A stretch of DNA of 33,096 nucleotides from an uncultured Flavobacteriales bacterium (lineage in GTDB: Bacteria; Bacteroidota; Bacteroidia; Flavobacteriales_E; Vicingaceae), in assembly GCA_905479995.1 (NCBI GenBank), contig CAJQON010000016.1, forward strand, positions 1 to 33,096, given 5' to 3'. Of this stretch, positions 1-33,096 are shown one piece after another (within the stretch, counting starts at the first letter, position 1; each line of letters begins with the position of its first letter). Below the pieces are notes generated by a model. That model was given only the letters and a program-made list of their open reading frames with translations. It made no database searches and was not told the DNA's origin. Position numbers and translations under genes: made by a program.

Positions 1-1
1 C

Positions 2-340
2 GTGTATTGGGTTAGAGTTGTTGCTAAAGGCTGCGTGGGTTTTGATACTATTTTGGTGGAAGAAGGAGATTGCGAATACACGATTATTATTCCCAATGTT
101 TTTTCGCCCAATAATGATGGTCACAACGAATTGTTTAAAGTGCTTACTTACCAAAAAGAGCTTTCTTTTAGCATGTTAATATACAACCGCTGGGGACAAA
201 AGCTTTATGAAACAACTCAACTTAATGATGGCTGGGACGGAAGAACTACTGCTGGCAGAAAATCTCCTGAAGGCACTTATTTTTATATTATTCACTTTGG
301 AGAAAAAACCCATAAGGGTTCCTTTTCTTTGTTGCGTTGA
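2..340 (+). CDS. 3' end of a T9SS-secreted protein with gliding-motility-type (CHU_C / type B) C-terminal domain; 5' end outside window
   Basis: Only the last 112 codons are inside the window; the reading frame is open at the left edge, so the true start lies upstream. The visible part has the hallmarks of the gliding motility-associated C-terminal domain: a VFSPNNDGHNELF segment (residues 33-45 of the visible part), IYNRWGQKLYE (60-70), a WDGRTTAGRKSPEGTYFY segment (78-95) and a final basic stretch ending in GSFSLLR. In the Bacteroidota this domain targets large cell-surface or secreted proteins to the type IX secretion system. The function of the missing N-terminal part cannot be told. It lies 120 bp upstream of the mannosyltransferase gene and is probably a separate transcript. 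Confidence 0.9.
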   Translation: MYWVRVVAKGCVGFDTILVEEGDCEYTIIIPNVFSPNNDGHNELFKVLTYQKELSFSMLIYNRWGQKLYETTQLNDGWDGRTTAGRKSPEGTYFYIIHFGEKTHKGSFSLLR

Positions 341-460
341 GTTTTTATACTTAAACAGCGAATAACATGGTCTTCTTAACATCATTTAACACAAATTTTT
401 AAAAGAAGTTTAGTTGCTAAGGTCAAATAATTATCTTTACGCATTCAGATTAAAACAAGA

Positions 461-1192
461 ATGTCGGATAGCATAGTTATCATACCAACTTACAACGAGA
501 AAGAGAACCTCGAAAAAATGGTGCGAAAAGTTTTTTCGTTGTCGCAGTCTTTTCATGTTTTAATAGTAGATGACGGTTCTCCTGATGGAACTGGAGCAAT
601 TGTGAAAGAGTTGCAAAAAGAATTCTCTGGGCAACTACATTTAGAAGAAAGAAAGGGGAAGTTAGGATTGGGAACAGCTTATATTCATGGATTTAAATGG
701 GCGTTAAAAAGAGATTATCAATTTATTTTTGAAATGGATTGTGATTTTTCGCACAACCCTGAAGATTTAATGCAATTGTACAATGCTTGTACGAAGAATG
801 GTGGAGATTTATCCATTGGTTCACGATACATTAAAGGTGTAAATGTGGTGAATTGGCCAATGGGGCGTGTGCTCATGTCTTATTATGCATCAGCTTATGT
901 TCGTTTTATAACGGGTATGTCTATACGAGATACAACTTCCGGGTTTAAATGTTATACCAGAAAAGTGTTGGAAACAATAGATTTAGATAAGATTACATTT
1001 AAAGGCTACGCTTTTCAAATTGAAATGAAATTTAAAGCGTTTAAATATGGTTTCAACATTATTGAAGTCCCTATTATTTTTACCGATAGGCAAGAAGGGA
1101 CATCTAAGATGAGTGGTGGAATATTTAAAGAAGCTGTATTTGGAGTAATTCAAATGAAAATGAAAAGTTGGTTTGTGAAGTATCAGCAATAA
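461..1192 (+). CDS. Polyprenol-phosphate mannose synthase (DPM1-like, GT2)
   Basis: A cytoplasmic GT2 glycosyltransferase of 243 residues, expected to move mannose from GDP-mannose to a polyprenyl phosphate carrier. N-terminal IIPTYNE (residues 7-13), the nucleotide-binding DDGSPDGT (37-44), EMDCDFSHNP (91-100, containing the DxD metal site) and GSRYIKG are all present and match the dolichol-phosphate mannosyltransferase branch. No C-terminal membrane segment is visible, so it is the single-domain form. The ATG start directly precedes the conserved N-terminus. The gene is followed by the repeat-rich stretch 1211-1897 and then pyrC on the same strand; the two genes may once have been adjacent. 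The actual acceptor lipid and sugar cannot be read from sequence. Confidence 0.9.
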   Translation: MSDSIVIIPTYNEKENLEKMVRKVFSLSQSFHVLIVDDGSPDGTGAIVKELQKEFSGQLHLEERKGKLGLGTAYIHGFKWALKRDYQFIFEMDCDFSHNPEDLMQLYNACTKNGGDLSIGSRYIKGVNVVNWPMGRVLMSYYASAYVRFITGMSIRDTTSGFKCYTRKVLETIDLDKITFKGYAFQIEMKFKAFKYGFNIIEVPIIFTDRQEGTSKMSGGIFKEAVFGVIQMKMKSWFVKYQQ

Positions 1193-1210
1193 TTCTGAAT
1201 TTTAATTAAT

Positions 1211-1272
1211 TGTCATTCTGAGTAAAATTTTGTCCGAACGTTTGTTTGGAAACAAAATGACACGAAGAATCT
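1211..1272 (+). repeat. Palindromic repeat A (62 bp, A-type core)
   Basis: Starts TGTCATTCTGA and ends GAAGAATCT. The core forms a hairpin with arms ATTTTGT (1227-1233) and ACAAAAT (1252-1258), extended by CC (1234-1235) opposite GG (1248-1249). The first seven bases, TGTCATT, can also pair with AATGACA at 1256-1262. It has the same outer ends as repeats B, D and E and nearly the same core as C and E. Confidence 0.85.
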
Positions 1273-1352
1273 AAAAAACTGTTAGTGAAGTATTTTATTT
1301 TGACTACCTCTAATAGAGTTGCATTGTCTGTTGGCGTTATTAATTTAAATTT

Positions 1353-1376
1353 ATGCATGAAGTAGTTAACGATTAG
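1353..1376 (+). pseudogene. Remnant of a GIY-YIG gene (in-frame internal deletion, M-H-E-V-V-N-D-stop)
   Basis: Eight codons keep the first three residues and the last residues of the GIY-YIG protein encoded at 1544-1837, with about 89 codons missing between. The stop codon TAG overlaps the first bases of repeat B, exactly as the stop of the intact gene overlaps repeat D. It is too short to make a nuclease. The in-frame junction could be chance (1 in 3). Confidence 0.6.
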
Positions 1377-1436
1377 ATTCTTCATGTTGTTTTATGGAAA
1401 AGCTGAAGCTTTGATAAAACTGCGTTCAGAATGACA
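1375..1436 (-). repeat. Palindromic repeat B (62 bp, B-type core, inverted)
   Basis: On the minus strand it starts TGTCATTCTGA and ends GAAGAATCT, like repeat A, but the core differs. Arms GTTTTAT (1389-1395) and ATAAAAC (1414-1420) enclose AAAGCT (1399-1404) and AGCTTT (1407-1412). By eye it matches repeat D at about 54 of 62 positions. Confidence 0.85.
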
Positions 1437-1455
1437 TAGAGGCTCTAAATTAGCC

Positions 1456-1519
1456 TATTATTTTAAGTGAAATTTTGTTCGAACGTTTGTTTGCAAAAAC
1501 AAAATGACACGAATAAAAA
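1456..1519 (+). repeat. Palindromic repeat C (about 64 bp, decayed A-type copy)
   Basis: The core closely matches repeat A (shared CGAACGTTTGTTTG and ACAAAATGACACGAA). The outer end has become TATTATTTTA, differing from TGTCATTCTG only by transitions, and the inner end has lost AGAATCT. Two extra A residues lie in the loop-side arm. It is the left end of the unit that carries the GIY-YIG gene. Confidence 0.7.
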
Positions 1520-1543
1520 AAGTTCGTTAATAATCTAACTCTC

Positions 1544-1837
1544 ATGCATGAATATTACGTTTACATTTTAACCAACTACAATAAAACAGTATTGTATACT
1601 GGTGTAACTAATGATTTGAGCAGAAGGTTGTTTGAACATGAGAACAGTGTGCAATTAAAATCTTTTACAACTAAATACAAGTGTTTCTATTTAATTTATT
1701 GGGATAAGTTTAACTTTGTGCAACAAGCCATTGATCGAGAGAAACAAATTAAAGGTTGGACAAGAGCTAAAAAAGAAAAACTGATCAATGAATTTAATCC
1801 AGGATGGGAATTTTTGAATAAAGTGGTTAATGAATAG
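1544..1837 (+). CDS. Small single-domain GIY-YIG nuclease (YhbQ/UPF0213-like)
   Basis: A 97-residue protein consisting almost only of a GIY-YIG domain. The first motif is YVYIL (residues 5-9), the second YTG (18-20), followed by the conserved Arg region LSRRLFEH (25-32) and the candidate catalytic Glu in REKQIKGW (65-72). GIY-YIG enzymes cut DNA in repair, restriction, homing and transposition; the role of the small stand-alone forms is poorly understood. Codon use looks ordinary and the frame is intact, so it is probably expressed. It is bracketed by inverted palindromic repeats. Its TAG stop (1835-1837) uses the first two bases of repeat D. It is not UvrC, which is far longer. A role in moving the flanking repeats is possible but unproven. 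Confidence 0.88.
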   Translation: MHEYYVYILTNYNKTVLYTGVTNDLSRRLFEHENSVQLKSFTTKYKCFYLIYWDKFNFVQQAIDREKQIKGWTRAKKEKLINEFNPGWEFLNKVVNE

Positions 1838-1897
1838 ATTCTTCACGTTGTTTTATAAGAAAGCTAAAGCTTTACTAAAACTTCGTTCAGAATGACA
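1836..1897 (-). repeat. Palindromic repeat D (62 bp, B-type core, inverted)
   Basis: Ends with TCAGAATGACA on the plus strand, the inverse of the outer end of repeat A. The core has GTTTTAT (1850-1856) against TAAAAC (1876-1881) and AAAGCT (1860-1865) against AGCTTT (1868-1873). It supplies the last two bases of the GIY-YIG stop codon and ends 11 bp before the pyrC ATG, so it lies in the probable pyrC leader. Confidence 0.85.
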
Positions 1898-1908
1898 ACA
1901 AAAAAGAA

Positions 1909-3255
1909 ATGAAAACATTAATAAAGAACGCACAAATAGTTAACGAAGGTCAAATTACAAAAGGCCATGTATTAATTGAAGGAGAAAAAATTGCAGAGGT
2001 GTTGGCAATGGATTTTGATACTTCAGCACTTGAAGAAAGTTGCGAAGTAGTTGACGTTAACAACAATTATTTAATGCCTGGAGTGATCGATGATCAATGT
2101 CATTTTAGAGAACCAGGTTTAACCCATAAAGCAAACATTCATACCGAATCTCGAGCCGCAGTTGCTGGTGGAACAACTTCCTTTATGGAAATGCCTAACA
2201 CGGTTCCAAATACCTTAACACAAGAGTTGTTGCAAGATAAATACGACATCGGAGCAGCAACATCATTGGCGAATTATTCATTTTACATGGGTGCTTCTAA
2301 TGATAATATTGAAGAAGTATTGAAAACAGACCCCAAAACGGTTTGTGGCGTAAAGGTGTTTATGGGATCATCTACTGGCAATATGTTGGTAGACAACAAA
2401 GAAACATTGGAAGAATTGTTTTCAAAATGTAAATTATTAATTGCAGCACATTGTGAAGATGAAACAACCATTCGAGCGAATATGGCAGCCTATAAAGAAA
2501 AGTATGGCGAAGATGTGCCCATAGAATGTCATCCAGAAATACGTAGCGAAGAAGCGTGTTACTTGTCTTCATCTTTAGCCATAGAATTGGCAAAGAAACA
2601 CAATACACGATTCCATTTATTTCACTTATCTACTGCTAAAGAAATTGGCTTGCTAGAAAACAAAACACCTTTGCGAGAAAAACGTATTACAGCTGAAGCC
2701 TGTATTCATCACATGTGGTTTTCGGAAGAAGATTATAAGACCAAAGGAGCTTTTATAAAGTGGAATCCGGCAGTGAAAAAAGCAAGCGATAGAGATGCTA
2801 TTTTGCAAGGTGTTTTAGATAATTACATTGATGTAATTGCAACCGATCATGCTCCGCATACTGTTGATGAAAAGCTAAATACCTACTTTAATTCAGCTTC
2901 TGGCGGACCAATGGTTCAGCATGCTTTAGTGGCCATGTTAGAACATTACCATAACGGCAAAATTAGCTTGGGGCGTATTGTAGAAAAGATGAGTCACGCT
3001 GTGGCAGATTGTTTTAGAATTGAAGATAGAGGTTTTATAAAAGCCGGTCAATTTGCCGATTTGGTTGTGGTAGACATTGATAACCCTTGGACAGTAGAAA
3101 AAGAAAATTTACTGTATAAATGTGGTTGGTCTCCAATGGAAGGTTATACTTTTAAATCTAAAGTGATGCAAACTTTTGTGAACGGACATTTGGTTTACAA
3201 TTTGGGTGAGCTAGATGAGGATTATAGAGGGCAACGAATGACTTTTGATCATTAA
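1909..3255 (+). CDS. pyrC: Dihydroorotase
   Basis: A 448-residue amidohydrolase that closes carbamoyl-aspartate to dihydroorotate in pyrimidine synthesis. Diagnostic segments are IDDQCHFREPGLTH (60-73), MPNTVPNT, CGVKVFMGSSTGNM (146-159, with K149 as the probable carboxylated metal-bridging Lys), AAHCED (H181), HLFHLST (H239) and ATDHAPHT (D313). The usual HxH metal motif in strand 1 reads Gln-Cys-His here (Q63, H65). From memory a Gln at this place is common in Bacteroidota dihydroorotases, so the enzyme is still expected to be active. The ATG lies 11 bp after repeat D, so any promoter is inside or upstream of the repeat units. It ends convergently with the minus-strand barrel gene; the stop codons overlap by 4 bp. 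Confidence 0.93.
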   Translation: MKTLIKNAQIVNEGQITKGHVLIEGEKIAEVLAMDFDTSALEESCEVVDVNNNYLMPGVIDDQCHFREPGLTHKANIHTESRAAVAGGTTSFMEMPNTVPNTLTQELLQDKYDIGAATSLANYSFYMGASNDNIEEVLKTDPKTVCGVKVFMGSSTGNMLVDNKETLEELFSKCKLLIAAHCEDETTIRANMAAYKEKYGEDVPIECHPEIRSEEACYLSSSLAIELAKKHNTRFHLFHLSTAKEIGLLENKTPLREKRITAEACIHHMWFSEEDYKTKGAFIKWNPAVKKASDRDAILQGVLDNYIDVIATDHAPHTVDEKLNTYFNSASGGPMVQHALVAMLEHYHNGKISLGRIVEKMSHAVADCFRIEDRGFIKAGQFADLVVVDIDNPWTVEKENLLYKCGWSPMEGYTFKSKVMQTFVNGHLVYNLGELDEDYRGQRMTFDH

Positions 3256-4934
3256 AAAGAATAGGTCAAACCACCCAATACGCCAAATTTTTGAGTAGGG
3301 TAGTCTTGCCATTTTTCATAAGCTTTTGAAGCAATGTTGTTAAAGTTGATGAAGGCTGACAGCTTTTTCGTGTATCTATATTCAAAGCTTAAGTTAGCAT
3401 CAAACATTCCTTTTAGTTCTTGAGCTATTTCAGTGGTAGTAACCACATTGTTAGCAACAACTGTTTCATAGCCTTTAGCATATTGTTTTCCGAAATAGAA
3501 CAAATCAGCTCTAACCACAATTTTATCTCCTAAGTCGTAAATTCCAGATAAGTTTATTTTTACGGCTGGTTTGTGCCAGGCTTCAATGGCGTTTTTAGCA
3601 TCGTAAATGTTGTACTCTCCACCTAAAATCACTTTTATCTTTTCTAATTTTTGGTAGGTTAATTCTCCCGTAATTTTTGATGCAGTTACCGTATCATACT
3701 CTAAGGTAAATTGGTTTTCAATAAGGTTGCTTAGGTCTTTTACATAAAAAGGCATGTTCTCTAGTTTTCGTTGACTAAAGCTAGTGTTAAACGTTATTTT
3801 AGAACTTAAGCTACCTCTAATACCTCCATAAATGTTGTATTTTTCGTTGGTGTTTAAGGTTAAGAGTGTCGTAGTGTTTACGAATGGGTTTTCGTTGTAA
3901 ATTCCACTAAAGTTATTGCTTTTTAATCCTCCAGTTATTCCAACGTAAGGTATAATAATGTGTTCTACTACATTGTACTTAAATTCTGCTTTTGGGTAAA
4001 AGTGGAATTTAGTATCTGGGTATGAATTTAAAAATAATCCAATACCAACTTGAAATTCCCATTTGTCGGCTGTAGTTTTAATGTGTGGATTTAATCCAAC
4101 TACTAAGTTGTTGCTTTGGTTAAGCAGGTTGTTTAGTTTGTTGTAATTCATTTCAACACCAATACGGTACAATTCTTTTTTGTGGTATTTACTTAGCATA
4201 CCATCCAACTCAAAATGGTTTTCTTCCACATCGTATGCATCTTTTAAAAGGTGGTAATCCAAATCAAAGTTGTAATCAAATTGTGTGGTATCGGTAAAGT
4301 TTCTTGTTAACGAAAACTTAGCCGCTAACTGGTCTGTTGTTTGCTTTAAATCATCAGCATTGTTAATCGTAATAATACTTTCTGCAGGAAAGCCATAATA
4401 ATGGTTTACGTTTCTGTTGTAACCTAGTTTACCATAAATGGTAAAATCATCCAAGAGTTGTTTTCCGAAAAAGCCTAATTGCGTGTTTCCAAAACCACTG
4501 TAATCGTTTCCGGCTATTCCGCTAGAAGATAAATGCTTACCAGAAAAACCATAACCAAAAGTTTTAGAACGTTTTGCGTTGTAATATAGTTCAGCCAATG
4601 GCGTAGCGTTGGTTCCGAAACCAACTTTAGCATATCCTCTTCTTAATTTAACTAAAGGTTCCCCTTTTATTTTTGCTGGGTTAATCGGAATAATATCAAA
4701 TGCTACTGGTATGGTTTTGTCTAAAAAGCTATATTTTAAAGCAGGTATTAGTTTGTTGGTATCCTTGATTTCAGGATTACTTTTAATTTTAAAAGCATCG
4801 GTTAAAATTGGTTTGTAAGCTTTTACAGAAATAATAGTGGTAGAATCTGTTGGCCTTTTTTGTGCCAATAGGGTTGTGGTTAACATTATAAATGCTAACA
4901 GAATAAGGGTTGATATGTTTTTGAACTTACTCAT
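3252..4934 (-). CDS. Outer-membrane beta-barrel protein, partner of the upstream TPR protein
   Basis: 560 residues from the ATG at 4934. I chose this start because the longer frame begins with a TTG inside the upstream gene, while M-S-K-F begins a clear Sec signal peptide (hydrophobic LILLAFIMLTTTLL, then AQ). The mature part is rich in alternating aromatic and polar strands (repeats of patterns such as YGFSGKH, FGKQLL, VGIGLFLNS) and ends in GVLGGLTYSF, a C-terminal aromatic typical of outer-membrane barrels. No TonB plug domain was recognised. The start codon overlaps the stop of the TPR gene in the sequence ATGAGTAA, so translation is probably coupled. The function is unknown. It could be a scaffold or transport channel served by the TPR protein. 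Confidence 0.75.
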   Translation of the reverse strand: MSKFKNISTLILLAFIMLTTTLLAQKRPTDSTTIISVKAYKPILTDAFKIKSNPEIKDTNKLIPALKYSFLDKTIPVAFDIIPINPAKIKGEPLVKLRRGYAKVGFGTNATPLAELYYNAKRSKTFGYGFSGKHLSSSGIAGNDYSGFGNTQLGFFGKQLLDDFTIYGKLGYNRNVNHYYGFPAESIITINNADDLKQTTDQLAAKFSLTRNFTDTTQFDYNFDLDYHLLKDAYDVEENHFELDGMLSKYHKKELYRIGVEMNYNKLNNLLNQSNNLVVGLNPHIKTTADKWEFQVGIGLFLNSYPDTKFHFYPKAEFKYNVVEHIIIPYVGITGGLKSNNFSGIYNENPFVNTTTLLTLNTNEKYNIYGGIRGSLSSKITFNTSFSQRKLENMPFYVKDLSNLIENQFTLEYDTVTASKITGELTYQKLEKIKVILGGEYNIYDAKNAIEAWHKPAVKINLSGIYDLGDKIVVRADLFYFGKQYAKGYETVVANNVVTTTEIAQELKGMFDANLSFEYRYTKKLSAFINFNNIASKAYEKWQDYPTQKFGVLGGLTYSF

Positions 4935-7900
4935 CTTCGTCTCCATCAAAAAAATCATCAATGGCTTTTTTAGTTTCTTCCTCTTCTTGTTTTTTGTTTT
5001 TTGGTAACGCTTCGTCTTCTACTTCTTCTTCCTCCATAAAGAGTTTAATGTCTTCATCGTTAAATAAATCTAATTCTTCTTCAGGCTCTTCTACAACAGT
5101 TCTTTGAGATGCTTCTTGTTTTTCAATAATTTCTAGTTTTTCTGTTGCAGTATTTACCAGTTCAGGAAATTTACTGTGTTCAATAACATTCTGTAAGGTC
5201 ACCTTAGCCTGAAATAAATCTTCTTTAGCAATATAGTTGTCGGATAACAAAATAAGTGATTTCCCGACCCAGTAGCTGTATGAAGAAAACTTTTTAATGA
5301 GACTAAATACTTCTGTTTCGCATTGGTCATTTTCTCCTCTAAGGTAAAGGATGTGGGTTACGTTGTATTTTGCTTCAGCACCATAAACATTACCCGATCC
5401 TGCTGCAATGGTAAACTCGGTTAAGGCTTTGTTGTAGTCGTCTTTTGACAATAACATTTTTCCGTAAATAAGGTGAGTTTCAGTAGTCAATTTAGCATCG
5501 TCATTGTCAATGTTTATTAAAAGCTCACAATACTTAATAGTTTGGTCAATTTGGTTTAACTGAAAATGCAAGCGCATTTGTTGAACTTGAGCTAAAAATA
5601 CATTGGCAGGAGCATCTGCTAAATATTCTAACTTACTGTAGCTGTTTAGGGCGTCCTCTGTTTTTCCTAGCTTAATATTTAGTTCTCCGGCAGCAACTAG
5701 AGCTGCTTCAGTAAACTTGTTTTTAGGTTGTTCAATTACATAGTTAAAATCCATTAATGCTTCATTCTTATAGCCCGATCTTTTCTCACAATCGGCTTTA
5801 TAGAAGTGTGCATTTAATTTGTAAGTTCCATTCGGGTATTTTTCAATGTACTTGCTCAGTTCTTGCACTGCGTTGTCGCAATTTCCATTCATGTAACTGT
5901 TTTCTGCTACTTCATAATAATCGGCATCCATAACTTGAGCAGATGAGTCGGCACCACCAATGCTGGTTAGGTAACTTTCATAAGCAGTTAGTTCGCCTTT
6001 ATCAATGTGAATTTTTTTAATTTGTTTTAAAGCTTCGTTGGAGTTGTCGGTTTTTGGATAATCTCTTACTACTCGTTTAAAAGAAGTTAAGGCCAAATCA
6101 TCTTCATTTTTACCATAATTAATTAGTCCTTCTTTTAATAATGATTCGCTCATGTATGGGCTGTTAGGATGGTCTTTAATGAGTAGTTGAAAGCTTGCCA
6201 AAGCATTGTCACGTTCATTTAAAACCGATTGTGTTTTCCCCAATTGAAAAATGGCATCATCTGTTAAATGTGATCTTTCTTTTCGGGATAATAGGGTTTT
6301 TAGTAGGTTGGCTTTATCTTTATAGTTTCCTATAACTCCATTGGTAACTGCAGCTTGGTAAAGCGAGTAATCTACTCGATCTATGCCTAGCATAGAAGCT
6401 TTGTCATAATATTCAATTGCCGCTTTGTATTCTTTGTTGATGTAAAAGCAATCTCCAATTCTATTAAAAGCATCGTTTTTGATTTTGCTGTTTTCTTGTT
6501 GGGCATTTTGGATGTATTTTCTAAACCATGGATTGGCATTTTTGTATTCTTTTAGTTTAAAATAAGCATATCCTAAACCGTAATGAGCCTTGTTTACTTG
6601 ATTACTTGTAATGGCATCTGGCTCAAAAATATATTGTTTGTATTGGCTAATAGCTTCACTGTACTTGGCTAATCGGTAATTAGATTCTGCTCTCCAATAC
6701 GTGTTGTCGGCTTTAATTTTCGAATCAATTAAGTAAGTGTCACTTTTGTTGAAATGAGAAATGGCTTCTTGATATTTAGCATTGTTAAATAACTCTATGC
6801 CTCGGTAATAAGCTATTTTTTGATAAGCTTCTTCCAGTTGAATGTTTTTGTTTTTAATGTTCTCTATAGAAACAAGTGCTGCTTTATAGTTTTTGGTAGT
6901 AAAATAAACAGCGACTAAAAATTCGTAGGCATTGTTTAACTTTTCTGAATTAGGATAGGTGTTAATGAATTCTTCAAAAGCAACAATAGCATCATTATAA
7001 GGGTGTAGCGAAAGTTCGTAAGAAATTTTAGCGTAACTAAATAAAGCATCTTCTTTAATTTGAGGGTCTAAGTTTAGGTTTGAAGCAACTCTAAAAGAGG
7101 TTTTTGCATATTTTTTATTTCCCAATTTTAAGTAACATTCAGCCATGTGGTAATGTGCTGTTTGTTTTAGGCTGTCTTCTTTTGAAATGGATTTTTTAAA
7201 CCATTTAATAGCTAAATCACAACTGTCAACTTTGTAATAAGCATACCCTAATTGGTATTTGTCGAGCATAGTTGCTTTATATGAAACTTCTTTATGAAAA
7301 CGTTTTAAGTAAGGAATTGCTTCGCTGTATTTGTCTGTTCTGTAATAAGATTCGCCTAATAACCTTGCAATTTCTGGAGCGCGTTTTGGTATAGCTGTAT
7401 CGAGTAAAGCTGGAGCATATTCAATTAAATCGTCATATTTTTCTTGTAAATAGTAAATCTGAGTAATGTAGTAAGGTACAATTCGAGCAAATTTTGGATC
7501 TGTTTTTAACGATTGAAAAGTTTGTAAAGCTGGCTCATATTTTTTTTGTAAGTAAGCAATGTGCGCATAATAGTATCTTGCTGGAGCAGTATATTTAGTG
7601 TCTGCATCTTTAATTTCGTAGAATGAAGTTGAAGCCTTTGTAAAATCTTTCTCCATAAAATGACTGTAGCCTGTTTTGAAATGATATTCTGCTAACTCAT
7701 CGCCAGTTAAATCATAAACATCTATTTTGGAAAACCAATCTAAAGCTTCGTCATATTTTTTCTTTCTAAATTTATATCGTCCTAAGTGATAGTAAGCCAG
7801 TTTTACTTTTGGGCTTTCAGGATAGCTCAGAATAAATTCTATCAATAAATTTTCGGCATCAATGTTAAATAATTCCAAGCCACATAGCGCGCTGTAGTAC

Positions 7901-8112
7901 ATTGAATTTACTGCAACTTCAGATTTTTTATCGGAATTATATTTTAATACAATGGAGAATTCTTCTTGAGCTGCACTAAATTTTTCTTTGTCATAAAGTT
8001 CTAGAGCGCGGTTGTAATTGGCATTGTTGTGTGTGTATATCGCTGTTTTTTGTCCTAAAACCAATAGGTTTAAGGAGCAAAGTAATAGCGATATGAGTAT
8101 AATTTTTTTCAA
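4927..8112 (-). CDS. Large secreted or periplasmic TPR-repeat protein
   Basis: 1061 residues. The only start placed before the signal peptide is a TTG (8110-8112); no ATG or GTG is in frame between the upstream stop and the hydrophobic segment LISLLLCSLNLLVLG. The mature protein is almost entirely tetratricopeptide helices, with many units of the type YxxALxxFxxxxxxYPxSxxxxxAxYxLG. The last ~55 residues are highly acidic (EEPEEELDLF, MEEEEVEDEA, DGDEDE) with a short lysine-rich insert. TPR arrays bind proteins; acidic tails often mediate contact with basic partners. The downstream coupled barrel gene suggests the two proteins form an outer-membrane complex. I cannot assign a named system. It is transcribed divergently from the FtsE-like gene. 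Confidence 0.85.
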   Translation of the reverse strand: MKKIILISLLLCSLNLLVLGQKTAIYTHNNANYNRALELYDKEKFSAAQEEFSIVLKYNSDKKSEVAVNSMYYSALCGLELFNIDAENLLIEFILSYPESPKVKLAYYHLGRYKFRKKKYDEALDWFSKIDVYDLTGDELAEYHFKTGYSHFMEKDFTKASTSFYEIKDADTKYTAPARYYYAHIAYLQKKYEPALQTFQSLKTDPKFARIVPYYITQIYYLQEKYDDLIEYAPALLDTAIPKRAPEIARLLGESYYRTDKYSEAIPYLKRFHKEVSYKATMLDKYQLGYAYYKVDSCDLAIKWFKKSISKEDSLKQTAHYHMAECYLKLGNKKYAKTSFRVASNLNLDPQIKEDALFSYAKISYELSLHPYNDAIVAFEEFINTYPNSEKLNNAYEFLVAVYFTTKNYKAALVSIENIKNKNIQLEEAYQKIAYYRGIELFNNAKYQEAISHFNKSDTYLIDSKIKADNTYWRAESNYRLAKYSEAISQYKQYIFEPDAITSNQVNKAHYGLGYAYFKLKEYKNANPWFRKYIQNAQQENSKIKNDAFNRIGDCFYINKEYKAAIEYYDKASMLGIDRVDYSLYQAAVTNGVIGNYKDKANLLKTLLSRKERSHLTDDAIFQLGKTQSVLNERDNALASFQLLIKDHPNSPYMSESLLKEGLINYGKNEDDLALTSFKRVVRDYPKTDNSNEALKQIKKIHIDKGELTAYESYLTSIGGADSSAQVMDADYYEVAENSYMNGNCDNAVQELSKYIEKYPNGTYKLNAHFYKADCEKRSGYKNEALMDFNYVIEQPKNKFTEAALVAAGELNIKLGKTEDALNSYSKLEYLADAPANVFLAQVQQMRLHFQLNQIDQTIKYCELLINIDNDDAKLTTETHLIYGKMLLSKDDYNKALTEFTIAAGSGNVYGAEAKYNVTHILYLRGENDQCETEVFSLIKKFSSYSYWVGKSLILLSDNYIAKEDLFQAKVTLQNVIEHSKFPELVNTATEKLEIIEKQEASQRTVVEEPEEELDLFNDEDIKLFMEEEEVEDEALPKNKKQEEEETKKAIDDFFDGDEDE

Positions 8113-8267
8113 AAGTATATAATGCTAAATGCCAAATTATAGCGATGTTAAAATTAGAAATGATAAAGCGATGTGTTGAAGGGAATCCCCCAAGTTTTCA
8201 ACTAGATATTGTTTACATTAATTTATTAAAAAACGGAGGTAAAGATTAAATAGTACAATTAGTTAAA

Positions 8268-8275
8268 TATATTTG
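8268..8275 (+). promoter_or_regulatory. Candidate -7 box (TATATTTG) for the FtsE-like gene
   Basis: Matches the Bacteroidota -7 consensus TAnnTTTG and lies 25 bp before the ATG, a reasonable leader length. No clear TTG at the expected -33 position was found, so the call is tentative. Confidence 0.35.
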
Positions 8276-8300
8276 TTACAGATAAGTCAAGACACTCATT

Positions 8301-9041
8301 ATGATAATAGACATTAGTTCAGCTCAAATTTTCCAGAAAAAGAACCTTATTTTAAAGGATGTTAATGTGAAAATTGCTGCAGGAGAATTTGTTTATTTAA
8401 TTGGTAAAACGGGTTCGGGGAAAAGTAGTTTACTAAAAACTTTGTATGGTGATTTGCCATTAAAAGAGGGTAGCGCTACTGTTTGCGATTTTAATTTAAC
8501 GACTATTAAACGAAAAAAAATCCCTTTCTTGAGACGTAAGTTGGGTATCGTTTTTCAAGATTTTCAATTGCTAACTGATCGAAGTGTATCAGATAATTTA
8601 ACTTTTGTTTTAAAAGCCACTGGTTGGAGTGAAAAGGCAAAAATTGAAGAGAGAATACAGTCTGTTTTGGAAGATGTTGGATTGGGAGCAAAAGGCTATA
8701 AGTTTCCGCATGAGCTTTCTGGAGGAGAACAACAAAGAGTTGTAATTGCAAGAGCTTTACTTAATGAGCCTGATTTGATTTTGGCCGATGAACCTACTGG
8801 TAATTTAGATCCTGAGACTTCTGAAGAAATAATGAATTTACTGTTTGACATTAGTAAAAAAGGGAAGGCTATTTTAATGGCAACGCATGATGTTCATTTA
8901 ATGAATAAATTCAAATCGCGAACGATTAAATGTGAGGATAGTGCCTTAGTTGAAGTTGCTGGATTAGTTCAACAATCATTTACTGCTACAGTTTCAAAGC
9001 CAGTTATTGATACTGAGAAAAGAGAAGGCGAAAATCTATAA
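8301..9041 (+). CDS. ftsE: FtsE-like cell-division ABC transporter ATPase
   Basis: 246 residues with a complete ABC ATPase core: Walker A GKTGSGKS (35-42), Q-loop FQDFQLL with Q86, signature LSGGEQQRV (139-147), Walker B LILADEPTGNLD (159-170) and H-loop ATHD with H196. The short linker layout and the ADEPTGNLD form match the FtsE/LolD/MacB group. FtsE works with the membrane protein FtsX at the division site to control cell-wall hydrolases. No ftsX lies in this window, which is why the symbol is not certain. The C-terminal 35 residues are a poorly conserved extension. The gene is divergent from the TPR gene and ends 1 bp before the stop of the convergent permease gene. Confidence 0.8.
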   Translation: MIIDISSAQIFQKKNLILKDVNVKIAAGEFVYLIGKTGSGKSSLLKTLYGDLPLKEGSATVCDFNLTTIKRKKIPFLRRKLGIVFQDFQLLTDRSVSDNLTFVLKATGWSEKAKIEERIQSVLEDVGLGAKGYKFPHELSGGEQQRVVIARALLNEPDLILADEPTGNLDPETSEEIMNLLFDISKKGKAILMATHDVHLMNKFKSRTIKCEDSALVEVAGLVQQSFTATVSKPVIDTEKREGENL

Positions 9042-9042
9042 A

Positions 9043-10125
9043 TTATTTTGGTGCTTTTATTAGGAGAACTGCTGCTATAATAGCGTATAGAAAGTTAGGG
9101 ATCCAAACAGCTATAATAGTTGGTACACCTGAGTTGATGGCAAAAGTGGAGGAGATTTGCATAAATAAAATGTAGGAAAAGGCCATTAACAATCCAAGGC
9201 CAATGTGTACTCCAATACCACCTCTTACTTTTCTGCTCGATAATGCTACGCCAATTAGTGTGAGTACAAAAGTGGCAAATGGATAAGCTGCCCGCTGGTG
9301 TTTTTCTACTTCAAAGTTAACTACTTGTTTAGATCCTTTAAATCGGGCTTCATCAATAAAGTCGTTTAGCTCAAAAAGATCCATGGTAGATACATAGCTT
9401 TTTCTTCTTTTAAACTCTTCAGGTCTTAAGTTTATTAGCGTGTCTTTTCTTGCGCCTTTTTGAATGGTTTCATTTAAACCGTCAATTTTTCGTTCTACAA
9501 AATTGGTAATGCTCCACATGTTAATTACGGAATCCCAGCGTACGTTGTCAGACAATAACTTGTATTCAAGCTCTTTGTTTTTATTAAATCGTTCAATAGA
9601 GAATTGCATTCCCATGTTCATTTCAGCATTAAAATTGGCCATGTAAATATAGCTGTTGCTGTCAATTTGCATGTGTATGTTTTGCGAAAAATTTCGGAAT
9701 TTGTTTCGGTAATAAATTTCTTCAAAAGCCAATCGTTTTTTGTTGGCATCTGGAATCATAAAGTTATTAAGGTAAAAGGAAATGGTGGACAAGAGGAGCG
9801 CGCAAATTAGATAAGGCCTTAAAAAACGTTTAAAACTAACACCACTGGCAAGAATTGGAACAATTTCGGTGTTGCTGGCCATTTTTGACGTGAAAAATAT
9901 AACCGAAATAAAGATGAATAGCGGGCTAAACATATTGGCGTAAAACGGAATAAAATTGAGGTAATAGTCAAAAGCAATGGCCTTAAGTGGAGCTTCTCTT
10001 TCTATAAAGTCCTCTAATTTTTCTGAAATATCAAAAACAATAATCACGCAAATAATTAAGAGGAGCGTAAAGAAAAACGTTCCTAAAAATTTTTTGATGA
10101 TATATATGTCAATTTTTTTAAGCAT
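9043..10125 (-). CDS. LptF/LptG family lipopolysaccharide export permease
   Basis: 360 residues in the YjgP/YjgQ layout: a short N-terminal IDIYIIKKFLGTFFF, three membrane segments in the first ~115 residues, a periplasmic beta-rich domain (roughly 120-270), and three more membrane segments ending in LLIKAPK. This family forms the membrane part of the LptBFG transporter that pulls LPS out of the inner membrane toward the outer membrane. Sequence alone does not separate LptF from LptG here. Its ATG overlaps the tgt stop by one base (TAATG), so it is the second gene of a two-gene operon with tgt and is likely translated by re-initiation. Confidence 0.88.
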   Translation of the reverse strand: MLKKIDIYIIKKFLGTFFFTLLLIICVIIVFDISEKLEDFIEREAPLKAIAFDYYLNFIPFYANMFSPLFIFISVIFFTSKMASNTEIVPILASGVSFKRFLRPYLICALLLSTISFYLNNFMIPDANKKRLAFEEIYYRNKFRNFSQNIHMQIDSNSYIYMANFNAEMNMGMQFSIERFNKNKELEYKLLSDNVRWDSVINMWSITNFVERKIDGLNETIQKGARKDTLINLRPEEFKRRKSYVSTMDLFELNDFIDEARFKGSKQVVNFEVEKHQRAAYPFATFVLTLIGVALSSRKVRGGIGVHIGLGLLMAFSYILFMQISSTFAINSGVPTIIAVWIPNFLYAIIAAVLLIKAPK

Positions 10126-11255
10126 TACAAGCGCTGTCCCAATTGTTTAACCATTTGTTTTTTCCAATCATAAAATGTTCCATCCAAAATTTTCTCTCTT
10201 GCAGTATTTACTAACCACACATAAAAGCTTAAATTGTGTAACGTAGCAATTTGTGCACCTAAAATTTCTTTCGAAATAATTAAATGTCTTAAATATGCTT
10301 TGCTGTAAGTTTTGTCTACATAACTGGTCCCGTCAGGATCAATGAATGAAAAATCTTCTGCCCATTTTCTGTTTTTAATGTTGATGGTTCCGTTTTGAGT
10401 AAACAACATTCCGTTTCGTGCATTTCTTGTTGGCATTACACAATCAAACATGTCAATTCCTAAAGCAATATTTTCCAATAAGTTTAAAGGTGTGCCAACG
10501 CCCATTAAATATCTTGGTTTGTCTTCGGGTAAAATGTCGGTAACAATTTCGCACATTTCGTACATTTCATCATCAGGTTCACCAACAGAAAGGCCTCCAA
10601 TTGCATTTCCTTCACGTTCAAAACTTGCAACGGTTTCAGCCGATTGTTTTCTTAAGTCTTTGTAAACACTTCCTTGTATAATTGGGAAAAGCGTTTGAGA
10701 ATAACCATATAAAGGTTCAGTAGTGTCAAAACGTTCGCAACATCTTTTTAGCCAGCGGTGCGTCATGTGCATCGAATTTTTGGCGTATTTATAATCGCAA
10801 GGATAAGGTGTGCATTCATCAAAAGCCATAATAATATCGGCACCAATTTGACGCTGAATGTCCATTACATTTTCTGGAGCAAACAAATGTTTAGATCCAT
10901 CAATGTGAGATGAAAATGTTGCACCTTCTTCTTTAATTTTTCGTCTTGCCGATAATGAATAGACTTGATATCCTCCACTATCGGTTAAAATTGGACCGTT
11001 CCAATTCATAAATTTATGTAAACCACCTGCTTTTTGTAAAATTTCAGTCCCTGGTCTTAAATACAAATGATAAGTATTTCCTAGAATTATTTGTGCTTTA
11101 ATGTCGTCTTTTAATTCGTGCTGGTGCACACCTTTAACCGTTGATGCCGTTCCAACTGGCATAAAAATAGGTGTTTGTATTGTTCCGTGATCGGTAGTAA
11201 TTGTACCAGCTCTAGCTTTGGATTGGCTGTCTGTTTTTTCTAATTTAAAGTCCAT
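10125..11255 (-). CDS. tgt: Queuine tRNA-ribosyltransferase
   Basis: 376 residues. Exchanges guanine-34 for a 7-deazaguanine in tRNAs with GUN anticodons. The family motifs FMPVGTASTVKG (31-42), ILTDSGGYQVYSL (89-101, general acid/base D92), MAFDECTPYP (143-152), GGLSVGEP (220-227) and FDCVMPTRNARNG (270-282, nucleophile D271) are intact. The zinc site is odd. The three Cys of the usual CxCxxC are replaced by G309, S311 and D314, and only the final His (H340 in TLHN) remains. From memory this is shared by other Flavobacteria, so the fold is probably stable without zinc. First gene of an operon with the LptF/LptG permease. Confidence 0.95.
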   Translation of the reverse strand: MDFKLEKTDSQSKARAGTITTDHGTIQTPIFMPVGTASTVKGVHQHELKDDIKAQIILGNTYHLYLRPGTEILQKAGGLHKFMNWNGPILTDSGGYQVYSLSARRKIKEEGATFSSHIDGSKHLFAPENVMDIQRQIGADIIMAFDECTPYPCDYKYAKNSMHMTHRWLKRCCERFDTTEPLYGYSQTLFPIIQGSVYKDLRKQSAETVASFEREGNAIGGLSVGEPDDEMYEMCEIVTDILPEDKPRYLMGVGTPLNLLENIALGIDMFDCVMPTRNARNGMLFTQNGTINIKNRKWAEDFSFIDPDGTSYVDKTYSKAYLRHLIISKEILGAQIATLHNLSFYVWLVNTAREKILDGTFYDWKKQMVKQLGQRL

Positions 11256-11309
11256 TAACGTATTTATTTTACCCTTATCTTATTAACTATTTGTATTTCA
11301 AAACTTGCC

Positions 11310-11317
11310 CAAAGATA
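11310..11317 (-). promoter_or_regulatory. Candidate -7 box (TATCTTTG) for tgt
   Basis: A full match to TAnnTTTG on the minus strand, 54 bp before the tgt ATG. No -33 TTG at good spacing was seen. It fits a leader of about 45-50 nt. Confidence 0.35.
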
Positions 11318-11353
11318 CTTATTTAGGCCAAAGTATAAATTTACATTTGACTA

Positions 11354-12496
11354 ATGAACTGGCAGGAGCTTATAGGATTTTTAGCGTTTGATTATTTAAT
11401 CGATTATGTTGTTGGTTTATACGTGCTTAGTTTTTTGGTTCAGCTGTTTTATTATTTGTTTATTTTTTCTCGATTGGCTTTTTTTAAAGATAAACTTAAA
11501 AAGGAAAATCCTGAGCCGGTATCAGTAATTATTTGCGCCAAAAATGAGCGTGATAATTTGCTGGAATTTTTGCCTTTATATTTAAACCAAAATTATAAAG
11601 AATTTGAGGTAATTGTGGTAAATGACCATTCGGTAGATGATAGTGAAGATGTTTTAAAGGCGTTTGCATTACAGTATAAAAACCTTAAAATAGTAAATGT
11701 ACCAGATACCGATCGTTTTTATGGAAGCAAAAAGTTCGCTTTAACCTTAGGAATTAAAGCTGCTCAGTATGATCAAGTTTTATTGTCGGATGCAGATTGT
11801 TATCCTGCGTCAAATAATTGGATTAAAACGATGAGCGAGTACGGTTCAAAAAAAGAAATTATTTTAGGTTTTGGTGGGTATCAAAAAAGAAAAGGGCTGC
11901 TGAATATGCTAATACGATTTGAGACCTTTTATACGGCATTTCAGTATTTGTCGTTTGCTAAGGCCAAATTGCCTTACATGGGCGTAGGTAGAAATTTAGC
12001 TTACCATAAAGAATTGTTTTTTAAAAATAAAGGTTTTGCTTCTCATCAGCATATATTGTCAGGCGATGATGATTTGTTTATCAATGAAGTAGGTGATCGT
12101 AGAAACACCCAAATAGTTGTACATTCAGATGGACACACACTTTCTAATCCTAAAAGTTCGTTTCAAAAATGGTTCAGGCAAAAGCAGCGTCATTTTACAA
12201 CCGGTAAACACTATAAATTTAAGCATAAGATGATGTTGGGAATATTACAGCTTTCTCAGCTTTTTTTCATAGGGCTGTTTGTTGTTTTAATCATTCAAGT
12301 TCGTCCGTTTCATCTAATTCTAGGGTTGTTTGTGCTTCGATATTTAATTCAAATGCTTACATTTAAGCTGTCAATGAATAAAATTGGAGGTAAAGACTTG
12401 TTGTTGTTAGCTCCTTTGTTTGAAGTGTTTTTTATGATTTTTAATCCAATCATTGTAATTTCAAACCTATTAAATAAAAAAACTAAATGGAATTAG
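11354..12496 (+). CDS. Membrane-anchored GT2 glycosyltransferase
   Basis: 380 residues. One N-terminal hydrophobic segment (about 18-45) precedes a GT-A domain with PVSVIICAKNERDNL (55-69), the metal-binding SDADC (145-149), GDDD (237-240) and RQKQRH (275-280, in place of the usual QxxRW). Two or three membrane segments follow (about 290-375). This layout is that of processive or single-transfer polysaccharide synthases acting at the inner face of the membrane on surface glycans. Donor and acceptor are unknown. The gene's last 10 bases overlap the start of the sigma factor gene, and rsmG follows 12 bp later, so the three form one transcript. Confidence 0.82.
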   Translation: MNWQELIGFLAFDYLIDYVVGLYVLSFLVQLFYYLFIFSRLAFFKDKLKKENPEPVSVIICAKNERDNLLEFLPLYLNQNYKEFEVIVVNDHSVDDSEDVLKAFALQYKNLKIVNVPDTDRFYGSKKFALTLGIKAAQYDQVLLSDADCYPASNNWIKTMSEYGSKKEIILGFGGYQKRKGLLNMLIRFETFYTAFQYLSFAKAKLPYMGVGRNLAYHKELFFKNKGFASHQHILSGDDDLFINEVGDRRNTQIVVHSDGHTLSNPKSSFQKWFRQKQRHFTTGKHYKFKHKMMLGILQLSQLFFIGLFVVLIIQVRPFHLILGLFVLRYLIQMLTFKLSMNKIGGKDLLLLAPLFEVFFMIFNPIIVISNLLNKKTKWN

Positions 12497-13095
12497 GTTC
12501 AAATTTATCGGAAAAAGCACAAATTGATTTTAAATTGGTTTGTAAAGCACGCGATGAGAAAGATGAGCGTGCTTATGCTGAATTGATGGGTAAATACCGT
12601 GATTCTATATTTTTTATGATGCTAAAAATGGTGAAAAACAGTGATGATGCTGATGATTTAACCATTGAAGCATTTGGAAAAGCTTTTAACCGAATACACC
12701 AATATACACCCAACTTTGCATTTAGTACGTGGTTGTTTCGTATTGCTACCAATAATTGCATAGATTTTATTCGGAAAAAGAAAATGGTCACCTTTTCTTT
12801 AGATAAAACCATGGATGATGGTGAAGGAGGTTCTATGAGTATGGAGCTTCGGTCTTCGGCTCTAGATCCTGAAGAAAAATTTGTGCGCAAGCAAAAAATA
12901 AGAATCATGCGAGAGATTGTAGATTTACTGAAGCCTCGATACAAAGAGTTGGTAATTTTGCGTTATTTCCGAGAGTTTTCTTACGAAGAAATTGCTGCTG
13001 AAACGGATTTGCCGTTAGGTACCGTAAAAGCACAATTATTTAGAGCAAGAGAGCAATTGTATAAGCTCATGCAAAATAAAAAAGACAAGATTTAG
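12487..13095 (+). CDS. ECF-type RNA polymerase sigma factor
   Basis: 202 residues with a sigma-70 region 2 (roughly 25-95: YAELMGKYRDSIFFMMLKMV, DADDLTIEAFGKAFNRIH, FSTWLFRIATNNCIDFIRKK) and a region 4 helix-turn-helix (about 135-195: YKELVILRYFREFSYEEIA followed by LPLGTVKAQLFRAREQL). No anti-sigma gene lies beside it, unlike most ECF factors that sense surface signals. It sits inside a transcript between a glycosyltransferase and rsmG, with a 10 bp overlap at the 5' end (shared ATGGAATTAG). Its target genes cannot be predicted from this window. Confidence 0.9.
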   Translation: MELGSNLSEKAQIDFKLVCKARDEKDERAYAELMGKYRDSIFFMMLKMVKNSDDADDLTIEAFGKAFNRIHQYTPNFAFSTWLFRIATNNCIDFIRKKKMVTFSLDKTMDDGEGGSMSMELRSSALDPEEKFVRKQKIRIMREIVDLLKPRYKELVILRYFREFSYEEIAAETDLPLGTVKAQLFRAREQLYKLMQNKKDKI

Positions 13096-13107
13096 TACTC
13101 GAAAAAA

Positions 13108-13746
13108 ATGGATGTATCCGTAGAATTAATTACCCAATATTTTCCCGAATTAACTGATGAGCAACTGGAGCGTTTTACGCAATTGACGGAATTGTATAGC
13201 CATTGGAATGCTCAAATTAATGTAGTTTCTCGTAAAGATATTAATGAACTGTATTTGAAGCACGTGTTGCATTCGTTGTCTATTGCAAAGGTGATTTCGT
13301 TTCAACCTAAAACTAAAATTTTAGATGTTGGTACTGGGGGTGGTTTTCCGGGAATTCCGTTGGCCATTCTTTTTCCTGAAGTTGAATTTGTTTTGGTAGA
13401 TTCTATTGGTAAAAAAATTAAAGTGGTAAACGAAGTTGCTGAAGGATTAGGGTTAACAAATGTGAAAGCTTACCATAAACGAGCAGAAGAAATACCAGGG
13501 CAATTTGATTTTGTGGTAACCCGAGCTGTAGCTAGAATTAGCAAAGTGTTGCCATGGGTAAAAGGAAAATTAAGCCCCGATAGTTTTAATGAATTGAAAA
13601 ATGGAGTGCTCTTTTTAAAAGGGGGCGATTTATCCGAGGAAATTGAAGAAAGCAAGAAAAATGTGGAGCTTTTTCCCTTAAAACATTTCTTTAAAGAAGA
13701 ATTTTTTGAAACCAAAGTGATTGCTTATACGAGAGTGAAGAAGTGA
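13108..13746 (+). CDS. rsmG: 16S rRNA (guanine-527 N7)-methyltransferase
   Basis: 212 residues, normal length for RsmG/GidB. It methylates G527 of 16S rRNA using S-adenosylmethionine. Visible motifs are INVVSRKD (37-44), the SAM-binding ILDVGTGGGFPGIPLAI (71-87) and VDSIGKKIKVV. The gene's final 32 codons (13651-13746) are present a second time at 14868-14963. The two copies differ at seven bases, all synonymous or within the stop codon (TGA here, TAA there). The downstream copy still carries what looks like the native terminator. The present 3' end was therefore probably brought in from a related genome together with the sulfotransferase gene. Last gene of the glycosyltransferase-sigma-rsmG run. 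Confidence 0.95.
   Translation: MDVSVELITQYFPELTDEQLERFTQLTELYSHWNAQINVVSRKDINELYLKHVLHSLSIAKVISFQPKTKILDVGTGGGFPGIPLAILFPEVEFVLVDSIGKKIKVVNEVAEGLGLTNVKAYHKRAEEIPGQFDFVVTRAVARISKVLPWVKGKLSPDSFNELKNGVLFLKGGDLSEEIEESKKNVELFPLKHFFKEEFFETKVIAYTRVKK
13645..13746 (+). repeat. Direct repeat copy 1: 3' end of rsmG
   Basis: 102 bp, paired with 14862-14963. From codon AGC (13651) to the stop, 89 of 96 bases match by eye. The repeats bracket about 1.1 kb that contains the sulfotransferase gene. Confidence 0.9.
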
Positions 13747-13811
13747 TTTCGTTTAACGTTTATTGTGTGCATCGCAATGAGGCACGAGCTATGTTTTGTA
13801 TGCCTTGTTGA

Positions 13812-14618
13812 TTACTGTTTATTCCAATCATAATTTTCGCCAATTAGTTTGAATAGTTTATCATTATATGGTTTGTAAAATTCACGAAGACTGTTTATTT
13901 CTTCGACATATTTTTCTTTCTCATTTATTCGGCTCTTGTTGGAGTTGATAAAAGAAAGTTCTTCATTAGGTACCTCAATAAAGTCCTGTATCTTCATCAA
14001 AGTATCACCTGAATGTTCTCGCAATGATTTGCTTTCAATTATTAATAACTGCTGCATATTAAAATAAGACAAGTATTTTTCAATCTGTAAATGGTAAAAT
14101 CCACGTTTCACATAGGATACTCTATTTTCATTAAAGGATTCATTCTCAATCTTTTCAATTTCGTCTGAAATAGCATCAGAGAAGGAGCGTGGGTCATGTA
14201 AGTGAGAGAATTTACCTGTTTTAAAGTGGTGGTGGTACATAGTCCATGCTGAAAATGCTCTTTCTGCCGGGTCTCTGAGCAATAGGATAAGTTTTAGATT
14301 TGGATTGTAGGAATATAATCTTGAGGCTACATCTGGATGAAAAACATATAATGGAGAAGCTTCAAATACTTTTGATTTTCTACTTAAACAATGAGGCAAT
14401 GGAAAAAATAAGTGATACTGAAAAGTTTTATTTTGGTTATACCAATCATCGTCATCGAAATAATGAACTTCCTTGATTGAGGATGAACTGATTAAACTAT
14501 GATTTTTAAGAATAGAATATAATCCTGATGTACCTCCTTTCTGTACACCAATTATTATAAAATCTGGCTTTGAATGATAACCTAGTTTAACAAGAGTTTT
14601 ACGGATTGTATTTTCCAT
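13812..14618 (-). CDS. PAPS-dependent sulfotransferase
   Basis: 268 residues of the Sulfotransfer_1 / heparan-sulfate-type family. The 5'-phosphosulfate loop is GVQKGGTSGL (24-33, with K27), followed by KEVHYFD (49-55), FEASPLY, and the 3'-phosphate loop LLRDPAERAFSAW (113-125, with R115 and S123). It moves a sulfo group from PAPS to a sugar or other hydroxyl acceptor, most likely on a surface glycan; the acceptor cannot be told. No signal peptide is seen. The gene lies between the two copies of the rsmG 3' end, opposite in strand to rsmG, and has palindromic spacers on either side, so it is an accessory, probably acquired gene. Confidence 0.9.
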   Translation of the reverse strand: MENTIRKTLVKLGYHSKPDFIIIGVQKGGTSGLYSILKNHSLISSSSIKEVHYFDDDDWYNQNKTFQYHLFFPLPHCLSRKSKVFEASPLYVFHPDVASRLYSYNPNLKLILLLRDPAERAFSAWTMYHHHFKTGKFSHLHDPRSFSDAISDEIEKIENESFNENRVSYVKRGFYHLQIEKYLSYFNMQQLLIIESKSLREHSGDTLMKIQDFIEVPNEELSFINSNKSRINEKEKYVEEINSLREFYKPYNDKLFKLIGENYDWNKQ

Positions 14619-14723
14619 TTATTGTTCTAATTGCAGCTAACGTACTTGTTGGTCGCGTTTTAATGTGACTTACATTGTGTTAAACGAAGTTAGCGTTTTT
14701 TAAGGAAAAAGTTAAGTAGAGCT
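14619..14723. repeat. Palindromic spacer S2 (GCTAAC ... GTTAGC ends)
   Basis: An inverted pair GCTAAC (14636-14641) and GTTAGC (14689-14694) spans 59 bp, with an inner AATGT/ACATT hairpin at 14662-14676. On the minus strand it contains CATTAAAACGC, shared with spacer S3 downstream of the methyltransferase. An arm GTTAAACGAA (14679-14688) is the inverse of TTCGTTTAAC at 13748-13757 on the other side of the sulfotransferase gene. It probably also contains the sulfotransferase promoter, but no clear -7 box was seen. Confidence 0.5.
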
Positions 14724-14822
14724 TTAGTTCTTTTCAACTATAGTTTTAATCTTAATGGCTTTCACAAAATGATCGTGTTGATGTGTTTTGATCTATCATT
14801 CGGAAACTTCTATTAGTTGCTG
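14724..14822 (-). pseudogene. Dead fragment of a 72-residue-protein gene (paralogue of 17090-17308)
   Basis: Read on the minus strand, this stretch gives about 33 codons closely matching the C-terminal part of the intact gene at 17090-17308: QLIEVSE, two stop codons (TGA TAG) where the intact gene has two Trp codons (TGG TGG), then IKTH, DHF, KA-KIK and VEKN before the terminal stop. The N-terminal half is missing. It directly precedes the displaced rsmG 3' end, so it marks the left side of an older junction. Confidence 0.75.
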
Positions 14823-14861
14823 TCTTTATCCTGCACACAAGGCATTATGTGAAGACAGTGT

Positions 14862-14963
14862 GAAAAAAGCAAAAAAAATGTAGAACTTTTCCCCTTAAAA
14901 CATTTCTTTAAAGAAGAATTTTTTGAAACCAAAGTGATTGCTTATACAAGGGTGAAGAAGTAA
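14862..14963 (+). pseudogene. rsmG: Displaced 3' end of rsmG (direct repeat copy 2)
   Basis: The last 34 codons of an rsmG gene without its front. Codon by codon it matches 13645-13746. Within the last 32 codons the differences are AAG/AAA, GTG/GTA, GAG/GAA, TTT/TTC, ACG/ACA, AGA/AGG and TGA/TAA, so the encoded residues are identical. The first codons (before 14868) diverge. It is followed 15 bp later by a perfect 13 bp hairpin, a fitting original rsmG terminator. It is not expressed as a protein on its own. Confidence 0.9.
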
Positions 14964-14978
14964 GTTTGATTGACGTTT

Positions 14979-15007
14979 GATATAAAGGGTGTTACACCCT
15001 TTATATC
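14979..15007. terminator. Perfect hairpin after the displaced rsmG end
   Basis: A 13 bp stem GATATAAAGGGTG / CACCCTTTATATC with a TTA loop, followed by GTTTTAA on the plus strand. It lies between the displaced rsmG end (plus) and the haemoglobin gene (minus) and may end both transcripts. The T-tract is weak. Confidence 0.6.
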
Positions 15008-15021
15008 GTTTTAATAGCTTT

Positions 15022-15396
15022 TTATTCAGATTTACTACCTAAAATGGCATTTTTAGTACTCATCGCAATTACAACAACTTCGTCAATAAGGTCTTGTTCT
15101 ACGTTTAATTCTTTTAGTGTTGCAACCAGGTGTCCTGCTACTGCATTAAAATGAGCTTCTGTAAGGTTCATGTGCGCATGAGCATCTTTCATGTTTTTAC
15201 CAGTGTAGGCCATTGGAGCCCCAAAAGCATATGCTAAAAAAGCTTTTTGTTTACCTGTTTGTTTTTCTATATCTGTGTTAGTAAAAAAATGTTTTATGCT
15301 TTCATCGCCTAAAACTTTTTTATAAAAAATATCTACGGAAGCATTTATAGCATTCATTCCTCCAATTCTTTCAAATAGTGTTTTTCCTTCTGTCAT
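15022..15396 (-). CDS. Group 1 truncated haemoglobin
   Basis: 124 residues, the size of a TrHb1. The N-terminal TLFERIGGMNAINASVDIFY (6-25, with a probable B10 Tyr, Y25), the GG motif, the AMxYTGK-type segment (62-67) and HAHMNLTEAHFNAVAGHL (73-90) with the likely proximal His H82 are characteristic. Such globins bind O2 or NO and often help detoxify NO. The protein is cytoplasmic with no signal peptide. It is convergent with the displaced rsmG end, so before the insertion it was probably the direct neighbour of rsmG. A 147 bp gap separates it from the methyltransferase upstream. Confidence 0.92.
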   Translation of the reverse strand: MTEGKTLFERIGGMNAINASVDIFYKKVLGDESIKHFFTNTDIEKQTGKQKAFLAYAFGAPMAYTGKNMKDAHAHMNLTEAHFNAVAGHLVATLKELNVEQDLIDEVVVIAMSTKNAILGSKSE

Positions 15397-15507
15397 TGTT
15401 TCAATTATTAATATTTAAGCCTACTCCATATTTTTAAATCCATTTTCAGCATATTCAGATTATTTTAATGAGATATGAATTCTACATAAATGATTTCCGT
15501 TATTATT

Positions 15508-15561
15508 ACTAACGGTTAGTGTAAAATGCGTTTTAATGCATTTTTACATAGTGTTAGCGGT
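15508..15561. repeat. Palindromic spacer S3
   Basis: Inverted ends ACTAAC (15508-15513) and GTTAGC (15553-15558) enclose TGTAAAATGC (15520-15529) opposite GCATTTTTACA (15538-15548). The minus strand contains CATTAAAACGC as in S2. The methyltransferase stop codon lies inside it. GTTAGCGGT at 15553-15561 is the exact inverse of ACCGCTAAC at 16211-16219 on the other side of the methyltransferase gene. Confidence 0.55.
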
Positions 15562-16185
15562 TTTATTTTTTACTCCAGCAGCCACAAATAATTTCCCTCC
15601 AACTTTACTCTCTTTTACTGGCAGATATTCGTAGTGGAAATTACTCGTCTTTGTTTCAAGTGTCTGCCAAATTTTACGATTCAAATCCGCTCGTGCAAAT
15701 TTTTCAACCAACCAAGTATTAAAATTCCTTTTTTCTGCAAAAACATCTACAATCACTATTTTTCCATTTTCTTTTAGTAACTCAAGCATTTTATCTAAAA
15801 CTTGTTCCCAGTCAGGAATAACAGAAAGCCCTAAAGCGCATATAATTCTATCAAACCTCAAGTCTTTGATTGTTTGTGTCTTAAGATATGAAGGTGTTAA
15901 TTCTCTTGCATCTGCCTGAAATAATGTGATGTTTTTCCAATTGTTTTTATCAATGTTGATTTGTCCTTTTCTAAGCATTCCCTGAGAAAAATCAGTCCCA
16001 TAAATCTCTAAGTTTATATTAGATGCTTTAATATGTTTAAAGTTTGCTCCGGTTCCACAGGCAATATCAATTAAAACTTGCTCAGATTTTAAATCCAATA
16101 ATTCTACTGCTCTTTTTCTACTTTCAAAATATAGTTTCTCTAAAGAAGAGTCATAAATATTTGAGAATATATCATACCATTTCAT
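15544..16185 (-). CDS. Class I SAM-dependent methyltransferase
   Basis: 213 residues with the SAM-binding motif I VLIDIACGTGAN (37-48), an acidic post-I GTDFS (63-67), ADAREL (motif II region) and IVDVF later on. The fold resembles UbiE/phospholipid-type methyltransferases, but the substrate is unknown. The last five residues (T-A-N-T-M) are encoded by the palindromic spacer that follows, so the ancestral C-terminus was probably different. The gene sits inside a 9 bp perfect inverted repeat (GTTAGCGGT / ACCGCTAAC), as if carried as a cassette. Strand and spacing do not link it to the haemoglobin gene functionally. Confidence 0.88.
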   Translation of the reverse strand: MKWYDIFSNIYDSSLEKLYFESRKRAVELLDLKSEQVLIDIACGTGANFKHIKASNINLEIYGTDFSQGMLRKGQINIDKNNWKNITLFQADARELTPSYLKTQTIKDLRFDRIICALGLSVIPDWEQVLDKMLELLKENGKIVIVDVFAEKRNFNTWLVEKFARADLNRKIWQTLETKTSNFHYEYLPVKESKVGGKLFVAAGVKNKTANTM

Positions 16186-16210
16186 AGTTTATTTTTTCTT
16201 TTCTGCAATT

Positions 16211-16330
16211 ACCGCTAACAATCGAATAAGTTTAATAGTAAATCTATTCGCATTATAATTTTACAAGATTCGTTCAGTAATGGCTGTTGGTTGTGTAAAT
16301 AGAGCGTTAAAATGCATTTTCGTGCTCTAT
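16211..16330. repeat. Palindromic spacer S4, including a 32 bp palindrome
   Basis: Begins with ACCGCTAAC (16211-16219), the inverse of the GTTAGCGGT in S3. Its right part, 16299-16330, is a near-perfect palindrome: ATAGAGC against GCTCTAT and AAAATG against CATTTT, with three mismatched bases per arm. The palindrome lies 13 bp past the DUF805 stop on the minus strand and may act as its terminator, though a T-tract is lacking. Shared AAAATGCATT and TTTACAC words relate it to S3. Confidence 0.5.
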
Positions 16331-16343
16331 GGGCTTTTAGTGG

Positions 16344-16685
16344 TTATTCTTTAAGTAAAGTTGTTTTTGCTTTAGGGTCTTCACCATATTCATTTTCTCC
16401 TTTCGTTCCTTCGGTGAAAGCTAGTATTAAATTGTAAATAGGAATTAATAGGAACCATCCGCTTTTTCCAACATCGTGCATCCTTCTAACTCCAACAGCA
16501 AGTGAAGGAATAAATACCACTAATGAATAAATGTTTGCTAATAATGGCTCTTGCATGAGCCCAAAGAAGATCGAAAACCCGATGGAAAAGATGGTGTTGA
16601 ATAATGCAAAATACCAATATTCACTTCTTCTTGCGCGCCCGCTAAATACTGCGTAATTTTTTAAAACTTTTAAATAATACTTCAT
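16344..16685 (-). CDS. DUF805 inner-membrane protein
   Basis: 113 residues with the DUF805 pattern: YLKVLKNYAVFSGRARRSEYW (4-24), two or three membrane segments, VGVRRMHDVGKSGWFLLIPIYN (80-101) and a charged tail. The family (YhaH/YhaI-like) is widespread and of unknown function. It is a single-gene unit between palindromic spacers in the accessory stretch. No promoter was identified with confidence. Confidence 0.92.
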   Translation of the reverse strand: MKYYLKVLKNYAVFSGRARRSEYWYFALFNTIFSIGFSIFFGLMQEPLLANIYSLVVFIPSLAVGVRRMHDVGKSGWFLLIPIYNLILAFTEGTKGENEYGEDPKAKTTLLKE

Positions 16686-16945
16686 GTTTTTTTTGATTTT
16701 ATTTTGTCATACTCGTTTGCTTCCCAGTTTTTGAGTGGTGACTGGTATCCACCTGCTTTATTAGTTTTAATAGTTTATTTGCTGCTAATTGACAGTGATC
16801 TAAGCAATTTGCATATACAATGTTCGTTCAAAAGAAGCTTTTAGTCAAAGATTTTGATTGCACAAATTTTGCACAAAAGACATTTTTGTGTTAAAAAAAT
16901 AATGTTTTTATCAGATAAGAACTAGGTTCGGTGCTAGTGGGTTTT
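16686..16945. other. Non-coding gap upstream of the DUF805 gene
   Basis: About 260 bp with no credible gene on either strand. The only structure seen is a hairpin CACAAAA (16872-16878) / TTTTGTG (16884-16890) with a 5-base loop. The DUF805 promoter should lie in its left part. Confidence 0.5.
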
Positions 16946-17006
16946 AGATTCTTCTTGTCATTTTGTTTCCAAACAAAAGTTGGACAAAATTCCATTCAGA
17001 ATGACA
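16946..17006 (-). repeat. Solo palindromic repeat E (61 bp, A-type core)
   Basis: On the minus strand it starts TGTCATTCTGA and ends GAAGAATCT. The core has ATTTTGTCC against GGAAACAAAAT, nearly identical to repeat A 15 kb away. There is no partner repeat and no GIY-YIG gene beside it. It lies 84 bp past the stop of the minus-strand 72-residue gene. Confidence 0.85.
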
Positions 17007-17089
17007 AGTTTGTTAATTATACTGCATTTTGCAGATGTCTTTCTGTTTACATTCTGTGGTTAGGTATTGAAGAAAATAAGTCAAATTGT

Positions 17090-17308
17090 TTAATCTTCAT
17101 TTTCAATCATAGCTTTAATCTTAGTAGCTTTCTCAAAATGATCCAATTCATGGGTTTTAATCCACCATTCGGCAACTTCCATTAGTTGTTTAGGGTTGTC
17201 ATTTTTGTTGGCAAAAAATGCATAAAAGGAAAGACCGACATTTGCTCCTTTTTGTTCAATTTTTTGGTTGCAAACAGCAATAATTTTAGCTTTAAGTTGT
17301 TCGTTCAT
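17090..17308 (-). CDS. Conserved small protein of unknown function (72 aa)
   Basis: 72 residues, cytoplasmic, no membrane segment. The sequence has a helical, charged N-terminus (MNEQLKAKIIAVCNQKIEQK), a central NVGLSFYAFFANKNDNPKQL and a Trp-rich C-terminal half (EVAEWWIKTHELDHFEKATK). I recall similar short proteins in other bacteria, possibly DUF6500, but I am not sure. A dead partial copy lies at 14724-14822, showing that the family has moved or been duplicated locally. It lies upstream of the dus stop with a 10 bp gap and reads the same way, so it may be the distal gene of the hemH-dus run. Confidence 0.75.
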   Translation of the reverse strand: MNEQLKAKIIAVCNQKIEQKGANVGLSFYAFFANKNDNPKQLMEVAEWWIKTHELDHFEKATKIKAMIENED

Positions 17309-17318
17309 GGTGCTGGGT

Positions 17319-18260
17319 TTATTGGGTTAAAATTTTACTCACCGCTTCTTCGTAGGCTTTAATGTTCTTGGCTTTTTTAATCAATTTAAATGTTTTGTGT
17401 GGATTGTCGAAAGTGGTAGAAAAGTATTCCCAATAATGCAGCATTTTAGTGAGTACATGACTTTTTCCTGACAAAGCTTGCTCATACTGATGAAATAAAG
17501 TGTCGTGAAATTTGCTGAAAATTTCGAGCTTGTTGTCTGGGTATTCCGTTGTGTCGGCTTTAATCATACTTGGTAAAAAAGGATCGGCTATTAAACCTCT
17601 GCCTATCATCCAGTGGTCAATGCTCGGAAATCGGTCTTTTAACTCACGATATTTCTCTACCGAAGTAATGTCGCCATTGTAGTAAATTTTTTGTTTGCTT
17701 TGTTCTAAACAACGTTGGAAAGATTCTAAATCTACACCGCCTTTATACAGTTGTTTTCCAATTCGTGCATGGATGGCAATGTTCTTAATCGGGTATTTTT
17801 CTAAAATGGGAAAAACGGCTAAAATTTCTTCAGGATTGTCATAGCCCATTCTCATTTTCATGGAAACTGTCAAGTCTGTTTTGGTATGAACCACATCTAA
17901 AATTTCATCTATTTTATTGGGGTCACAAATTAAGCCAGAACCCATTCCTCGTTTGGTTACCATTGGATACGGGCAACCTAAGTTCCAGTTCAATTCTTTA
18001 TATCCCAATTGCTGAACAAAGTCTGCTACAAATAAAAATTCGTCTGCGCTGTTGGTCATTATTTGAGGAATGACTTCTTTTACAGTGTTGTTTTTAGGTA
18101 AAATATCTCTTTCGTAAGCCGGTTTAATAATCAGCTTGCCATTTAACCGAATGTAAGGAGAATAAAAGGTGTCAATTCCGCTAAAATACTTGTTAAATGT
18201 GTTTCTAAACCTAAAATCGGTAAAGCCTTGTAGCGGTGAGGAAAGTAAGGTGTGCTTCAT
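17319..18260 (-). CDS. tRNA-dihydrouridine synthase
   Basis: 313 residues from the ATG at 18260. I prefer this to the longer frame because M-K-H-T-L-L-S-S-P-L-Q-G begins the conserved barrel and because the upstream gene stops two bases before it (TAACATG). It is an FMN-dependent TIM-barrel enzyme that reduces uridines in tRNA D-loops. Motifs are SPLQGFTDFRFR (8-19), ELNWNLGCPYP (89-99, catalytic Cys C96), KMRMGYD, IHARIGKQLYKG and NGDITS, GRGLIADPF. Which U positions it modifies cannot be told. Part of a minus-strand run hemH-ydcF-like-dus with very short or overlapping junctions. Confidence 0.93.
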   Translation of the reverse strand: MKHTLLSSPLQGFTDFRFRNTFNKYFSGIDTFYSPYIRLNGKLIIKPAYERDILPKNNTVKEVIPQIMTNSADEFLFVADFVQQLGYKELNWNLGCPYPMVTKRGMGSGLICDPNKIDEILDVVHTKTDLTVSMKMRMGYDNPEEILAVFPILEKYPIKNIAIHARIGKQLYKGGVDLESFQRCLEQSKQKIYYNGDITSVEKYRELKDRFPSIDHWMIGRGLIADPFLPSMIKADTTEYPDNKLEIFSKFHDTLFHQYEQALSGKSHVLTKMLHYWEYFSTTFDNPHKTFKLIKKAKNIKAYEEAVSKILTQ

Positions 18261-18261
18261 G

Positions 18262-19026
18262 TTAAATGTATCCCATTGTTTTGTAAGCAATAAAACCAAC
18301 CCATTCTTTAATTAGCGCTTGCCATTTTCTTAGACTTTCTACATCTGGAAATAAAAGGTGGTCAATTACAAGGCTTCTTGGTGGAGCTTGTTGATCAACA
18401 CTAAAAGGAATGAAGGATATTTCGGTTTTTTTAAAACAACGTTTTGCTCTTGGCATGTGTAGGGCAGAAGTAATTAAAATGTGCTTTCCATTCGGATATT
18501 TTTCTAAGAGTATTTTGGAGGAATTAATGGCATTTTCTCTAGTGTTTTTTGATTCAGATTCTAGGATTAAATCTCTAGCTGGAATTCCTATTTTTAATAA
18601 ATAGTCACCAATAAAAATGGCTTCTTTTTCGTTTGGTTTTAAAATTTGTCCTGAGCCACTTGATATCATTAGCTTTTTTACCTTCCCTTGTTTGTATAGT
18701 TTTATTCCAGCCATTAATCGATCTGTAGCAGAATGGAACTGCACTTCTTCTTGAAGCAAATCATAACTTGAAAAACCGCCTAAAACAATGGCTACATCGT
18801 ATTTTTCAGTTAAAGTCGAAAAAGGCTCGTTTCGCTCTTCATACATTCGAATAAATTCATCGCTTATAAACGCATTCGAAAAAAAGTAGAATACCACAAT
18901 TCCTATAATGAATAATCGTTTTTTTAAAATGGGTTTTTTGGTTAAAATTCCCCAAAGAAATAAGCCAAATATCCAGATGATGGGTGTAAGTAGAAAAAGT
19001 AATATTTTAGAGAGGTAAAAAAACAT
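18262..19026 (-). CDS. YdcF/ElyC/SanA-type membrane protein (DUF218)
   Basis: 254 residues. Two N-terminal membrane segments (about 4-27 and 37-53) precede a DUF218 domain with AIVLGG (residues 79-84), KLYKQGKVKKLMISSG, a conserved acidic ESESKNTRENA and KHILITSALHMPRA. ElyC and SanA act on the envelope in enterobacteria, but the biochemical activity of the family is not settled. The ATG overlaps the hemH stop by one base (TAATG), so it is translated with hemH. Confidence 0.88.
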   Translation of the reverse strand: MFFYLSKILLFLLTPIIWIFGLFLWGILTKKPILKKRLFIIGIVVFYFFSNAFISDEFIRMYEERNEPFSTLTEKYDVAIVLGGFSSYDLLQEEVQFHSATDRLMAGIKLYKQGKVKKLMISSGSGQILKPNEKEAIFIGDYLLKIGIPARDLILESESKNTRENAINSSKILLEKYPNGKHILITSALHMPRAKRCFKKTEISFIPFSVDQQAPPRSLVIDHLLFPDVESLRKWQALIKEWVGFIAYKTMGYI

Positions 19027-20048
19027 TACGATTTACTAAGCTCTTCAAGCGCTTCAATCCATTTAGGATGGTCGTTGAGGCTTTCTACTAATTGCCAGTT
19101 TTGGCCTCCATTTTCTTCAAAAATTTCTTTAAACTCTATACCAACTTCAACTGTAGTTTCTAAACAATCGGCAATAAAAGATGGGGAGAATGCTAGTATA
19201 CTTTTAGTTCCATTTTTAGCTAAATCAGCAATAACAATATCTGTGTAAGGTTTTAACCAAGGGTCTTTTGCTCTTGTTTCTAATCTCGATTGGAAAGCAA
19301 CGAAGTAATCTTGCTCAGATAAATTCATGGCCTTAGCAATAAGTCGGGAAGTTTCGTAGCATTGAGCCCTATAACATAACCTGTTTTTGTTGTGGTATTT
19401 TTGGCAGCATTTCTCATTTAATTGGCAATAACCGCTGTCAGAATCTTTTAAAACATGTCTTTCGGGAATGCCGTGATAGCTAAAAACAATTTTGTCAAAC
19501 TTTCCTGTTTTCCAATGTTTATTTCCATTGTCGGCAATGGTTTCGATAAACTTTTTGCTTTGAACAAAATTTTCTACGAAACTTACATTGGGCGAATATC
19601 CAATTTTAGCTAATTCTGTTTTTACTTTTTCAATACAGGTTTTGGTAGACGAGGATGCGTATTGTGGGTAAAGTGGTATTACTTTTAAATCTGTAATACC
19701 ATCGGCCTTAATTTGTTTTATTACAGAATTTATGGATGGGTTTTGGTAGCGCATTCCTAAATAAACAGAATAATCATCCCCAATTTTTTGTTGTAGTAAT
19801 TCCCTAACTTTTTTACCGAAATATAAAAGTGGAGAGCCTTTTTCAGTCCATAGCAACTTGTAGATAGCTGCAGATTTTGGGCCTCTTAGCGGGGCTATAA
19901 TTAAATTAACTAAAACCCATCGGTTAATGTATGGTAAGTCAATAACGTACTCATCCATTAAAAATTCACGCAGGTATTTTCTTACATCTTTTACAGATGG
20001 ACTGTTGGGTGTTCCCAAATTGATTAATAATACTCCCTTTTTTTGCAT
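19026..20048 (-). CDS. hemH: Ferrochelatase
   Basis: 340 residues. Inserts Fe2+ into protoporphyrin to make protohaem (or into coproporphyrin in the alternative route; not resolved here). Motifs are LLINLGTP (7-14), the metal/proton residue H192 in FSYHGIPERH (189-198), the Cys-rich NEKCCQKYHNKNRLCYRAQC (211-230) and SFIADCLETTVE (290-301) with the conserved acidic residues. The Cys cluster may hold a [2Fe-2S] centre as in some bacterial ferrochelatases, but ligand positions need checking. First gene of a three-gene minus-strand run, divergent from hemJ by 57 bp. A TACTTTTGC element lies at 20052-20060, very close to the ATG. Confidence 0.96.
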   Translation of the reverse strand: MQKKGVLLINLGTPNSPSVKDVRKYLREFLMDEYVIDLPYINRWVLVNLIIAPLRGPKSAAIYKLLWTEKGSPLLYFGKKVRELLQQKIGDDYSVYLGMRYQNPSINSVIKQIKADGITDLKVIPLYPQYASSSTKTCIEKVKTELAKIGYSPNVSFVENFVQSKKFIETIADNGNKHWKTGKFDKIVFSYHGIPERHVLKDSDSGYCQLNEKCCQKYHNKNRLCYRAQCYETSRLIAKAMNLSEQDYFVAFQSRLETRAKDPWLKPYTDIVIADLAKNGTKSILAFSPSFIADCLETTVEVGIEFKEIFEENGGQNWQLVESLNDHPKWIEALEELSKS

Positions 20049-20105
20049 GTAGCAAAAGTAATAATTATGTGTAGTGAATTAAAAGTTTATAGCTAATTTA
20101 GTTGA

Positions 20106-20651
20106 ATGGAATATTCATACCTAAAAGCATTGCACATTATATTTATTGTTACTTGGTTTGCAGGCCTTTTCTATATTGTTCGCTTATTTATCTATTATGT
20201 TGAAGCCGATGAGGAAGATGCGAATGCTAAGGCTATTTTGCAAAATCAATATAAAATAATGAGTAAGCGCTTGTGGTACGGAATTACATGGCCATCGGCT
20301 ATTTTAACGGCTATTTTTGCTGGTTGGATGTTGTTCTTTACTCCTCAAGGAAGGGTTTGGTTAACGATGCCTTGGATGCATGTTAAACTAACCTTTGTGG
20401 TAGCGCTGTATATTTATCATTTTTTGTGTCACAGAATGTTTGGGCAGTTAATAAAAGACACGTTGAATTACTCCTCTTTTAAGTTAAGGCTTTGGAATGA
20501 AGTGGCTACACTTTTATTATTTGCAATAGTATTTTTGGTGGTATTAAAAAGTACTGCTGGTTGGATGTGGGGTGTAGCTGGAATGGTAATCTTGGGAGTT
20601 TTATTGTTTTTCGGAATTAACGTTTACCGAAAAATTAGAGCGAATAAATAA
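20106..20651 (+). CDS. hemJ: Protoporphyrinogen IX oxidase, HemJ type
   Basis: 181 residues with four or five membrane segments. An N-terminal ALHIIFIVTWFAG (8-20, conserved His H10), RLFIYYVEA, MSKRLWYGI and PWMHVKLTF (89-97, with H92 and K94) are HemJ/CopD-like features. HemJ oxidises protoporphyrinogen IX one step before ferrochelatase, and the divergent hemH neighbour strongly supports this over a copper-resistance role. The last 17 bp overlap the 3' end of the convergent UbiA-like gene. Confidence 0.88.
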   Translation: MEYSYLKALHIIFIVTWFAGLFYIVRLFIYYVEADEEDANAKAILQNQYKIMSKRLWYGITWPSAILTAIFAGWMLFFTPQGRVWLTMPWMHVKLTFVVALYIYHFLCHRMFGQLIKDTLNYSSFKLRLWNEVATLLLFAIVFLVVLKSTAGWMWGVAGMVILGVLLFFGINVYRKIRANK

Positions 20652-21531
20652 GCGTAGTAATTTGTACAGACAGATAAACAAGTATTACAGTACTCTCTAC
20701 CCATCCTGCAAAAAAGAATTCTCCTCGTTTTTCGTTGGTTAGTGCAATTATAGCTACAGTTATAAGATGGCCAATTGCTAAGCCAATTTGAATTATTGGG
20801 TTAGGGATTAGTAGGTGAAAACAGGCTAATGAACATAGTAGAAGTAGGGAGCTTACAGTTATGGTTCCTTTAACACCAAGTAGTAGAGGGAACGTTTTTA
20901 ATTGATCCACTCGATCAAATTTCATGTCTCTAACATCAAATGGAATGGTAATGGCAACTATAAATAAGAAGCCTTGAAGCAAAGCAATCAAAAAAGTGCT
21001 GGGGATAATTTTAACGGATGGAGTATTTAGAATAGGCATTCCTACAACAATTAAGCTCCAAACAAAAGCAATTATCAATACTTTAAGATATGGTGTGTCT
21101 CTTAGACTTTTATTAATAATTGGTACAGGTACTACGTAAAATAAGGATAAAAAGCCCATGGGAATTAGTAAAATCCAGCACAATGGATTGATAAATAAAA
21201 TACAAATACCACCAATTAAGCCTAGAAATAAAGAGGTGTAGGTTAGTGCTTTTTGATGTTTTAATACCCAGATTAATCGTTCGCCAACAGAGGTGTATGA
21301 CCTAACTTTAGATTTTAGCCTAAATAGTCTTTGTCCATTATAGGTGGTAAAGGTAAAGCAGAATACCATGGTAATAAGTATCCATGAATTTTCTGAGTGT
21401 AAATCATATACTATATAGGTAAGGTGGGTGAATGCTGCAACAGACAATGCAACAAATAAATTGGAAAAAATAACTGTTTTTAAGAGTTGATTCAATGCAC
21501 TTGTAATAAGTTTAGTCTTCGGAATTTCCAT
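20635..21531 (-). CDS. UbiA-superfamily membrane protein with only one Asp motif
   Basis: 298 residues with about eight membrane segments, the UbiA prenyltransferase layout. The second Asp-rich motif is intact (DVRDMKFDRVDQLKTFP). The first, normally NDxxDxxxD, reads YNGQRLFRLKS and has no Asp. Because both motifs bind the Mg-diphosphate of the prenyl donor, the protein may be catalytically altered or inactive as a prenyltransferase. No pathway partner is adjacent. The ATG is 20 bp inside the 3' end of the upstream gene 21512-22138, so the two are probably co-translated. Confidence 0.8.
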   Translation of the reverse strand: MEIPKTKLITSALNQLLKTVIFSNLFVALSVAAFTHLTYIVYDLHSENSWILITMVFCFTFTTYNGQRLFRLKSKVRSYTSVGERLIWVLKHQKALTYTSLFLGLIGGICILFINPLCWILLIPMGFLSLFYVVPVPIINKSLRDTPYLKVLIIAFVWSLIVVGMPILNTPSVKIIPSTFLIALLQGFLFIVAITIPFDVRDMKFDRVDQLKTFPLLLGVKGTITVSSLLLLCSLACFHLLIPNPIIQIGLAIGHLITVAIIALTNEKRGEFFFAGWVESTVILVYLSVQITTLIYSL

Positions 21532-22138
21532 TTACAATTATGCCGGTAACATATCCAGCAACCATTCCGATAATGCTGTTTCTTAGGGCTCCTTGGGTTC
21601 TTTTACTTCGGGCAATTCTTTCATAGCCTCTTAAGTATTCATCTTCTTTAATGTACTTCGTTTCTGTTAGTCTGCGTTGTTTTACTCGGGTAGGAAACAA
21701 TAGGGTAATAGTAGTGTATAATAGCGGGGCAGGAAGATATAAAAAGCTTTGATCTTTTTGCATAGCAAATCCAGCGCCAGCGCCAACACCAAAAGCCATA
21801 AGATTAGAAAAGCCTGGTTTAAACGTTTCGTGAGCATCGCGTTCGCCATAAACGAACATCTTCATGTCTTGCACTTTTAAAAAATTTCCAGATAAGGTGT
21901 CGTAACTGTAAATAATACTTTCTTTATTGTTTTGGGTGTAGGAAAATACGCGGTATTTATCCAGAATAAATTGTCGTCCCTTTTGGTCCTTAAAGGTAAA
22001 CTCATATTCTGTTTTGTCTAATAAAGAACCTTTAAGAGATTTGCCATTTAAAAATAAAATCTCATCCTGCCCTATTGCACACACTGAAGCTGCAATAAAA
22101 GTGGAGATTAATATTATTTTTAAGTAGGTTGTTTGCAT
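21512..22138 (-). CDS. Exported membrane-associated protein of unknown function
   Basis: 208 residues. A signal peptide (IILISTFIAASVCAIG, cleavage near AIGQ) is followed by a beta-rich segment (EILFLNGKSLKGSLLDKTEY), then a Gly-rich hydrophobic stretch (MAFGVGAGAGFAM), a second hydrophobic part (LYLPAPLLYTTITLLF), a basic region (RVKQRRL) and a last Gly-rich hydrophobic segment (NSIIGMVAGYVTGIIVNG). Similar short exported proteins are common in Bacteroidota, but I cannot name a function. It overlaps the UbiA-like gene by 20 bp. Confidence 0.7.
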   Translation of the reverse strand: MQTTYLKIILISTFIAASVCAIGQDEILFLNGKSLKGSLLDKTEYEFTFKDQKGRQFILDKYRVFSYTQNNKESIIYSYDTLSGNFLKVQDMKMFVYGERDAHETFKPGFSNLMAFGVGAGAGFAMQKDQSFLYLPAPLLYTTITLLFPTRVKQRRLTETKYIKEDEYLRGYERIARSKRTQGALRNSIIGMVAGYVTGIIVNGNSED

Positions 22139-22267
22139 GTTAATTATACAGTAGCGCTAAGAAATGCGTAAACGTTTATTCTTGATCAAAATTAATTATA
22201 GTATGTAGTTAAAACAACTCTATAGGTATAAAACTTTTGAAGAGCTGTAAGTTGTTTGCGTTTTAGG

Positions 22268-22900
22268 TTAGAATCCGCAATTACACGATTTTGAAAACTT
22301 CAATTTAGTAGAAGGCAGTAGTGCTCTAATAGCTTGCTGTTCGGTTGGGCTCATTAAAATTACTCGCATGTCTATTTCAAGTAAGTTACCTCTCAGCTCT
22401 GCAATTTCTCTAGGTAATGCGCCTATGTCGTTGCCCCATAAATCCATAAATTGTAGTTCTTTCAAAAATTTAATTTCTGGAGGTAAACTAACCAAACCAT
22501 TTTGATTGGCCTCCAATCGTTTTAAATGTTTGAGGTTGCCAAGTTCTTTGGTAATAATTTCAATTTTGTTGTTTGAAATGTAGAGCTCTTGCAAATACTT
22601 AAATTCACCTATTTGGGTGGGAAAAATTTTGAACTTATTTCTATTTAGCTCTAAAACATTTAAGTTTTTAAATTGATAAATTTCTTCTGGAAGTTCACTT
22701 AACTTTAGCTTTTTAAGGTTTAGTTTGTATACTTGAAGAGGGTCTTGTTTAAGTGCTTTCGTTAATGTGTAGGTTGGCATTGTGTCGAGACCAATAGAGT
22801 CAAGAACTTGGCTCCAAGTAATAAATGGAGAAAGTATAAAAAGTGCCGCAATGCTGCACTTAACTAAGAATCTGTATTGCTTTTTTCTTATCAATCTCAA
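22268..22900 (-). CDS. Exported leucine-rich repeat protein
   Basis: Up to 210 residues. After a signal peptide (CSIAALFILSPFITWSQ), five or so leucine-rich repeats of the bacterial type follow (LKLSELPEEIYQFKNLNVLE, NKFKIFPTQIGEFKYLQEL, NKIEIITKELGNLKHLKRLE, NGLVSLPPEIKFLKELQFM, NDIGALPREIAEL), then a short C-terminal part ending in CNCGF. No ATG or GTG precedes the signal peptide in frame; the start is a TTG at 22900 or 22894, inside the 3' end of ribF, so translation may depend on ribF. LRRs usually bind proteins; the partner is unknown. Confidence 0.75.
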   Translation of the reverse strand: MRLIRKKQYRFLVKCSIAALFILSPFITWSQVLDSIGLDTMPTYTLTKALKQDPLQVYKLNLKKLKLSELPEEIYQFKNLNVLELNRNKFKIFPTQIGEFKYLQELYISNNKIEIITKELGNLKHLKRLEANQNGLVSLPPEIKFLKELQFMDLWGNDIGALPREIAELRGNLLEIDMRVILMSPTEQQAIRALLPSTKLKFSKSCNCGF

Positions 22901-23786
22901 GTTGGATTTTTAATGCTGAGAGCTGATCAAATTTTCGTTCATCTCTTATTCGATCATAAAACTCTATTCTAATCTCTTTATTATATATGTCCGCATCAAA
23001 GTTAAAGATATTCACTTCAATAGATATATCTGTTCCTTTTACGGTAGGTCTGTTGCCAATGTTTAACATTCCTTGGTGTTTTTCGTTATCTACAATAACT
23101 TTAACTGCATAAACTCCATTTGCAGGTATAAGTTTGTACCATTCATTGGTTTTTAAATTTGCAGTTGGAAAACCTAATTGGCGACCAATTTTGTTTCCTT
23201 CAATAATTGTGCCTTCAATAAAGTAATTGTATCCTAAAAATTGGGTAGCGTTTTTAATGTTGCCTTCATTTAAAGAGTTCCTAATTTTTGTAGAACTTAC
23301 ATTTACATTATCAATAGATTGAGCATCTATCTGTTCTAATTCAAAATTATATAGTGGAGCAAGTTCTTGTAGGTCTTCGAAAGATCCTTCTCTGTTTCTT
23401 CCAAAATGATGATCGTAGCCTATAATTAATGCACCAACATTTAACTGACCTACTAATATGTCTCTAACAAATTCGGTAGAGTTTAAACGCGAAAATTCTT
23501 TAGAAAACGGATGAATAATGAGGTGGTCAATACCAGATTTTTCTAATAGTTTGATGCGCTCATCAATAGTGTTTAATAATCGCAATTCATTATCGTCTGG
23601 ATAGAGCACCATTCGAGGGTGTGGAAAAAAGGTAAGAATAACAGATTCTCCGCCAATTGTTTTGGCTGCGTTTTTAAGTTGGTTAATGATAACATTGTGT
23701 CCTAGGTGAACACCATCAAAAGTGCCTATGGTAATAGCCGATTTCTCAGTGTTATTGTACGCTTCAATGCTTTTGTAAACCTTCAC
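22860..23786 (-). CDS. ribF: Bifunctional riboflavin kinase / FAD synthetase
   Basis: 308 residues from a GTG at 23786. A longer frame opens at a TTG (23834), but the GTG gives the N-terminus M-K-V-Y-K-S-I typical of the family. The N-terminal half is the FMN adenylyltransferase (ITIGTFDGVHLGH, LTFFPHPR, IIGYDHHFGRNREG). The C-terminal half is the riboflavin kinase (GRQLGFPTANL, ANGVYAVKV, GMLNIGNRPTV, IRIEFYDRIRDERKF). It makes FMN and FAD. The 3' end overlaps the LRR gene by 41 bp. It is divergent from atpD, with 168 bp between. Confidence 0.94.
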   Translation of the reverse strand: MKVYKSIEAYNNTEKSAITIGTFDGVHLGHNVIINQLKNAAKTIGGESVILTFFPHPRMVLYPDDNELRLLNTIDERIKLLEKSGIDHLIIHPFSKEFSRLNSTEFVRDILVGQLNVGALIIGYDHHFGRNREGSFEDLQELAPLYNFELEQIDAQSIDNVNVSSTKIRNSLNEGNIKNATQFLGYNYFIEGTIIEGNKIGRQLGFPTANLKTNEWYKLIPANGVYAVKVIVDNEKHQGMLNIGNRPTVKGTDISIEVNIFNFDADIYNKEIRIEFYDRIRDERKFDQLSALKIQLEIDKKKAIQILS

Positions 23787-23899
23787 AAAATGTGTGTTAA
23801 ATCTGCTAAAATAGTTTTGCTTTTTATAGGACAAATATCCATATTAAAATTAAATAAAAATAATATTATAATATCTTATAATTAATTGTCAAATAATAG

Positions 23900-23908
23900 T
23901 ATTTTTGC
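23900..23908 (+). promoter_or_regulatory. Candidate -7 box (TATTTTTGC) for atpD
   Basis: Matches the Bacteroidota TAnnTTTG(C) element and lies 46 bp before the atpD ATG. A TTG at 23886-23888 is too close to be the ideal -33 element. The leader is A-rich, as expected of highly translated genes in this phylum. Confidence 0.45.
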
Positions 23909-23924
23909 ACCCGAAATTACCTAG

Positions 23925-25463
<1,539 letters not shown>

Positions 25464-25470
25464 TTAGAAT

Positions 25471-25704
25471 ATGCAATTAGATATAATTACACCAGAAAAT
25501 AAAGTATACTCAGGAGAAGTTGAGGTAGTGAACTTACCAGGATCCGATGGGTCATTTGGAATCTTAAAGGATCACGCACCAATTATCTCAACCTTAAAAG
25601 AAGGAGAGATTAAAGTTGTTGAAAATGGCAGCGAGAAATCATTTCCTATAAAAGGTGGAGTAGTAGAGGTGAACAACAATAAAATAATTGTTTTAGCAGA
25701 GTAA
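25471..25704 (+). CDS. atpC: F1 ATP synthase subunit epsilon, short form
   Basis: 77 residues, about half the usual bacterial length. Only the N-terminal beta-sandwich is present (MQLDIITPENKVYSGEVEVV ... LPGSDGSFGILKDHAPIIST ... GGVVEVNNNKIIVLAE). The C-terminal helical hairpin that inhibits ATP hydrolysis in other bacteria is absent. It starts 7 bp after atpD and is followed by a strong terminator, so the two genes form one transcript. Confidence 0.95.
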   Translation: MQLDIITPENKVYSGEVEVVNLPGSDGSFGILKDHAPIISTLKEGEIKVVENGSEKSFPIKGGVVEVNNNKIIVLAE

Positions 25705-25724
25705 CAGCTAAAGGCATAAAATTT

Positions 25725-25759
25725 AAAAAGAGGAAAGCAATTGCTTTCCTCTTTTTTTT
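25725..25759 (+). terminator. Rho-independent terminator of atpDC
   Basis: A perfect 16 bp inverted repeat, AAAAAGAGGAAAGCAA and its complement, meeting without spacer and running into eight T residues. It lies 20 bp after the atpC stop. Confidence 0.93.
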
Positions 25760-25847
25760 GCCAAAATAGTTACTTATAAAATCAGTAATTTTACCGCATA
25801 ACGTAATTTTTTAATTGCGCCCCTTATATTAACTTAAATACCCCAAA

Positions 25848-27278
25848 ATGACTAAAGTAACAACGTTATTAGTAGTCCTATCTTTTTTTTCTAGTACAGT
25901 ATTTTCTCAAGTAATGAATACTAAAACATATCGAGATCTTACTATTGCCTACATTGAAACGAACCTTGCTAAATATGATTTTGAAGACCCGTTGTGTGCG
26001 AATATTTTAGATTCATTAAATTTTTCACCCCCCGGGGATGGCACCTATCTGAAAGCCACTTTCGGGACTCGTTATTTGGGGTCTTCTTCGTCACCATCAG
26101 ACAATCATGGTGGATTTGATTTTTGGGATGAAATGGAATGTGGTACAACTTCCTATGGAGAGTTGAATAAAGCGCCCATTGTTTGCATGTGTGATGGCGT
26201 AATTAGTGAAGTAATTCATGGGACCGATGCAGCTATGGAGTTGCTCGGTGGAGGAAGAAGTGTTCAGGTAACTTGTGATTCGGTGTCACAAGCATTTAAT
26301 GAGAAAATAAAGATTAATTACCGACACCTTAGTGCTTTAGGGAGTAGGGCTGCAATTGCTTATACTGCACCAATAAATAGTATTAGAATTAACAAAGGAG
26401 ACAATATTGGAGTTATGGGTGAAAGCGGAAAAACATCTAGTTTACATTTACATTTAAGCGCAGAAATAGATCGCGCTACAATTGGTACGTATTATCTTCA
26501 TACAGCTCGCTTGTTTAATCCAATTGAGCACCCTGGAGTATTAGAGCCTTTAACCAATGCTAAAATAGAATTGTTGCACGATTGGCCAGATAGTGCTTTG
26601 TTTCGAGTAGTATGGCCATTTAACCAAACAATTAATCGTTTTGAATTTTCTGTTGGGTCATCATTTCAAGCTGTTTTTGATAAGGAGGAAGCTTATGAGG
26701 TTGGTTCTTCTACAAGAGATGATTTTGACTGTGTTCCGGGATTTCAAATTTATGCATATAAGTTTAATGGAAAGAAAACTGCAAAAGAACGATATGAGGA
26801 TGTGAAGGGCGATATGCCTGCTATTTATCCGGCTTCTCCTGAGCGAGATAATAATTTGTCAATTTACAATTATTCTCATATCCCAATTGTGCATGATAGT
26901 GTTGCTTTTGTGTATGATTTTGTAGTAGAAAATTTGCCTGCGAGCCATAGTTTAAATGATATTGTGGTAAAGGTGAGTGATGTTTGGGGATATACAGTAG
27001 AAGGTACGCTCTGGGCAAATACTATTAATGAAAAAAGTGTGGACTATACTGCTAAAATATTTCCCAATCCAACATCGTCAGAAATAACATTAGCTTTTAA
27101 CGCTGTAAACGAGCCTAAAAAAATAGACATCATAAACTTACATGGGAAATTAATTCATTCCATTTATTCAATTAAAATGAATGAAACCATAAATATGGAT
27201 AAGTTGTCGCCAGGTATTTATGTGGTAAAAATTCAAACTCAAAATAAGTTAGAAATGCATAGGGTAATACGAAACTAG
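25848..27278 (+). CDS. Secreted M23 (LytM-type) metallopeptidase with T9SS type A tail
   Basis: 476 residues. Signal peptide (1-20), then an M23 domain with HGGFD (H87 and D91), the YRH loop (H160) and HLHLS (H200, H202), which together form the zinc and catalytic site of lysostaphin-like peptidases. A beta-rich middle part follows. The C-terminus from about residue 405 is a T9SS sorting domain (AKIFPNPTSSEITLAF ... KLSPGIYVVKIQ ... RVIRN). M23 enzymes usually cut peptidoglycan cross-links. Export by T9SS suggests action on other cells or on surface or host protein. Two Cys pairs are visible in the catalytic part (C112, C114 among them). Confidence 0.88.
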   Translation: MTKVTTLLVVLSFFSSTVFSQVMNTKTYRDLTIAYIETNLAKYDFEDPLCANILDSLNFSPPGDGTYLKATFGTRYLGSSSSPSDNHGGFDFWDEMECGTTSYGELNKAPIVCMCDGVISEVIHGTDAAMELLGGGRSVQVTCDSVSQAFNEKIKINYRHLSALGSRAAIAYTAPINSIRINKGDNIGVMGESGKTSSLHLHLSAEIDRATIGTYYLHTARLFNPIEHPGVLEPLTNAKIELLHDWPDSALFRVVWPFNQTINRFEFSVGSSFQAVFDKEEAYEVGSSTRDDFDCVPGFQIYAYKFNGKKTAKERYEDVKGDMPAIYPASPERDNNLSIYNYSHIPIVHDSVAFVYDFVVENLPASHSLNDIVVKVSDVWGYTVEGTLWANTINEKSVDYTAKIFPNPTSSEITLAFNAVNEPKKIDIINLHGKLIHSIYSIKMNETINMDKLSPGIYVVKIQTQNKLEMHRVIRN

Positions 27279-27369
27279 TATATAATAACTAAATGATAAC
27301 CTTACAAACTAAAAGTAACTGGTGGGTGGTAAACGGGTAAGATTTTCCTAAATTTACCTTTACCGTAAA

Positions 27370-29457
27370 ATGAAGTTATTGTTAAGCATAAAAGTTATTA
27401 CCGAATACTCACTTTGGCTTGTGTTATTGTGCATAGCGTTGGGTGCAGTTTACGCTTTTGTTCTTTACTATAAAGATAGTAAGCTTTCTGAAACTAAACC
27501 TTGGCTATTAAGAACTATGGCTGCATTTCGGTTTTTACTCATTTCAATTTTAGCCTTCTTTTTGTTATCGCCTTTTGTTAAAACATTGTTTAATAAGGTA
27601 GAGAAGCCAGTAATTATAATTGCTCATGATAATTCGGAATCTATTGTTTTAAATAAAGATTCGGCTTTTTATAAAGGAGAATATTTAAAAAATCTTAATA
27701 ACCTTGTCGAAAAACTATCTCAAAACTATGAGGTTAAGTCATTTACTTTTTCGGATGATTTAAATGAAGGTATGGATCTTGATTTTGAAGGTAAGGTGAC
27801 CGATTTTTCTCATGTATTTGAAGAGTTAGCCCATAAGTTTTATAATAAAAATGTAGGAGCAGTATTGTTGGCTTCCGATGGAGTTTTTAACCAAGGTTCT
27901 AATCCAGTTTACAATACCAACATTGAATTTCCTGTTTATACTATTGCTTTGGGAGATACTTCAGCTCAAAAAGATATTATTTTAAAGGAAGTGGTACACA
28001 ATAAAATTACTTTCTTAGGCAATCAATTTCCTATCGAAATTGAAGCATTGGCTCAGCAATGTATTGGTGAAACTTCTCGTTTGATGGTTACTCATAATGG
28101 AAAAACATTAGACGAGAGTAGCTACACAATTACTGAAAACGAATTTAAAATTGATAAAAAATTGTTAATTGATGCCAAAGAAATTGGTGTTCAGCATTAT
28201 CGTGTTTCCTTATCAATCATCGAAAATGAAATTAGTGTCGTAAACAATGTGAAAGATATTTATGTGGATGTTTTAGATGGAAGACAAAATATTTTAATAT
28301 TGGCTAGTGCTCCACACCCCGATTTAAAGGCGCTAAAATTGAGCATAGAAAACAACGAAAATTATAAGGTTACTACTAAATTTAGTGCTGATTTTGATGG
28401 CAATGTTCAGCCATTTAGTTTAGTAATTGCACACCAAGTTAATTTGAATAATACAGCTGTAAAAAAATCATTAAACAGCAATGTTTCAGTGCTACATGTT
28501 CTTGGTTCGCAAACTAATTTCAAACAATTTAATGCATTAAATGTTGGCTTAGAAGTGCTCAATTCGAGAAATAGAGTGGATGAAGTTTTACCATCAGTTA
28601 CTGAAGGTTTTCCTTTGTTTACTCTTTCAGATAATGTGTTAAAATGGATTAAGGGAATGCCTCCATTGGCTAGCCCTTTTGGGAATTATCAAAACAAAGA
28701 GGAATCTCATGTGTTGCTACATCAAAAATTAGGTAGCGTTGTTACTCAAAAGCCTTTGTTGGCATTTTATGCTAGTAATGGAAAAAAGAAAGGTGTATTT
28801 GCTGGCGAAGGAATTTGGCGTTGGAGAATGCAGGATTATTTAAAGAATGGAACGCACGATAATTTTAATGAGTTAATTAATAAAGTGATACAATTCTTAT
28901 CGATAAAAGAGGATAAGAGTAAGTTTAAAATACTTTCAAAAAGTAACTATTTTGAAAATGAGGAGATATTACTATATGGTGAATTGTATAACGAGAGTTA
29001 TGAATTGATTAATGAACCTGAAATTAAGTTGGAATTAGTGGAGGAGGAAGGCAATAAATATAGCTTTGATTTTAATAGAACTGCTACTTCATATTTTTTA
29101 AATGCGGGGATATTGCCCCCAGGGTTTTATGGGTACAAGGCCACAGTAAATGTTGGGAATAAGGAATATACTGAAAACGGAAAATTTCAAATAAAACAAT
29201 TATTATTAGAGGCAAATAACACTGTTGCAAACCACCAGTTACTGCAAAATGTTTCTAATAAATTTGGAGGTGAAATGATTGGGCCTAAAGAGCTAGATAA
29301 AGTGTTGAAGTCAATTGAGGAAAGTAATAATATTACTTCAATTATATATGAGGAAGATGATTTAAAGGAGTTGATTAGCTTGAAATGGATCTTTTTTATA
29401 CTGCTTTGTTTGCTTAGTTTGGAGTGGTTTTTAAGGAAGCGGAATGGGGCTTATTGA
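27370..29457 (+). CDS. Membrane-anchored vWA-domain protein
   Basis: 695 residues. Two N-terminal membrane segments (about 15-34 and 52-70) precede a von Willebrand A domain with a complete metal site: DNSES (87-91), a later Thr in KVTDFSH, and LLASDGVFNQG. Beta-sandwich-rich extracytoplasmic parts follow, and one C-terminal membrane segment (WIFFILLCLLSLEWFL) ends with a short basic tail. The layout resembles BatA/BatB-like and similar predicted envelope proteins, but the usual MoxR and bat neighbours are absent. Function unknown; vWA domains with an intact metal site usually bind a protein partner. Confidence 0.75.
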   Translation: MKLLLSIKVITEYSLWLVLLCIALGAVYAFVLYYKDSKLSETKPWLLRTMAAFRFLLISILAFFLLSPFVKTLFNKVEKPVIIIAHDNSESIVLNKDSAFYKGEYLKNLNNLVEKLSQNYEVKSFTFSDDLNEGMDLDFEGKVTDFSHVFEELAHKFYNKNVGAVLLASDGVFNQGSNPVYNTNIEFPVYTIALGDTSAQKDIILKEVVHNKITFLGNQFPIEIEALAQQCIGETSRLMVTHNGKTLDESSYTITENEFKIDKKLLIDAKEIGVQHYRVSLSIIENEISVVNNVKDIYVDVLDGRQNILILASAPHPDLKALKLSIENNENYKVTTKFSADFDGNVQPFSLVIAHQVNLNNTAVKKSLNSNVSVLHVLGSQTNFKQFNALNVGLEVLNSRNRVDEVLPSVTEGFPLFTLSDNVLKWIKGMPPLASPFGNYQNKEESHVLLHQKLGSVVTQKPLLAFYASNGKKKGVFAGEGIWRWRMQDYLKNGTHDNFNELINKVIQFLSIKEDKSKFKILSKSNYFENEEILLYGELYNESYELINEPEIKLELVEEEGNKYSFDFNRTATSYFLNAGILPPGFYGYKATVNVGNKEYTENGKFQIKQLLLEANNTVANHQLLQNVSNKFGGEMIGPKELDKVLKSIEESNNITSIIYEEDDLKELISLKWIFFILLCLLSLEWFLRKRNGAY

Positions 29458-29541
29458 TTTGTTGTGCTACAAAATTACAATTGAACGTTTTTATATTTAT
29501 GGAATAATGTTTAATTTTATGCTGATTAAATTATCTTAAAC

Positions 29542-29739
29542 ATGAAAAAGTCGCTTTATAGTAAAATATTAACTCTCGTTTTTGTCGCTAGTTTAGCTAT
29601 ACCATTTTCTGTTGCTCTTCAATCTTGTAGTGCTAAAAAAGGTAAATTCAATAAATCCAGAAATGGAGGTAAGAGAGTTAATTCATCAGGACAAGTAGGT
29701 AACCGTAAACATAGAAACGGTCACGTTTGGGGGAAATAA
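29542..29739 (+). CDS. Small basic lipoprotein
   Basis: 65 residues. The signal peptide ends in a lipobox (ALQSC, C29), so the mature protein should be a lipid-anchored peptide of 37 residues. The mature part is rich in Lys, Arg, Gly and Asn with almost no hydrophobic residues (SAKKGKFNKSRNGGKRVNSS, GNRKHRNGH). No known family is recognised. The ATG, the clear signal peptide and its position between genes support a real gene. It is followed by the convergent protease gene. Confidence 0.65.
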   Translation: MKKSLYSKILTLVFVASLAIPFSVALQSCSAKKGKFNKSRNGGKRVNSSGQVGNRKHRNGHVWGK

Positions 29740-29775
29740 CAAACTCAATATTTTTCTAAATATTTTCTTTTTGCA

Positions 29776-29804
29776 TTAGTTATGTAGGTCTTAGCCTATA
29801 CTAA
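29776..29804. terminator. Possible hairpin between convergent genes
   Basis: Arms TTAGT ... TAGG and CCTA ... ACTAA with a bulge, covering the stop codon of the protease gene. No T-tract follows; weak. Confidence 0.25.
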
Positions 29805-32014
29805 TTTATAATAATGCGCTTTACTATTCGGCTTTCTTTGGTTTCTATGAGAATGAAATATGCTCCAGCATGAAGAGTTGTTAGATCAATAAATTCTTTG
29901 TTTTTAGGTTGGTTGTTTTGGTAAACAGATTTACCAATAATGTTGTATATTTTTAGTTGATAAGGCGCTCTTAATTGGCTGCTAATTGTAAAAATACCTT
30001 GGTTTGGATTAGGGTAAATTTTAAATTGTGAGTTGTTTGTTATTTCGTTAATACCGGTAGTACTTAAGCAAAATGGTATTACTAAGCTGTCACTGCTAAA
30101 AGTTGAATCTACATAGATGGTATCTCCAAAATTGTTTTCTAAGTAAATAGATCCGTTAACGGCAGCACAGCAATAGCCATCACCATAAGAATCTCTAATT
30201 ACCAAAGTAAAACAGCTGTCGTAAAGACAAAGACTTTCTGTAAATGATTGCCCACCTACTGTGCTGGGATATCCTTTGCTTTCAAAATAAGTGCTGCCGC
30301 TAGCATCTCTAATTATCCATGAACTTTCTGCACCAAAATTATCGGTGTTGAAGTGAAGGGTTCCAAACAAAGGATTGTCGTTAGATTTAAACTCCACTTG
30401 ATTAGAATCGTTTAGAATGTTTTGATCTAATCCTGAATTTGGATTACCGCAATAAGTTTTTAGCAAGTGGTTTCCGTTTGCAACGTACATGGTAGGAAGT
30501 GATATGGTGTCTATAGCATAAGTTGGTAGATTGCCGGACCAGTTGATTTGGTTTACTCCACCAGCATCTAACTCATAGTTTATAATTAGGCTAGTTAAAT
30601 TGCTAGAACCATTGTTCCTAATGGTAATTATTGGAGAAATAGAGTCTCCGCATATAAATGGAGAAACATCAGTAGCATCTAGCAAAACAGCATCTAATGT
30701 TGTGGGTGTTCCATTTGGGTCGTATCCATCTGTAGTGGTAGTTCCTGTATTTGTTGGGTCGAGCCAAAATTTTAATTGATTTGAGTTGGTTGGGTTCGCA
30801 TCCCAAGAAAGTGAAAATTTACCGTAATAATCAAAGGCATCATTGCCACAATCAGCATCTCCACCATGTAATTGACCAACAATTCTGTGGTTTTGATCGT
30901 AGAGTGGTGATCCAGAGGATCCACCTTCGGTTGTTCCAGAGTTCCAATCTAATACTTCCCAATGATCGTTTCCTGCAGTATAATAACCCGACTCTATTAA
31001 AGGATCCTTGTCATGAGATATTTTTTTTACATCACTTGATGGGAAGTGGATTCCAGTTCCTTTTGTTGGAGCAATATTAATGTTAGACCAGCCTGAATAA
31101 AACACCTTGTAACTTGCTGGAGGAGCACTTGATAATTCAACTAATTCAAAATCTGAAGGAGCATCGGAAGCTCTTAAAAAACAGCCACTAACCGTTTGAG
31201 TGGTAATGCCATCAATGTTGTTTGTGCAATCGGGAGATTGGTAATTGAACATGTAAATACTGTTGGTTTGTGGGTTGCAATGGAAGGCTGAAAGCACAAA
31301 GGGAGTTCCGTCTTTAGCTACATTTGAAATTAGGGCTCCAGAGCAAAATCGAGTATTGCTAGCGGTTAAGAGCATTACGGCTGATCTTATTTCATTTCCC
31401 CAAAAAGGGGTATCACAAATTGCATTTATGTGGCATGGTCCTGCGCTTCCAAAAGCTTTTAATTGCTTAAAAAAATCTCTGTAGCCGTGTACTACTGAAC
31501 TCACTTGTATTGTTCCTTTTCCTTGAGCACTTAAGGGTTCAAAATATTCTAGTGTTATACGATCTCCTTTAATTGGAGATGTGGAAAATTCTCCAGTAGT
31601 TTTGTTGTTCGATTCGGTAAATGCACCCAAAACATCTTTTTGATTAAAAACAAAAAACTGGGCTCCTTTTGGGAGCTGAAAAGAGCTAAAATTTAGGTTG
31701 ATGCTTAGTGCGTTTTTAGACTTTATTTCTAATCGCCAAACTCTATCCCCATTTGGTAGTGTTTCCCATGAGCCAGAGTTGTTAAGGTTTAGGTTTACTG
31801 CTTGTTCAATGCCAAAACGCCACGCAATGTCTTTGTGCACATCTGTAATAAGATCTTCATCTATATACTGTTGGGTGTTTAATACGGTTGTTTCGTGGAG
31901 TGAAATATTGTTGGTTAATACTTTTCCAAAGCTTAAAGGTTTTCCTCCATGGCTAATTTGAGCTGTTACAAATCCGCTGAGTACTATGAAAAGAATAAAA
32001 AAGAAATTTTTCAT
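29801..32014 (-). CDS. Lysyl-endopeptidase-like S1 serine protease with T9SS type A tail
   Basis: 737 residues from the ATG at 32014 (a GTG one codon upstream is less likely). After a signal peptide (ending FVTAQ) and a ~180-residue propeptide-like region, the trypsin-fold domain shows the catalytic His in LSAFHC (H245), Asp in SDFELVEL (D288) and Ser in GGSSGSP (S367), with several Cys pairs. The His-Cys and GGSSGSP forms match the lysyl endopeptidase branch. Beta-rich domains follow (VSPFICGDSISPIITIRNNG, and a YGDGYCC segment typical of T9SS cargo). The C-terminus is a sorting domain (FKIYPNPNQGIFTI ... GAYFILIETKESRIVKRIIIN). It should be a secreted protease active on proteins outside the cell. 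Confidence 0.9.
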   Translation of the reverse strand: MKNFFFILFIVLSGFVTAQISHGGKPLSFGKVLTNNISLHETTVLNTQQYIDEDLITDVHKDIAWRFGIEQAVNLNLNNSGSWETLPNGDRVWRLEIKSKNALSINLNFSSFQLPKGAQFFVFNQKDVLGAFTESNNKTTGEFSTSPIKGDRITLEYFEPLSAQGKGTIQVSSVVHGYRDFFKQLKAFGSAGPCHINAICDTPFWGNEIRSAVMLLTASNTRFCSGALISNVAKDGTPFVLSAFHCNPQTNSIYMFNYQSPDCTNNIDGITTQTVSGCFLRASDAPSDFELVELSSAPPASYKVFYSGWSNINIAPTKGTGIHFPSSDVKKISHDKDPLIESGYYTAGNDHWEVLDWNSGTTEGGSSGSPLYDQNHRIVGQLHGGDADCGNDAFDYYGKFSLSWDANPTNSNQLKFWLDPTNTGTTTTDGYDPNGTPTTLDAVLLDATDVSPFICGDSISPIITIRNNGSSNLTSLIINYELDAGGVNQINWSGNLPTYAIDTISLPTMYVANGNHLLKTYCGNPNSGLDQNILNDSNQVEFKSNDNPLFGTLHFNTDNFGAESSWIIRDASGSTYFESKGYPSTVGGQSFTESLCLYDSCFTLVIRDSYGDGYCCAAVNGSIYLENNFGDTIYVDSTFSSDSLVIPFCLSTTGINEITNNSQFKIYPNPNQGIFTISSQLRAPYQLKIYNIIGKSVYQNNQPKNKEFIDLTTLHAGAYFILIETKESRIVKRIIIN

Positions 32015-32091
32015 CACAAAATTTAATTCAATGCTAAAGATAAGGAATCTTTAAGTTGGTTGGTTGGATAGTTTGAGGAAAGGTGTTTAAG

Positions 32092-32913
32092 TTAAAGTGA
32101 GTTTCCACAGTATTTGCAATGAACAGCATTGTCATCATGGCCTTCTAGCGAGCATTCTGGACAAACTTGTGTATTGGTATTTGATTTTGTTTTTGCTAAT
32201 TCAGCTCCAACAATTCCTGTAGGAACTGCAATAATTGCGTAGCCAATAATCATAATAAATGAAGCCAATGTTTGTCCTAAAACACTTTGTGGAGCAATGT
32301 CGCCATAACCTACGGTAGTTAAGGTTACAATGGCCCAATAAATACTTCTTGGTATGCTAGTAAAGCCTGCTTCTGGAGTTTCAATAAGATACATTACTGT
32401 TCCTAAAATAAAGGTAAGGCTTAGTAATGCGAAAAGGAAAACTACAATTTTAGGTCTGCTTGCTTTTAATGCTTTAATTAAAACATTGGCTTCATTCATA
32501 AATTGAACCAACTTCAATATTCTAAAAACACGCAACAGTCTAATGCTTCTAATTATTCTTAATGATTGAGAACCGGTAATAAATATGCCTAAAAAAGTAG
32601 GTATAATAGATACGAAATCAATAATTCCATAAAAGCTCAAAACGTATTTTAAGGGTTTGCCAATTGATATTAATCGGGCAATGTATTCGAGGGTAAATAG
32701 TAGGGTAAAAACCCATTCAATTAATTTTAGCTCATCACCATATTGGGAGGCAATACTGTTTACACTTTCGAGCATAACTGTTGCAACACTTAATAGTATA
32801 GCAACTAGTAAAATAATGTCAAAAAGTTTTCCGGCTTTAGTATCGGCTTCATAAATTACTTCGTGTAATTTTAGTTGCCAAGGTTTTAAGTTAGATTTTT
32901 GTTGAGCAGTCAC
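32092..32913 (-). CDS. Voltage-gated potassium channel with C-terminal zinc ribbon
   Basis: 273 residues; the start is a GTG, as no ATG precedes the first membrane segment. Six membrane segments are visible. S4 carries Arg at every third position (R119, R122, R125, R128, R131), and the pore has the K+ selectivity filter TTVGYGD (199-205). The cytoplasmic C-terminus is a zinc ribbon, CPEC (251-254) and CKYC (266-269), rather than the RCK or cyclic-nucleotide domain found in many bacterial channels. It probably sets membrane potential or K+ flux. The gene stands alone on the minus strand. Confidence 0.93.
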   Translation of the reverse strand: MTAQQKSNLKPWQLKLHEVIYEADTKAGKLFDIILLVAILLSVATVMLESVNSIASQYGDELKLIEWVFTLLFTLEYIARLISIGKPLKYVLSFYGIIDFVSIIPTFLGIFITGSQSLRIIRSIRLLRVFRILKLVQFMNEANVLIKALKASRPKIVVFLFALLSLTFILGTVMYLIETPEAGFTSIPRSIYWAIVTLTTVGYGDIAPQSVLGQTLASFIMIIGYAIIAVPTGIVGAELAKTKSNTNTQVCPECSLEGHDDNAVHCKYCGNSL

Positions 32914-32946
32914 AATTCAAATGTACTAAATATAGTGTAATAAAAA

Positions 32947-32970
32947 AGGCTCGAGAATGGTCTCGAGCCT
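32947..32970 (-). terminator. Rho-independent terminator of the partial gene at the right edge
   Basis: A perfect 10 bp stem AGGCTCGAGA / TCTCGAGCCT with a 4-base loop. On the minus strand it is followed by six T residues and lies 25 bp after the stop of the gene at the right edge. Confidence 0.85.
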
Positions 32971-32994
32971 AATTTTTATTTGAACAATTTGTGG

Positions 32995-33096
32995 TTATTT
33001 AATTACAAATTGGTGAGTAGATTTTTCATTGTTTAATGAGAATTCTATAAAGTAGTTTCCTTTAGCAAAACCAGAAGTATTGAAGGTTTCTCTGTA
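32995..33096 (-). CDS. 3' end of a T9SS type A cargo gene; 5' part outside window
   Basis: The last 33 codons plus stop on the minus strand. Translation gives YRETFNTSGFAKGNYFIEF followed by SLNNEKSTHQFVIK and a TAA. The 'SGFAKGNYF...' strand and a final basic residue are typical of the type IX secretion C-terminal sorting domain. The rest of the protein is not visible. Confidence 0.85.
   Translation of the reverse strand, partial: YRETFNTSGFAKGNYFIEFSLNNEKSTHQFVIK

Follow-up and report, generated by a model that had tools for sequence, protein, structure and literature searches.

Introduction

Palindromic repeats with a CGTC tag, the CGTC-tagged REPs, were described by Di Nocera, De Gregorio and Rocco in 2013 with no dedicated transposase apparent (PMC3733652). 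They include dRS3 of Neisseria and RPE-4 and RPE-6 of Rickettsia (PMC3733652), and their traits are an unpaired CGTC (or TGTC/CCTC) tag, a stem of 8-9 bp that starts with AT, a loop of 4-5 nt and an unpaired tail that is mostly CCA. Many dispersed copies are found, mostly as inverted pairs. Their mobilizing enzyme was left open, with the suggestions that it may have been lost early or that transposases of a broad spectrum may do the work (PMC3733652). In the RAYT/TnpA-REP systems (REPtrons, REPINs) a nuclease gene has tagged palindromes in inverted orientation on its two sides, further copies without a gene are dispersed, and the sequence of the repeat matches that of the protein.

The locus analyzed here lies near the start of a 33,096-nucleotide stretch of DNA from an uncultured Flavobacteriales bacterium (the whole stretch is called the window), and includes a gene for a small GIY-YIG nuclease. 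The window repeat has in common with the CGTC REPs an unpaired CGTC/TGTC tag, an AT-started stem and dispersed copies; unlike them, the window unit has a GIY-YIG gene between its repeats. The repeat is also longer (62-64 nt), and where the CGTC REPs have a stem of 8-9 bp it has an outer stem of only 5 bp and, apart from this, an inner hairpin. Because the stem differs, it is termed here TGTC-tagged, CGTC-like and outside the four published families; shorter forms of the palindrome flank other GIY-YIG genes. The unit has all the RAYT features listed above, but RAYTs combine a HuH tyrosine nuclease with a GTAG tag and the window unit combines a GIY-YIG nuclease with CGTC/TGTC. RAYT proteins are also larger than the 97-aa GIY-YIG protein. 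By analogy, the window unit may work like a RAYT/REPtron without being a member of that group. Terminal inverted repeats are a trait that it shares with insertion sequences and MITEs. With GIY-YIG homing endonucleases it shares the catalytic domain family and a nuclease gene spread through DNA sites, but it differs from homing and intron enzymes in having palindromic termini, in lying between two whole genes, and in scoring below the cut-off of the NCBIfam intron model. The preliminary description of the locus knew of no named element with this structure, and searches of open-licence PMC papers (subscription journals and bioRxiv were outside the scope) brought up no prior report of one and no paper that ties GIY-YIG proteins to these repeats.

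Results

The preliminary description, made from sequence alone, had proposed two tandem repeat-bounded units (1211-1436 and 1456-1897) lying 19 bp apart, and this held. The features of the window are as follows (coordinates, strand, description and basis):

461..1192, +, glycosyltransferase gene, left neighbor (named from the translation as read)
1211..1274, +, tagged palindrome (REP), intact, left end of unit 1 (fold, alignment, covariation, model match E 3.5e-13)
1275..1372, +, relic of a GIY-YIG gene with a large internal deletion and no intact ORF (alignment of unit 1 with unit 2)
1373..1436, -, tagged palindrome (REP), intact, right end of unit 1 (fold, alignment, model match E 3.2e-13)
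1437..1455, no strand, spacer of 19 bp separating both units (sequence)
1456..1519 (approximate), +, tagged palindrome, degenerate, left end of unit 2 (mutations in the tag and in the outer arm)
1544..1837, +, GIY-YIG nuclease gene, 97 aa, single domain, stop codon included (PF01541)
1834..1897, -, tagged palindrome (REP), intact, right end of unit 2, overlapping the stop codon of the GIY-YIG gene (fold, alignment, model match E 5.0e-14)
1909..3255, +, dihydroorotase gene, right neighbor (named from the translation as read)
16944..17006, -, solo copy of the window palindrome without a gene (model match E 1.1e-12)

The insertion site is the interval between the glycosyltransferase and dihydroorotase genes. 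An order repeat-leader-ORF-repeat, claimed to occur twice, held only in part: unit 1 lacks an intact ORF and the left repeat of unit 2 is degenerate. Unit 1 is an internal-deletion derivative of unit 2, in which the 3' end of the gene is matched and its start is resembled more weakly; positions 1348-1436 and 1809-1897 form a direct repeat (84%). As claimed, unit 1 begins and ends with an exact inverted repeat of 11 bp (1211-1221 and 1426-1436); the right end of unit 2 (1887-1897) is a third copy. With at most one mismatch, this end was found at four sites of the window compared to a mean of 0.70 in shuffled sequences, 1 of 100 of which reached four. The locus may no longer move, since the left repeat beside the intact gene is degenerate and the other unit of the tandem carries the deletion. 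A search of Rfam over positions 1000-2200 produced nothing approaching a gathering score.

The sequence TGTCATTCTGA occurs 20 times in the whole genome (3.10 Mb), and its reversed control twice. A covariance model of the 64-nt repeat, built from the three intact window copies plus eight others of the source genome, identified at least 22 copies in that genome, a lower bound because scoring was limited to 150 candidates per genome. The three intact window copies (1211-1274 on the plus strand, 1373-1436 and 1834-1897 on the minus strand) all match this one model, which was built partly from them. The distinction made in the preliminary description between unlike A and B ends failed; both are variants of one palindrome family. 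The 11 aligned copies have TGTCATTCTGA in common, plus GAAGAATCT or GATGAATCT. Changes on both sides were seen in 9 of 17 stem pairs, a level reached by 1 of 500 shuffles, and in 25 cells, reached by none of 500. The changes counted lie in the inner stems; the outer arm is uninformative because the 11 copies share their first 11 bases by choice, and the invariance of TGTC among them is no evidence since the copies were picked by that sequence. Minimum-energy folds leave the TGTC unpaired in the three intact window repeats. The stem starts with complementary AT (ATTCT pairs with AGAAT), and in the repeat at 1211..1274 this outer stem is accompanied by the inner hairpin. Single-strand fold energies of the window repeats were unconvincing (z -0.95 to -2.66). 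The tail of the window repeat is CTA; those of other members are CTC, CTT and CCA, among others. The repeat was matched in 14 of 31 genomes, and a gene flanked by it was seen in only two (G000 and G214), a lower bound.

The 97-aa protein matches PF01541 (GIY-YIG) at 55.1 bits (cut-off 22.6), the only Pfam family matched; no HuH tyrosine (Y1) transposase was found. In 51 sequences Y7, Y18, G20, H32 and E66 are invariant and R28 is present in at least 90%; tyrosine, arginine and glutamate residues have catalytic roles in GIY-YIG nucleases. The AF2 model has a pLDDT of 93.3. The solved structures closest by sequence are the UPF0213 proteins 1zg2 and 1ywl (E 5e-5 and 2e-4, a weak match), and 1zg2 was the sole fold match at E <= 0.001 (E 1.7e-4). 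The predicted fold is nearest to UPF0213, followed by Slx1, the structure-selective branched-DNA endonuclease of Slx1-Slx4, whose chains align with probability 0.98-1.00, TM by query length 0.49-0.60 and E 0.012-0.11, above 0.001. Unlike Slx1, the window protein has 97 aa, has no partner protein or second domain, and lies on a unit inferred to be mobile. UPF0213-like rows (our label) form a separate clade in the tree and, unlike the window unit, none of the five has outward palindromes at both ends; one has an outward palindrome at one end. The group I intron endonuclease model TIGR01453 scored 19.9 bits, below its cut-off of 56.05, and a phage homing endonuclease family was matched weakly (E 0.0051). 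Genomes have up to 25 PF01541 matches, and tandem copies and relics of the GIY-YIG gene were found.

Tagged palindromes were counted around related genes in a wide set of 93 loci, which cover 19 lineages named from record titles (5 loci remained unassigned). These loci were picked because their proteins resemble eleven members of the repeat-linked clade, and the set is, therefore, not representative of all GIY-YIG proteins. A palindrome with its tag pointing outward was found within 200 bp at 81 of the 93 loci compared to 21 of 181 neighbor ORFs, and at both ends at 45 of 93 compared to 1 of 181 (p = 3e-24). Each of the 19 assigned lineages has at least one locus with an outward tagged palindrome. 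Two control tags gave 5 and 6 loci with any outward palindrome, and 0 and 1 with both ends. At these loci palindrome density peaked at 0-200 bp from the gene, with 0.86 outward palindromes per gene upstream on the plus strand and 0.89 downstream on the minus strand; inward densities over the same distance were 0.39 and 0.44, the density beyond 600 bp was 0.00-0.13 per 200-bp bin, and that of the reversed tag was 0.00-0.11 across all bins. These counts show the arrangement, its orientation and its excess over controls. No outward palindrome was detected at 12 of the 93 loci. L172, L176 and L177 have no flanking repeat and were kept in the counts as misses; L165 and L240 also count as misses, despite visible inverted repeats, because the detector accepts only exactly matching arms and a tag followed by A. 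The detector also gives false positives, as the 21 of 181 neighbors indicate.

Comparable counts were obtained in relatives, from a sample that left out nine weak rows with frames shorter than 350 aa. The 138 genes were reduced to 136 by removal of two duplicate copies and to 128 by removal of eight with a flank shorter than 200 nt; the palindrome counts of 98 and 79 genes leave out genes with a flank shorter than 100 nt. Genes at most 100 bp from a tRNA gene were set apart in the counts of 79 and 82 genes and in the cognate-match test. Neighbor ORFs were called mechanically without curation, and the uvrC control comprises frames with a PF01541 match that were given this name for their length (about 600 aa), with 4 of 17 loci dropped before the counts. 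An inverted repeat between the gene's own flanks was present in 43 of 128 genes compared to 5 of 310 neighbors (p = 1.6e-20) and 0 of 13 uvrC; a tagged palindrome or strong repeat between own flanks was present in 59 of 79 non-tRNA genes compared to 44 of 310 neighbors. Among 82 non-tRNA genes, outward densities were 0.30 and 0.47 and inward densities 0.19 and 0.26. The one-sided count of any tagged palindrome was less sharp (42/98 genes, 68/310 neighbors, 2/13 uvrC); tagged palindromes on both sides were found in 3 of 310 neighbors and 0 of 13 uvrC. With 6-bp arms, any palindrome was seen in 17 of 98 genes and 23 of 310 neighbors, and palindromes on both sides in 9 of 98 and 0 of 310. Control tags at the loosest score gave, on both sides, 10/79 genes and 8/310 neighbors for CGAC/TGAC, 8/79 and 11/310 (4/13 uvrC) for CCTC/TCTC, and 0/79 and 5/310 for CGTG/TGTG; at stricter scores the counts out of 79 were 0, 1 and 0, respectively, compared to 8 for CGTC/TGTC. 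There was no excess of GTAG palindromes on both sides (2/98 genes, 7/980 shuffled, 5/98 reversed). No repeat was found under any of three criteria in 20 of the 79 non-tRNA genes. A detector with looser stems (both-sided 24/79, neighbors 7/310, uvrC 1/13) was discarded, as it brought no gain over the exact one.

The sequence of the repeat follows that of the protein. Protein and repeat similarity were correlated over 7,435 inter-genome pairs (Spearman 0.496; permuted maximum 0.154), and the left and right repeats of one gene were 0.80 identical compared to 0.54 between genomes (n = 62). In this test synteny was checked only above a protein similarity of 0.35, each wide locus was treated as its own genome, and the permutation was uncorrected for relatedness; exclusions were short or masked proteins, the 73 of 196 items in which no outward palindrome was detected, and 37 pairs in synteny. 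Copy numbers agreed: at least 10 copies of CGTCATTGCGAG were present in 5 of 5 genomes with its clade's gene compared to 3 of 26 without it (p = 3.3e-4), and the copy number of TTGTCAGTTCGAG was associated with the gene of its clade (p = 6e-4). CGTCATTGCGAG occupies 148 sites in three relatives, including 24 adjacent pairs; 22 of the 24 are inverted with the tags outward and none inward, an arrangement like the inverted pairs of CGTC REPs.

The gene-repeat pairing is strong, not absolute, because repeats occur where no cognate gene was found and the UPF0213-like clade is mostly without palindromes. In genomes where no cognate gene was found, there are 71 (G218), 33 (G226) and 13 (G209) copies of CGTCATTGCGAG and 12 of TTGTCAGTTCGAG (G202); no exact copy of TTGTCAGTTCGAG was found in G225, which carries a gene of that repeat's clade. 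The window repeat, with its 14 matched genomes, belongs to the same exceptions; several of the genomes are 71-97% complete. The preliminary description had expected small GIY-YIG genes to be flanked by the repeats and relatives to have empty sites, and both expectations were met with exceptions. It had also named two findings that would refute it, homologues lacking the repeats at conserved loci in relatives, and repeats that occur without the gene and are never next to it; both were seen in part, in the UPF0213-like clade and in G218, G226 and G209.

Occupied and unoccupied sites were compared at several loci. Nine relatives have both neighbor genes of the window site; none has the GIY-YIG gene between them, in five the gap is 7-51 bp, and four gene-less relatives carry different palindromes there. 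Where related plasmids with and without the gene were compared (Sphingobium and Sinorhizobium records), the differences lie at the tagged repeats. The unoccupied site of Sphingobium TomTYG64 consists of a single, doubly tagged palindrome. Its left half is identical to that half of the left repeat, and its right half to that half of the right repeat; the form in TomTYG74 is slightly imperfect, and TomTYG72 has no doubly tagged palindrome. Only the Sphingobium comparison was inspected for a target-site duplication, and none was evident there. For the unoccupied site in Sinorhizobium, BLAST segments were used, as the MAFFT alignment was untidy owing to extra repeats. A unit of about 375 bp in Shinella (L171, 2445-2824) is 79% identical to one in S. 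meliloti (L166, 2448-2822); the homology ends at the repeats and the sites are not homologous. A Neorhizobium match turned out to lie in flanking sequence, outside the unit. Site occupancy is thus variable and the homology of one unit is bounded by the repeats.

Discussion

The best reading of these results, and a likely one, is that the protein is a GIY-YIG nuclease associated with REPs, which mobilizes itself and also repeats without a gene; that it cuts and moves DNA is inferred. The minimal mobile element would be a unit of about 0.4 kb, a single-domain GIY-YIG gene between two cognate CGTC/TGTC-tagged palindromes of the REP kind with their tags outward. The palindromes would adopt a hairpin form when single-stranded or be extruded as cruciforms, and the nuclease would recognize the hairpin of its own family and cut at or near the unpaired tag. 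Host replication and repair would then copy the unit or join it elsewhere; no GIY-YIG enzyme is known to rejoin DNA, which leaves the joining step without an enzyme. Gene-less repeats moved in trans would make up most dispersed copies. There are no cutting, binding or movement data, and cutting of the palindromes, movement driven by it, action in trans and the joining route are all inferences. The earlier proposal that the GIY-YIG protein recognizes the palindromes and spreads them is supported to this extent, with recognition and spreading still inferred.

Spread of the homing type is an unlikely alternative. A free-standing homing endonuclease would attack a doubly tagged palindrome already in place, with the loop as its target, and the break would be repaired by copying the gene-bearing allele; the two flanking repeats would therefore be the halves of the old palindrome and would not be transposed as such. 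This view overlaps with the preferred one and differs in the route. GIY-YIG homing enzymes are a known kind, and the view is favored by the weak matches to the intron and phage homing families and by the TomTYG64 solo palindrome, with halves equal to the outer halves of the repeats at the occupied site (in TomTYG74, slightly imperfect). However, this palindrome could be the product of a deletion between the two repeats, TomTYG72 has none, and none is evident in the five window-site relatives with short gaps. Homing alone also leaves the gene-less repeats and their outward pairs unexplained.

Other explanations deserve less credit. It is very improbable that the gene is a passenger, either carried as cargo or an old host gene able to tolerate insertion beside repeats that another enzyme moves. 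Tagged palindromes are also found at 21 of 181 neighbor ORFs, and the window intergenic site can be considered a hot spot because four gene-less relatives carry different palindromes there. Nevertheless, palindromes at both ends are rare at neighbors (1/181, 3/310) and uvrC (0/13), the repeat sequence tracks protein similarity, and unit homology ends at the repeats; Di Nocera et al. sought flanking transposase genes and found only a few fortuitous associations (PMC3733652). A housekeeping role, in which an Slx1-like resolvase clears repeat hairpins or cruciforms and proximity is kept for regulation or through linkage without mobility, is supported by the Slx1-like fold, the nearest solved one after UPF0213, and by the replication stalling that such structures cause according to Di Nocera et al. 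(PMC3733652). It is also very doubtful: the numerous PF01541 matches per genome, tandem copies and relics are marks of mobile genes, related plasmids have occupied and unoccupied sites, and one unit is found at non-homologous sites. A toxin-antitoxin or defense gene with regulatory hairpins can practically be ruled out. A homologue in Planktothrix lies between the gene of a type IIL restriction-modification enzyme and DISARM drmA, but PADLOC found no match and the annotated neighbors at the remaining loci seen are ordinary and varied.

The pairing of gene and repeat recurs in many bacterial lineages and suggests a mobilizing enzyme for repeats whose mover is unknown. The candidate is a 97-residue protein and its partners are short oligonucleotides, hence it can be tested. 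Since the repeat sequence follows the protein, these genes provide a natural collection of small nucleases, each with a candidate target to match. If the REP-associated nuclease reading is true, a role would be suggested for many of the GIY-YIG nuclease family proteins now annotated without one, a new nuclease chemistry would be added to bacterial transposable elements, and a second, independent nuclease would be tied to dispersed palindromes beside RAYT/REPIN.

A bolder reading, with all its parts taken jointly, seems to us as apt to be wrong as right. Single-domain GIY-YIG nucleases would be a separate class of transposases, with a chemistry unrelated to that of the RAYT tyrosine enzymes. 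The CGTC/TGTC-tagged palindromes of bacteria, those of Neisseria and rhizobia among them, would have been made by these nucleases and would still be spread by them. Units of about 0.4 kb would rank among the smallest self-mobilizing genes. Each nuclease clade would have its own hairpin target, and for a sister clade parts of tRNA genes would have become the hairpin in place of a REP. The sister clade is linked to tRNA genes rather than to palindromes. By eye, the homologue in Neisseria gonorrhoeae is flanked on either side by palindromes of the CGTC-REP form; the detector called one of the sides outward.

Structure of the window locus

Two tandem units occupy positions 1211-1897, between a glycosyltransferase gene and a dihydroorotase gene, both named from a reading of their translations. 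The features are:

461-1192, glycosyltransferase gene, left neighbour
1211-1436, unit 1, the form of unit 2 with a large internal deletion
1456-1897, unit 2, carrying the GIY-YIG gene
1544-1837, GIY-YIG gene of unit 2, 97 aa (PF01541, 55.1 bits)
1909-3255, dihydroorotase gene, right neighbour

Unit 1 retains one stretch resembling the start of the GIY-YIG gene and another matching its end. Three palindromes at the unit boundaries are intact, about 64 nt long, and a fourth, immediately left of the gene, is worn. Minimum-energy folds of the intact palindromes leave the TGTC tag unpaired and join ATTCT to AGAAT by base pairing. A single covariance model matches all three intact palindromes, and the genome of the window has at least 22 copies. 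Two-sided changes among 11 of that genome's copies affected 9 of 17 stem pairs, a number reached by 1 of 500 shuffles, and occupied 25 cells, reached by none of 500.

The same genome has six PF01541 matches. One lies in a 614-aa frame, which we take to be UvrC, and no such flanking repeat was seen there. The other five include one fragment, and four of the five are bounded by inverted tagged palindromes that differ in sequence (L001, L003 and L006, the latter two judged by eye, and the window's gene). At L002 (G000:C3:52568-52792) the repeat pair is direct and untagged. Its clade also includes L070, L106, L108, L111 and L123; the palindromes flanking several members read TTCCTGC...GCAGGAATCC or much the same and lack an obvious CGTC tag. 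Locus L023 (G000:C36:48423-48551) is a pair of window repeats without a gene, tags outward, in a REPIN-like form.

The AlphaFold2 model of the window protein was confident (pLDDT 93.3, pTM 0.85). Its top Foldseek match, the only one at E <= 0.001, was the UPF0213 structure 1zg2 (E 1.7e-4), followed by Slx1 chains (probability 0.98-1.00, E 0.012-0.11) and UvrC domains. Judging from the titles of structure entries, Slx1 acts on branched DNA. By analogy, this activity would suit a hairpin or cruciform substrate; the fold is a prediction and there are no binding or cutting data. The conservation of Y7, Y18, R28 and E66, residues of the types that serve catalysis in GIY-YIG nucleases, fits an active enzyme.

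Association of small GIY-YIG genes with tagged palindromes

An eleven-protein alignment was used to scan the contigs of species genomes; at least 577 relatives were found, of which the 80 loci with the most similar proteins were retained. Another 13, selected for organism spread from 33 plasmid-collection records, bring the total to 93 loci. This set is biased to proteins similar to the repeat-linked ones and does not represent all GIY-YIG genes. Palindromes tagged with TGTC or CGTC peaked within 200 bp of the gene and faced outward, with densities per gene of 0.86 upstream (+) and 0.89 downstream (-), against 0.39 and 0.44 inward. Beyond 600 bp there were 0.00-0.13 per bin; a reversed-tag control gave 0.00-0.11 in every bin. 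An outward palindrome was present at 81/93 genes and 21/181 neighbour ORFs, and at both ends of 45/93 genes and 1/181 neighbour ORFs (Fisher p = 3.1e-24). Every one of the 19 lineages named from record titles had such loci, including Bacteroidota, Cyanobacteriota, Omnitrophota, Chloroflexota and Pseudomonadota; five more loci were left unassigned. No outward palindrome was detected at 12 of the 93 (L165, L172, L176, L177, L178, L183, L187, L198, L204, L205, L215 and L240).

For 31 relatives, PF01541 matches were tabulated and loci were chosen regardless of flanks. The regions were 29 loci plus 80 more, some of them uvrC controls, with 9 weak rows below 350 aa omitted; with 29 phylum-wide loci and the window's genome, the small genes total 136. 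Inverted repeats between a gene's own flanks (score >=16) were found at 43/128 genes, compared with 5/310 neighbour ORFs, 0/13 uvrC and 23/2,919 mismatched flank pairs. Direct repeats (score >=20), a count that takes in tandem copies and tRNA pieces, were found at 68/128, 5/310, 0/13 and 10/2,919, respectively. An exact tag-plus-palindrome detector accepting either orientation found tagged palindromes on both sides of 24/98 relatives' genes (3/310 neighbours, 0/13 uvrC, 0/98 reversed flanks) and on any side of 42/98 (68/310, 2/13 and 12/98).

Repeat sequence follows the protein. In a 130-protein tree, which rests on few columns and leaves 29 forks open, palindromes tend, by eye, to be clade-specific: TGTCATTCYGA and similar forms surround the window's gene and its close kin, and TTGTCAGTTCGAG, CGTCATTGCGAG and further sequences are found in other clades. 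Protein and repeat similarity correlated across 7,435 pairs between different genomes (Spearman 0.496; permuted maximum 0.154), with synteny checked only above protein similarity 0.35 and no correction for relatedness. The two repeats of one gene were 0.80 alike, versus 0.54 with repeats of other genomes (n = 62). At a site common to two genomes of the genus, L141 has GGAACGAA as both repeats and L152 has GGCACGAA as both.

Copy number also varied with the gene. At least 10 copies of CGTCATTGCGAG were present in 5/5 genomes with the gene of its clade (taken from the 130-protein tree) and in 3/26 without it (p = 3.3e-4), the exceptions being G218 (71 copies), G226 (33) and G209 (13). Copies of TTGTCAGTTCGAG were more numerous in the 9 genomes that have the gene than in the 22 that lack it (p = 6e-4); G202 carries 12 copies and lacks the gene, and G225 has the gene and no copy. 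The window's own repeat was found in 14 of 31 genomes, the highest number being 73 copies in G205; among the genes inspected, only those of G000 (the window's genome) and G214 were seen to be flanked by it. These exceptions, and the window repeat being mostly without a flanked gene, indicate that repeats often outlast, or do without, the linked gene.

Occupied and unoccupied sites

At the window site, glycosyltransferase adjoins dihydroorotase in 9 of 15 loci read. The gap is 7, 10, 19, 51 and 51 bp in five of these and 95, 107, 113 and 429 bp, with different palindrome sequences, in the other four. None of the 15 had a GIY-YIG gene at the dihydroorotase locus within the stretch available. The site's palindromes in G209 and G199 are similar to those flanking a GIY-YIG gene of the respective genome. 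The gap (window 1193-1908; L258, L260-L264, L266, L267 and L270) is a hot spot, where relatives have other palindromes or almost nothing.

In three aligned, occupied Sphingobium plasmids, fnrL and a response regulator gene flank the repeat-gene-repeat unit. At that site TomTYG64 has a single doubly tagged palindrome, composed of the left repeat's left half and the right repeat's right half; TomTYG74 has a slightly imperfect form of it, and TomTYG72 has neither form. In Sphingobium sp. TomTYG73 (L280), the GIY-YIG gene has a one-base gap relative to its relatives and no annotated feature; it is likely a decayed copy.

The S. meliloti Ak57 unit, which like that of the window lies beside a deleted copy, is absent from K101 (locus read) and from C101 and M103 (hit pattern), with flanks 95.5% identical; about 80 bp with repeat pieces remain in K101. 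The units of S. meliloti and Shinella sit in different gene neighbourhoods; they are 79% identical across 390 columns, an alignment whose two ends fall at the repeats. Among CGTCATTGCGAG neighbours at most 150 bp apart in three genomes, 22 of 24 pairs faced outward, two the same direction and none inward.

Relation to known repeat systems

Di Nocera et al. (2013, PMC3733652) defined REPs with a GTAG tag, which are associated with RAYT tyrosine transposases, and REPs with a CGTC tag. In the latter, CGTC often becomes TGTC or CCTC, stems start with AT and HH pairs prevail; Neisseria dRS3 and Rickettsia RPE-4/6 are counted as members, and the class seems to be without a transposase of its own (PMC3733652). 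CGTC-REP-like palindromes were found at the GIY-YIG homologues of Neisseria gonorrhoeae, Azospirillum lipoferum, Novosphingobium aromaticivorans (where they read CGTCGCC and were missed by the detector) and Sinorhizobium meliloti, four taxa also named in that paper (PMC3733652). The link of the gene to these repeats did not show up in searches of the open-licence PMC literature. The window's repeat is unlike the four published CGTC families in stem and length. The unit resembles RAYT/REPtron systems in layout and way of working, but its enzyme is unrelated, so it is not one of them. No tested mobile-element family fits on enzyme, although the layout is RAYT-like.

The preliminary description, in which the GIY-YIG protein is inferred to recognise and spread the palindromes, held overall, with three corrections. 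Its two unlike repeat types failed, the repeats being one family; its two comparable units held in part, the first being a relic and the second having the gene; and the phenomenon reaches far beyond this genome, to 19 lineages in the 93-locus survey. The expectation that palindromes flank small GIY-YIG genes largely held (both ends 45/93, one outward 81/93, with 12 misses), and sites without the unit were seen in relatives at the window site, in Sphingobium and in Sinorhizobium. Repeats do occur in genomes in which no cognate gene was found (G218, G226, G209 and G202), against absolute pairing. That the protein binds, cuts and moves the palindromes, with a joining step, is inferred; none of this has been shown.

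tRNA-linked genes and other homologues

Twenty-five small GIY-YIG genes have a tRNA gene less than 100 bp away, and in many cases a partial copy of a tRNA lies on the opposite side (L029, L031, L039, L041, L051, L054, L078, L094, L098, L099, L102, L103, L113, L115, L127, L128, L130, L131, L137, L138, L153, L155, L157, L159 and L161). Among the relatives, 19/101 small genes were tRNA-adjacent, and 15/343 neighbour ORFs of the same loci were within 100 bp of a tRNA. All 25 are on the tRNA strand, with 11 tRNA types. Tagged palindromes were found at both ends of none of the 25 and at one end of two. In the tree, a single clade of 43 rows, weakly supported, takes in 23 of the 24 tRNA-linked ones, and no tRNA was detected within 100 bp in its remaining 20 rows.

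Genome G053 has GIY-YIG tandem arrays of eight genes (L288, L290, L292 and L295-L299; G053:C34:6991-9748; spacing 359-368 bp) and three genes (L301, L302 and L305; G053:C23; 367-368 bp). By eye, intergenic segments of the eight-gene array resemble tRNA 3' parts (an ARAGORN run printed nothing). In Azospirillum lipoferum 4B AZO_p3 (L167, 2370-2990), sufB and sufC are separated by a GIY-YIG gene that has palindrome pairs on either flank. The Planktothrix agardhii p1 homologue (L170) has DISARM drmA on one side and a type IIL (MmeI) restriction-modification gene on the other.
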